Shown here in pieces: positions 1 through 40,691 of a stretch of DNA of 40,691 nt. A program made the position numbers and the translations under genes. The notes under the pieces were generated by a model. The model did no database searches and was not told the DNA's origin. It saw only the letters and a list, made by a program, of their open reading frames with translations. The DNA is from a virus: positions 1-40,691 of IMG/VR virus record IMGVR_UViG_3300042507_005616; one strand, given 5' to 3'. Within the stretch, counting starts at the first letter, position 1. Every line of letters begins with the position of its first letter.

Positions 1-38
1 GTGGTGCTGGCGGGGGCGGTGGTAATTGCATCTGTCAT
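1..38 (-). CDS. Scaffolding protein, N-terminal fragment (left contig end)
   Basis: Only the first 12 codons are present (MTDAITTAPAST). They match the start of the complete scaffold gene at 38664-39539, MTDATTTAPAAST, with a few changes. The gene is cut by the contig end, not broken biologically. The start codon lies 22 bases downstream of a GGTTTAGTCAAA motif. The leader is rich in C and A and has no Shine-Dalgarno sequence. Confidence 0.85.
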   Translation of the reverse strand, partial: MTDAITTAPAST

Positions 39-60
39 GGTCGTGTTGGTTGGTTGGTGT

Positions 61-72
61 TTTGACTAAACC
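61..72 (-). promoter_or_regulatory. GGTTTAGTCAAA site 1, before scaffold (left end)
   Basis: Exact 12-mer on the minus strand between the Bbp19-like gene and the scaffold gene, 22 bases before the ATG. Same site as the one at 39565-39576 in the other strain copy. Confidence 0.8.
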
Positions 73-76
73 GCGT

Positions 77-367
77 TTAGCGGAGGACTTCGGTCTTGGG
101 CTGCTCGACGTCGGCATCTCCGACGACGGGCAGGGAAAGTTTGTAATCGATGAAAAGCAGCACCTCGCGCTGGCCATCGCGCACCGCGGCGGCGAGCGGG
201 TCGAACGGACGTCCCAGCGTGCGCTCAAAGGCGGGCCGGTTCATGCGGAAGTAGGCTTTGAGGTTGTCCAAGACGACCCTGCCGTCCTCGCTGGTGAAGC
301 AGCGGTGGTAGGCGTTGTTGATGCGCTGAAGGCTTTTGCTGCGCTCCAGTTCTTTGTCGTTGGTCAT
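77..367 (-). CDS. Bbp19-like head protein (left copy)
   Basis: A 96-residue protein with the pattern INNAYHRCFTSEDGRVVLDNL near the N-terminus, followed by a basic and aromatic helix region. This resembles the Bbp19 family of Bordetella phage BPP-1 and other podophages, small proteins encoded beside the portal gene; the function is unknown. It overlaps the portal stop codon by ATGA, so it is probably translationally coupled to it. It is followed by a GGTTTAGTCAAA motif and the scaffold gene. A second version, slightly diverged, is at 39581-39871. The family name rests on recalled sequence pattern. Confidence 0.75.
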   Translation of the reverse strand: MTNDKELERSKSLQRINNAYHRCFTSEDGRVVLDNLKAYFRMNRPAFERTLGRPFDPLAAAVRDGQREVLLFIDYKLSLPVVGDADVEQPKTEVLR

Positions 368-2055
368 GTGCCGGAGGCTTGGTTCATCAGACGCCCAAGG
401 GCGCTGTCCTGCTTGACGCTACCGGCCTTGCCCGCGGCCTCGGCCATCGTGAGCATTTCCTGCTGCTGCTGCATTTTCATTTGCGCCTCGGCGCGTGCGG
501 CGCGGGCCTGCTCGACCTCGTCCTCCTCGGCCAGCCAGTCGGCAGGCAGTCCGTCGTTGCGGGCCGTCTCGCGGGAGATGACGTCCCAGCGGAAGTTGTC
601 GAGCACTTCCGGTCGCACTTGCGCGAGAATCGCGTTGCGTTCCAGCGTCCTTGCCAAAGACAGGTTCTGCATGGCGCGGATGGCCAAGGCCACCTTGGAC
701 ACATAGCTGACCTCCGGCTCCGGAATGATGGGCTGGCCCATCTCGTCCATGAGGATGGCGTCGGGCGGCGGGGGCGGGAAATGCCCGTTGCGGATCAAGA
801 TGCCGAAAACTCCGCGGAGCATGGGCGAGAGCAGTTCGGTCGTCTTGCGGGTGAAGCTGGGCGAAAACTGCACCAGCTTTTCACTGGCCCGCTCGGCCAC
901 CTCGGTCGCGGTCATGTTGGCCCGCTCCAAGGACGCGAACATGCGGAACATGTCCACATGCATCGCGGTGTTGATCGCCTCGGTCTTGCGGTTCTCGCGC
1001 TCCAGCCCGATCTGGTAGTCGCCGCCCTGCGCCCATTCCTGCGGAAGCGCGTTGGGTTGCGTCGGGTCGTAATAGGTGACGCCCCCCGATCTCAAATCGA
1101 CTTCCCCTTCGTGCGTAGCGGGCATGAGGAGACGAGGGAAGGCTTTGATTTCCGCGAGGGCGTCGAGTTGCTTGGAAAGGAAATTCAACTGGCGGCACTC
1201 CGGCAAGGCCATCCACGCGGGACTTACTCCGTAGACGCCCTGCTGGCTTTTAACGTGGCGACCGGCAAAGAAGGGCTTCTCGTCGTAGCCGGAGTTGCGG
1301 CAGACATGCTTGTTGGTCTGGTCAACGTAGACCGACGCCCAAGGCTTGTTCGGGCCGTCCTCCTTGCCCCGCTCGCGCTCGGCCTCGGTGCGTTTGTAGA
1401 CCGCATGAACAAACTTGTATTTGACTGTGCCGCCCTTGCCGCTCTTGCGGATCTGCTCCAGCTTCTTCTTCATGTCCGGAGCAAGGCTGTCCTCCCCGAA
1501 CTTCTCCGCGGCTTGCAGGATGGTCAGTTCCAGTTCGCGGAAGACGGTGTTGATCAGACCCTCGTCGTCCTCGGCCAAGGAATAGGTGCCAATGTCGAAC
1601 TTGGTGAAATTGAGCGGGTGCGCTACGCCCTTCTCCACAAACATGCAGTAGGTGCCGAAGACGCTGTCGTCGTAGTAGAGTTCATGCAGTTCGGTGTAGA
1701 CGTTGCTGGTGGCGAGGAGCAACTGGGTGGCCTCCGAACAGCGGGAATACCATTGCTTGGCCTTGTCGCTCGTCACGCCCTTGGGCGGCTCGTAGACGAA
1801 CCAGCGCGAGTCGGCGGGCGTGATGTAGGCCAGTTGCCCGTTGGCCAGCGTGGCCGCGGCCTGCACGCCGGAGGTGTCGAAGAGGACGTCGTGGCGCGAG
1901 CTATCCGGCACGCTGCGCTTGCTGCTGATCTCGGCTTTCCTTGGCAGGAAATATTCGGCCAACTCCTGCCAATGCGTGTCCCACGGCGCGCGCTCCGCGG
2001 CGAGGTCTTGGTTCCTCGCCAGCACCCAGTCAGCAAGTTGGACAGAGTCTTTCAT
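364..2055 (-). CDS. Portal protein, T7-like head-tail connector
   Basis: A 563-residue protein. The N-terminus RAPWDTHWQELAEYFLPR is typical of the podovirus head-to-tail connecting protein family (T7 gp8-like), which forms the dodecameric ring at one capsid vertex through which DNA is packaged and to which the tail binds. Further typical segments are WYSRCSEATQLLLATSNVYTEL and the C-terminal region rich in Q and A. The length is normal for the family. It starts with ATG directly after the stop codon of a 27-codon ORF and ends with an ATGA overlap with the Bbp19-like gene. The C-terminal 274 codons recur at the right contig end with a few percent divergence. Confidence 0.95.
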   Translation of the reverse strand: MKDSVQLADWVLARNQDLAAERAPWDTHWQELAEYFLPRKAEISSKRSVPDSSRHDVLFDTSGVQAAATLANGQLAYITPADSRWFVYEPPKGVTSDKAKQWYSRCSEATQLLLATSNVYTELHELYYDDSVFGTYCMFVEKGVAHPLNFTKFDIGTYSLAEDDEGLINTVFRELELTILQAAEKFGEDSLAPDMKKKLEQIRKSGKGGTVKYKFVHAVYKRTEAERERGKEDGPNKPWASVYVDQTNKHVCRNSGYDEKPFFAGRHVKSQQGVYGVSPAWMALPECRQLNFLSKQLDALAEIKAFPRLLMPATHEGEVDLRSGGVTYYDPTQPNALPQEWAQGGDYQIGLERENRKTEAINTAMHVDMFRMFASLERANMTATEVAERASEKLVQFSPSFTRKTTELLSPMLRGVFGILIRNGHFPPPPPDAILMDEMGQPIIPEPEVSYVSKVALAIRAMQNLSLARTLERNAILAQVRPEVLDNFRWDVISRETARNDGLPADWLAEEDEVEQARAARAEAQMKMQQQQEMLTMAEAAGKAGSVKQDSALGRLMNQASGT

Positions 2056-2139
2056 TTACCACATGTCGGGGTCGTTAGTCGCGGCAATGAGCAGGACGAT
2101 GCCCACCGCAAAGACGGCCAGATGGAAAACGAGTTCCAT
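2056..2139 (-). CDS. 27-residue single-pass membrane peptide
   Basis: A small ORF starting MELVFHLAVFAVGIVLLIAA and ending NDPDMW. It has one predicted transmembrane helix covering most of its length. It sits exactly between the proline-rich protein gene (stop at 2143-2145) and the portal start (2055), with the junction TAA-ATG to the portal gene. The tight spacing on both sides and the coherent hydrophobic composition support it as a real gene. Function unknown; it is too small for database domains. A second peptide of the same length and type lies at 14237-14320. Confidence 0.55.
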   Translation of the reverse strand: MELVFHLAVFAVGIVLLIAATNDPDMW

Positions 2140-2142
2140 CCA

Positions 2143-2460
2143 TTAGCCCAAAAGCGAATTCGGGCCTGCGCCCGTGGCCGGATTGGTGTAGCCGCCGGTT
2201 TCGCCCGCGAGGATCGATTTGCGGTAGCCCTCGCGTTTGCCTGCGGCTTGGCGCTGTTGATCGGCCATTTCGCTGGCACTCATGTTCTGCGCCTCCGGTG
2301 GCGGCGGGGGCGGTGGCGGCGCGGCAGGAACTTCCGGCATCTTGACCGGCGCGGGCATCGCGGGCATGTGCATTTCGGGCATCTTGGGCGGCTTGGGTGA
2401 CCTGCCCCCGAAATGGCACCGGCACGTTAGGTCAATCTTGGACGAGTTGTAGAATCGCAT
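2143..2460 (-). CDS. Proline-rich virion-associated protein with GYxxSIL...SLLG tail
   Basis: A 105-residue ORF. The middle is a Pro/Met-rich stretch with a run of eight prolines, followed by QQRQAAGKREGYRKSILAG and a C-terminus ending SLLG. Small proteins with this layout (proline-rich, then a [KR]xGYxxTIL-like motif, ending TLLG) are common beside the portal gene in podophages. Their role is unknown. The start is uncertain: the ATG at 2460 overlaps the upstream gene by 29 bases, while an ATG at 2379 would give a 78-residue product; neither has a clear ribosome binding site. Reading frame confidence is higher than start confidence. Confidence 0.7.
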   Translation of the reverse strand: MRFYNSSKIDLTCRCHFGGRSPKPPKMPEMHMPAMPAPVKMPEVPAAPPPPPPPPEAQNMSASEMADQQRQAAGKREGYRKSILAGETGGYTNPATGAGPNSLLG

Positions 2461-2821
2461 ATTTTTGGATGAGTTTGCTGGTCGGAAAGAAAGTCAGCGG
2501 ATGGCCACTCCTCTCCCATGCGATGAGCGGAAGGTAAAACGGGATGTGGCGCAATAGTTTTTTGACTAAACCCTGCAAGCCAAGGTCGTCGGCCAAGGCG
2601 AAGGCGTAGACATACCACGCATCGCACGCGATGAGCGGGAACTGGCACCAGACGTCGTTGATCACTTCCTGCGGCGCTTGGCTGCACACGGGACGCGCCA
2701 TCATCACGTACTCCGGCGTCGAAAAAAAGTAGCCGTGCGCGAGGTGCGCCATCATGTCCTGCTCAAAGGTCCGCGGGGAATCCGCGGTGTAAAGCATCTT
2801 GCACTTTTGAATGGGTGTCAT
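2432..2821 (-). CDS. Conserved podophage protein of unknown function
   Basis: A 129-residue protein with TPEYVMMARPV near residue 35 and an aromatic stretch (FPLIACDAWYVYAFALADDL, then HIPFYLPLIAWERSG). No catalytic motif is recognised. It overlaps the terminase stop codon by ATGA, which ties it to the packaging operon. A GGTTTAGTCAAA motif lies inside the coding sequence, read in frame as G-L-V-K. The position between TerL and the proline-rich protein suggests a role in head assembly or packaging, but this is context only. Confidence 0.75.
   Translation of the reverse strand: MTPIQKCKMLYTADSPRTFEQDMMAHLAHGYFFSTPEYVMMARPVCSQAPQEVINDVWCQFPLIACDAWYVYAFALADDLGLQGLVKKLLRHIPFYLPLIAWERSGHPLTFFPTSKLIQKYAILQLVQD
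2561..2572 (-). promoter_or_regulatory. GGTTTAGTCAAA site 2, inside the 129-residue gene
   Basis: Exact 12-mer on the minus strand, coding G-L-V-K in frame, 100 bases before the 105-residue ORF. The 15-mer GTGGCGCAATAGTTT beside it recurs at 20783. Confidence 0.7.
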
Positions 2822-4377
2822 CGTCGCACCACCGTCCTGCGGTTCCAGTCGAGGTCGCGGATTCCGGTCGTCACCACCGTCGGGCGCGGCGTGGCAAAGC
2901 CGGTCTTGAGCATGCCCGCCATCTCGGCCTCGGCAATCATCCGCAAGGCGTCCGCGGCGTGGCTGGCCCAGTTGTGGACTGGCTCGTTGACCACAATGCC
3001 GGTCGCGCTCGACCGCTTGTAGGCGTAATTGGCCAAGGCATCCAACCCACGCTCGCAGGCAGGCAGGCGGAAGCTGAACCGCGGGAACATTTGCAAGCAG
3101 GCATTGATCCCGATCCAGATGTCATGCGTGCGGGGCAGGACGCGCACGTTGGCCAGACCGGCCTCGGTGTAGACTTGGGCGTCGGCCTTGCCAGAGGTTC
3201 GGGTCGCCGCGGCATCGTGGGGCAAGTAATGCGCCCCGTAGGGGTAGCCCTTGGCCTGCATGTGGGCCACGCGCTGGACCGGCGTGAGGTCGAGGTCGAG
3301 GTCGCAGTCGATCACGCGGATCTCGTTGCCTTTGATGATCTGAAAATACCAGACGACCGTATTGACCGGCGAACCCAGATCCCACGCGGTGTGGACGAGT
3401 GTGCTGTTGTCGTATTTGAAGGCGGATATGGCACCGGAGGCGCGGAGCTTGTCCAGTTCCGCGGCGTAGATCGCGCCCTCGACCGGCGACTTGAAACACT
3501 CGTCCAAGGTGGTGGGGAACTCGCGGAAGATGAAGAGGCCAAGTTGGCGCTGTTGCCGGTCGTACCAGAGCCGCTGCTGCGGGCTGAACGTGTGGCCGGT
3601 CGTGCGCTCCATCTCGTCGAGGTAGGTGGCAATGGCCGGTTGGATCGTGGCCACATCGCCCTCGACCACATAAGTCGGATCTTTCCACCAAGGGAAGAAG
3701 ACCACGCGCCAGTCCTTGTCTGTCTTGGCCGCTTCCGGCGTCTCCAGCGCCCCCTTGACAATTTCCCACAGGTGGCCCCCTCGCCCGCCTTTCCAAGTGG
3801 TTTCGACAATGATCCGGCCATGCTCCGCGCTGGGGATCGCGCCGGTCAGAATTTCCTCACTGCGCCGCGGGTCGTCGGCTTGCACTACTCCCCACTCGCT
3901 CAAGTGTAGCCAGTTGTTGGTGCCGCCACGGGCGCGTAGACCAGCAAAGAGCGCACTGGGCGCGTCCTTGTTCTGCGTCAGTTCGATGACGCTTCCGCTG
4001 TCGCGGACAAACTCGTAGCGTTTGCGGATCGGCTCCGGCAGATGTTCGATGGCGACCTTCACAATGGTCGAGAGCTTGCGCTCGGCATCGCTGGCCGTCT
4101 GATCGACAATCGATGCCTGCACGCCCTCGCTGAAAAGAATCTGGTCGGCCAAAAGCAAATCGATGGCGGTGGACATGCCCAGACGCCGCGCCTTGAGGAT
4201 AATCAATCGCTTGCAGCCCTCATTGAAGATCATGTCGTAGACCCGCTGCTGCTCGGCCCGCGGCACAAACGGAACGACCGCGCCGTCGCTGGCGCGTTTG
4301 ATCTTGTAAAGACTGGCAAGCCGCCGGAGCGGGTCGGACAGGTCTTTAAGCAGTTGCTGTTTTGCGGACGATGCCAA
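2818..4377 (-). CDS. Terminase large subunit (TerL)
   Basis: The ATPase and nuclease of the DNA packaging motor. From a TTG start at 4377 the product is 519 residues. Visible motifs are a Walker A-like loop LKARRLGMST (61-70), a Walker B LHLSEW (157-162), a coupling-like VETT (191-194), and acidic nuclease residues at AWDLG (D333), LPHDA (D388) and HAADALRM (D476). The TTG is chosen because GGGAGAAG precedes it by about five bases and because the longer ORF upstream of it is the shadow of terS. It overlaps terS by 32 bases and the next gene by ATGA. Confidence 0.93.
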   Translation of the reverse strand: MASSAKQQLLKDLSDPLRRLASLYKIKRASDGAVVPFVPRAEQQRVYDMIFNEGCKRLIILKARRLGMSTAIDLLLADQILFSEGVQASIVDQTASDAERKLSTIVKVAIEHLPEPIRKRYEFVRDSGSVIELTQNKDAPSALFAGLRARGGTNNWLHLSEWGVVQADDPRRSEEILTGAIPSAEHGRIIVETTWKGGRGGHLWEIVKGALETPEAAKTDKDWRVVFFPWWKDPTYVVEGDVATIQPAIATYLDEMERTTGHTFSPQQRLWYDRQQRQLGLFIFREFPTTLDECFKSPVEGAIYAAELDKLRASGAISAFKYDNSTLVHTAWDLGSPVNTVVWYFQIIKGNEIRVIDCDLDLDLTPVQRVAHMQAKGYPYGAHYLPHDAAATRTSGKADAQVYTEAGLANVRVLPRTHDIWIGINACLQMFPRFSFRLPACERGLDALANYAYKRSSATGIVVNEPVHNWASHAADALRMIAEAEMAGMLKTGFATPRPTVVTTGIRDLDWNRRTVVRR

Positions 4378-4744
4378 GCACTTCTCCCAGTTCGTCAGTG
4401 ACGTCGTGTTTGACCTCCTGCTTCTCGGCCTCGGCCAGACCCAGCAGCTTGACCAGTTCGCGGACGGCTCCGGTCGCGGCGCTGCAATCTTCGCGGGCGT
4501 AGGCTTTGTCGTGAATCTTCTCCAGCTTGTCGGCGGCGCGGGCAATCATGGTTTCCTTCTGCTTCATGCGTGTCTGGCGAGCGATGACGTTGCCGCGTTC
4601 GATGTAGCTTTCCGCGGTGCGGCGACAGACTTTGAACTCCCCGCAAATAGACGCAACAAGTTCAGAGTAGCGGCGACCCTCCAAAATCCAATCGGTCACC
4701 ACGCTCACGCGGTGCTCCATTTCGCTGTCGGAAGTGATTGGCAT
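4346..4744 (-). CDS. Terminase small subunit (TerS)
   Basis: A 132-residue protein encoded directly upstream of TerL. The N-terminal 60 residues look like a helix-turn-helix (YSELVASICGEFKVCRRTAESYIERG), followed by a charged helical region (KETMIARAADKLEKIHDKAYA) that would form the oligomerisation helices. This is the usual layout of TerS proteins, which recognise phage DNA and feed it to TerL. The start at 4744 has no obvious Shine-Dalgarno sequence. A one-mismatch copy of the GGTTTAGTCAAA motif lies 44 bases upstream. Confidence 0.85.
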   Translation of the reverse strand: MPITSDSEMEHRVSVVTDWILEGRRYSELVASICGEFKVCRRTAESYIERGNVIARQTRMKQKETMIARAADKLEKIHDKAYAREDCSAATGAVRELVKLLGLAEAEKQEVKHDVTDELGEVLGIVRKTATA

Positions 4745-4765
4745 GGGTCTTTTTTACTCTGATGG

Positions 4766-5086
4766 TCAAATTAAAACATTGACCGCGTTTTGACTAACCC
4801 GCTCTATCTTATTCGGCTTCGCTTCGCTCGCCTCAACTATGGTTTGTGGAAACGGATAATAAATGTGCGTTGCTCCGTCTTTCGGATGATCCCTAAACAC
4901 TCGGTCATCCAACTCGCACTGCAAATTTTGCAGCGTCTCAAATGCCCGCCTTGCCAGCCTGCCTACGCGAGATGTCTTGCCGTAGGTGTTGGGCAAAGCG
5001 CATGCCGCTTTAATCAGTATTGCTCTGACCTCGCTGATTTGCCGCCCCAGTTCTTGGTGTTCGGCCATTGTTAGTTTTTTTACCAT
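4766..5086 (-). CDS. 106-residue protein of unknown function
   Basis: Starts MVKKLTMAEHQELGRQISEV and continues as a mostly helical, charged protein. No recognised domain. The ATG at 5086 overlaps the stop of the upstream nuclease-like gene by seven bases and has a GAGGGAA box about nine bases upstream. The last codons run through the degenerate GGTTTAGTCAAA-like site at 4789-4800. It is the last gene before terS, so it may belong to the replication or the packaging module. Confidence 0.75.
   Translation of the reverse strand: MVKKLTMAEHQELGRQISEVRAILIKAACALPNTYGKTSRVGRLARRAFETLQNLQCELDDRVFRDHPKDGATHIYYPFPQTIVEASEAKPNKIERVSQNAVNVLI
4789..4800 (-). promoter_or_regulatory. GGTTTAGTCAAA-like site, before terS
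   Basis: One mismatch (GGGTTAGTCAAA), on the minus strand, 44 bases before the terS start and inside the end of the preceding gene. Confidence 0.55.
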
Positions 5087-5514
5087 TCGTATTCCCTCGG
5101 TATTTCCTCTTTGAACTTGTCCGTCGGTATTTCGATGACCGGCTCGTTGTCGGCGCTGGTGCGTCCGGTGGTGCCGGTGCGGTTGACGTAGCCGATCTCG
5201 TAGTGGTCGCCGTTGATCCGGTGGCTGAAGATGCCCTCCTCCCACTCGACGAGCAGGACGGTTGGCAACACTTCGGCAAACTGCTTCGCGTGGATGAACT
5301 TTTGCAGCGACCACATGAAGGTCGGATACTTGTCCTTCGCGTTGTTGCGGTGCCTTGCCTCGACAAAGCAGACCGGCTTCCGGCCCCGCATGAACATGGA
5401 GTCCACGGGGTAAGCCTTGGAGCAAAACGCGGTGCCGAAACCGTGCTTGGCGGCGACGGCTTCGACGATCCGCGCTTCGGTGCGCCGGTCTTGCTGTGTT
5501 TCGTGCAGGATCAA
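5080..5514 (-). CDS. Possible PD-(D/E)XK-type nuclease or small nucleic acid enzyme
   Basis: A 144-residue protein read from TTG at 5514. The start is supported by a strong AAGGAG box eight bases upstream and by the abutting stop codon of the HNH gene. The segment DSMFMRGRKPVCFVEARHR resembles the D...ExK core of restriction-like nucleases, but the lysine is replaced by arginine (E-A-R), so catalysis is uncertain. The surroundings (HNH, RusA, exonuclease) fit a DNA processing role. The domain assignment is inference from a short motif. Confidence 0.6.
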   Translation of the reverse strand: MILHETQQDRRTEARIVEAVAAKHGFGTAFCSKAYPVDSMFMRGRKPVCFVEARHRNNAKDKYPTFMWSLQKFIHAKQFAEVLPTVLLVEWEEGIFSHRINGDHYEIGYVNRTGTTGRTSADNEPVIEIPTDKFKEEIPREYEW

Positions 5515-5988
5515 TTAGTTGACTCCTTGGAATAACAGCGCGGCGCGTTGCTTAACGTGATGCTCGTTGTGGTGCTTTACGCACAGCCAGCGGACATCAA
5601 GCGGACGCGAATAATCGTCGTGGTGCGCTTGAACCTTGGAACAACCGCACACTTCGCAGGGCTGTTTAAAGATTTTCCCATCGCGCACGGCGTTGTTTAA
5701 GCGTCGAACTGCTTTTATCTTTTCTGGGTTGCGCCTTGCCCACTCTTCGGCACTTTTTGAGCCATAGCATTTGACTAAACCGCTACTTCTGCGCCGCTGC
5801 TCTTTCACGCGCTGGCGACCTCGCTCGTTAAGCACCCAAAACGGGTCTTGCATCATGTTTTTGTAACGAGCGGCGGAATCCTGCTTTGTGCATTGCTTGC
5901 ACTTGTTTAGCGTGCCGTCGCGCATGCGCGGATGCGTGTAGAACTCGCGCATTGGCTTTAACTGGCCACATTTGAAGCACGTTTTCAT
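5515..5988 (-). CDS. HNH endonuclease with N-terminal zinc ribbon
   Basis: A 157-residue protein. The N-terminus has a CFKCG...CKQC zinc ribbon (residues about 4-33). The C-terminal half has CEVCG followed by VQAHHDDYSRPLDVRWLCVKHH, an HNH-type nuclease fold with histidine pair and metal-binding cysteines. Such proteins occur as free-standing phage nucleases and near terminase genes, where HNH proteins can assist packaging. The start at 5988 is chosen because the ORF upstream is a shadow of the next gene. A GGTTTAGTCAAA motif lies in frame (S-G-L-V-K). Confidence 0.85.
   Translation of the reverse strand: MKTCFKCGQLKPMREFYTHPRMRDGTLNKCKQCTKQDSAARYKNMMQDPFWVLNERGRQRVKEQRRRSSGLVKCYGSKSAEEWARRNPEKIKAVRRLNNAVRDGKIFKQPCEVCGCSKVQAHHDDYSRPLDVRWLCVKHHNEHHVKQRAALLFQGVN
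5770..5781 (-). promoter_or_regulatory. GGTTTAGTCAAA site 3, inside the HNH gene
   Basis: Exact 12-mer on the minus strand, coding S-G-L-V-K in frame. Confidence 0.7.
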
Positions 5989-5992
5989 TGCA

Positions 5993-6265
5993 TCAGAATG
6001 GGATCGAATCCCCGTCTTCCGCTTCGTCAGTGACCCGCGGTGCCGCCGGTTTCGGCGCGTTATAGTTTCCGCTTTTTTCCTTTGGCACCCACGGCGGCCC
6101 AAACTTCAGCGAGAGGAAGTCCTTCCCGCTTTTGCTCGTTTGCTCCCAGATGCTGATCTCATAGTCGCGGCCTTCGATTTTGACGGGGCCGCTCCACTTT
6201 GGAGCTTTTGGATTATCGCTCTGGCGCGGGAATGCCGCGCCTCGGTTGTCGTCGTTGTATTGCAT
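5993..6265 (-). CDS. Small protein with SSB-type acidic C-terminal tail
   Basis: A 90-residue protein. The core KWSGPVKIEGRDYEISIWEQ continues with a Lys-Ser-Gly-Lys-rich turn and LSLKFG, a beta-rich pattern resembling small DUF736-like phage and plasmid proteins. The last 11 residues, DEAEDGDSIPF, closely match the acidic tip of bacterial single-strand binding protein (E. coli SSB ends DDDIPF), which recruits repair and replication partners. It lies in the replication and recombination module. The leader is CA-rich with no Shine-Dalgarno sequence. Single-strand binding is inferred; no classical OB-fold signature was verified. Confidence 0.75.
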   Translation of the reverse strand: MQYNDDNRGAAFPRQSDNPKAPKWSGPVKIEGRDYEISIWEQTSKSGKDFLSLKFGPPWVPKEKSGNYNAPKPAAPRVTDEAEDGDSIPF

Positions 6266-6468
6266 GGTTGTGTTTGTGTTTTGATATCCAGCGTGCCGTT
6301 GGGCAGTGCTGAAATTTGATCGCTGCGGAAGTGGCAGATCGCACCGTCGCGTTCCATCGCGCAGGTCCAAATGTCGTTGGCCAGTCCACTCTCGCGGCTG
6401 ACGATGATCGCCCATCCGTAGCCGATGGGCGTCTCGACGGGGAACGGGCGTTGCAGTTCCAGCATCAT
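6106..6468 (-). CDS. Phage protein of unknown function with unusual 3' overlap
   Basis: A 120-residue ORF. The first 60 residues (MMLELQRPFPVETPIGYGWA, later ANDIWTCAMERDG and HFRSDQI) match a small phage protein pattern I recognise but cannot name. Homologous patterns normally end soon after the NGTLDI segment. Here the frame stays open for a further 50 or so codons and overlaps the SSB-tailed protein gene by 160 bases, and that part of the product (Ser/Ala/Arg-rich) looks like a shadow translation. The ORF starts inside the ATGA junction of the preceding 44-codon ORF. Confidence 0.6.
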   Translation of the reverse strand: MMLELQRPFPVETPIGYGWAIIVSRESGLANDIWTCAMERDGAICHFRSDQISALPNGTLDIKTQTQPCNTTTTTEARHSRARAIIQKLQSGAAPSKSKAATMRSASGSKRAKAGRTSSR

Positions 6469-6599
6469 CGAAAAAAGTTCCGGCGGGTCGCGGATAGCGC
6501 AATACCGCGGCGACCCCCCACACAATGCTGTTCCACCTTCCCCGAATGAGGTGATGGCCAGATATGAGTTGGCGCAGCCTTGCCGCCGGAAAGTTTCAT
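6465..6599 (-). CDS. 44-residue small protein
   Basis: A short ORF starting MKLSGGKAAPTHIWPSPHSG, rich in basic residues, with no recognised domain. It is supported mainly by its junctions: an ATGA overlap with the 70-residue gene upstream and an ATGA overlap with the gene downstream, as for most gene pairs here. A GGTTTAGTCAAA motif ends 14 bases before its start codon. Function unknown. Confidence 0.45.
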   Translation of the reverse strand: MKLSGGKAAPTHIWPSPHSGKVEQHCVGGRRGIALSATRRNFFR

Positions 6600-6808
6600 G
6601 GTCGTTTCTTTGTTTTGACTAAACCGATACGCCGAAAATGTTGCGGGTTGCGATGAATCCAAGCGATGACCTCGCCGGTATTGTGGACGTCCGCGGCCCA
6701 GACGGCGTTGTCGGAAACGAGCGGGCAGTGTTCGCACAGGATATTCATCACGCTCACCTCGTCGTCTTGCATGCTATAGGCAATGAAGTCTTCAAGACTG
6801 TTGGCCAT
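6596..6808 (-). CDS. 70-residue protein of unknown function
   Basis: Starts MANSLEDFIAYSMQDDEVSV and contains a CEHC pair around residue 25 that could bind metal, although no second pair is present. The C-terminus GLVKTKKRP is encoded by the GGTTTAGTCAAA motif. It overlaps the GIY-YIG gene by 17 bases and the next ORF by ATGA. Part of the replication operon by position; function unknown. Confidence 0.7.
   Translation of the reverse strand: MANSLEDFIAYSMQDDEVSVMNILCEHCPLVSDNAVWAADVHNTGEVIAWIHRNPQHFRRIGLVKTKKRP
6614..6625 (-). promoter_or_regulatory. GGTTTAGTCAAA site 4, end of the 70-residue gene
   Basis: Exact 12-mer on the minus strand, 14 bases before the start of the 44-residue ORF and inside the C-terminal codons of the gene upstream. 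Confidence 0.75.
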
Positions 6809-7175
6809 GTGGCGATTTTAGGGGTGTGGTCAAATGCCCCTTGGTAAGTTCGCGCCATACCGCAATGTGTCGCTTCGCGATTGGCAACAACCGGCCCAAC
6901 ATTTTCTTGTGGTGAAGCGGGCCATTGTGAGCTTTTGCATGCTGCCTGTTCCACGGCGGGTTAAGCAGCTTAATAAGAAACTGCTCGACGGCATCCAGAT
7001 GCTTTCGCTCGACATCAATAACGACCACCGAATCAAACCGTTTTTGCTCACGATGAACGGCAACACGCTTGTGGATATGCTCTGACTTTCCAACGTATGC
7101 TATACGGTCGCAAAGCAGCAGAGCATAGATACCGCAAACAATTTCGGGCGCGTCTATAGTCTTTAACTTTTTCAC
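6792..7175 (-). CDS. GIY-YIG endonuclease
   Basis: A 127-residue protein read from GTG at 7175, in a GTGA overlap with the replication gene. The single-domain GIY-YIG core is visible: GIY at 15-17, YVG at 27-29, the conserved arginine in HKRVAVH (R37), glutamate in DAVEQFLIK (E64) and asparagine in NPPWN (N76). GIY-YIG enzymes cleave DNA through one metal-bound active site; free-standing phage versions act as homing or DNA-processing nucleases. It has no extra DNA-binding domain except a basic C-terminal tail. It may be a homing nuclease or a working part of the replication module. Confidence 0.85.
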   Translation of the reverse strand: MKKLKTIDAPEIVCGIYALLLCDRIAYVGKSEHIHKRVAVHREQKRFDSVVVIDVERKHLDAVEQFLIKLLNPPWNRQHAKAHNGPLHHKKMLGRLLPIAKRHIAVWRELTKGHLTTPLKSPHGQQS

Positions 7176-8026
7176 GCCGCCACCACCCCTTCCAGTTCGC
7201 TGATCTTGGCGCGGATGCGGGCCACCTCGGCTCGCGCTTCGTCCGTCCACTCCGTCTCCCAAGGCGTCTCTGGCTTATGCCGCCGATTCCGCGGATCACC
7301 CTTCATTCGCTCCAGCTTGGCTTTTAAGGCGTCAATGCCTTGTTTGGCATCCCAGACGCCCTTGGGTTTAGTCAAAGCCTTGGAGGGCCGTTTCCGCGCA
7401 ATTGCGGCGGCTCTGGCTTTCATGTTTGCCTGCCAGTTGTGAATTGGCTGGCCGTTCCAGCCCGTCCAGTGGCCGGAGGGGGCGATGGCGCGGCTTTCGT
7501 TGTCGTGCCAGATTTCCTCCGCGATGTCCTCCTCGACCATGAGCATGCTGGCTGCAACTTTGAATTGCTCCAAAGTGGGAGTCTGAACGACCTCGGCGGG
7601 CATTGACTCTTCCCCTTCCATTCCCTTTACCTTTCCATTCCCTTTCCCTTTCCGTTCAAGGTCAGCTTCAAGCACTGCTTCAAGCTGTGCTTCGGAACGC
7701 GCTCTGCCACTGGCCTTGCCCCCCTTGGCACCCGCCTCGCGCTTGGCCCGCAACTCCGCTTCCTTGCTCACCGGATAATGGCAAACGAGCAGATCGTCGC
7801 CAGCCCACTGGTAAAGCTGTGCTTCAAGCTGTGCTTCAGCAGAGGTGATACCACAGGTCTGCTGCCACTGGCGGCATTTCCATGACCGGCAGTTGCGGAT
7901 AATGCCTCCGTTTTCTTGATCCGCGCAGTAGGCCAAGAGGTTGAGCCACGTTGCGCGTTCCACCGGCTCCGCACCGACGTAATCGGGCGAACGGAGGATG
8001 CTGATTTCGATGTTAAGCCACTTCAT
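7172..8026 (-). CDS. Phage replication initiation-like protein
   Basis: A 284-residue protein. The N-terminus MKWLNIEISILRSPDYVGAE, followed by ERATWLNLLAYCADQENGGII, is the pattern of phage DnaD/replication-O-like proteins, where a winged helix occupies the first 100 residues. A Lys/Gly-rich linker follows (about residues 125-145), then a C-terminal region with WNGQPIHNWQANMKARAA typical of the same proteins. It lies between RusA (ATGA overlap) and the GIY-YIG gene. It probably loads the host helicase at the phage origin, as no phage helicase or polymerase is encoded. A GGTTTAGTCAAA site lies inside, on the plus strand. Confidence 0.7.
   Translation of the reverse strand: MKWLNIEISILRSPDYVGAEPVERATWLNLLAYCADQENGGIIRNCRSWKCRQWQQTCGITSAEAQLEAQLYQWAGDDLLVCHYPVSKEAELRAKREAGAKGGKASGRARSEAQLEAVLEADLERKGKGNGKVKGMEGEESMPAEVVQTPTLEQFKVAASMLMVEEDIAEEIWHDNESRAIAPSGHWTGWNGQPIHNWQANMKARAAAIARKRPSKALTKPKGVWDAKQGIDALKAKLERMKGDPRNRRHKPETPWETEWTDEARAEVARIRAKISELEGVVAA
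7365..7376 (+). promoter_or_regulatory. GGTTTAGTCAAA site 5, inside the replication gene
   Basis: Exact 12-mer on the plus strand, opposite to the gene, read there as L-T-K-P. Confidence 0.65.
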
Positions 8027-8418
8027 TGCCTCTCCTTCATCGTCACTTCCAGATACGGGTCGCCGACTCGGCACTTCTCGACGACAAGCTGGTCGATCAG
8101 CGCATCATCTGTGAGCCATCCCGCGGGTGTGAGGGCGTCTAAAACTCCTTTTGTGAGGTTATCTATGTCCGGTCGCACGCCATGCCGCCGCTCGTTTGGT
8201 CGGGCTTTGGTCACGCGGAACGCGAACTTCAGTTTGATCAGCACCGGAAACTCGACCGGCTTGCGCGGTGCGTGTTTCTTGAGCGCGGCCACCAGCGCGT
8301 TCTGCGCGTCGGCTACTTTTTTCTTGGTGAAGAACATGGGCTTGCCTCCGCGGACGAAGACGCCTTTTTGCTGGGCGGTGACGGTTGGTGGGTCGCCGTC
8401 GATAATTGCGGTGATCAT
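8023..8418 (-). CDS. RusA-family Holliday junction resolvase
   Basis: A 131-residue protein of normal RusA size. The signature RPDIDNLTKGVLDAL holds the metal-binding D84 and D86 and N87, and TDDALI supplies the third acidic residue (D104/D105). RusA enzymes are dimeric and cut four-way DNA junctions made during recombination or replication. The start codon is in the CACACAATG context seen at several genes in this phage. It sits in the operon with the exonuclease and RecT-like protein. Confidence 0.93.
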   Translation of the reverse strand: MITAIIDGDPPTVTAQQKGVFVRGGKPMFFTKKKVADAQNALVAALKKHAPRKPVEFPVLIKLKFAFRVTKARPNERRHGVRPDIDNLTKGVLDALTPAGWLTDDALIDQLVVEKCRVGDPYLEVTMKERQ

Positions 8419-8729
8419 TGTGTGGGTTGTTTCTTGCGCCGCGGTGGGCGTGGTTTGGGCGTGGTAATCCGGCGGCGAACGAATCCCTCCGGCAGACCGA
8501 TTTGAATGAGGGCGGCTTGAAGGTCACTGTCGGGAACCTCCGCGCCGTGCTTCAGCATGTCGTCGAGCGCATCGCTTCGGTCGGGAACCATGCGGAGGGA
8601 CAGCGTCTCCCACCACACGATCCGCGCCGCGGCGTGCCTCACGGGCAGCGCCAGCGCCATTAGACGCTGACGCCACTCCGCGGGCGTGATGCCTCGGCTC
8701 CAACGTGGAACGTAGGCTTTGTCGCTCAT
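8415..8729 (-). CDS. 104-residue protein of unknown function
   Basis: Starts MSDKAYVPRWSRGITPAEWR. The body is helical with WWETLSLRMVPDRSDALDDML, and the C-terminus is a basic Pro/Arg/Lys tail that could contact nucleic acid. It is linked to the exonuclease gene by a TAATG overlap and to RusA by ATGA. No recognised domain. By position it may assist recombination or replication. Confidence 0.75.
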   Translation of the reverse strand: MSDKAYVPRWSRGITPAEWRQRLMALALPVRHAAARIVWWETLSLRMVPDRSDALDDMLKHGAEVPDSDLQAALIQIGLPEGFVRRRITTPKPRPPRRKKQPTQ

Positions 8730-9541
8730 TAGAGGACGCTCTCCGCTTGTTTCTGCGCCCACGCCGGAAGCGCGAGCGTAGTGATGTCGGTCGTGAACGA
8801 CGGCCAGTGGTCTTCGGCCATGCAGTGCTTCACCGCGGCGAGATCGCGCTGGTATTGCTTGCGCCCCCACTCAATGGCCTGCTGGTCGAGCGCGTAGACG
8901 GCAACCGCGTAGGGCGGCTGCTTCTCCACGCAAACGAACAGGAACTCGCTCTTGTCGATCCCCAGCAGTTGGCAGAGGTCGAGGTAGAACGCCGCTTGGA
9001 CGTCGTAGCGGTAGCTGACGACGCTCTTGGCCATCATGTCGGCATCCGCTGACTGACAGCTTTTGATGTCCACGATCACGTTGCCGCCCTCCGGCAGCGC
9101 ATCGATGCGGGCCTTGCGAAGGACGCCGTCTTCGCCATTCGCGAATAGCGAAACCTCCGTCTTCGCGTTGGCCAGCACTCGCTTGACCGCGGGATGCGAC
9201 CAGACTGACTCGCGCATGCCGGTAATGGTGTCAGCCTCTTCCTGCGTGATGATCGGCTTGTCCTGCGCGGCCTTCCATTCCTTGCCCTCCTTTGTGGCAA
9301 AGTTCATGCCCGCGGGCTTGATGACCCACGCGCCTGCAACCGTCTCCGGTTCCAAGATGGCGCGGTGGATCATCTGGCCCAGCCGCATGGCCGGTGTCGT
9401 TTCGACGCGGAGCAGGCCGTCGATGTATGCGCGAAAATGCGCGGGCGTCCGCGGCGGCGCGATGTAGTCGAGCGCCGATTTGCTGATGCCCTCCGCTTCG
9501 CGGTATTGCTTTTCCGGCAACGATAGGATGCCGGTGTTCAT
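8729..9541 (-). CDS. RecE-like PD-(D/E)XK exonuclease
   Basis: A 270-residue nuclease. Motifs in order: GQMIHRAILEP with H59, RKARIDAL with D147, VIVDIKS with D158 and K160 (the D-x-K of the active site), and YRYDVQAAFYLDL with the QxxxY motif (Q182, Y186). This is the layout of the RecE/Exo VIII C-terminal and related phage exonucleases that resect double-stranded ends to make single strands for a RecT annealase. The RecT-like gene lies just upstream. A strong AAGGAGG box precedes the ATG. Confidence 0.93.
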   Translation of the reverse strand: MNTGILSLPEKQYREAEGISKSALDYIAPPRTPAHFRAYIDGLLRVETTPAMRLGQMIHRAILEPETVAGAWVIKPAGMNFATKEGKEWKAAQDKPIITQEEADTITGMRESVWSHPAVKRVLANAKTEVSLFANGEDGVLRKARIDALPEGGNVIVDIKSCQSADADMMAKSVVSYRYDVQAAFYLDLCQLLGIDKSEFLFVCVEKQPPYAVAVYALDQQAIEWGRKQYQRDLAAVKHCMAEDHWPSFTTDITTLALPAWAQKQAESVL

Positions 9542-9693
9542 ATTCCGGCCTCCTTCGCCGCGGAGTTAAGCGCATCGCTTTGCGTGCGGCGGTGTTCCAA
9601 CTCGGCCATGAACTCGGCAACCATGTGGTCGCCGGTCAGCCGGTCGGTCAGCGTGTCAAGCCACTCGACGGCCCAAACGAGGTCGGCGTTCAT
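9538..9693 (-). CDS. 51-residue protein between recT-like and exonuclease genes
   Basis: A short acidic helical protein starting MNADLVWAVEWLDTLTDRLT. It is joined by ATGA overlaps on both sides and has a GGAGGTG ribosome binding site inside the end of the RecT-like gene. The conserved packing supports it as a gene. No domain is recognised. It may be a small partner of the exonuclease/annealase pair. Confidence 0.7.
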   Translation of the reverse strand: MNADLVWAVEWLDTLTDRLTGDHMVAEFMAELEHRRTQSDALNSAAKEAGI

Positions 9694-10433
9694 TTCAGCA
9701 CCTCCGCAAACAGTTCGCCGGTCGCCCTGTCGTTGAGAGCGGCGCGTTGAGACGGCTCCGCGGCGGTGTCGAAAAACTCCGCGGCGGTTGTCGGCTCCGG
9801 TAGCACTACGCTGGACGCGACTTCGCGCCCGCGACCCACCTTCACTTGGTAGTCGGCCACCTCTTCGCGGATGCCCAGCCCGCGCAGCGCGTCGGGGAAG
9901 GCATCGCGCAAGGCCCACGATCTTGCCCGCATCTGGAGCATGCGGCTGGGGTATTGCTGCCAAGGCCCACTCTTGCCCCAGAGTTGCGCCTTCTTCGCGT
10001 CAGCCTCGCTGAACGTGCGGACGACGGCACTGCGGTCGCGGCGCTTCACGATGCATGTGGCAACGTGACCTTCAGCCGTTTTGTCGCGCCCCACCGTTTC
10101 TTCGATGTCAAGAAACGACGGATGGGCGGTGCAAAGCGCCAGCGCGGCATCACCGTAAATGCAGGGCTTGCCGTTGATGATGGCGATGGACTGAAGCGCC
10201 TGCATGGGCGCGAGGCCCAGTTCCAGTCCGTGTTGAACAGCGACCATGACCGCTTCGGGACTGCTAAATCCCTTGGGCGCGAGGCCGGAGTTAACGACCG
10301 CCTTGCAAAAGCGGGCCATCTCGTCGAAGGAGCGCAATTGCACTCCGTGTGAGTCGAGTTGGATCTCGACGGGTTGGGTCTTCTGGAGAGCCAGTTGACC
10401 ATTTTCTGCTGTCATTGTAGTTTGACCTTTCAT
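9690..10433 (-). CDS. RecT-family single-strand annealing protein
   Basis: A 247-residue protein. The region from about residue 45, with GFSSPEAVMVAVQHGLELGL, then MQALQSIAIINGKPCIYGDAA, and later YPSRMLQMRARSWALRDAFPD, is the conserved core of the RecT/Bet-like annealase family. It coats single strands and anneals them during phage recombination together with the exonuclease encoded downstream. The start at 10433 has the CACACAATG context found at other genes here; an alternative ATG at 10415 has AAAGG about ten bases upstream. A hairpin at 10441-10470 lies just upstream of the start. Confidence 0.9.
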   Translation of the reverse strand: MKGQTTMTAENGQLALQKTQPVEIQLDSHGVQLRSFDEMARFCKAVVNSGLAPKGFSSPEAVMVAVQHGLELGLAPMQALQSIAIINGKPCIYGDAALALCTAHPSFLDIEETVGRDKTAEGHVATCIVKRRDRSAVVRTFSEADAKKAQLWGKSGPWQQYPSRMLQMRARSWALRDAFPDALRGLGIREEVADYQVKVGRGREVASSVVLPEPTTAAEFFDTAAEPSQRAALNDRATGELFAEVLK

Positions 10434-10440
10434 TGTGTGA

Positions 10441-10480
10441 CCCGTCGTCGAGGCATGCTTCGGCGGCGGGTTTTGTTTTG
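10441..10480 (+). terminator. Hairpin with T-rich tail, reads as plus-strand terminator
   Basis: On the plus strand 10441-10451 pairs with 10460-10470 over 11 positions (nine Watson-Crick, two G-U) around an eight-base loop, followed by TTTTGTTTTG. On the minus strand the same sequence has two C-A mismatches and its 3' end is only a few bases before the recT-like start codon. It could end antisense transcription or act as a structured leader of recT. Confidence 0.5.
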
Positions 10481-10492
10481 TGGGTTGCATGC

Positions 10493-10654
10493 CTAAAATC
10501 GGACGCTGCGGTTTTCGTATTTCTGGAGCAGCCAGCGGTTCCACTTGTGGTGCGCCTGTGACTTGTCCCAGCCGGACATCCAACCGGCGCTGTAGGCACC
10601 GATCACGGTGCAGATCCACATCCCTACGAGGATGACGATGAGGAGATAGTCCAT
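10493..10654 (-). CDS. 53-residue single-pass membrane protein
   Basis: Starts MDYLLIVILVGMWICTVIGA; this segment forms one transmembrane helix of about 20 residues, followed by a basic and aromatic cytoplasmic-like tail (KWNRWLLQKYENRS). A GGAGGTGA box precedes the ATG, and the start overlaps the upstream stop as TAATG. Small early membrane proteins of phages can alter the host envelope or exclude other phages, but nothing specific is visible here. Confidence 0.7.
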   Translation of the reverse strand: MDYLLIVILVGMWICTVIGAYSAGWMSGWDKSQAHHKWNRWLLQKYENRSVRF

Positions 10655-10842
10655 TAGATGGTCACCTCCATGCGTTCGGTTTTGCGGTAAGCCGCAATCA
10701 TCTCGCGGATCGTTTGACGCCACTTGGCATCGCGCCGCCATTTAAGCGTGCGGCAGATGTCCTGCTTGAGCGCCACTTTGATGGCGACGAGTTCCATCAA
10801 CGTCAGCGGCGCGATTTGGTATTTCCATTCCGGTGTGTTCAT
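10654..10842 (-). CDS. 62-residue basic protein of unknown function
   Basis: Starts MNTPEWKYQIAPLTLMELVA and is rich in lysine, arginine and tryptophan (TLKWRRDAKWRQTIREMI). It is joined by ATGA to the upstream gene and by TAATG to the downstream one. The start context is ACACACAATG without a Shine-Dalgarno sequence. The amphipathic basic helices suggest nucleic acid or protein binding, but no family is recognised. Confidence 0.65.
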   Translation of the reverse strand: MNTPEWKYQIAPLTLMELVAIKVALKQDICRTLKWRRDAKWRQTIREMIAAYRKTERMEVTI

Positions 10843-11066
10843 TGTGTGTTCTTTTTGTCTCTGCGGTGTTGAATGCGTTGGCACATGGCCGACGCGAAGG
10901 TGACCCAGTTCGGGTTGACGTCTTGGCCCTCGTCCGCGAGCCACTGGTGAATGGCGCGGAATCCCCAGCCCTTGCCGCGCAACACTTCGACGGCATCGAC
11001 GAGTTCACCGGAGTAGTTGCGCTGGTCGCCGCGGGGAGCGGCGTTGGCTTTATCGATTAGCGTCAT
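10839..11066 (-). CDS. 75-residue putative helix-turn-helix protein
   Basis: Residues about 18-60 (YSGELVDAVEVLRGKGWGFR, then AIHQWLADEG and WVTFASAMCQRI) have the spacing of a helix-turn-helix, similar in style to recombinase and regulator HTH segments. A strong AAGGGAGG box precedes the start, and the start overlaps the stop of the ribbon-helix-helix gene. The CTGTC-N-GACAG palindrome at 11082-11096 lies 15 bases before the start. It could be a small regulator, and is one possible reader of the repeated 12-mer; this is inference. Confidence 0.65.
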   Translation of the reverse strand: MTLIDKANAAPRGDQRNYSGELVDAVEVLRGKGWGFRAIHQWLADEGQDVNPNWVTFASAMCQRIQHRRDKKNTQ

Positions 11067-11236
11067 CGCCGTCCTCCCTTGGACTGTCTGACAGTTACGG
11101 GCGCAAAAAAGTCCTCAAGGGCTTTGACAACTTGGGGCGAGAACCGGCGGCGCTCGGACTTCGCATCCGCGGCCAACCTCAAGGCGAGGCTGCGCGGGAA
11201 CGATATGGTTTTTCTGACGGTGGGTTCGGTGGGCAT
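11063..11236 (-). CDS. 57-residue ribbon-helix-helix DNA-binding protein
   Basis: The segment VRKTISFPRSLALRLAADAK followed by FSPQVVKALEDFF has the beta strand, two helices and hydrophobic spacing of the ribbon-helix-helix (Arc/CopG) fold, a dimeric DNA-binding family that includes phage repressors such as Arc and Mnt. Its 3' end contains the palindrome at 11082-11096. It is coupled to the next gene by an ATGA overlap. A second RHH-type protein is at 12332-12565. It is a candidate regulator of the early operon. Confidence 0.7.
   Translation of the reverse strand: MPTEPTVRKTISFPRSLALRLAADAKSERRRFSPQVVKALEDFFAPVTVRQSKGGRR
11082..11096. promoter_or_regulatory. CTGTC-N-GACAG palindrome (operator candidate)
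   Basis: The sequence GACTGTCTGACAGTT is an ACTGTC half-site inverted around a single central base. It sits 15 bases before the start of the HTH gene and inside the end of the RHH gene. It shares its half-site with two palindromes at 12258-12272 and 12281-12295. Confidence 0.6.
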
Positions 11237-11249
11237 GGGCTTGGTTGCT

Positions 11250-11732
11250 TTATGTGTTCAGAATTTTGTGCAAATGGCGCTCCGCGGCATCCACAAGATT
11301 TTCGGCGTGGCGGGCATCGCGAGAAATGCGCCGATGTAACGCGGCGATGTATTCGGCTTTATCGACAACAAGCACGCCGCCGCCCAAAGCCGCCGATCCA
11401 ACTTCTCCAGAAACAGCAGCGATCTGTATCTCTCCGTGGCGCTGCTTGCAGCCCTGTGAGCGTTTAAATTTATTGTGACCCACTACAATGCCAAGCGCCG
11501 TGCTGTCGCTTGGATGAAACGCAGCATAGACAAGAAACGACCCTACCGGCGCAATCGTGGGCGCGTCGGCATACTTTTTGGCTATCGGAGCCAGTTTCGC
11601 TTCCTTGCGGGCCTTGCGGTCGGCCACGCGGTAACTCTTGCAAACGTCAAAGCTGTGAAAAGAGCCGTCAGCATCGCAAGGACGCTGTTCAACCCATTGT
11701 ATGGGCCGGTGGCAATATTTGCAGAAGCTCAT
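11250..11732 (-). CDS. 160-residue protein with N-terminal zinc-ribbon-like motif
   Basis: Begins MSFCKYCHRPIQWVEQRPCD, a CxxC knuckle at residues 4-7 with further Cys and His residues (C19, H25, C30) that could complete a metal site. The rest is basic, then a region GEIQIAAVSGEVGSAALGGG and a C-terminal helix rich in Arg and His. Small phage proteins with this type of N-terminal knuckle are common in early operons; their function is generally unknown. It starts two bases after the upstream stop codon, without a ribosome binding site, so coupling is likely. Confidence 0.7.
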   Translation of the reverse strand: MSFCKYCHRPIQWVEQRPCDADGSFHSFDVCKSYRVADRKARKEAKLAPIAKKYADAPTIAPVGSFLVYAAFHPSDSTALGIVVGHNKFKRSQGCKQRHGEIQIAAVSGEVGSAALGGGVLVVDKAEYIAALHRRISRDARHAENLVDAAERHLHKILNT

Positions 11733-11733
11733 G

Positions 11734-11928
11734 TTAGATCGGATGTATGTCCGGCGGCACCGGACGGCGCTCGCGGCGCTCGCTGTCGCGGAGATGCTGG
11801 AGTTCATGCATCACGCCGATGGCGCGAGCGATGGGGATGCGGATCTCGTCCGCGCCGCATCGCCGCGCCAGACGGATCTGGGCGGCGAGCAGCGGCTCGA
11901 CGGATGCAATGACGCGGGCGGCGGTCAT
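11734..11928 (-). CDS. 64-residue helical protein of unknown function
   Basis: Starts MTAARVIASVEPLLAAQIRL and continues with an Arg/Ile-rich helical stretch and HELQHLRDSERRERRP. No recognised domain. It overlaps the upstream gene by ATGA and ends one base before the next start codon. The high arginine content suggests interaction with nucleic acid or an acidic protein. Confidence 0.6.
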   Translation of the reverse strand: MTAARVIASVEPLLAAQIRLARRCGADEIRIPIARAIGVMHELQHLRDSERRERRPVPPDIHPI

Positions 11929-12227
11929 GCGTGGCGCAGGGGATAGTTGCCCCCGTTGTCCCGATAGAAGCGCAAGACCTTGCCACCCTTGCGGGTCGCG
12001 ACGATTTTCGCGGCCTTGGACGTCTTGTAGCGTTTGGCATAGCACTTGTTGGTCGCCCATCCGCGCCCCGTCCAGTAGTTCGCCAAATTGCCGCCATTAT
12101 ACACCCCAACGCAGCGAACTTGCCCAAGCGGGAAGGATTCGTCGCAAGGCGTTTCGTAGTGGCGGGGAGCGAACTCGTCATGCGCGGCGGAAGTCCCCGC
12201 GCCCGTTGCTGTGGTTTCTGTATTCAT
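11925..12227 (-). CDS. 100-residue protein of unknown function behind the double operator
   Basis: The product has YNGGNLANYWTGRGWATNKC in the middle and a basic C-terminal half (YAKRYKTSKAAKIVATRKGG), ending in a beta-like KVLRFYRDNGGNYPLRHA. No family recognised. It starts in the ACACACAATG context and is the first gene after the two CTGTCGGACAG palindromes, so it is the first target of whatever binds them. Confidence 0.7.
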   Translation of the reverse strand: MNTETTATGAGTSAAHDEFAPRHYETPCDESFPLGQVRCVGVYNGGNLANYWTGRGWATNKCYAKRYKTSKAAKIVATRKGGKVLRFYRDNGGNYPLRHA

Positions 12228-12257
12228 TGTGTGTAGGTAGCTGACGAATAGTTCATC

Positions 12258-12272
12258 AACTGTCGGACAGTT
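12258..12272. promoter_or_regulatory. Perfect operator-like palindrome (proximal)
   Basis: AACTGTCGGACAGTT is a perfect 7+1+7 inverted repeat. It lies 30 bases before the start of the 100-residue gene and 23 bases (centre to centre) from the next palindrome. This spacing of about two helical turns suits cooperative binding of dimers on one face of the DNA. Confidence 0.75.
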
Positions 12273-12280
12273 TGCATGGC

Positions 12281-12295
12281 GACTGTCGGACAGTC
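12281..12295. promoter_or_regulatory. Perfect operator-like palindrome (distal), overlapping a TTGACT box
   Basis: GACTGTCGGACAGTC is a perfect 7+1+7 inverted repeat. On the minus strand its edge forms TTGACT, a -35-like box. No convincing -10 box is seen at ideal spacing, so the promoter is tentative. It is flanked upstream by an A/T-rich run (12302-12315). Confidence 0.7.
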
Positions 12296-12331
12296 AATAG
12301 GCAAAAATAAAAAAAGTGCGGGGGGCCGAAA

Positions 12332-12565
12332 TTATTTTTTCCGGCTGTGCTTGTAGGTCGTGTTCTCGCGCAGGAACTTCCGCGCTTCGGGATAGCGCGT
12401 GGCCAGAATTTCCAACGTCGCCCGCGTGAAATCACCGGCATACTTGTCATCCGCCACTTTTTGAATGCGGGCCGTCAGATCCTGCGGCAACGAGAGTGTC
12501 TTGCGGACACGATCCGCCGCCCTCCCGTCCTTGGTGGTTTCTTTCTTCATGTTGGCAACTGTCAT
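12332..12565 (-). CDS. 77-residue ribbon-helix-helix-like protein
   Basis: The segment RVRKTLSLPQDLTARIQKVA with the following YAGDFTRATLEILATRYPE fits the CopG/Arc-type ribbon-helix-helix pattern, with a basic tail (KHSRKK). Two starts are possible: ATG at 12565 or at 12550 (MKKETT). A diverged copy of the operator half-site lies just upstream at about 12556-12587. Its stop is 36 bases before the distal palindrome, so it is encoded next to the double operator and is the leading candidate to bind it. It overlaps another ORF by 119 bases. Confidence 0.65.
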   Translation of the reverse strand: MTVANMKKETTKDGRAADRVRKTLSLPQDLTARIQKVADDKYAGDFTRATLEILATRYPEARKFLRENTTYKHSRKK

Positions 12566-12668
12566 CCAGTGTCTGCCAGTTGTCAAGGCAGCGGGCCAAC
12601 AATTCGGATGGGGTAAAACCCTCATGCCGTGCGATTTGCAAGATGAGTTCAATAGCTTGGTGTTCCAT
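12447..12668 (-). CDS. Small ORF overlapping the RHH gene, N-terminal part plausible
   Basis: From ATG at 12668 it reads MEHQAIELILQIARHEGFTP followed by SELLARCLDNW, a coherent helical peptide resembling a short HTH or toxin-antitoxin-type segment. After that it runs for about 35 codons in a different frame over the RHH gene, and that part looks like shadow translation. It may be a real 73-residue protein, or the two ORFs may be one gene split by a frameshift near 12560. Neither can be decided here. Confidence 0.4.
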   Translation of the reverse strand: MEHQAIELILQIARHEGFTPSELLARCLDNWQTLDDSCQHEERNHQGREGGGSCPQDTLVAAGSDGPHSKSGG

Positions 12669-12716
12669 ATCACCGGCCAAGCTACAGGGGGGCTGCGGAC
12701 ATTGGCTGGGTGACCC

Positions 12717-12893
12717 CTACTTTTTTCGCCGGTCCCGCACTTTTTTCTTAACCCGCCGCTGGTAGGCGAGGTTCTCGGAGTAGTAGCGGGCCTTGCGCTT
12801 ACTCTCGGCTCGCCGGAACTTCGGGTCGGCATACCGCTCCGCGTAGCGTTTCCGCATGAACTCCTTCTGCGCGTCGGGATCGGCGTAAGGCAT
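12717..12893 (-). CDS. 58-residue highly basic protein, first gene of the minus-strand unit
   Basis: Starts MPYADPDAQKEFMRKRYAER and continues Arg/Lys/Tyr-rich to KKKVRDRRKK. The repeated Y-A-[DE]-P pattern with aromatic and basic residues resembles small phage and homing-nuclease-associated proteins (MPYKDPEKQ type). A GGTTTAGTCAAA motif lies two bases before its start codon, on the opposite strand. As the first ORF behind the regulatory region it is probably expressed early. Function unknown; nucleic acid binding is likely from charge. Confidence 0.65.
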   Translation of the reverse strand: MPYADPDAQKEFMRKRYAERYADPKFRRAESKRKARYYSENLAYQRRVKKKVRDRRKK

Positions 12894-12895
12894 AC

Positions 12896-12907
12896 GGTTT
12901 AGTCAAA
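12896..12907 (+). promoter_or_regulatory. GGTTTAGTCAAA site 6, at the head of the early unit
   Basis: Exact 12-mer on the plus strand, two bases from the start codon of the first minus-strand gene and pointing towards the integrase. This is where an operator for the early promoter would be expected. Confidence 0.75.
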
Positions 12908-12927
12908 CGCATGCCTAAAGGTTCTGC

Positions 12928-12951
12928 AATATATAAAACGTGCGATATATT
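12928..12951. repeat. A/T inverted repeat
   Basis: AATATAT at 12928-12934 is inverted as ATATATT at 12945-12951 with a ten-base spacer. It could be a regulator site or the melting part of a promoter or origin. Confidence 0.5.
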
Positions 12952-12984
12952 ACTGTGCTATCTCCGGCCTTCCGCGGTCATTTA

Positions 12985-13063
12985 ACAGAGTAAAATGGGC
13001 CAAATTCGTTCGATCCCATAACTGGTCGTTTCCCTTCTGTTACAGAGTAAACTGTGCCAAAAT
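12985..13063 (+). repeat. Pair of imperfect direct repeats upstream of integrase
   Basis: ACAGAGTAAAATGGGCCAAA starts at 12985 and ACAGAGTAAACTGTGCCAAA at 13042, 57 bases apart, with two differences. They lie 57 to 135 bases before the integrase start. Integrase arm-type sites, iterons and operators are all possible. Confidence 0.65.
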
Positions 13064-13119
13064 TGCATGCATTTTAGGTATTTCATTGCATATCTGGCTG
13101 TGTTATTTTTCTCTCTGCT

Positions 13120-14301
13120 ATGGCATCACTCACCATCGTCCCCTACTCCCCTTACTGGATCGCCCGCATGAGAGTGTGGATTGCTGCGCCGGAAACGCCC
13201 TCTGGCGGCTTTTGGCGACTCACCATGCGTAGCACCAAGCTACCGCACAAGACAACCCCCAAACGCACAGCCAAGGCTTTTGCCGACGACATGGAGCGGA
13301 CGGCGCGGGAGCTTCGTTCGGTCAAACCGACGGAACAGTGGTATGCCCATCGCGTCGATAGCCTCATGCGGCTGGCCAACGTCGCCAGCCCGCGCAAGTC
13401 GGTCACTTGGACGAAGGCCGCGGAGGGCTGGATCGAAGCCAAAACAACTGCCAAGCCCAAGACCATCGACAAATACCGCACCGACATCGCCCACTTCGCC
13501 CGCTGGCTCGGCGTGCGGGCCAGCCACAATCTGCGCGACATCACGCCGGACGACATCAGCGCCTTTTTCCGCGACCTCAAGGACAAGGGCTACTCGGATA
13601 ACACGGCGGCGCTGGTTATCGGCACAATCCGGTCGATATTCCGGCGGGCCGTCGTCCTGCGCCAGATCGACGTCAATCCCGCGGAACTGCTCACGATCAG
13701 CCGGTCAGACACGGCCAAGCGCCGGTCATTCACGCCGGACGAGATCGGGCGCATCCTTGCCATCGTGGACGAGGAATGGCGGATTGCCTGCCTCTTTGGC
13801 CTCTACTACGGCATGCGGCTGTGGGACGCCTGCAACCGCTTCCACGAAGAGATCGATGGCGGGGTGCTACGCTTTGTCCCGCAAAAGAAGTCGCGCCGCG
13901 GCAAGGTCGTCGCGGTCCCGCTGATCGGGGAACTAGCCAGTCTTCAAGGCACCGGCCCCATCACGCCGCGCCTGCACAAGCTGACGGTGTCAGTGGCCAG
14001 CGGGCAGTTTTCCCGCATCTTGGACAAGGCTGGCATCGTCCGGTCGCGGCAGAAGGCTACCGGCAAAGGCCGCGGGGTTGTGGATGCGACGTTCCATAGC
14101 TGGCGGCATACGACCAATTCGCTATTGGTAGACGCGGGCGTTGACCAGAAGGTGCGGCAAATGATCTGCGACCACGATACGGTCGAGATGTCCAACCGTT
14201 ACACGCACGCTTCCTTGGAGACGATGAGTAGGGCGCTCACCCCTCTTGCTTTGATAGCCAGTAGCCAAACGCCGCCAGCCCCAGATACATCAGCACCGTA
14301 A
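13120..14301 (+). CDS. int: Tyrosine recombinase (integrase)
   Basis: A 393-residue recombinase, the only plus-strand gene. The N-terminus (SPYWIARM...LTMRSTK) is an arm-binding-like domain, residues 95-185 form the SAM-like core-binding domain (TIDKYRTDIAHFARWLGV), and the catalytic residues are all present: R233 (GMRLWDA), K256/K257 (QKKSRR), H326-x-x-R329 (HSWRH), H352 (DHDT) and the nucleophile Y361 (YTHAS). It should integrate and, with a helper, excise the phage DNA, so the phage is or was temperate. Its 3' end overlaps a small antisense ORF. The attP site was not identified, and no tRNA overlap was found nearby. Confidence 0.95.
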   Translation: MASLTIVPYSPYWIARMRVWIAAPETPSGGFWRLTMRSTKLPHKTTPKRTAKAFADDMERTARELRSVKPTEQWYAHRVDSLMRLANVASPRKSVTWTKAAEGWIEAKTTAKPKTIDKYRTDIAHFARWLGVRASHNLRDITPDDISAFFRDLKDKGYSDNTAALVIGTIRSIFRRAVVLRQIDVNPAELLTISRSDTAKRRSFTPDEIGRILAIVDEEWRIACLFGLYYGMRLWDACNRFHEEIDGGVLRFVPQKKSRRGKVVAVPLIGELASLQGTGPITPRLHKLTVSVASGQFSRILDKAGIVRSRQKATGKGRGVVDATFHSWRHTTNSLLVDAGVDQKVRQMICDHDTVEMSNRYTHASLETMSRALTPLALIASSQTPPAPDTSAP

Positions 14302-14320
14302 GCGTGATGCCGGTGATCAT
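14237..14320 (-). CDS. 27-residue membrane peptide at the end of the lysis genes
   Basis: Reads MITGITLTVLMYLGLAAFGY then WLSKQEG: one transmembrane helix with a short charged tail. It starts in a TAATG overlap with the stop of the M15 peptidase gene. The last 65 bases are antisense to the 3' end of the integrase gene. The junction and the clean hydrophobic helix support a real gene, perhaps a lysis accessory peptide. It is the last ORF of the long minus-strand unit. Confidence 0.5.
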   Translation of the reverse strand: MITGITLTVLMYLGLAAFGYWLSKQEG

Positions 14321-14748
14321 TATCCCCTCCAAGTCGCGTTGTGCCCGCGGGTGTCCAAGTGGACAAACGAGCGATACAATCCTAATCCTCCCTTGAACAT
14401 CCCCTCACGCCGGAGGTCGAGCAGCACAAGGTAAAGCGAGGCCGGTTGCGCTGTCACCAAGTCGGTCGCGTTGAATACGCAATGACTGGAATTTCTGACC
14501 CCGCCGATACGCCGGTTGTACGCTTCAGACCGGAAAATTGACGTCAGCCGGATCGGCGCTTTGAGCCGCTTGCGGGCCTCTTCCAGCGCCTTCGCCGTCG
14601 TCTCCATGTTCGGCCACAGCTTCGCCGGAGGGTCGGTGTTGAGTTGCAACTTCTCGTCGCTGGCTCCGCGGTAAAAAAACTCTTTCGCGGTGAAATGCTT
14701 GACGCCCCACTTGTCGAGCAGTCGCTGGAATCCTTGTTCGCCGGTCAT
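14320..14748 (-). CDS. M15-family peptidase endolysin
   Basis: A 142-residue protein of the D-Ala-D-Ala carboxypeptidase/VanY-like type (peptidase M15). Zinc ligands are visible as SSHCVFNATD (H89, D96) and FVHLDTRG (H130). It should cut peptide bonds in peptidoglycan and release the phage at the end of infection. The N-terminus has no signal peptide, so export depends on a holin; several membrane protein genes lie just upstream. The start at 14748 is chosen because it overlaps the upstream stop as TAATG; a longer reading from 14775 lacks support. Confidence 0.88.
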   Translation of the reverse strand: MTGEQGFQRLLDKWGVKHFTAKEFFYRGASDEKLQLNTDPPAKLWPNMETTAKALEEARKRLKAPIRLTSIFRSEAYNRRIGGVRNSSHCVFNATDLVTAQPASLYLVLLDLRREGMFKGGLGLYRSFVHLDTRGHNATWRG

Positions 14749-14897
14749 TAGAAATCCGCCTTTCCCTTTAGCCACAGTCGCTGCTTGCCCAGATCAACAT
14801 CGCCCCGCAACGACGAAGCGAGTCGAAGCAGGAAGGGGCGTCGATCCTCCGGTAACGCCGGTCGAGTGAAAATCGCATCAAGCGTGAGGCGGCTTAT
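14748..14897 (-). other. Open frame without a canonical start codon, upstream of the endolysin
   Basis: The frame is open for 49 codons and ends ...LGKQRLWLKGKADF with a TAATG overlap onto the endolysin start, like true gene junctions here. The product, with LTLDAIFTRPALPEDRRPFL, looks protein-like. There is no ATG, GTG or TTG in frame after the holin stop. An ATG at 14879-14881 is in another frame, giving only 36 codons. A frameshift or a rare start codon could explain this. It fills an otherwise gene-free gap of 145 bases. Confidence 0.4.
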
Positions 14898-15208
14898 TTG
14901 ACGACCGGAATGGCTCGCCGCACTTCCGTATAGGTCACCGGACCAAACCAGCCGTCCTGCGGCACGTTGACCACTGCTTGGATCTTTTTGACGTCCTTGG
15001 TCAGCGTGTTGTTGGTGTAGAAGTTCGCCACGCTCACCAGCGCGGCGATGATAAAACCCACGACGGCCTCCTCGTTAATCTGACCGGCGAGCGCGGTGTC
15101 GAAGGTTGCTACGCGGGCAATGGCCGCGGCGACCACTCCGGCGACAATGGGCGTGGCGATGCTGCCAATGCGCGAGACAAGGAACTTGGTGGCAAGTTTC
15201 TTTATCAT
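14894..15208 (-). CDS. Holin-like membrane protein with peptidoglycan-binding-type C-terminus
   Basis: A 104-residue protein. Two hydrophobic helices at about residues 17-35 (IATPIVAGVVAAAIARVATF) and 48-66 (AVVGFIIAALVSVANFY) are followed by a C-terminal stretch VKKIQAVVNVPQDGWFGPVTYTEV, which matches the repeat of peptidoglycan-binding domain 1 (x-IQxxLN...DGxFGPxT). Holins form the membrane lesions that release the endolysin. A cell-wall-binding end would sit outside the membrane. It overlaps the gene upstream by ATGA. Confidence 0.7.
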   Translation of the reverse strand: MIKKLATKFLVSRIGSIATPIVAGVVAAAIARVATFDTALAGQINEEAVVGFIIAALVSVANFYTNNTLTKDVKKIQAVVNVPQDGWFGPVTYTEVRRAIPVVK

Positions 15209-15483
15209 ACGCGGAGGCGCTGCACTGCGCTTTCGATAGTGAAGCGGATGAGCGATTCGGTGGCGCTGACGCCAATCAGCGTTGACTCACGCTTGAGTCG
15301 CGCCACGGCAAATTCGCGTTTTTCCGCGGAGGATTTGTCGGAGGCCGCGAGTTCGCGGACGATGTCCAGAGCCAGCGGGAGCAACGCGCTGGTGCCGGTG
15401 ACGAAGAGGTTGCGTAGGACCGGAGCGTAAAAGTTCCACACGGCGGAACCGACGCCCATAATTTTGGCGAGGAATGTTTTCAC
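15205..15483 (-). CDS. 92-residue protein, possible holin or holin partner
   Basis: Read from GTG at 15483, which lies two bases after a GGTTTAGTCAAA motif. The N-terminal part VGSAVWNFYAPVLRNLFVTG resembles the amphipathic start of phage superfamily 6 holin-like proteins, followed by LLPLALDIVREL and a charged helical C-terminus. There is only one weakly hydrophobic segment, so it may act at the membrane rather than cross it. It is joined to the next holin-like gene by an ATGA overlap. Confidence 0.6.
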   Translation of the reverse strand: MKTFLAKIMGVGSAVWNFYAPVLRNLFVTGTSALLPLALDIVRELAASDKSSAEKREFAVARLKRESTLIGVSATESLIRFTIESAVQRLRV

Positions 15484-15514
15484 GTTTTGACTAAACCGGC
15501 ACGCCGGATGGGGG
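15465..15514 (-). promoter_or_regulatory. Gap before the lysis genes with a GGTTTAGTCAAA site
   Basis: The short space between the stop at 15515 and the GTG at 15483 contains the 12-mer (15486-15497) and no ribosome binding site. The distance of two bases leaves no room for a leader if the motif were a promoter core. Confidence 0.5.
15486..15497 (-). promoter_or_regulatory. GGTTTAGTCAAA site 7, before the holin-like gene
   Basis: Exact 12-mer on the minus strand, two bases before the GTG start. Confidence 0.75.
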
Positions 15515-15931
15515 TCAAGGGTTTGAGGACAACGCGGCGATGGCTTCGGCGCTCGCGGCTTCGTAGGCACAAGGTGCAGCAGGCCAGTCGGAGCGCGGCG
15601 AAGGATCAGCCGCCGATGCGACGATCAGCTGCGAAGTCCAATCGCGCAGAGATTGCATGAGCGGCCCAAGGGGCTTACCCGCCAGCACAAGCGACAAACG
15701 AAGATCGGACAGCGCGTGGAGTTGCGTCGAGGTGAGATGCTGCTCGACCCATTGTTCGGCGGTGACCGGATCGCCCTGCGGTTGAGGTTCTGCCATTTGC
15801 CAATCGGGCGGAAGATCAGCTTCTGCCACGGCGCGGGTTCCTTTGGGCGGGTTCCAACCGGCGGGCTGGTCGGGGCGAACAAAGGTCACAACCTTGCCGT
15901 CTGATTCGCGGATAATGGCGAGTGAGTTCAT
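15515..15931 (-). CDS. 138-residue tail-region protein
   Basis: Starts MNSLAIIRESDGKVVTFVRP and includes PPKGTRAVAEADLPPDWQMA. The composition, size and place after a fibre gene suggest a tail fibre assembly or chaperone-like protein; similar small acidic proteins follow fibre genes in many phages. No domain is recognised. It starts one base after the stop of the glycine-rich gene. Confidence 0.65.
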   Translation of the reverse strand: MNSLAIIRESDGKVVTFVRPDQPAGWNPPKGTRAVAEADLPPDWQMAEPQPQGDPVTAEQWVEQHLTSTQLHALSDLRLSLVLAGKPLGPLMQSLRDWTSQLIVASAADPSPRSDWPAAPCAYEAASAEAIAALSSNP

Positions 15932-15932
15932 G

Positions 15933-17171
15933 TCAGTAACAGTTGATGCGGACAAAGCCGTTGCCTCCGTTGCCGCCAGCGCCACTTAAAAATCCAGACA
16001 GCGCAGCACCGCCACCGCTGCCACCGCCGCCCAATCCGCCTGCATTACCTCCCGCTGCTCCGTTTCCTGTTATAGAAGCATTGCCTCCTGCTGCGGCTGT
16101 GCCGATTTTCGGCGAGAGGCTGGGCAAAAGAAAAGATTCACGAATGTCTGTAAAAGAACTGCCCGAATTCGCCCCGCCATTATATGCCGTTGGTGTTGCG
16201 TCGATGGAGCCGCCCGCGCGTCCGCCTTGCGTTGAGTTGTTGTTTCCGCCGCCACCAGCGTTGCCGACCAAGCTGCCTGCGTTGCCCGCACCTCCGCTGC
16301 CACCACTGCCCAGTATGCTGCCTGCAACTCCTGTTCCACCAGTTCCAGCGGTTCCAAGTGCATTGTTGCCGCCGCCACCGCCAGCGCCTCCTGCCCCAAA
16401 AGAGGAGCCTGTCCGCAGCGTGAGGTTGGGAGTTACCCATTTGACATACGTGTCGCCGCCTACCGTTCCGGCTGATCCGTTGCCTATGGCCGTGCCAGCC
16501 GCTGCGCCGCCCGCACCGCCTGCGCCAACGAGCACTTCAATCTGATCTCCACCTGTAATGCGCGTTATGAACGTGCCATACGCGCCGCCAGCGCCAGCAC
16601 CGCCACCGCCGCAAACCGCACCGGAAGCGCCGACGCGCCCACTGCCACCACCGCCACCCGCGCCGATCATTGTGATGACTTGCATCGTAGACCATGACGG
16701 AATGTTCCAGACCCAGACGGAGCCAGATCCGCCTGTCGCGCCTGCTGGGGCGGTCGCGTAGTAGAAGTCGTAGGCTTGGCTGGACAACGCGATGGTGCCA
16801 GAAGCGTTCGGCGCGGTCAGCGTGCGGGTGGTGCCGGTCGTGATGCCGGACAAATCAAACTTCAATTCTTTCGTCGGGTCTGTCGAGTTGTATAGCTCCC
16901 AGTTTCCGTCTGCGTTGACCTCTGGAAACGCGCCAAGATAAGTCCAATCCGCTGCCACGCCATTATTGGCCACTCGCACATACAGTCCCGCGGGCCGTCG
17001 AGAAATTAGCCACAGGCCGGAACCCGCCTTGGCAAGGAAAACGGAGTCGAGGGCTGGTGTTCCAAGGGTGACAGGTAGCAAAGAACTGTCAGCCACTACT
17101 CCATCGATGTAGCTCGCGCCGCCTCCAGTGAGGTCAAGCGCGTCGGTAAATGGATTGTATTTCCAAGCCAT
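15933..17171 (-). CDS. Glycine-rich tail fibre / receptor-binding protein
   Basis: A 412-residue protein. The first 170 residues are beta-rich (AWKYNPFTDALDLTGGGA is typical of phage fibre N-termini). From about residue 170 to the end it is dominated by Gly, Ala, Ser and Asn in GGxGG-type runs, ending FVRINCY. Such glycine-rich domains form polyglycine II-type bundles in the adhesins of phages S16 and T2-like gp38, with variable loops that bind receptors. This one is probably the distal receptor-binding part. Low complexity makes it prone to length variation between strains. Confidence 0.75.
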   Translation of the reverse strand: MAWKYNPFTDALDLTGGGASYIDGVVADSSLLPVTLGTPALDSVFLAKAGSGLWLISRRPAGLYVRVANNGVAADWTYLGAFPEVNADGNWELYNSTDPTKELKFDLSGITTGTTRTLTAPNASGTIALSSQAYDFYYATAPAGATGGSGSVWVWNIPSWSTMQVITMIGAGGGGGSGRVGASGAVCGGGGAGAGGAYGTFITRITGGDQIEVLVGAGGAGGAAAGTAIGNGSAGTVGGDTYVKWVTPNLTLRTGSSFGAGGAGGGGGNNALGTAGTGGTGVAGSILGSGGSGGAGNAGSLVGNAGGGGNNNSTQGGRAGGSIDATPTAYNGGANSGSSFTDIRESFLLPSLSPKIGTAAAGGNASITGNGAAGGNAGGLGGGGSGGGAALSGFLSGAGGNGGNGFVRINCY

Positions 17172-17172
17172 C

Positions 17173-17427
17173 TTACGGGTAGGTCAGCGTCTGGGTGAGC
17201 GGGTTGCCGTCGCCGTCGTAGGTGAAAGTTTCGGTCAGCACTATGGTTCCGCTTGCTCCACCTTGCCTGTAGACAACTTGCGTTGCATTGCCGCTTGTCC
17301 AAGTGAAGGCGCGGTAGTCGTATGCGGGCTTGTTCTCCGCGAGCAGCGCAGGCTTGCCATCCGGCCCTTGGGCTACGAGGACGACGTTGCTGGCAATCTT
17401 GTTCCAGTCTTGAATTTTGACGCTCAT
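17173..17427 (-). CDS. 84-residue beta-rich tail accessory protein
   Basis: Starts MSVKIQDWNKIASNVVLVAQ and ends with a beta-hairpin-like repeat (GTIVLTETFTYDGDGNPLTQ). The composition fits a small fibre-associated or cap protein. No recognised family. It lies between a membrane protein gene and the glycine-rich fibre gene, one base before the latter's start. Confidence 0.65.
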   Translation of the reverse strand: MSVKIQDWNKIASNVVLVAQGPDGKPALLAENKPAYDYRAFTWTSGNATQVVYRQGGASGTIVLTETFTYDGDGNPLTQTLTYP

Positions 17428-17429
17428 GC

Positions 17430-17765
17430 TTATTTACCTCCCCGTAGTGTCGCGTGGACATCGCGGATCGACTGGTCGATCTGGTGCAGCGAGTCGTTGA
17501 GCTTCTCCGCGTTCGCGTGACGTTGGTCGCGCTCCTGCTTGAGTTCGACAAGGAAGCTGTCGCGGGCCTTGTCCAGATGCGCGATAAAAGCCGGAGCGAC
17601 TTTGACCAGCAGCATGATGGCGCTGAAAGCAACCAGTCCAAAGCTGCCCAGTTCGGCCACAGTGCGAAGCCATCCGAAGGATTCCATGACCGGAGATGCG
17701 GTAGCAAACACGCCGAAGGTTCCGGCGGTCAGCATGGCGGCGGATGTCTTCAGTTCCAAAATCAT
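17430..17765 (-). CDS. 111-residue membrane protein with coiled-coil tail (holin or spanin-like)
   Basis: A hydrophobic N-terminal half (LTAGTFGVFATASPVMESFG and ELGSFGLVAFSAIMLLVKVA) gives one or two transmembrane helices. The C-terminal half is a charged helical segment (ELKQERDQRHANAEKLNDSL) with heptad-like spacing. This layout is seen in some holins and in i-spanins. It is separated from the main lysis genes by fibre genes but shares their transcription unit. It overlaps the upstream gene by ATGA. Confidence 0.65.
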   Translation of the reverse strand: MILELKTSAAMLTAGTFGVFATASPVMESFGWLRTVAELGSFGLVAFSAIMLLVKVAPAFIAHLDKARDSFLVELKQERDQRHANAEKLNDSLHQIDQSIRDVHATLRGGK

Positions 17766-18112
17766 GGCTGCTCGACTCCAAGAATGAACATGGCCTCCGC
17801 GACGAGTTCCTCAAACGTGTGCGGCGGTGCGGCAAATGTCGTCTGCCCCTGCGCGGCTTGGATCGTGATGGCGTTGACCCAGTCGTACACGGCTTCCAGC
17901 ATGGGCGCGTCTTCTTCGGGAAACGTGTCGCGCCAGTCTTTCATTTGTAGCAGGCGGGCTGTGCTGAAATGGGACGCGATGTGGGCCTCGGCCAACGCCA
18001 GCGGCGACGGCGGCTCCGGTTGCGGACGGCTTTGGATTTCCGCGATTTCCTCCGGTGTGAGCGGAATAAGTTGCTGCACTCCGGTGATGACGTTGACTTC
18101 GATGCGATCCAT
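17762..18112 (-). CDS. 116-residue tail fibre accessory protein
   Basis: Starts MDRIEVNVITGVQQLIPLTP with EEIAEIQSRPQPEPPSPLAL, a proline-rich linker after a short conserved start found in small proteins downstream of fibre genes (tail fibre assembly type). The rest is helical and acidic. The exact role, chaperone or structural, is not known. Confidence 0.65.
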   Translation of the reverse strand: MDRIEVNVITGVQQLIPLTPEEIAEIQSRPQPEPPSPLALAEAHIASHFSTARLLQMKDWRDTFPEEDAPMLEAVYDWVNAITIQAAQGQTTFAAPPHTFEELVAEAMFILGVEQP

Positions 18113-18114
18113 AA

Positions 18115-18720
18115 TTAGCCCTCGTAGATGATGTTGACGCTGCCCGCGTCGAAGGTGTCGGCGCTGACGCTGGTGAGACGGATGCGGTCGAGGGTTCCGG
18201 TAAGAGCAATTTGGCCGGAGGCAAACGCAACATTGTTGGTGCCTTGCGTGTTGCCGTTCCCAACAAACATCCAAGTATTGCCGGAAAAGTTTGTAAGAAA
18301 GTAGGTTCCATACCGCGTGTCTGCCGCGGCTCCGTAGCCGTCAGTTTTTAGCCCAGTTGAGTTTGTCGTTACGGCAACAGCCGCAGCGTTGACAACGAAA
18401 CCTGCGCCCCCCAAATAGCCACTTGTTGTAAATGATCCAGCACCAACTTGCACCTGCGTATGACTTGTTCCATTTGTGCTAACCCCATTCAGCATCACCG
18501 TAATCCGCTTCACCCAAGACGGGATGCCGGTGAAGTCGATGCTCGTGCCGCTGGTGGTGGCGACTGATGTGGCGAGCGTAAGCGGCTGCGAAAGTTTTGC
18601 CGGAGTCACCGCCGCACTTGCCAGTTGCGTCGTGCCAATAGCACCCGCGGCCAAAGCCGAAGTCGTCTGCGTCGTGGCGTCGTCGAACGTGATGCCGGAG
18701 GATGTGATGGAGGTTGGCAT
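18115..18720 (-). CDS. 201-residue tail fibre domain protein
   Basis: The N-terminal 65 residues (ITSSGITFDDATTQTTSALA; then GTTQLASAAVTPAKLS) are the phase-repeat type stalk found in podophage fibres; the remaining beta-rich region (WVKRITVMLNGVSTNGTSHT) resembles a small receptor-binding or carbohydrate-contacting head. It is one of several short fibre proteins encoded in a row, which may assemble on the gp17-like fibre. Confidence 0.75.
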   Translation of the reverse strand: MPTSITSSGITFDDATTQTTSALAAGAIGTTQLASAAVTPAKLSQPLTLATSVATTSGTSIDFTGIPSWVKRITVMLNGVSTNGTSHTQVQVGAGSFTTSGYLGGAGFVVNAAAVAVTTNSTGLKTDGYGAAADTRYGTYFLTNFSGNTWMFVGNGNTQGTNNVAFASGQIALTGTLDRIRLTSVSADTFDAGSVNIIYEG

Positions 18721-18722
18721 GG

Positions 18723-19286
18723 TTAGAATTTGATGCAGTAGAGCAGCGCGATGTTCGCGGGGCGGGTTTCGCTCGCCGTGCGCGGGGTGCCGTTGGTGCC
18801 GTCTGAAGTGGGATTTTTGACCTCAAGACTATAAGTTAAGCATTGCGGATTTCCGCCGAGGGCCGAACCGCCCGCAAACCTTAACACGTTAGTGGAGTTT
18901 GTTAGCTCGTGCCAGTGTCCTTGGAAGGCGTCACCCTCCTTGGCCGCAAACGTCTTATTGTAGGTCGTCCCACTAATCGTCTGCTCGCCGCTGCCTCGCA
19001 CAAAGATGCCGCGCAGATCGGGCAATGCAAAAGTCGTGCTACCGTCGCCCGCGCCGTAGGTCGTGCCGATGGCGGTAAACAGCGCGGCGTAATCAGTGCG
19101 GCTCACTGCGGTGCCGTCTGCCGCCAGCCAGCCAGCGGGGGCGCTGTTCATGGCGAAGGGCAAAATGGCACCGGCAGGCACGCCACCGGAGACAATGCCG
19201 TTCGCGGTCAAGGTCGCCGCTGTCGTCCCGTTGACCTTGATGTAGCCTTGGGCGAGTGTTGGATCTGCTTCGATTGAAATGGGCAT
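18723..19286 (-). CDS. Tail collar domain protein
   Basis: A 187-residue protein. Residues about 38-105 hold the phage tail collar pattern: GAILPFAMNSAPAGWLAADG, then YAALFTAIGTTYGAGDGSTTF and LPDLRGIFVRG. The C-terminus ETRPANIALLYCIKF is also typical. Collar domain proteins sit on tail fibres and help assembly or host contact. It starts after a 38-base gap that follows the preceding fibre gene on its other side. Confidence 0.9.
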   Translation of the reverse strand: MPISIEADPTLAQGYIKVNGTTAATLTANGIVSGGVPAGAILPFAMNSAPAGWLAADGTAVSRTDYAALFTAIGTTYGAGDGSTTFALPDLRGIFVRGSGEQTISGTTYNKTFAAKEGDAFQGHWHELTNSTNVLRFAGGSALGGNPQCLTYSLEVKNPTSDGTNGTPRTASETRPANIALLYCIKF

Positions 19287-19324
19287 GTTAGTGAGTGATT
19301 AGTGTTTTGCGCGTTGCCATGGGG

Positions 19325-19801
19325 TCATCGGAAGATGGCGACAGAAATCACTTCTGGGTCTCCTGCGCCATCCGTGCTTCCTGCCGTCGCTTGCATTCTT
19401 ACTTGCGTAGTAGAAGCGGCGTCGGTGTGCGGGGCGTTTATCGTCGTGTTAAAGTTAGCTATAGCCGGAAATCCCGAAACAGATGCAACTACTGAATAGT
19501 TTGCATCGGGCATGGCCGTGGCAAATGTGACGGTGTAGTCGCCAGCTGCGTTGCGAAGCACACTGCTGACGTTTCCGCTGGCACGAATAAATCTGTTTGT
19601 GTTTGCAGTGCTTGCAGTTCCAGACGAGTCCTTGCCGCCATCAAAATTAACCCAAGCCCTGCACGCATAAGTCGGCGCATCGCCGGTCGTCGTGGACAGC
19701 TTGGTCGCCGTTGTAGACGCCGTTGCAGTGTCCGCATTCCCCGTCACGTTGCCCGTGAGGTTGCCGCCGAATCCCGAAGTTCCGTTGATGGTTGCTGGCA
19801 T
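19325..19801 (-). CDS. 158-residue tail fibre protein
   Basis: Starts MPATINGTSGFGGNLTGNVT, a low-complexity stalk of Thr, Gly and Asn, then WVNFDGGKDSSGTASTANTN and a beta-rich C-terminal domain with VTFATAMPDANYSVVASVSG, a pattern widespread in distal fibre domains of phages. Probably a short fibre or fibre tip. Confidence 0.8.
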   Translation of the reverse strand: MPATINGTSGFGGNLTGNVTGNADTATASTTATKLSTTTGDAPTYACRAWVNFDGGKDSSGTASTANTNRFIRASGNVSSVLRNAAGDYTVTFATAMPDANYSVVASVSGFPAIANFNTTINAPHTDAASTTQVRMQATAGSTDGAGDPEVISVAIFR

Positions 19802-19805
19802 GGTG

Positions 19806-20750
19806 TTAAACGATTGTCCAAGTTGATCCGCTGGGAACGGTGACCGTCACTCCGCTGGCGACCGTAATCGGGCCTGCGCTCATGGCATTCTTGCTGGCCG
19901 AAATCGTGTAGTTCGTGTTCACGCTCTGGTCGTTCTCGTAGAAGGTGCGGTCAGTTCCGGCTCCGGTGGCCCCGCCAATCTTGGCCGAAGGGTCGATCTT
20001 CGCCGCGGTGACGGCCCCGTCCGCGAGCTTCGGCGTAGTGACCGCTGCGCCTTGGATGGCCGCGGTGTTGACGGTGTCCGCGTTGACCAGCAGCACTGTC
20101 CAGTTTCCGGCGCTGGTTCCGGTGGCGATGTAGACGACGCCCTCGTCGCGCTGGGTGGCGAGTTGGCCCGCGTAGTCTGGCACAGCAGCGGTGCGTTGAC
20201 CGGCGTCAGCAAAGGTGCGGATGCCCGCGGGAACGGAAAGCGTGGTGCCGGTCAGCGTAAGAAACTCGCGCAGTTCGGCGGGCGTCATGGCCTTCGGTTG
20301 CTTGCTTCCGTCAAGGCCGATGATTGAATTGGCCACGGCGACCATGTCATTGCGCTGGCCTTCGGCTTCAGTCACGCGGATGGCGCGGTCTACGGATCGA
20401 TCCAATTGCTGCGCCAGCATGGTCAGCTTGTCCAGCGCCCGCTCATGGCTGGCCGCGGGGAAGTCGCCGCCCTCTTGGTAGTCGGTCGTCTGGGTGGCCG
20501 GAACACTGCGGAAGATCGTGACTGTCGAAGTGGCCGGAACGGCAACCGATGTGCGGACAGCGCCGCCGTTTTCGTTGCCAGCGCCGATATGGTTGATGAG
20601 CGTGACCGGCGTTTCGACGCCTGTGGCTGTTACCTTTTGCGTGGCGGCGAGGTGGCTATTCTCCAAAAAGTAGAACGGGACGGTATACGACAGCGTGAGG
20701 CTGTTGTTGCCCGTATAAGTAATGGAAGAAATGTCGCTCTGGACGGCCAT
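19806..20750 (-). CDS. Tail fibre protein with T7 gp17-like N-terminus
   Basis: A 314-residue protein. The first 150 residues (LTLSYTVPFYFLENSHLAAT; later VTIFRSVPATQTTDYQEGGD and AASHERALDKLTMLAQQLDR) match the N-terminal part of T7 tail fibre gp17, which attaches fibres to the tail nozzle. The C-terminal part is a short beta-rich stalk (GPITVASGVTVTVPSGSTW). It is much shorter than T7 gp17, so the distal receptor-binding functions are probably carried by the small fibre proteins encoded downstream. A GGTTTAGTCAAA motif lies eight bases before the start. Confidence 0.88.
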   Translation of the reverse strand: MAVQSDISSITYTGNNSLTLSYTVPFYFLENSHLAATQKVTATGVETPVTLINHIGAGNENGGAVRTSVAVPATSTVTIFRSVPATQTTDYQEGGDFPAASHERALDKLTMLAQQLDRSVDRAIRVTEAEGQRNDMVAVANSIIGLDGSKQPKAMTPAELREFLTLTGTTLSVPAGIRTFADAGQRTAAVPDYAGQLATQRDEGVVYIATGTSAGNWTVLLVNADTVNTAAIQGAAVTTPKLADGAVTAAKIDPSAKIGGATGAGTDRTFYENDQSVNTNYTISASKNAMSAGPITVASGVTVTVPSGSTWTIV

Positions 20751-20758
20751 AGTAGTGC

Positions 20759-20770
20759 TTTGACTAAACC
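20759..20770 (-). promoter_or_regulatory. GGTTTAGTCAAA site 8, before the gp17-like fibre gene
   Basis: Exact 12-mer on the minus strand, eight bases before the start; between the giant gene and the fibre gene. Confidence 0.78.
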
Positions 20771-20795
20771 TTCGGGTGCATGGTGGCGCAATAGT

Positions 20796-23700
20796 TTATT
20801 GGTCGTCGTCCATGCGCTCCCAACCCTGCACCAGCGGGCGCACGATGTTCATGATGACCGCGGGCGCGGCGAGCGGCGGCGTCACCGCAATGGAGCGCGT
20901 GATGTTTGTCCACTCTTTGACCAGCGCGTCGGGATCGTCGAAGTTGAAGGCGTCTTCAAGATTGTTGAAGGCCCGAAAGGCGGTGTCCGCGGTGCGGATG
21001 AGCGGGTTCTGCGTGGGCGTAAACCATTGGGCCTCGGTCAAGCGCGACAGCACAAGGTCGCTGACACTGCCCAGCAGGAAGTAGCCTTGGAACGGAGCCA
21101 GCAGCAGGGCGCGGGCAAAGCCGCCCATTGACCATAGGTCTTCGTCGTCGTCGTCGCTGGTCGCATCTCTGAACGCGGTGGCCAGCACATGGGAAACCAC
21201 GGCCATCATTTCAATGGCCACAATCCGGCGCACATGGGCCTTCCAGTCGCCGGTTCCAGTGGCCAGTCCGCGGACGGAGTCGGAGATGATGGCCATCTTC
21301 AATCGCGGATCGGACATGAAGAGGAAGAACGCTTTGGTAAATGCGTTGCCGCTGTTTTCGATGTTGGACTTCTGGCCCATCAGCACCGGCTGTCCGTAGC
21401 GGTAAACCATTGCTTCGACGGCATCCTTGGCCGCTTGCTCTGCGGAGGTCGGGTCTACGCCGCTGTCGAGCGCGTCCTTGTAGGCGGCTTGGTAAACAAT
21501 TGCGCCAGAGATAGATAGCCCCGCCGAATCAAGGTAGTTCATGGGCATCATGGACATTTCGGCCACCTTGGCCCCGCGCCGGAACATGGAAACAAACCGC
21601 TCAAAGAAGAACCGCGTTTCCGCCGTCGCACCGCCCTCCAAGCGGGTCTGAATGATGTCCGTTTTCCACACCTTGCGGATGTTTTGCATGAGGGCGACCG
21701 GATCGGACAAAGCAGACCCGATCTGACGGCTGTCGAGCGCCAAGGTAAAGCGCATCAAGTTGTCGGTCTGCATCATCAGCGACTTGAGGTTGTAGCCCAA
21801 CAGCGAAACAGACTGACCGCCAATGACCGCGCCCAGCATGTTGTTGATCCACGCGATCTCTCTGCCCTTGTTGCCGCCGCGTTGCTCCATCTGGTCGCCC
21901 CACATTTCGGCAGTGCGAAGAACGTCCGCGCCCAGACGCTGTCTGATGGACTCGCGGACGTCGGGGTTGGAAAGTAGCGAGCGGTATTCGCGGGTGACTT
22001 CGGCAAAGGCGACCCAGTGCGACTGCATGGCAATGTGGCTCTGCAAAACGGTCAGCGCGTCTTCCGGTGCGAGCTTGGCGGTGTGGTTGACGCGGGACTT
22101 GGCAAAGCTGGGCTGGCCACCGGCTGTCAGCGGCGACCCGTCGAGGCCGACGTCCTTGACCTCCTTGGAAGAAAGATAGCGGGCCGGAGCGTAGTTTCTG
22201 ACCATTGGCATGTTCATACCAAACATGCGGGCGTAGATCGGGTTGGTCAGCGCGTAGCCGGAACCGTAGATGCGCGACGTCACGCGGAGGATGGCTTGCG
22301 CGAACGGGCCGGAGATAAGGTTGTCAAGATCGTCGAAGCTGTCGTCAGTAAAACCGTCGGCACGCATCTTCTCCTGCGCGTCCGATTGCTGCCATGTCAG
22401 CCATAGCTGCATGGCTTGTGCGCGGCTCATGGTGAGGCGCACTTCTTCTCCGCGGAAGATCACTTGCTTGATCGTGACAAATTCCTTTTTCGTGTCTCGC
22501 GGCAACGCGGCCAATTCGTCGGATAACGTCTGGACGTCTTGGTTTGACAAGCTGCCGCGGTCGGCCAACCCGCGCACAATCTTCTTGGCCAGTTCAATGG
22601 AAATTTTTACCGGCCTTACTTTGCGCCCTTCCATTTTGCGGACGGCGTAGGGCTGGTTCTCCTTAAATGCGACCAGCGCCTTGCTGGTTGACATGCCTGC
22701 CGCTTTGGCCCCTTGACGCAGGGCGGCAAGAATACTGCGTGTATTCTCCAGTTCCAGCTTGGCCTCGTCGATCTGCGCCCGCTGCATTTTCTTGGACAAC
22801 TCGGCGGCAACCTCGTCGCCAAAAAGGTAAGGGGCAAACTGCTCAAAACTTTTGTGGTCGAGGTCGAAAGCGTTGACCGCCTGCAAAAAGCGTTGCAGCG
22901 CGGACTTGTTTTCAAAGCGACCGAAGTCGGTTGGCTTGCCCAAAAACGCAATGACCTTGGCGGCACGCTCGCGGTTTTCTTGGATGCGGGCAGCTTCCTT
23001 GATCTGCCACGCCTCGCGCCCTGCCTTGAGTTGCGTCTGCAACCACTCCAGACCGTAAGCCAGCGTCTCGGACGGACGGCTCTTTAAGTCGCCAAACGTG
23101 TTGACGATTGTCCACTCCTCGGAAAGTTCGGAAATGCGCTTCTGGCTATCGGCGGTCGCCTCGGTGCTGGTGATCTGTGCCTCAATTGCAGCCAGCCTTT
23201 CCGCGGTCTTCTCGTCGTCCAGCAGTGACGAGCGGTAAACCATGTCGGCAAACTTCTGCGTCTCGGCCCCCAGCGTGCTGCGCTTGACCCCGCTCTGACC
23301 GGCCTTCGGACGCGACTTGTCCAGCACATCGAAGATGCGCTCCATGAGGTCGCGCTTGTAGTAACGCTCCAACTCGCGGTCGATTTTTTTGAGCCGGTCG
23401 ATAAGGAAGTTGGCGATGGTTTTATCCCTGCGCTCGTCGGTGGTGTTTGGCACCGTGCTGTAGCCTTCCGGCAGCGCCGTGTTTTTCTGCGCCTGCCCAA
23501 TATTCTGACCCTCGCGCATCCACGCGCTGATGATTGCGCCCGCGGGGTTCTTGGCCTCGCTGACTTTCTGATCGCCCTTGTAGACGTCTACCGGCGCAAT
23601 GCTGGCGAGGTTGGTGTAGCCCCCCACCCGCCCGCGCACTTCTGGCGGTAGCACCTTGAGGATGTAGTCGAGGAACCCAAGGTCGTTGAGGATGCGCGTG

Positions 23701-26700
23701 CGGTCGAAATCCTGCGGCAAGGTGTCGCCACGCATGGACTGCATGATCGGCTTGTTGCGCTCCAAGGCCGCGGTAAGACGCTCCTTGAGCGCGGCATACT
23801 GCGAGATGCGCTCGGATGGCGAGCGGGACATGCGGTCCATCGCCGCCGACACGCGGTCGATTTCGCGCTGGGTGGAGATGGAGTAGTTTTGCGCCCCTAT
23901 TTGCGGAAGTCCGTTGTTTTTCTTTCCCCACGCATAGGCGTTTTCCAGCGTCGAGTTCTCTGCTTCTACTGGATAAACCCAAAACTCCCGCCCTTCATCC
24001 AACGCACGCTTGGCCCTGTGCCATCCGTCAATAAGCCGGACACCAACGTAGTTGGCGGCAGGATGATCCGGCGGGAAAGACGGGTTTTTTTCAAATGTGG
24101 CAAGTCCAAGGTGGCTAATGTCGGCCTTGGCCGAAGATTCTTCATTGAGTTCCCTAAACTCGACATGCGCTTGGATGTATGCCGCGGTCAGCTTGATTGG
24201 CTGCGGCCTTTTGCGTTTGACTTGTTGCCACGCCTTTTTGACGTCGATTGACTTGCCGGTTCGGAGATCGACGTCAAACTCGGTTTTGATTGTTTTGGGA
24301 ACCCAGTAGGAGCTTGGAGTCGAAACAAACTGCTCCAGCGTCGGGGCTGTGTCTGGGCCTGCCAGCATAGGCATCCCGCGATCATCCCGCATTTCGCCGC
24401 CGGATGCGATGGAGTAGTTCAGCAAATTCGCACTGCTGCCCGCCTTGACGCCCAGCACTTTGAGAGAGGTGGAGGACATGCCGGAGGTGGGCAGCAGATT
24501 AAGTCGCTCCTGCGGCGTGGCGTATTGCCCCGTCTCCTTGCCGACGACGTCCTGCCAATCGACCGCCTCCTTCAAAACGTGCAGCTTGACCTTGGACTTT
24601 TTATTCACCGGCACAATGGTCGCCGGATACGATTCATGCTCGGTCGTGGCGATGCCCTTGACCTCGCCTTGAACTTCGACGATGGCGTAAATCTTGCCGC
24701 TGCCATGCTCTTGGAAGTCGCGCAGGAATGGCTCGGTGAGCATGTTGCCCAGCCCTTGCAAAACGGACGCCTTGGATAGCGTGCCGCGCTTGATGGTGTT
24801 CTTCGCGTGCTTGTTCTCGGCGTCGGCCAGAATGCCCGCGACATACTTGGCGCTCTCCGGCTTGGCGTTGAGGTGCTTGGCAATCTGCTCGGCCAGCGAT
24901 TCTACAAACGCCTTGCGGACTTGGAAGATGGAGCCGGTCGGTTCCAGCAGTGCGTCGATCTTGGCAAAGTTTGTCGCGTAGCTGTCGCTGGCCTTGAGCT
25001 TGGTGCGGAAGGTCTTCTTTGTCTCCTTGGTCTTGGTCGGGACGACGACCTCCACCTTGCTGGCGGCGACCAGCATGGCGTTGAGGTCACTTTTTCGTAG
25101 GCCCGCCCGCGGGTCGGTCGTCAGCGCGTTAAGAAACTTGACCACTCCGGTGGCCATCGATGTCGAGGAGAACAACTTCTCGACCGGCGCGGAGACAAGG
25201 CCCATGAGAATCCTGCCGCCGTTCTTCGCCCCGATCTCGTTGAGGTGGTTGGCCGTCCGCATGACCATTGCTTCGGTGGACGCCCAGAAGTAGTTTTTGT
25301 CGGCATACAACGCCGGATAGTAGACGCCGCCTTTGCCATCAATCTGACCACCGTCGGTCAACTGGATCGTTCCGGCAAAGGCGTTATCCGGCGAGTGCAG
25401 CAGGATGTGCATGTCGGTAAAGTCGTTGACGTCCACGCCAGTGAACACTCGTCCGTCCTTGACCAACTTGTCGAAGCGCGTGTCGTTCCTGTAGTGATCG
25501 ACGGAGCGTACGATGGAGTAATTTGCCTGCTGCCGCTTGGTGTGTTCGCCAAAAAGGTAATCGTCAACAACCCACGCAGGCACAACGTCAAATCCTTGTT
25601 CTTGCCATGTGTCGAGTCGGTGGTTGCCGTCAACCATCTCGTAAGTGGTTTCACCTGTGCGAATAACGACAAGAGGAGGATACCCGCTGCCCCGCGGCCT
25701 GCTGTATTCGTCGTAGCGCAACGACTCCCAACCCTGTTCTTCTTGTTGCGTCAAACGGTCGCGGACGTCGCGCCAATCAAAATCTTCAATATTTTCCTCG
25801 TCGAAAAATTCGTCGGGATAATTTTCTCGGAGTTCTTTTTCGGACATTTTTCGGATGTCCTGTGCGTTCTGTAATTCTACAACATTGGCTCGTAGGTCAT
25901 ATGCGTCCAACATGGCCGGATAAATAAAATCATGCTCCGAATTGGTGTGCGCTTTTACAGTTTTCTCGTTCCAAGCGGTGCCGTAGTTGTCTACCTTATC
26001 CCAGTCTACTTGAGGCGATGTTCCGCTGTAGTCGTCTGGAGATGCGCCTGCGCGAAATAGCTCCGGTTGGCCAATCGAATAATTCGCCACCTCCGGCGCA
26101 ACCTCCTGCGCGGTCTTTTCGCGGGAGCGGTCTACCAGTGCCTGCTGGTCAACGCCCACCGCTTCGGCCAAGAGTGCCTCAAAGTCGCGGTCGAGTTTCC
26201 CCTCGGCGCGGAGTCGGGCGAGGTTGTAGGCGCGGCGGAAGATGTCGCGGGTGAAGATGGCCAACCGGCGCATGATGCCGCGCAGGCCCGCGGGGATTTG
26301 CTCCTCGCGGATACTGCCGCGGAAGTAGGCCACGGCGATGTCGGAGAAGGCTTCGATGACGTCGGTGTCCGTCTCGGTGCGGAGCTTGCGCTCCATCCGG
26401 TCGCTGTCGATCTGCGGCAGGATGTCGTTGAGTTGCTGACGGACGAAGTCAATGGTCACCCGTCCCTCGGCCATTGCCCGCTTGAGGTTGTCTTGGGCGA
26501 ACTCGCGCATGACGATGGTGCCGTCCGCGCCCTCGTTGATGCGGATGATGGAGCGCCAGATGCCTTCGCGCAGTGCGCCTTGGTTGCTGCCGGTGACGGG
26601 GAAGTTGGCCAGTTCAGCGGGTTCGTTGATGTCCTGCCCAAAGGCGCGGACAGTTTCAAAGAGTCGGTCGAGGTTTTCCTGTGTGGGGTTGGCCTCGTAG

Positions 26701-28823
26701 TCGGTGAGCAGCGTGCGGGGCGCTTCCTCGCGGATGACTTTGGCAACGTCCTCCCCGCGCTGGCGGGCTTCGTTGACCTTCTGGATAAAGGCGACGGCTT
26801 CGTTGATGCCGGTATGAACATCGCGCATCTCGCGCTGCACCGTCTCGCGGCGGGCGGATACCAGCGCCTGCTCGGCGGCGGTCTGGTCGGTCGTGCGGGC
26901 CAGTTCCTTGCCCTCCGGCGAGAGGACAACGTAGTCGGCCCCCTGCTTCTCCAGACGCGGCAAGGCGGCGGGATTGGCCTTCTCGCGCAGGGCGATGGAC
27001 TCGTCCACGATGCGCTGGGCGGCGGCTTTGACCAGCTTTGGGTCGCGCTTGGCGTGTTCCTCGACCAGTGCGGCTTGGGCGGCTTCGGCGCTCTCGGCTC
27101 CGGTGATGCGGTCGATCTGTTCGGGATTGTAGCCCATCTTCTCCAAATCAGCCTTGCTCTTGAGGTAGTTCTCGCCGCGCTTGATCTCGCGGTAGGACAA
27201 CGCGCCCATGCCCATAAGGGAGAGCGGCAAAAGGGCCACGAACTGGACGCCAAGTTCGCGCCCCAGACCGGCATACCACCTTTCCCAGTCAAAAGACGGC
27301 ATGTCCGCGCCCAGTGCCGCGGCGATGGTCTGGCCGATGGGATAGACACGCTCTTGTGCAAACTCCTGCACATTCTGCTCGGCAACCATGCCGCCCCCGC
27401 GAAGCATGATGCGGTAGACGTTTTTCTGGTTGGGATGGATAAACCTTTCGACCAGTTTGCCGAAGACCGGCAAGCGTCCCATGATGGTGTTGAGCTTGAG
27501 ACGCTCCAGCCCAGCGGAAATGGGCGCACCTAACGCGGCGACAATGGACACTTGGTCGGGATCGGCGTCGGGGTATTCGACCATCATCTGGTCGTAGAAT
27601 TGGCTGTAGAGCGCGGCGGCGACCGCGGGAATTCCAACAAACGGAACGGCGGCTGCTGCTGTGTAGGGAATACTACGGGCTGCACCGTATAAACCCTCTT
27701 CGACGATCTCCGGCAGGAAAGTGACGGTCTTGATGGGATCGATCTGCGTTTCGGCCAGTTCGCGCAGTTCGCGCTGAACCATAAGGACGCCAACTTGTTT
27801 TTCGGCTTCTTGGATAGCCTGCTCGCGCTCCTCCGGCGTGATGGGCGTTTCGCCCGCCGCGCTGTAGGCGACCGCACCATCCAAGCCGACGCCTTTGAAA
27901 ACCGGCTGCTCGCTTTTCAGCAGACGCAAGTTGCCGCGGAGGGTTTGCTCTTTGGTGTTTCGCGGGATGCGCTCGCTAAAATCGGTTGTGCCGCGGCCAA
28001 TGGATTCAGCCATTTGATACCAAAAGCCTTTGTCGATCTGCTGAAGCTGCCCGAAACTTCCCGCCAGTTGCATGATGGCTCGGCGCTGGTTGGTGGGTAG
28101 CTTCGCCAAGCGGCCCGCAAGGTCGGCCATTTCCGGCGCACCGAAGCCCGCGGACTCGCCGCTGTATTGGCGCAAGGCGTTAAAGATGTAGCGGGCCTCC
28201 GGTGCAAACTGCGCCTGCGAGGCGCGGATCTGCTTGTCGAGTTGCTCGGCCTTTTCCCACAGACGCGACTTCTCTTCTTCGTCAAACAAATCGCCCGCCG
28301 CCTCAATGTCCTTGGCCACGCTTTCGACAAACGGGGTGTCGCCGCCGGAAAACGCATCTTCCAAACTGCGGCGCATGACGCTTTCTTCGATCATGCGAGC
28401 AGCGGCCTGCTTCTCGTTGTCGCGCTCAAACTGCCCCTTCTGCCAGTCGAACATTTCGCGGGCGCTGGCCGTCTGCTTGCCCAAGACCGTCTTGGCAAAG
28501 CCGTCTTTCTCCGCATCGAAGATCGACCGCATGTCGTCGAGCGGCACTTTGCGGGTGTCGGCCAAGTAGCCGATCATCGCTTGCCGGTAGACGTAGTCGT
28601 CGCCATGCAGGCTGACCTTTGCGCCCTCGGTCATGCCCTTCTGCTTGGCGATGGAGTCGAAGTAGTTCTGATCGGTAAAGACTTTGTTCCAGTGGCCCAG
28701 ATCGACGTAGGGCGCATTGGAACCGCTGCGGCGGCTCGGAGGCGCTCCGGCGCTGGCGTCGGTGTAGGCCCGCGCCTGCTGCGCCTCCTTGGCCTGCGGA
28801 GTGGCGGCGAAGGAAATACTCAT
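20796..28823 (-). CDS. Giant modular virion protein (polyvalent-type, 2675 residues)
   Basis: Starts MSISFAATPQ at 28823, chosen for the ATGA overlap with the transglycosylase gene. It is the largest protein encoded and probably an internal or ejected virion protein. Hydrophobic segments lie near residues 388, 528 and 2571. Tetrapeptides NYSI at 914, 1101, 1469 and 1646 divide the middle into modules. Two of these contain ParB-like VDGNHR (1064-1069) and IDGWHR (1598-1603) motifs. The module 1101-1468 looks like a MuF-C/phage toxin-type domain, with a segment reading VQGEVKGIATTEHES. The last 1000 residues are helical. The layout fits the polyvalent proteins described for phages; the function of each module is inferred. 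Confidence 0.8.
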   Translation of the reverse strand: MSISFAATPQAKEAQQARAYTDASAGAPPSRRSGSNAPYVDLGHWNKVFTDQNYFDSIAKQKGMTEGAKVSLHGDDYVYRQAMIGYLADTRKVPLDDMRSIFDAEKDGFAKTVLGKQTASAREMFDWQKGQFERDNEKQAAARMIEESVMRRSLEDAFSGGDTPFVESVAKDIEAAGDLFDEEEKSRLWEKAEQLDKQIRASQAQFAPEARYIFNALRQYSGESAGFGAPEMADLAGRLAKLPTNQRRAIMQLAGSFGQLQQIDKGFWYQMAESIGRGTTDFSERIPRNTKEQTLRGNLRLLKSEQPVFKGVGLDGAVAYSAAGETPITPEEREQAIQEAEKQVGVLMVQRELRELAETQIDPIKTVTFLPEIVEEGLYGAARSIPYTAAAAVPFVGIPAVAAALYSQFYDQMMVEYPDADPDQVSIVAALGAPISAGLERLKLNTIMGRLPVFGKLVERFIHPNQKNVYRIMLRGGGMVAEQNVQEFAQERVYPIGQTIAAALGADMPSFDWERWYAGLGRELGVQFVALLPLSLMGMGALSYREIKRGENYLKSKADLEKMGYNPEQIDRITGAESAEAAQAALVEEHAKRDPKLVKAAAQRIVDESIALREKANPAALPRLEKQGADYVVLSPEGKELARTTDQTAAEQALVSARRETVQREMRDVHTGINEAVAFIQKVNEARQRGEDVAKVIREEAPRTLLTDYEANPTQENLDRLFETVRAFGQDINEPAELANFPVTGSNQGALREGIWRSIIRINEGADGTIVMREFAQDNLKRAMAEGRVTIDFVRQQLNDILPQIDSDRMERKLRTETDTDVIEAFSDIAVAYFRGSIREEQIPAGLRGIMRRLAIFTRDIFRRAYNLARLRAEGKLDRDFEALLAEAVGVDQQALVDRSREKTAQEVAPEVANYSIGQPELFRAGASPDDYSGTSPQVDWDKVDNYGTAWNEKTVKAHTNSEHDFIYPAMLDAYDLRANVVELQNAQDIRKMSEKELRENYPDEFFDEENIEDFDWRDVRDRLTQQEEQGWESLRYDEYSRPRGSGYPPLVVIRTGETTYEMVDGNHRLDTWQEQGFDVVPAWVVDDYLFGEHTKRQQANYSIVRSVDHYRNDTRFDKLVKDGRVFTGVDVNDFTDMHILLHSPDNAFAGTIQLTDGGQIDGKGGVYYPALYADKNYFWASTEAMVMRTANHLNEIGAKNGGRILMGLVSAPVEKLFSSTSMATGVVKFLNALTTDPRAGLRKSDLNAMLVAASKVEVVVPTKTKETKKTFRTKLKASDSYATNFAKIDALLEPTGSIFQVRKAFVESLAEQIAKHLNAKPESAKYVAGILADAENKHAKNTIKRGTLSKASVLQGLGNMLTEPFLRDFQEHGSGKIYAIVEVQGEVKGIATTEHESYPATIVPVNKKSKVKLHVLKEAVDWQDVVGKETGQYATPQERLNLLPTSGMSSTSLKVLGVKAGSSANLLNYSIASGGEMRDDRGMPMLAGPDTAPTLEQFVSTPSSYWVPKTIKTEFDVDLRTGKSIDVKKAWQQVKRKRPQPIKLTAAYIQAHVEFRELNEESSAKADISHLGLATFEKNPSFPPDHPAANYVGVRLIDGWHRAKRALDEGREFWVYPVEAENSTLENAYAWGKKNNGLPQIGAQNYSISTQREIDRVSAAMDRMSRSPSERISQYAALKERLTAALERNKPIMQSMRGDTLPQDFDRTRILNDLGFLDYILKVLPPEVRGRVGGYTNLASIAPVDVYKGDQKVSEAKNPAGAIISAWMREGQNIGQAQKNTALPEGYSTVPNTTDERRDKTIANFLIDRLKKIDRELERYYKRDLMERIFDVLDKSRPKAGQSGVKRSTLGAETQKFADMVYRSSLLDDEKTAERLAAIEAQITSTEATADSQKRISELSEEWTIVNTFGDLKSRPSETLAYGLEWLQTQLKAGREAWQIKEAARIQENRERAAKVIAFLGKPTDFGRFENKSALQRFLQAVNAFDLDHKSFEQFAPYLFGDEVAAELSKKMQRAQIDEAKLELENTRSILAALRQGAKAAGMSTSKALVAFKENQPYAVRKMEGRKVRPVKISIELAKKIVRGLADRGSLSNQDVQTLSDELAALPRDTKKEFVTIKQVIFRGEEVRLTMSRAQAMQLWLTWQQSDAQEKMRADGFTDDSFDDLDNLISGPFAQAILRVTSRIYGSGYALTNPIYARMFGMNMPMVRNYAPARYLSSKEVKDVGLDGSPLTAGGQPSFAKSRVNHTAKLAPEDALTVLQSHIAMQSHWVAFAEVTREYRSLLSNPDVRESIRQRLGADVLRTAEMWGDQMEQRGGNKGREIAWINNMLGAVIGGQSVSLLGYNLKSLMMQTDNLMRFTLALDSRQIGSALSDPVALMQNIRKVWKTDIIQTRLEGGATAETRFFFERFVSMFRRGAKVAEMSMMPMNYLDSAGLSISGAIVYQAAYKDALDSGVDPTSAEQAAKDAVEAMVYRYGQPVLMGQKSNIENSGNAFTKAFFLFMSDPRLKMAIISDSVRGLATGTGDWKAHVRRIVAIEMMAVVSHVLATAFRDATSDDDDEDLWSMGGFARALLLAPFQGYFLLGSVSDLVLSRLTEAQWFTPTQNPLIRTADTAFRAFNNLEDAFNFDDPDALVKEWTNITRSIAVTPPLAAPAVIMNIVRPLVQGWERMDDDQ

Positions 28824-31087
28824 GCCATGCCAAGGTCCGCGGCCTTTTTGGAGAGGCGCTTGCGGACCCAATCAATAAAGTCTTGGTTGGTTTGGATGTT
28901 GTCGCGGACCAGCCACGGGTTGGCCTTCATCACGCGGGCGGCGTGGCCCTTGCCTCCGGTCGCGTTGAGCGTGGCGCGGAAGTCGCCGTCGGGATTCTTG
29001 AGGATGGCAGGCCCAGCACCGATGCCTTGGTAGTGGACGACATAGAGTTCAAAGGGGTCGGGGTCGCGGCCAAGGGCGCGGCGGGCCGCGGTGATGTTCT
29101 CCTTGGTTTTGGCTAAACCGGCGCGGATTTGGCCGTCGAGGCTGCTGTCGCTGCCGTAGCGTTTCCGGTCGGCGTTGAGTAGCTGGAAGAGTCCGCGGGC
29201 CGATGAGGTGCTGATCGTCTGGTCGGGGTTGAAGTTGGATTCCTGCGCGACCAAGAGCATGAGGTGCGGCGTGTATTGGCCCAAGCCCTCGGCTTCGGCC
29301 ATGCTGGCAATCTGGCCCGCGATGGGCTGCTTGGCCGGTGGGAGGCTGGACACGCTGAAGTTGGCGGGCGCGGAGGCGGGTTCTGGCGGCATGCCTTGCA
29401 CCGGAGGAAGCGGCTGGTCGGCGTCTTGGAAACCGTCGGCCAATGACCCGCCAAAGCCACGAAAGCCCAGACCGGCGGTCATCACGTTGGGGTTGTTGGC
29501 CGTCGGGTTCATAGCGAAGTCGGCCCAAGTGGCGACGTCCATGATGGACTTCCACCATGCGTCCTCTTCTTCCGGCTTGTTCATAAACGAAGCCGCCGGA
29601 TCAAGGTATGGCTCGACGATGCCCCTAAAACGATCTTGCGCCTGCTCAATGGTAAGGTCGGGGTTGTCTTTAACCATGTCGCGGATCTCGTTGATCACTT
29701 GCTGGCGCTTGGTCTGCACGTTGAGCCAAGCATTAACGTCTTGTGGTTTGGTCACAGTGACATCGCCGCGCTGCTCTTTCTTCCATTTGCCCGCATCGCC
29801 AAACTGGCCCCACTCGGCCAGACTGGTGGTTTGGTTGATAAGGTTTCTGGTGATCTCGTCGGTGCGCGATTTCTGCCCTTGGTTGGCTTTCGATACCATG
29901 CCGTCGAGCGTGTCCATGAATGGCTTGCGCTGGCCCTCCGGCGCGGTGGAGACGATGTCGCTGATGAGGCGCTGATACTCGCGCTTGTGCGTGTCGGGAT
30001 CGGCCATGCTGATGTCCTTCTCCGCGTCGTAGCTGAAAATCTTTTGCCACAGGTCGCTGAACCGCGTGGCCTGCTCGGCTTGGCCTTCCGGTGTGTCGGC
30101 ATACTTGAAGCCGCGGTATTCCTTCATCTTGTTGATCAGTTCCCGCGGCGCATCGATGTCGGGTCGGGTGTAGAACTCTTCGATCTGGTCGTTGGTGATG
30201 GCCGCGCTGTCGGTTTCCAGCCGGTTGAGCATTTCGTTGGTGAGGTCGTCCACCACTTGCGCGTGGTTACCCTCGGCCATGCGGCGGAATTGCAGGACTT
30301 GTTCGGGTCGCAGATTGTGCGGGTTCTTGCCCTCCTTTTGATACTTGGCCAGTTTGCCGCGCCACTGGGCAGGGTTCTGCTGAATCGCTTGGGTCATGGT
30401 GGCGACTTTGGCCTCCTCCTCAAACTTCAGAATCTTCTCGTCGGCCTCTTCGTGGCTGAACAAACCGGACTCGGCCCCGCGCTTGTAGAAGGCCATGCCA
30501 TCCTCAATACGCCCCTCGTTCAGCGCCCGCTGTGCCGCGTTCTCCACGCTCTGCCGGTAGTTGCCCACCAGTGCCTTGTTGGCACTGGAGCGCACTTGGG
30601 CCGCGGTTTGCAGTCGCAGACTCTTGACCGCCGCATCGCGCTTGCTGGCCGAAAGCGGGCTGCTCATGGGCAGCTTGCTGGCTTTGTCCACCAGTTGCGC
30701 GTCGTATTTGCTCCAAACTTCCCCCCACTTATCGGCGGGCTTGGTCAAGGTTTCCTCCTCAAAGCGCGAGAGCAGATCGGTCTTGATGGCGTCGAGTTCG
30801 GCCATCTGGGCCTCGTCGTTGGCGCGGCCAAGGCGCACGGCGAAGTCGCCAAAGGCGGCGGCGGCGTTGCTTCCGGCGTTGCCCAAAGCCTCCAGTCCCG
30901 CGCCCATGCCGCCCGCATCGAAGGCCGCGGCGGGCAGTTTTTCCTGCCGGAGCATGTTGACGCCTTCGGCAATCATGGCCCCGCCCCTGCGGAAGTTGGG
31001 GGCGCGGATGGCCGACGGATCAGTCAGCACCGCGCTGTTTCCGGTCTGGGGCGCGTTGGGGATGTTGGCGATGGGAATGTTGGCCAT
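28820..31087 (-). CDS. Internal virion protein with C-terminal lytic transglycosylase
   Basis: A 755-residue protein. Residues 1-590 are mostly helical, without clear domains. The last 145 residues form an SLT-type domain: AQESNFNP with catalytic E616, STSSARGLFQL and VVHYQGIG, as in virion-associated transglycosylases such as T7 gp16, which open peptidoglycan during DNA entry. Position after a gp14-like protein agrees with T7 gp14-gp15-gp16 order. Start at 31087 was chosen over an upstream ATG at 31168, which would overlap the gp14-like gene by 77 bases. Confidence 0.88.
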   Translation of the reverse strand: MANIPIANIPNAPQTGNSAVLTDPSAIRAPNFRRGGAMIAEGVNMLRQEKLPAAAFDAGGMGAGLEALGNAGSNAAAAFGDFAVRLGRANDEAQMAELDAIKTDLLSRFEEETLTKPADKWGEVWSKYDAQLVDKASKLPMSSPLSASKRDAAVKSLRLQTAAQVRSSANKALVGNYRQSVENAAQRALNEGRIEDGMAFYKRGAESGLFSHEEADEKILKFEEEAKVATMTQAIQQNPAQWRGKLAKYQKEGKNPHNLRPEQVLQFRRMAEGNHAQVVDDLTNEMLNRLETDSAAITNDQIEEFYTRPDIDAPRELINKMKEYRGFKYADTPEGQAEQATRFSDLWQKIFSYDAEKDISMADPDTHKREYQRLISDIVSTAPEGQRKPFMDTLDGMVSKANQGQKSRTDEITRNLINQTTSLAEWGQFGDAGKWKKEQRGDVTVTKPQDVNAWLNVQTKRQQVINEIRDMVKDNPDLTIEQAQDRFRGIVEPYLDPAASFMNKPEEEDAWWKSIMDVATWADFAMNPTANNPNVMTAGLGFRGFGGSLADGFQDADQPLPPVQGMPPEPASAPANFSVSSLPPAKQPIAGQIASMAEAEGLGQYTPHLMLLVAQESNFNPDQTISTSSARGLFQLLNADRKRYGSDSSLDGQIRAGLAKTKENITAARRALGRDPDPFELYVVHYQGIGAGPAILKNPDGDFRATLNATGGKGHAARVMKANPWLVRDNIQTNQDFIDWVRKRLSKKAADLGMA
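29108..29119 (-). promoter_or_regulatory. GGTTTAGTCAAA-like site, inside the transglycosylase gene
   Basis: One mismatch (GGTTTAGCCAAA) on the minus strand, coding G-L-A-K in frame. Confidence 0.5.
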
Positions 31088-31091
31088 AAGA

Positions 31092-31883
31092 TTAACGGGA
31101 CGCCCCCACTCCACCGGACGATCCGCCCGCTCGGTAGACTCCGTAGTTGAAGCCCATGTTGGCCACATCGCCCGCGCCTTGCAGAAGCGAGCCGTAGCTG
31201 CCCATGCGGAGGGCGCTGGCTTGGTTGTTTCCGGCCATGCGCTCGCCGCGGGCGGTGTTCATGGCCAGCGCGTAGCCTTGGCGGGCGGCATTGCCTTGGA
31301 AGCGTGACGCGGCCATTTCGTATTCCGCGGCGGCTTTGTCGAGGAGCGAGAAGCCCGCTTGGAATCGCTCGGCCTCGCCCTTGCGGTAGAAGGCGCTGCG
31401 CTCCATGTCGGCCTTGTAAAGTTCGTCGGCCACGCCCAGTTCCAAAAGTCCGGCGGTTTCGGCCATGATAGCCAAGGGAGATCCGGCGCTGGTCACGCCC
31501 GCCTTGCCGTAGCGGGCGCGTTGCTCGCCCAGCATGCGCTCGTTTTCTTCGCGCATGCGGCGGGCGCGTTCGCGGGCCTCCTGCTCGACGCGCAGGGCTT
31601 GGTTGTCATACTGCGCGGCGTTGTTGAGTTGCGCTTGGTATTGCGCCTGCGCGGCATCCGCCGCCATGACGCTCTGGTTGTAAGAAAGCTGGGCTTGGTA
31701 TTGCGCGGCCTGCGCCTGCACTTGGGCCTGCTGCTGGGCGACGGCGTAGTTGTATTGCGCCATGCGCGAGGCGGCAGCGGCTTGTTGCTGTTGGCCGTAA
31801 AAGGACAAGCCCGCGGCGGCGGCGCTGGAAACCGCGGCGGTAATGGCCGCGGCGGCAACAACGGTGCTGGTGGTGACGGCCAT
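31092..31883 (-). CDS. Internal virion protein, T7 gp14-like
   Basis: A 263-residue protein. A hydrophobic Ala-rich N-terminus (STVVAAAAITAAVSSAAAAG) is followed by a long Gln/Ala-rich coiled region (MAQYNYAVAQQQAQVQAQAA) and a basic helical part, with a Gly/Ser end. This is the standard pattern of the gp14-like internal core protein of podophages, thought to form a channel in the host outer membrane when the virion ejects its DNA. It precedes the transglycosylase gene. Confidence 0.85.
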   Translation of the reverse strand: MAVTTSTVVAAAAITAAVSSAAAAGLSFYGQQQQAAAASRMAQYNYAVAQQQAQVQAQAAQYQAQLSYNQSVMAADAAQAQYQAQLNNAAQYDNQALRVEQEARERARRMREENERMLGEQRARYGKAGVTSAGSPLAIMAETAGLLELGVADELYKADMERSAFYRKGEAERFQAGFSLLDKAAAEYEMAASRFQGNAARQGYALAMNTARGERMAGNNQASALRMGSYGSLLQGAGDVANMGFNYGVYRAGGSSGGVGASR

Positions 31884-31884
31884 A

Positions 31885-32304
31885 TCAGAGTGTTTTGAGT
31901 AGGTGAATCATTCCGCCGTCGCTGCGGTCGAATCCCTGCTTTTCGTGGAACTTGGCCAGACTTTCCTGCTTACAAGTGGTCAGCATCACCGCGTAACCGT
32001 TGTGTTTTGCTTCGGCTGTGAGGTATTGCGAAATGTGTTTGAGCGCCCGCACCGTCTTGGTGGCCGATAGCGCCGGATTGGTCACCATCCACTCCAGCAT
32101 GCAAACCGGCGACGAATTATCCATGTAAAGCCACGCCGCCGCGGCGTCTTCGATCTTGTTCTCCGCGTAAAAGGCGACCACGCCCAGCTTGGGCAGCATG
32201 ACTTGCGGCACCGCGGTCCACCCGTGCGCGTTCCACCACTCTTCGACAATCGGGTAGTCGGTGGCCGGATCGAACATGCGAAGTTGGAGAACGGGCTGGC
32301 TCAT
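31885..32304 (-). CDS. GNAT-family acetyltransferase-like protein
   Basis: A 139-residue protein from ATG at 32304. The C-terminal half PVCMLEWMVTNPALSATKTV, then EAKHNGYAVMLTTCKQESLA and FHEKQGF, follows the GNAT fold, with the acetyl-CoA-binding region near residue 85. GNAT-like proteins are often encoded between the nozzle and internal proteins of podophages, where their substrate is unknown. It is one base downstream of a GGTTTAGTCAAA motif on the opposite strand. Confidence 0.75.
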   Translation of the reverse strand: MSQPVLQLRMFDPATDYPIVEEWWNAHGWTAVPQVMLPKLGVVAFYAENKIEDAAAAWLYMDNSSPVCMLEWMVTNPALSATKTVRALKHISQYLTAEAKHNGYAVMLTTCKQESLAKFHEKQGFDRSDGGMIHLLKTL

Positions 32305-32305
32305 G

Positions 32306-32317
32306 GGTTTAGTCAAA
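32306..32317 (+). promoter_or_regulatory. GGTTTAGTCAAA site 9, between nozzle and GNAT genes
   Basis: Exact 12-mer on the plus strand in the 24-base gap, one base from the GNAT start codon. Confidence 0.75.
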
Positions 32318-32328
32318 TCACACTAATG

Positions 32329-34848
32329 TCAATCGCCAAAGGCGTCGAGCTTTACGACCAGAGCGCGGACGGTCAGCGGATAAGGCAGGGTTTGCCGGAG
32401 ATACAGGTCGCTCGCGTCGGAGTAGTTGCCCGCGATGACCACCTCGGCATCGCCGGAAAATGGCGGCGGGCTGGCGTCCATGGGGTCGTCAAAATCTCTC
32501 GGATACACCCACAGCCATTCGGTGCCGTCGGTCGAGAACTCCCCGCCCAAGGACTTGTAGAGGCTGACCTCGGCGCGGTTGATCCGCTTGGTCCGTCCGC
32601 GGGTCGAGCCGTCTTGCAGATCGAAGTCGAACTTCATGGGAAGGATCGTCGAGGTGAAGGGCAGACCGGCCAGCACCTTGGTGAAGGTTCGGTCGAGGGT
32701 GATCTGCCCGCTGGCGACAACCTCGTTCGGTTGGACGGCTCCGTCAGCCAAGATTCCCGCCGTCTTGCCCTCAAGGTGCGAAAGTCCGGTGATGGTCGCG
32801 GTGGCGGTGCCGGAATAGCGTTTGGCACAGTCCAGATACCACCAGTCGGCCTTGGTCTGGGTTTCAAAGTTGGCGCGGTTGTCGGCCTTGAATCGTTCGA
32901 TGTAGCGTTTGGTTTGGCCATTGATCGTGCGCTTGACGCAGAACCACACCTCGTCGTCCGCGCCGGAGAGTCCGTAAACGGTGGCCACGCTTTCAAAGTC
33001 GCCGTCGGTGGTGTGCCGGTGCCATGCGACCACGTTCTGGTCGCGCTCGTAGGACATGCCCACCAGTTGGCCATCGCCCCTCACCGCCCAGAGGATGGCG
33101 TCGGGCTGCTGCTGGAAGGCCAGTTCGACGATCTCGCCCTCGGTGATGTGTTCGGACAAAACGGTTAGATCCGGCGCAACCCAGCCGTCGCGGTCAAAGT
33201 TGTAGGTTAGCTCGCGCACCTTGCGCCCGCGGCGCTGGACAAAGAGCAGGACGTCGTTGAGCAGGATGGCCCGCATGGTCTTGGAACCAAAAGACGACTG
33301 CTTCTGCGCTTGAATGTTGGTCGCGCTAAACGGCTGACCGCTGTCAGCCCCGCCAATCGTCCACTCATCGCCGGAGGTGCCCAGCATGAGGCGCTTTTGG
33401 CTGAACATCCACGCGATGCGGTTCCCCTCGCTGCTGGCCACGCTGAACTGCAACCCGCTGTCGGCGGCGCTGCCCAGTTGGAAGTCCTCAAAGTCGTCGG
33501 TCTTGCTGCACCAAACGGTGTTCGGCTGGTGGGAGGTGCCGCCGAAGCACAGGCGCTGTTCGTGGATGGCCACGGCCCGCGGGTAGCCGCGCACACCGGA
33601 GAACGCGGCCTCGCTCCACTGGGCCGTGCCGGTGATCGTCGATCCCAGCCACTTGTCCACCGTTGCTCCGGCGCTGGTTCCGCTGGCCACACTGTTGATG
33701 GTGACCGTCCCTCCGGAGTTGAAGTCGGTTGATTCCAAAAACACGCGGGCGTTGGTGTTGGAAACGTAGTCGGTGATGCGGAGCTTGAGGCCCACACGCT
33801 CGTTCTCGGTGCCGGTCGCGGTGAAGTTGCGGGCGGTGGTCAGCGAGGTAAATTCCCGCACCACCTCCATTTGCGTGAGGTTTTGCACGGGCGCATCGCT
33901 GGCCGACGCCGCGCCGCTGTTGGCTACAGTAAAGGTGTAGGTGTTGGCTCCGGTGACGGTGATGGTGTAAGTTCCGGCAAAGGGCGCGGCGACGGTGGAG
34001 GGAATAAAAACCTCGTCGCCCGTGGCGTAGCCGTGCGCGGTGCAGGTCGCGGTCGCGGTGGTTGTCGAGCGGGCCAGACTGGTCAAATCCCGCCCGCCGT
34101 TGGCGTCCATTTTGGCCTGCGGAATGCGGAGGATGCGAATCCTGCCCAGCCAAGTGCCGACGGTGGTGATCGTCCAACTGCCTTGAATGTCGAGCGTGCT
34201 TTGGCTGACCTTGTTGGCGTCCACAGTTTCGTTGATGCCGCCGCTGTTGCGCGGCCACTGGATGGCCCATTGGCTACCCACATGGTCCGCTTGGAAAACA
34301 GACGCGCTGGCGGTCAACGTGGCGCTGCCGGTGGCCGCGGAGGAGGCAATTGTCGTGGCGGTGATGTTCTGGTCAAGGAGCGGAGGGTATTTCCATTTCA
34401 CCGTGGCCAGCGTCCAGCTGGTGTCGGCCACACGGGTCAGCTTGCGCGGCGCGTGGTTGGCGTGCGCCAAGTACATGATGTCGTTGACCTGCACATACTG
34501 GATTTCGCGCAGTTCACTCTCTTGGTAGGGGCTGGCGATTTCCAAGGGCGAGCCGCCGGAGAGGACCGGCCCGTTGTTGCCCCACACGCGGATGTACTGG
34601 TGGCCAAACTCCAAAACAAAACGGGTCGTCACCGAAAAGTTAAATCCGATCAAGCGGCACTGCCGGTCGTCGTTTTTGGCGTTGCCCAGATACTCGGTTC
34701 CGGCCCGCCGGTAGACGCCGCCGTAGGGCAAAACGATCATGTTCTCCAAGGTGCGGCACCCGCTGCGGTACTTCTCGACGTCCGAGCGGGCGTCCATGTA
34801 CGGACTCAACTCGCCTGCGTTGAGGGCGGAAACGAGGAGGTTCGGCAT
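32329..34848 (-). CDS. Tail nozzle protein, T7 gp12-like (tail tubular protein B)
   Basis: An 839-residue protein. The start LVSALNAGELSPYMDARSDV with YRSGCRTLENMIVLPYGGVY is the recognised opening of podovirus nozzle proteins. An insert of about 90 residues (TATATCTAHGYATGDEVFIP onward to about residue 325) is a ubiquitin-activating-like or Ig-like beta domain common in phage tails. The nozzle binds the adaptor ring and the fibres. Its start is four bases from the adaptor stop codon. Confidence 0.92.
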   Translation of the reverse strand: MPNLLVSALNAGELSPYMDARSDVEKYRSGCRTLENMIVLPYGGVYRRAGTEYLGNAKNDDRQCRLIGFNFSVTTRFVLEFGHQYIRVWGNNGPVLSGGSPLEIASPYQESELREIQYVQVNDIMYLAHANHAPRKLTRVADTSWTLATVKWKYPPLLDQNITATTIASSAATGSATLTASASVFQADHVGSQWAIQWPRNSGGINETVDANKVSQSTLDIQGSWTITTVGTWLGRIRILRIPQAKMDANGGRDLTSLARSTTTATATCTAHGYATGDEVFIPSTVAAPFAGTYTITVTGANTYTFTVANSGAASASDAPVQNLTQMEVVREFTSLTTARNFTATGTENERVGLKLRITDYVSNTNARVFLESTDFNSGGTVTINSVASGTSAGATVDKWLGSTITGTAQWSEAAFSGVRGYPRAVAIHEQRLCFGGTSHQPNTVWCSKTDDFEDFQLGSAADSGLQFSVASSEGNRIAWMFSQKRLMLGTSGDEWTIGGADSGQPFSATNIQAQKQSSFGSKTMRAILLNDVLLFVQRRGRKVRELTYNFDRDGWVAPDLTVLSEHITEGEIVELAFQQQPDAILWAVRGDGQLVGMSYERDQNVVAWHRHTTDGDFESVATVYGLSGADDEVWFCVKRTINGQTKRYIERFKADNRANFETQTKADWWYLDCAKRYSGTATATITGLSHLEGKTAGILADGAVQPNEVVASGQITLDRTFTKVLAGLPFTSTILPMKFDFDLQDGSTRGRTKRINRAEVSLYKSLGGEFSTDGTEWLWVYPRDFDDPMDASPPPFSGDAEVVIAGNYSDASDLYLRQTLPYPLTVRALVVKLDAFGD

Positions 34849-34851
34849 GGC

Positions 34852-35457
34852 CTACTGGCTGCTCGGAAATTTGGTGAAGCGGGCCGCGACCAAATCGCTG
34901 CTGACCCACGGCATCTTGCGCTGGAGGCGAGCCTCAAAAGCGTCGGCCATGCGGGCCTTGGGTCCGGTCAGCGCCTCGTACTCTTGCAGGAGTTCCTGCG
35001 GCATGTTGCGGCTTCCGGTTAAGGGTCCGGCCAAGCGCGAGGCCAGCATGGTGGCCAAGGCATGGACGAAGAGCGGGTGGTAAAATGCGCCGTCTTCCAC
35101 GCGCCCGATGTAGCGGACATTGGCCTCCTCGGCGTTGGTCAGAAGCTGATCGGCTTCAACGGAAAATTCCCCGAAGCGTTCGGTCGGCTCGTAGCCGTTG
35201 AGTTGCACCACGCGCAGGCAATCGACCGGCAACTGGTAGGCGAAAGACCACTCGCTCTGGGGCGCGGTGGAAAGCTGGTTGAGCGCGGCGCGGCGCATGG
35301 CGAAGTTCCAGCGGTGGCCTTGGAGGACTTCGTCGCGGGTCTGGGTGTAGAAACGACTGCAAAACTGGGCCTGCTTGCTTTGATCGGTCAGCGCCATGAT
35401 TGGCGAGATGCCCAGCTTGGCCAAAGCCAAGTTGCAGATGGAGGTTTCGTCGGCCAT
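34852..35457 (-). CDS. Tail adaptor protein, T7 gp11-like (tail tubular protein A)
   Basis: A 201-residue protein. The segments ETSICNLALAKLGISPI, FCSRFYTQTRDEVLQGHRWN and PVDCLRVVQLNGYEPT are characteristic of the gp11/tail tubular A family, which forms the ring linking portal and nozzle. The terminator-like hairpin lies in the 56-base gap upstream, between the head decoration-like gene and this one. Confidence 0.9.
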   Translation of the reverse strand: MADETSICNLALAKLGISPIMALTDQSKQAQFCSRFYTQTRDEVLQGHRWNFAMRRAALNQLSTAPQSEWSFAYQLPVDCLRVVQLNGYEPTERFGEFSVEADQLLTNAEEANVRYIGRVEDGAFYHPLFVHALATMLASRLAGPLTGSRNMPQELLQEYEALTGPKARMADAFEARLQRKMPWVSSDLVAARFTKFPSSQ

Positions 35458-35464
35458 GAAAAGT

Positions 35465-35498
35465 TAAAAAGGTGGCAGGCGTTTAGACGCGGCCTGCC
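35465..35498 (-). terminator. Rho-independent terminator after the capsid genes
   Basis: On the minus strand GGCAGGC (35498-35492) pairs with GCCTGCC (35480-35474) around an 11-base loop, then ACCTTTTT follows. Partial termination here would make more capsid and decoration protein mRNA than tail mRNA. Confidence 0.75.
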
Positions 35499-35513
35499 AG
35501 CGCGTGTGAGCCT

Positions 35514-35984
35514 TTAGGGCATGCGGAACGCGAGCAGGAAGCTGATCTTCTTGCCTGCGGTGACCGCGTTGGTGCGGGTGATCGCCGCGACGACACGCTG
35601 GGTGTCGGCGGTGACCGCATAACGCGGGAGGACGCTGGCCCCGATGTTCGGGGTGACAGCGGCGGAACCGGCGGTCGAACTGTTCAGCGAGATGGAGGTC
35701 GCGCTGTAACGGTCGGCATCGCCAGCGTCACCGATGGTCGGGATCGCCACAACGGAGCCGCCCAAGGACGCCTCGTTGTTGACGCGCCACAGTTCGGGCA
35801 GCGGGATAGCGCCGACGGGGAGGACGGCAACTTCGATGTTGTCGCCCGTGGCCGCTTCGGTGCCGGTGCATGTGTAGGTCGCTTGCGCGTAGACCACATT
35901 GCCGGTGACGAGGTCACCATCAACGCGGTTGCGGACGTTAAGCGTCAGATTTTCTGGCGCGATGTCGGTGTAGAACGTAGCCAT
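35514..35984 (-). CDS. 156-residue head-associated beta-rich protein (decoration candidate)
   Basis: Starts MATFYTDIAPENLTLNVRNR and is beta-rich with VVYAQATYTCTGTEAATGDN, ending KISFLLAFRMP. It follows the capsid gene after a 32-base gap with a TAGGAG ribosome binding site. Size and position fit a head decoration or capsid-stabilising protein. No conserved domain is certain, and a minor tail role is possible. Confidence 0.7.
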   Translation of the reverse strand: MATFYTDIAPENLTLNVRNRVDGDLVTGNVVYAQATYTCTGTEAATGDNIEVAVLPVGAIPLPELWRVNNEASLGGSVVAIPTIGDAGDADRYSATSISLNSSTAGSAAVTPNIGASVLPRYAVTADTQRVVAAITRTNAVTAGKKISFLLAFRMP

Positions 35985-36016
35985 ATTATGATTCTCCTAT
36001 GGTTGGTTGTTGTGGT

Positions 36017-36925
36017 TTAGAGAACCTCGTCGGCTGCGATTTCGACGACCTTCTTCTCTTCCATGCGGGTCGCGCCAAGGCTGGCCACGGTGCGGATTTG
36101 CAGGGCGTGCGACTTGTCGGCGCGGATGTCCACATGCACCTTGCGACCGGCGTCGGCCAATTTGAGGCCGGAGCGGACGTAGGCGAAGCAGGTGCGGACA
36201 CCAGTGCTGGAGTTGTAAGGCAGCAAGGACGACGCCACACGGCGGAACTTGAAGCCAAGGAAGGTGTCGATGTCGCCTTGGACGAGAGCCTTGACGCTGT
36301 TGAAGTCCGCGGAAGTAACTTCCGTGGTGCGAAGCAGGTCTTGGATCTGTTTGGCCGACACAACAAGGACGCGAGGATCGCTGTCGTCCACTTCCGCCTC
36401 GTTGAGGAGGTAAGCGGCTTGGCGAAGTTTCGCAATGGTGAGGCCGCTGTTGGCAGCGACTCCGGTTTCGACGTAATCGACGGCGACCTTCTGGCCGGAG
36501 GGCAAGCTGGTCGGGGTCACGCCGGTTTCGCCCGTGTAGGCGGAACCCAACGCGGCGTCGATGATGGTCTTGTCGCAGGTCCGCATGTAAGCCATCGCGT
36601 GATTGGCGACGGTTTCGGACTGCGGCAGGCTGACTTCGCCAAGGTACTCGGCGTCCCACTCGTCAAAGAGTGTGGCGTGTTCGTACGGAAACGGACGGAG
36701 CCAACGCTTGGCGAGGGCGACGTCTTGGATGGTGGTGTCAGCGGCGCGGCTGGTGATACGGGTCATCTCGACCGCGGCCATCTGGTTGAATGTTTTTTCT
36801 TTGCCGCGAACGGACTCCACGGACACGAACTCACGCAACTTGGAAACCTTCTGCTGAAGGAGGTGTTCCCAGTTGGAGGTGAACTCCGTCGTGAAATACT
36901 GCGGAATTTGAGCAATAGCAGACAT
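36017..36925 (-). CDS. Major capsid protein
   Basis: A 302-residue protein in the typical place between scaffold-like and tail adaptor genes. Features: N-terminal helical arm (FTSNWEHLLQQKVSKLREFV), a middle with RPFPYEHATLFDEWDAEYLG, and DPRVLVVSAKQIQDLLRTTE, then SADFNSVKALVQGDIDTFLG, patterns found in HK97-fold capsids of BPP-1-like podophages. A strong AAAGGAG box eight bases upstream supports high expression; a GGTTTAGTCAAA motif lies 18 bases before the start. Confidence 0.85.
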   Translation of the reverse strand: MSAIAQIPQYFTTEFTSNWEHLLQQKVSKLREFVSVESVRGKEKTFNQMAAVEMTRITSRAADTTIQDVALAKRWLRPFPYEHATLFDEWDAEYLGEVSLPQSETVANHAMAYMRTCDKTIIDAALGSAYTGETGVTPTSLPSGQKVAVDYVETGVAANSGLTIAKLRQAAYLLNEAEVDDSDPRVLVVSAKQIQDLLRTTEVTSADFNSVKALVQGDIDTFLGFKFRRVASSLLPYNSSTGVRTCFAYVRSGLKLADAGRKVHVDIRADKSHALQIRTVASLGATRMEEKKVVEIAADEVL

Positions 36926-36943
36926 AGTTGTTTCTCCTTTGGT

Positions 36944-36955
36944 TTTGACTAAACC
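36944..36955 (-). promoter_or_regulatory. GGTTTAGTCAAA site 10, before the capsid gene
   Basis: Exact 12-mer on the minus strand, 18 bases before the capsid ATG, followed by a strong ribosome binding site. Confidence 0.78.
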
Positions 36956-37119
36956 CGCGTCATGCGGATCTCGTCGGGTTGATTGGTTGTGGTGTCCTCG
37001 GCGCTACCGATTATCCGCGAACGCGGGTCGTCGGCCTTGGGCTGCCGTCGGACAGGCTCCACAAGGAGTTGTCTGCCTAACTGTGGGCGAGAATTGCGCT
37101 GCGCCGGAAGTGGCGCAAG

Positions 37120-37131
37120 GGTTTAGTCAAA
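37120..37131 (+). promoter_or_regulatory. GGTTTAGTCAAA site 11, next to the tRNA-like structure
   Basis: Exact 12-mer on the plus strand, opposite to the capsid site; GTGGCGCAA precedes it. Confidence 0.72.
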
Positions 37132-37140
37132 AAAAGTTCG

Positions 37141-37238
37141 CGGCGGTGGCGGGACTTGCACCCGCTTTGTTACATATTCTTGTGTTATTTTGTAACGTTC
37201 CACTGTCTGGCCGCGTGTCCTTTCCACGCCGCACCGCC
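37141..37238 (-). other. tRNA-like cloverleaf structure
   Basis: On the minus strand GGCGGTG (37238-37232) pairs perfectly with CACCGCC (37148-37142) like an acceptor stem. Just inside are a D-like arm, GCGTG/CACGC around a seven-base loop, and a T-like arm, GCGGG/CCCGC around TGCAAGT, one base off the usual TTCRANY loop. The middle has no 5-7-5 anticodon arm, but a GTTACA...TGTAAC stem with a 16-base loop. Total 98 bases. It may be a degenerate tRNA, a tRNA-like mimic or a small RNA; CGAACTTTTTTT follows and could terminate it. Confidence 0.45.
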
Positions 37239-37241
37239 AAA

Positions 37242-37394
37242 TTATCGTCCGCTCATTGCGATGTAGACAAACGCGAAATTGCTGAACATGTAACCGGCGA
37301 AGACCGCGGCCATTGCATGGTTGCCCTGCATGTAGAAGCCCACCGCCGTCCAAGCGTAGCAGACGGTGCAGATGAGCAGCGGAAGGAAAGTCAC
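37242..37394 (-). CDS. 50-residue two-helix membrane protein
   Basis: Read from GTG at 37394, in a GTGA overlap with the zincin gene. The product, with LPLLICTVCYAWTAVGFYMQ and AMAAVFAGYMFSNFAFVYIA, has two transmembrane helices joined by a short polar turn and ends AMSGR. Small size and twin helices are like a holin or pinholin, but the place among head genes argues against a simple lysis role. Function unknown. Confidence 0.65.
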   Translation of the reverse strand: MTFLPLLICTVCYAWTAVGFYMQGNHAMAAVFAGYMFSNFAFVYIAMSGR

Positions 37395-37681
37395 GAAATG
37401 ACTCCGTCGTTGTGCCGCGCCGCCCACGCGCAGACCTCGGAGGTCAAGCGCCCGATCTCGTCCACCGCCTCCTCGTCGATGTCAAAGAGGCGGGCGTGGA
37501 TCAGTTCATGGGCGATGAGTTCAATGCCGCGGTGGGCGATGGCTTCGGGATGGATGTAGATGGTCCGGTCGTCCTTCACGCACAGGCCGTCGTAGGATTC
37601 GCGGGCGGGCGGTCGCTGGATTTTTACCCGCCACGTTTTGCCGTCGATCGACACGCGCTTGGTGGGGGTGCGGCGGCTCAT
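37391..37681 (-). CDS. Small zinc metallopeptidase (HExxH mini-zincin)
   Basis: A 96-residue protein with ELIAHELIHARLFDIDEEAV: HExxH at H58, E59 and H62, followed by acidic residues E70/E71 that could supply the third ligand. The rest is short beta strands (RTIYIHPEAI). It resembles the minimal zincins of phage-encoded SprT or IrrE-like type. In the head module it might process a structural protein such as the scaffold, or the giant virion protein; this is inference from position. ATGA overlap upstream. Confidence 0.8.
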   Translation of the reverse strand: MSRRTPTKRVSIDGKTWRVKIQRPPARESYDGLCVKDDRTIYIHPEAIAHRGIELIAHELIHARLFDIDEEAVDEIGRLTSEVCAWAARHNDGVIS

Positions 37682-37920
37682 TTGAGTCGGTAGTGCGGGA
37701 CGGGGCGCACCTTTTCGGCCAGCCGGATGGTGAAGTTGCGTTTCTCGCACAAGCCTTGTTCGGTCATCCGGCGGACCTGCTCTCCGGTCGCGCACTCGCT
37801 GCGCCCGCGGGCCTTGGCCAGTTCTTTGACCGTATACCAGCCCTCCGGCACCTCCTCGACCGGCGTACTGGGCTGCGAAAGGGCTTCGCACCACTGGCGC
37901 AGTTGCTTGTCCGGTTTCAT
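37678..37920 (-). CDS. 80-residue protein with HTH-like segment
   Basis: MKPDKQLRQWCEALSQPS is followed by VPEGWYTVKELAKARGRSEC and ATGEQVRRMTEQGL, which reads like a winged helix or excisionase-type DNA-binding segment. It ends VRPVPHYRLK. It is embedded between the phosphoesterase and zincin genes with ATGA overlaps on both sides. A DNA-binding or assembly role is possible; it is also a possible reader of local regulatory sites. Confidence 0.7.
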   Translation of the reverse strand: MKPDKQLRQWCEALSQPSTPVEEVPEGWYTVKELAKARGRSECATGEQVRRMTEQGLCEKRNFTIRLAEKVRPVPHYRLK

Positions 37921-38657
37921 AGGGGCAACTGGTAGTGCGGGTCGAAGACCGCGATGTTGACGATGCAGTGCGTGCCGTTGAAATGCCCGTAGGCTGCGGC
38001 GTGCCTCCATCCAAGGGTTTGGCGGCGGGTGGCCGCGTATTCGATGTCGAGCTTCACCCCGCACCCGATATTGTAGCCGGTGGCCTTGGCGTGAATGCGG
38101 GCGCTTTCCATCGCTACGCGGTGGGTGTGGCCCATGACCACGCTGCGCCCGAAGTATTCCGCGGCGTCCCGCACGGCGCTGACTCCGAAGAGCGCCCCGT
38201 GGATAAACGCGGTGTCGCCCAAAAGAAACGCGCAGTCGGCATGCACGCCCTTGTAGGGGATGATCCGGCATTTCATCTTGTCGCAGGCCGTCTGGATACG
38301 GTCCAAGATGCCGGTGGCCGCATCACGATGGACGCCGCTGGCGCTATACTGCATTTGCGCGAGCCGCGCCTCATGGTTGCCGAAAAGGTAAATGTTCGGA
38401 CGCAACTCTTGGAGGAAGGCCAACCCCTGCAAGACGTCGTCGGTCATGCTGGCCCCATAGTCGGGATCGGTTGAATCTCGACGCGCACCGGCCCGCATGT
38501 TGCGGACGTCGATGGCATCGCCCAGATGCAGGACAAAGTCGGGTTTCCACGCCTCGCGCAGGCGCAGGATGGCATCCAGCGCCCGCGGGTCAGCCTCGGA
38601 CCCGTGGGTGCAGGTGCAGGCCAGAAACTTCTGCCAGCCCTTGGTCTTGTTGGCCAT
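37917..38657 (-). CDS. Calcineurin-like metallophosphoesterase
   Basis: A 246-residue enzyme. Motifs: HLGDAID with D47, LFGNHEAR (GNHE 93-96), IHGALFG (H153) and VMGHTHR (H177, H179). The first motif, normally GDxHG, reads CTCTHG here, so an aspartate is missing although the histidine is kept (H18). The family hydrolyses phosphodiesters or phosphomonoesters with two metals. A phosphoesterase between scaffold and capsid genes is unusual; it may act on nucleotides or nucleic acid. Starts seven bases after the scaffold stop. Confidence 0.85.
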   Translation of the reverse strand: MANKTKGWQKFLACTCTHGSEADPRALDAILRLREAWKPDFVLHLGDAIDVRNMRAGARRDSTDPDYGASMTDDVLQGLAFLQELRPNIYLFGNHEARLAQMQYSASGVHRDAATGILDRIQTACDKMKCRIIPYKGVHADCAFLLGDTAFIHGALFGVSAVRDAAEYFGRSVVMGHTHRVAMESARIHAKATGYNIGCGVKLDIEYAATRRQTLGWRHAAAYGHFNGTHCIVNIAVFDPHYQLPL

Positions 38658-38663
38658 GACTGT

Positions 38664-39539
38664 TTATCCGGCGCTGGTCAGCATCCGGCGCACTTGATCG
38701 ACTACTTCGGCATCACCCTCTTGGTAACGGGCGTAAAGCGGGTTCGACTGGTTGGTCATGATGTCCCTTGCGCGGGCGCGGGTACTGCTCACGCCGGTCT
38801 GGTCACCGGCCACCAGCTTGTCGTCGGAGAGCTTCTCCGCGAGGTTGACGATGGCCTTGACGACTTGCGGATCTACGAAGCCCTGCGAGGAGGGATCAAC
38901 TCCGGCGGTCACCGCGGCGCGGCGGGCCAGTTCGATCTTCTCCGGCATCTTGTCTCCGTAGACGCGCTGCAATTCGGCGCGACCGGCCTCAAGCTGCTGT
39001 TCGATCATGCCCGCGGCGGCTTGGTTCATCAGCGCGGCCCGCTCCATGTCGAACTTCATGAACTCCTGCATGGCGGCGGCTGGCACGTTGTGCTTGTGGG
39101 CCAGTTCCGCGGCCCGCTTGGCCACGTTCTCGTCCCATGTCACGCCCTCCGGCAGTTGCTCCGGCTTGAGGTTGTAGTCCTCCGGCGACTCCGGCACGCC
39201 GATGGCCTTGCGGTAGGCGGCGACCTCTTCGGGTGAAGACTTTTCGGTCGGCGGGACAATGGCGTTGGCCTTCTTGCCCAAGAGTTGCTCCAGCCCTTGG
39301 TAGGACTTGGAAAGGCTTTCAACGTCAGCCTTGTCGTTGCGCCAGAACTTCTCCGGTAGCCATTCGGGCTTTTCGGCTACTTCTGGCGATGGCGCGTCGG
39401 TAATGCTGGCAGGCGCACCGGAAAGCAGTGTCCCTTCGGTTGTCGTGTTGGTGTTAGCAGCGGGTGCGGTGGACGCGGGAACAGCGGCGCTGTCCGCGGT
39501 GGTGCTGGCGGCTGGGGCGGTGGTGGTTGCATCAGTCAT
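38664..39539 (-). CDS. Scaffolding protein, T7 gp9-like
   Basis: A 291-residue protein. A low-complexity Ala/Thr N-terminus is followed by PEWLPEKFWRNDKADVESLS and YQGLEQLLGKK, a typical capsid assembly protein opening, then EEVAAYRKAIGVPESPEDYN and a helical C-terminus. It helps capsid protein assemble the procapsid and is lost on maturation. A GGTTTAGTCAAA motif lies 25 bases before the start; the leader is a CCAAC-rich tract without a Shine-Dalgarno sequence. Confidence 0.9.
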   Translation of the reverse strand: MTDATTTAPAASTTADSAAVPASTAPAANTNTTTEGTLLSGAPASITDAPSPEVAEKPEWLPEKFWRNDKADVESLSKSYQGLEQLLGKKANAIVPPTEKSSPEEVAAYRKAIGVPESPEDYNLKPEQLPEGVTWDENVAKRAAELAHKHNVPAAAMQEFMKFDMERAALMNQAAAGMIEQQLEAGRAELQRVYGDKMPEKIELARRAAVTAGVDPSSQGFVDPQVVKAIVNLAEKLSDDKLVAGDQTGVSSTRARARDIMTNQSNPLYARYQEGDAEVVDQVRRMLTSAG

Positions 39540-39564
39540 GGTGGTTGGTGTTGTTGGTTGGTGT

Positions 39565-39576
39565 TTTGACTAAACC
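39565..39576 (-). promoter_or_regulatory. GGTTTAGTCAAA site 12, before scaffold (right end)
   Basis: Exact 12-mer on the minus strand, 25 bases before the scaffold ATG. It is conserved with site 1 although flanking bases differ between the two strain copies. Confidence 0.8.
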
Positions 39577-39580
39577 GCGT

Positions 39581-39871
39581 TTAGCGGAGGACTTCGGTGG
39601 TTGGACGCTCGACGTCGGCATCTCCGACGACAGGCAGGGAAAGTTTGTAGTCGATGAACAGCAGCACCTCGCGCTGGCCATCGCGCACCGCGGCGGCGAG
39701 CGGATCGAAAGGACGTCCCAGCGTGCGCTCAAAGGCGGGCCGGTTCATGCGGAAATAGGCTTTGAGGTTGTCGAGGACGACCTGTCCATCCTCGCTGGTA
39801 AAACAGCGATGGTAGGCGTTGTTGATGCGCTGGAGGCTTTTGCTGCGCTCCAGTTCTTTGGTGTCGGTCAT
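39581..39871 (-). CDS. Bbp19-like head protein (right copy)
   Basis: A 96-residue protein, the strain variant of the gene at 77-367. It starts MTDTKELERSKSLQRINNAY instead of MTNDKELERS and differs at a few further positions, such as GQVVLDN for GRVVLDN. It overlaps the portal stop by ATGA, as does the left copy. Confidence 0.75.
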   Translation of the reverse strand: MTDTKELERSKSLQRINNAYHRCFTSEDGQVVLDNLKAYFRMNRPAFERTLGRPFDPLAAAVRDGQREVLLFIDYKLSLPVVGDADVERPTTEVLR

Positions 39872-40691
39872 ACGCCGGAGGCTTGATTGAAAAGTTTGCC
39901 CAGCGCGGAATCCTGCTTGACGCTTCCGGCCTTGCCCGCGGCCTCGGCCATCGTGAGCATTTCCTGCTGCTGCTGCATCTTGGCCTGCGCCTCGGCGCGT
40001 GCGGCGCGGGCCTGCTCGACCTCGTCCTCCTCGGCCAGCCAGTCGGCGGGCAAACCGTCGTTGCGGGCCGTCTCGCGGGAGATAACGTCCCACTTGAAGT
40101 TGTCGAGTACCTCCGGTCGCACCTGCGCGATGATCGCGTTGCGCTCCATCGTCCTTGCCAAGGAAAGGTTCTGCATGGCGCGGATGGCCAAGGCCACTTT
40201 GGACACATAGCTGACCTCCGGCTCCGGAATGATCGGCTGGCCCATCTCGTCCATGAGGATCGCGTCGGGCGGCGGGGGCGGGAAATGCCCGTTGCGGATC
40301 AAGATGCCGAAAACCCCGCGGAGCATGGGCGAGAGTAGTTCGGTCGTCTTGCGGGTGAAGCTGGGCGAGAACTGCACCAGCTTTTCACTGGCCCGCTCGG
40401 CCACTTCGGTCGCGGTCATGTTGGCCCGCTCCAGCGAAGCAAACATGCGGAACATGTCCACATGCATCGCGGTGTTGATCGCGGTCGTCTTGCGGTTCTC
40501 GCGCTCCAGCCCGATCTGGTAGTCGCCGCCCTGCGCCCATTCTTGCGGGATGGCGTTGGGTTGGGTCGGGTCGTAATAGGTGACGCCCCCCGATCTCAAA
40601 TCGACTTCCCCTTCGTGCGTAGCGGGCATGAGGAGACGAGGGAAGGCTTTGATTTCCGCGAGGGCGTCGAGTTGCTTGGAAAGGAAATTCA
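39868..40691 (-). CDS. Portal protein, C-terminal part (right contig end)
   Basis: The last 274 codons of a second portal variant, cut by the contig end. Compared with the complete gene at 364-2055 it has, for example, IPQEWAQGG for LPQEWAQGG, NRKTTAINT for NRKTEAINT, and FNQASGV for MNQASGT at the end. All changes keep the frame. Confidence 0.9.
   Translation of the reverse strand, partial: NFLSKQLDALAEIKAFPRLLMPATHEGEVDLRSGGVTYYDPTQPNAIPQEWAQGGDYQIGLERENRKTTAINTAMHVDMFRMFASLERANMTATEVAERASEKLVQFSPSFTRKTTELLSPMLRGVFGILIRNGHFPPPPPDAILMDEMGQPIIPEPEVSYVSKVALAIRAMQNLSLARTMERNAIIAQVRPEVLDNFKWDVISRETARNDGLPADWLAEEDEVEQARAARAEAQAKMQQQQEMLTMAEAAGKAGSVKQDSALGKLFNQASGV

Follow-up and report, generated by a model that had tools for sequence, protein, structure and literature searches.

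The capsid locus and the tRNA-like element

The stretch of viral DNA analyzed here, 40,691 nucleotides of IMG/VR record IMGVR_UViG_3300042507_005616 (the window), carries a major capsid gene on its minus strand (36017 to 36925; phrog_3437, 5.7e-63). Upstream lies an ORF for a hydrophobic protein of 61 amino acids with no Pfam match (37242 to 37427, minus strand). Between the two are the 5' leader of the capsid mRNA, which is conserved and structured (36926 to 37135, minus strand), and, separate from it, a tRNA-like element of 97 nt (37142 to 37238), which lies on the same (minus) strand as the capsid gene and starts 3 nt after the stop codon of the hydrophobic ORF. The initial annotation had placed a cloverleaf of 98 bases at 37141 to 37238; the cloverleaf is there, but its exact span is 97 nt and its strand is the minus strand.

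The minus strand folds into a cloverleaf of -36.3 kcal/mol, compared with a shuffled mean of -25.6 (z = -3.4; 1 of 300 shuffles was as good), and the plus strand of the same segment gave a z of -2.3 in the shuffled-sequence fold test. Five helices are formed. The acceptor-like stem of 7 bp pairs GGCGGTG (37232 to 37238) with CACCGCC (37142 to 37148). It is followed by a D-like arm of 5 bp (GCGTG-GAAAGGA-CACGC, 37213 to 37229), a shrunken 3-bp hairpin at the anticodon position (CCA-GACAG-TGG, 37200 to 37210), a 6-bp GTTACA/TGTAAC arm with a 16-nt A-rich loop (37169 to 37196; loop, 37175 to 37190), and a T-like arm of 5 bp (GCGGG-TGCAAGT-CCCGC, 37149 to 37165). The 7-bp acceptor, D, and T arms are thus in tRNA order. 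The base at position -1 is T (37239), as in 15 of 15 independent 5' flanks. Since the 3-bp hairpin holds the anticodon position, the GTTACA/TGTAAC arm occupies the place of the long variable arm of type II tRNAs. This stem and its loop had been described as replacing the anticodon arm; both exist, but the small hairpin that takes that position had been missed. A 5-bp/7-nt anticodon arm is absent, with a 3-bp/5-nt hairpin instead, in all 32 variants of the element, which cannot decode.

Covariation within the window lineage

Scans of IMG/VR by capsid and by motif yielded about 60 homologous loci with 32 distinct sequences. In the alignment of these variants (A1), 99.9% of 832 cells were paired, compared with 96.4% after shuffling. 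Compensatory double changes occur in five pairs of four helices: the D-like arm (GC to UA in 5 of 32 variants), the mini-hairpin (AU in 18 and GC in 14, converting CCA/TGG to CCG/CGG), the variable-position arm (CG in 16 and UA in 15), and the T-like arm (GC to AU in 4 variants). The covariation score was 0.128 versus 0.058, a value that none of 500 shuffles reached, and sliding the partners destroyed the signal. Pairing of the acceptor-like stem draws on both the 32-variant alignment and a wider family (see below); it is nearly invariant within the window lineage and covaries freely across the family. The ends of the A-rich loop (AAATAAC..AATA) are conserved in the window lineage, in which the T-like loop also occurs as TATCAAGG and TGTCGAGT. 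The whole element scores 113.9 bits with model R1. These substitutions show that the predicted structure is kept by selection on the minus strand. The 7-base acceptor-like, 5-base D-like, and 5-base T-like stems (the last with TGCAAGT) originally read in the right order are borne out by the fold and by the 32 variants, and the covariation whose absence had been named as evidence against them is present.

Database searches gave no name to the element. Rfam 15 returned no match at gathering score over it (the best sub-threshold hit was RAGATH-33, with 12 bits and an E value of 6.9), and the Rfam tRNA model (RF00005) had no match to it at an E value of ≤10. ARAGORN, which had been suggested as a check, reported no tRNA at the element by default and gave only contradictory calls in relaxed runs. 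BLAST of the window element against named phages found no match, nor did a scan of the genome collection with a lineage-specific pattern. The closest named capsids to that of the window phage are from Pelagibacter phages, with an identity of 46% or less. Neither a further copy of the A-rich loop nor a sequence complementary to it was found in the window. Two candidate features within the element were rejected: a short coding ORF from the CATGG form of the 5' end, whose frame is not kept and in which the D-loop length varies by 1 to 3 nt, and a GACA/UGUC loop-loop pairing of the mini-hairpin with the T-loop, which fits only some variants.

The slot upstream of the capsid gene

The capsid leader, of about 200 nt, is a second conserved structured RNA, with double changes in eight pairs among 25 aligned sequences and no Rfam match above threshold. 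The T-run recorded after the element is present just downstream of it on the minus strand (37129 to 37135); it also occurs at loci without the element and therefore belongs to the capsid leader. In many near relatives, the element is absent from this slot. For 35 of 35 more distant capsid relatives (57 to 62% identity) whose sequences reach far enough upstream, ARAGORN places a tRNA-Met gene in this slot, which runs from the preceding stop codon to the capsid leader; in the window clade, the slot contains the element or neither the element nor tRNA-Met. From this occupancy, the location and turnover of the element are those of a phage tRNA gene, yet it cannot function as one in translation. 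The tRNA-Met(CAT) genes lie about 200 to 280 nt upstream of the capsid match (loci L040 to L080), several with a mispaired first acceptor position.

The initial annotation also set the element between two opposed 12-mers (36943 to 36955 and 37120 to 37132); in fact, it lies just outside both. They are two of 14 copies across the window of the 13-mer GGTTTAGTCAAAA (up to 2 mismatches; 0.45 expected), which are located at positions 60, 2560, 4788, 5769, 6613, 7365, 12896, 15485, 20758, 29107, 32306, 36943, 37120, and 39564. Several copies are just upstream of gene starts, and other lineages carry GGATTAGTCGAAA instead. The motif resembles the stoperators or a phage-specific promoter/operator of a temperate phage. 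Near the record ends are two portal-like ORFs of one PHROG, both on the minus strand (39868 to 40629 and 364 to 2055); one is full length, and the other matches only the C-terminal half.

Genomic contexts and mobility

The element was found in at least five gene neighborhoods: after the small hydrophobic ORF upstream of the capsid gene; after a GNAT acetyltransferase gene; after an M15 peptidase (lysin) gene and facing an integrase-like gene; after a zinc-ribbon-like ORF and before an ORF of 94 amino acids; and after a DUF5906 gene and before a dCMP deaminase gene (the zinc-ribbon and integrase labels come from reading translations). The position upstream of the capsid gene emphasized originally is thus correct for the window but incidental, since copies in relatives follow lysin, GNAT, zinc-ribbon-like, or DUF5906 genes, with no capsid gene nearby, and this variety rules out a capsid-specific regulator. 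The protein encoded by the window's capsid gene occurs in 7 of 19 element-bearing records and is missing from the other 12, which include near-40-kb and 68- to 74-kb records; near-identical copies of the element occur in phages with and without this gene.

In the contexts examined, the element always follows its upstream gene in the same orientation, and in many of them it begins 3 to 8 nt from the preceding stop codon. One identical 98-mer has three different flanks, and the 5' and 3' flanks have been recombined with each other in varied combinations. A search of 46 records gave a single strong match per carrier record. Neither an exact empty site with both flanks nor a target-site duplication was found. 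Promoter-like hexamers upstream of the element are context specific; one candidate in the window, TTGTCT-18-GATAAT just upstream, was discarded, as other contexts lack it and it coincides with the stop codon. The element has spread between unrelated phages.

A wider family in phages and bacterial genomes

Caulobacter phage DMCA and Pseudanabaena phage Pan3 came to light through a weak BLAST match, and model R1 matches them with 48 and 44 bits, respectively; their closing stems are different, and each is complementary. The D-arm motif GCGGCGTGGANGGACACGC was found in at least 119 stretches of bacterial genomes, and its gapped form was found in at least 120 in viral contigs. Downstream of the motif, written as GCGGCGTGGA-N-GGACACGC, bacterial genomes and phages have a T-arm-like hairpin and a 7-bp closing stem that covaries. 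Among the matches listed, the loop ATCAAGC occurred downstream of 103 of 202 D-arm motifs, compared with 5 upstream; 95 of these 103 sites have a closing stem with 6 or 7 of 7 pairs, in 59 distinct stems, and the mean pairing was 6.63 of 7, compared with 4.26 ± 0.10 with shuffled partners. This analysis relied only on the D-arm motif and the loop letters ATCAAGC. An alignment of 34 representatives, including the window lineage, had double changes in 12 of 17 pairs and a covariation score of 0.578 versus 0.113; as these representatives were chosen for complementarity, the shuffle analysis of ATCAAGC sites and closing stems is the fair test. The D arm is invariant across the family set because it served as the search pattern.

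The window element shares this architecture: its D-like arm is the signature hairpin of the family (GCGTGGA..GGACACGC), and a variable interior is followed by a T-like hairpin abutting the covarying closing stem. It scores 31.5 bits with shell model R2, which was built with the window element included and is unreliable for whole-genome surveys with long inserts. The interior, tightly conserved within the window lineage, is hypervariable in the family (30 to 247 nt; 123 similarity clusters in 133 elements among the matches listed). The closing stem is extended by at least 3 pairs in 46 of 133 elements among the matches listed, with up to 16 further pairs. In Burkholderiales-type loci, including L185, L187, L215, and L333, the outward extension is a CCATCAN-type inverted repeat. 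U at -1 is universal only in the window lineage (54 of 133 in the family, among the matches listed). The acceptor stem is followed by a variable base, with no encoded CCA. The family consensus has GG in the D-like loop and UCAA in the T-like loop, and we infer that these loops are compatible with a tRNA elbow.

Several members have tRNAs 6 to 31 nt away on the same strand, and some are inside phage tRNA clusters (L331, L192, and L346). Bacterial copies examined lie near prophage-type RecT/exonuclease, HNH, integrase, or helicase genes, and the exact motif occurs in 4 of 398 Pseudomonadota genomes, with one copy each. Named members are in Caulobacter phage DMCA, Pseudanabaena phage Pan3, Komagataeibacter phage phiKX1, phiKX2, and AP1, none of which has an annotated feature under the element. 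Six loci with family members had no Rfam match except a tRNA-like sequence nested in the variable interior of the Pan3 element (L178:1557-1622; Rfam tRNA, 34.9 bits). Further tRNA-like elements combine the same acceptor with other interiors (L135/L143/L144, L140/L159, L141/L148, L139/L145/L147/L152, L169-L172/L176, L171, and L167), several of them directly after a stop codon. No paper containing the family core sequences was found in the open-access literature; the family may have been noticed earlier under another name without an Rfam accession, e.g., Burkholderiales-1 of Weinberg 2010 (PMC2864571).

Comparison with known RNAs

By their defining tests, the element is not a tmRNA, C4 RNA, tRNA-Other, or phage tRNA. 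It shares with tmRNA a tRNA-type upper half (acceptor, D, and T regions) and the substitution of other RNA for the anticodon half; unlike tmRNA, it lacks the G3-U70 alanine identity, has a D-like hairpin, and has an interior that is not conserved between lineages. The tmRNA mode of ARAGORN found no tmRNA, for which a tRNA-like domain with tag ORF and pseudoknots would be expected. C4 antisense RNA of phages P1 and P7 (RF01695) is a phage small RNA, as the element probably is; RF01695 matched neither the window nor any of six loci that carry family members. Passages in PMC11143913 state that RNase P processes tmRNA and phage C4 RNA and cite Hartmann 1995 for the C4 RNA precursor as an RNase P substrate. 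The pseudo-tRNA tRNA-Other of Bacillus cereus, which adjoins a genomic island and was proposed to be a structural part of a regulatory RNA (PMC3399842), offers a parallel in the idea of a recruited tRNA-like element, but it is a single former tRNA, whereas the element family has a hypervariable interior.

Phage tRNAs resemble the element in being single copy, operon sense, and shuffled between loci; unlike them, it has no anticodon arm and no ARAGORN or Rfam call. The PeSL cassettes of T4-type phages are also short, structured, and intergenic, with reassorting flanks. PeSLs consist of a promoter and a stem-loop and are present in several copies per genome, whereas the element gives a single strong match per record and its upstream promoter-like hexamers differ with context.

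Proposed function and alternatives

The element is a predicted RNA gene, one lineage of a large unannotated family of virus RNAs. Retention of the outer tRNA frame, with the anticodon half swapped in each lineage, suggests tRNA-like RNAs with a role other than translation. Judged from sequence comparison, the element is fairly probably a trans-acting small RNA in a tRNA shell whose lower half would serve as a lineage-specific recognition module. Such a phage small-RNA gene would join the upper half of a tRNA to a lower half that differs between lineages and replaces the anticodon arm, in the window lineage the 3-bp/5-nt hairpin and the 6-bp arm with its A-rich loop. It would be cotranscribed with late genes and then excised from the mRNA. 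In the window lineage, host tRNA maturation enzymes would probably make the cuts, RNase P between U-1 and G1, followed by 3' trimming; U-1, G1, and the 12-bp acceptor/T stack are compatible with this route, which is plausible. About a third of family members have extended closing stems, which are unsuited to cleavage by RNase P at the 7-bp boundary; this route is not supported for them, so that different lineages may mature the RNA in different ways. Given the variable base after the stem and the lack of an encoded CCA, charging is unlikely to be a general function. A stable RNA of about 97 nt would persist and act in trans, with the lower half most likely recognizing a host-specific partner, either an RNA or a tRNA-binding or tRNA-cutting protein.

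Alternatively, the element could act in cis as punctuation, attracting RNase P/Z to cleave the polycistronic mRNA between the upstream and next genes, as with organelle t-elements and tRNA punctuation. The sense orientation close behind stop codons, the U at -1, and the tRNA-Met gene in the same slot of relatives fit this account. It is nevertheless unlikely: there is one copy per genome, beside different genes in different phages, the slot is empty of the element in many near relatives, and punctuation would not need the A-rich loop and mini-hairpin conserved within the lineage.

Mobility could instead reflect a recombination cassette at the DNA level, with transposon-like ends or a PeSL-type shuffling boundary, in which the structure acts as DNA or hitchhikes. 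Sharp ends at the 7-bp inverted repeat, identical elements in unrelated, reassorted flanks, and transfer between phage types would be expected of one. A tRNA-like topology with internal covarying helices would not, nor would a single copy that, in every context examined, reads in the same direction as the upstream gene. Moreover, G-U is the commonest non-Watson-Crick pair in the selected family stems (with a mild selection bias), and neither a target-site duplication nor an exact empty site was found. We consider such a cassette quite unlikely.

The element might also be a decoy or resistant tRNA mimic that, lacking an anticodon loop, occupies a tRNA-cutting defense enzyme or tRNA-sensing factor of the host. 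Phage tRNAs have been proposed to evade such nucleases (PMC10264068), and an upper tRNA half kept over a replaced anticodon half, with an interior as hypervariable as in an arms race, would suit this role, but no anticodon-like loop common to the interiors was seen, and we regard a decoy as very unlikely.

A decayed or odd decoding tRNA is rejected as highly improbable: although a real phage tRNA-Leu(UAA) (L166 and L173 to L175) matches the element in acceptor and T stem and R1 scores tRNA-Leu at 36 bits, the acceptor match was preselected by the search pattern, acceptors are unrelated across the wider family, the Rfam tRNA model and all 32 variants argue against it as described above, compensatory changes preserve the helices, the A-rich loop has been kept, and the element has passed between unrelated phages. 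Of the options listed in the initial annotation, the tRNA mimic and the processed small RNA fit the covariation, the tRNA-like topology, and the conserved U-1; the decayed tRNA does not.

For the family as a whole, the trans-acting reading extends, more tentatively, to a widespread and unrecognized class of phage RNA in which the tRNA upper half would be a maturation and recognition shell for a hypervariable effector acting in trans on the host, possibly in defense or counterdefense. If this is right, current annotation overlooks a structured RNA family present in many phages and prophages, and phages use the tRNA frame for a purpose other than decoding, a point relevant to the open question of why phages have tRNA-type genes. 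The presence of members in cultured phages (DMCA, phiKX1, phiKX2, Pan3, and AP1) makes the family directly testable.
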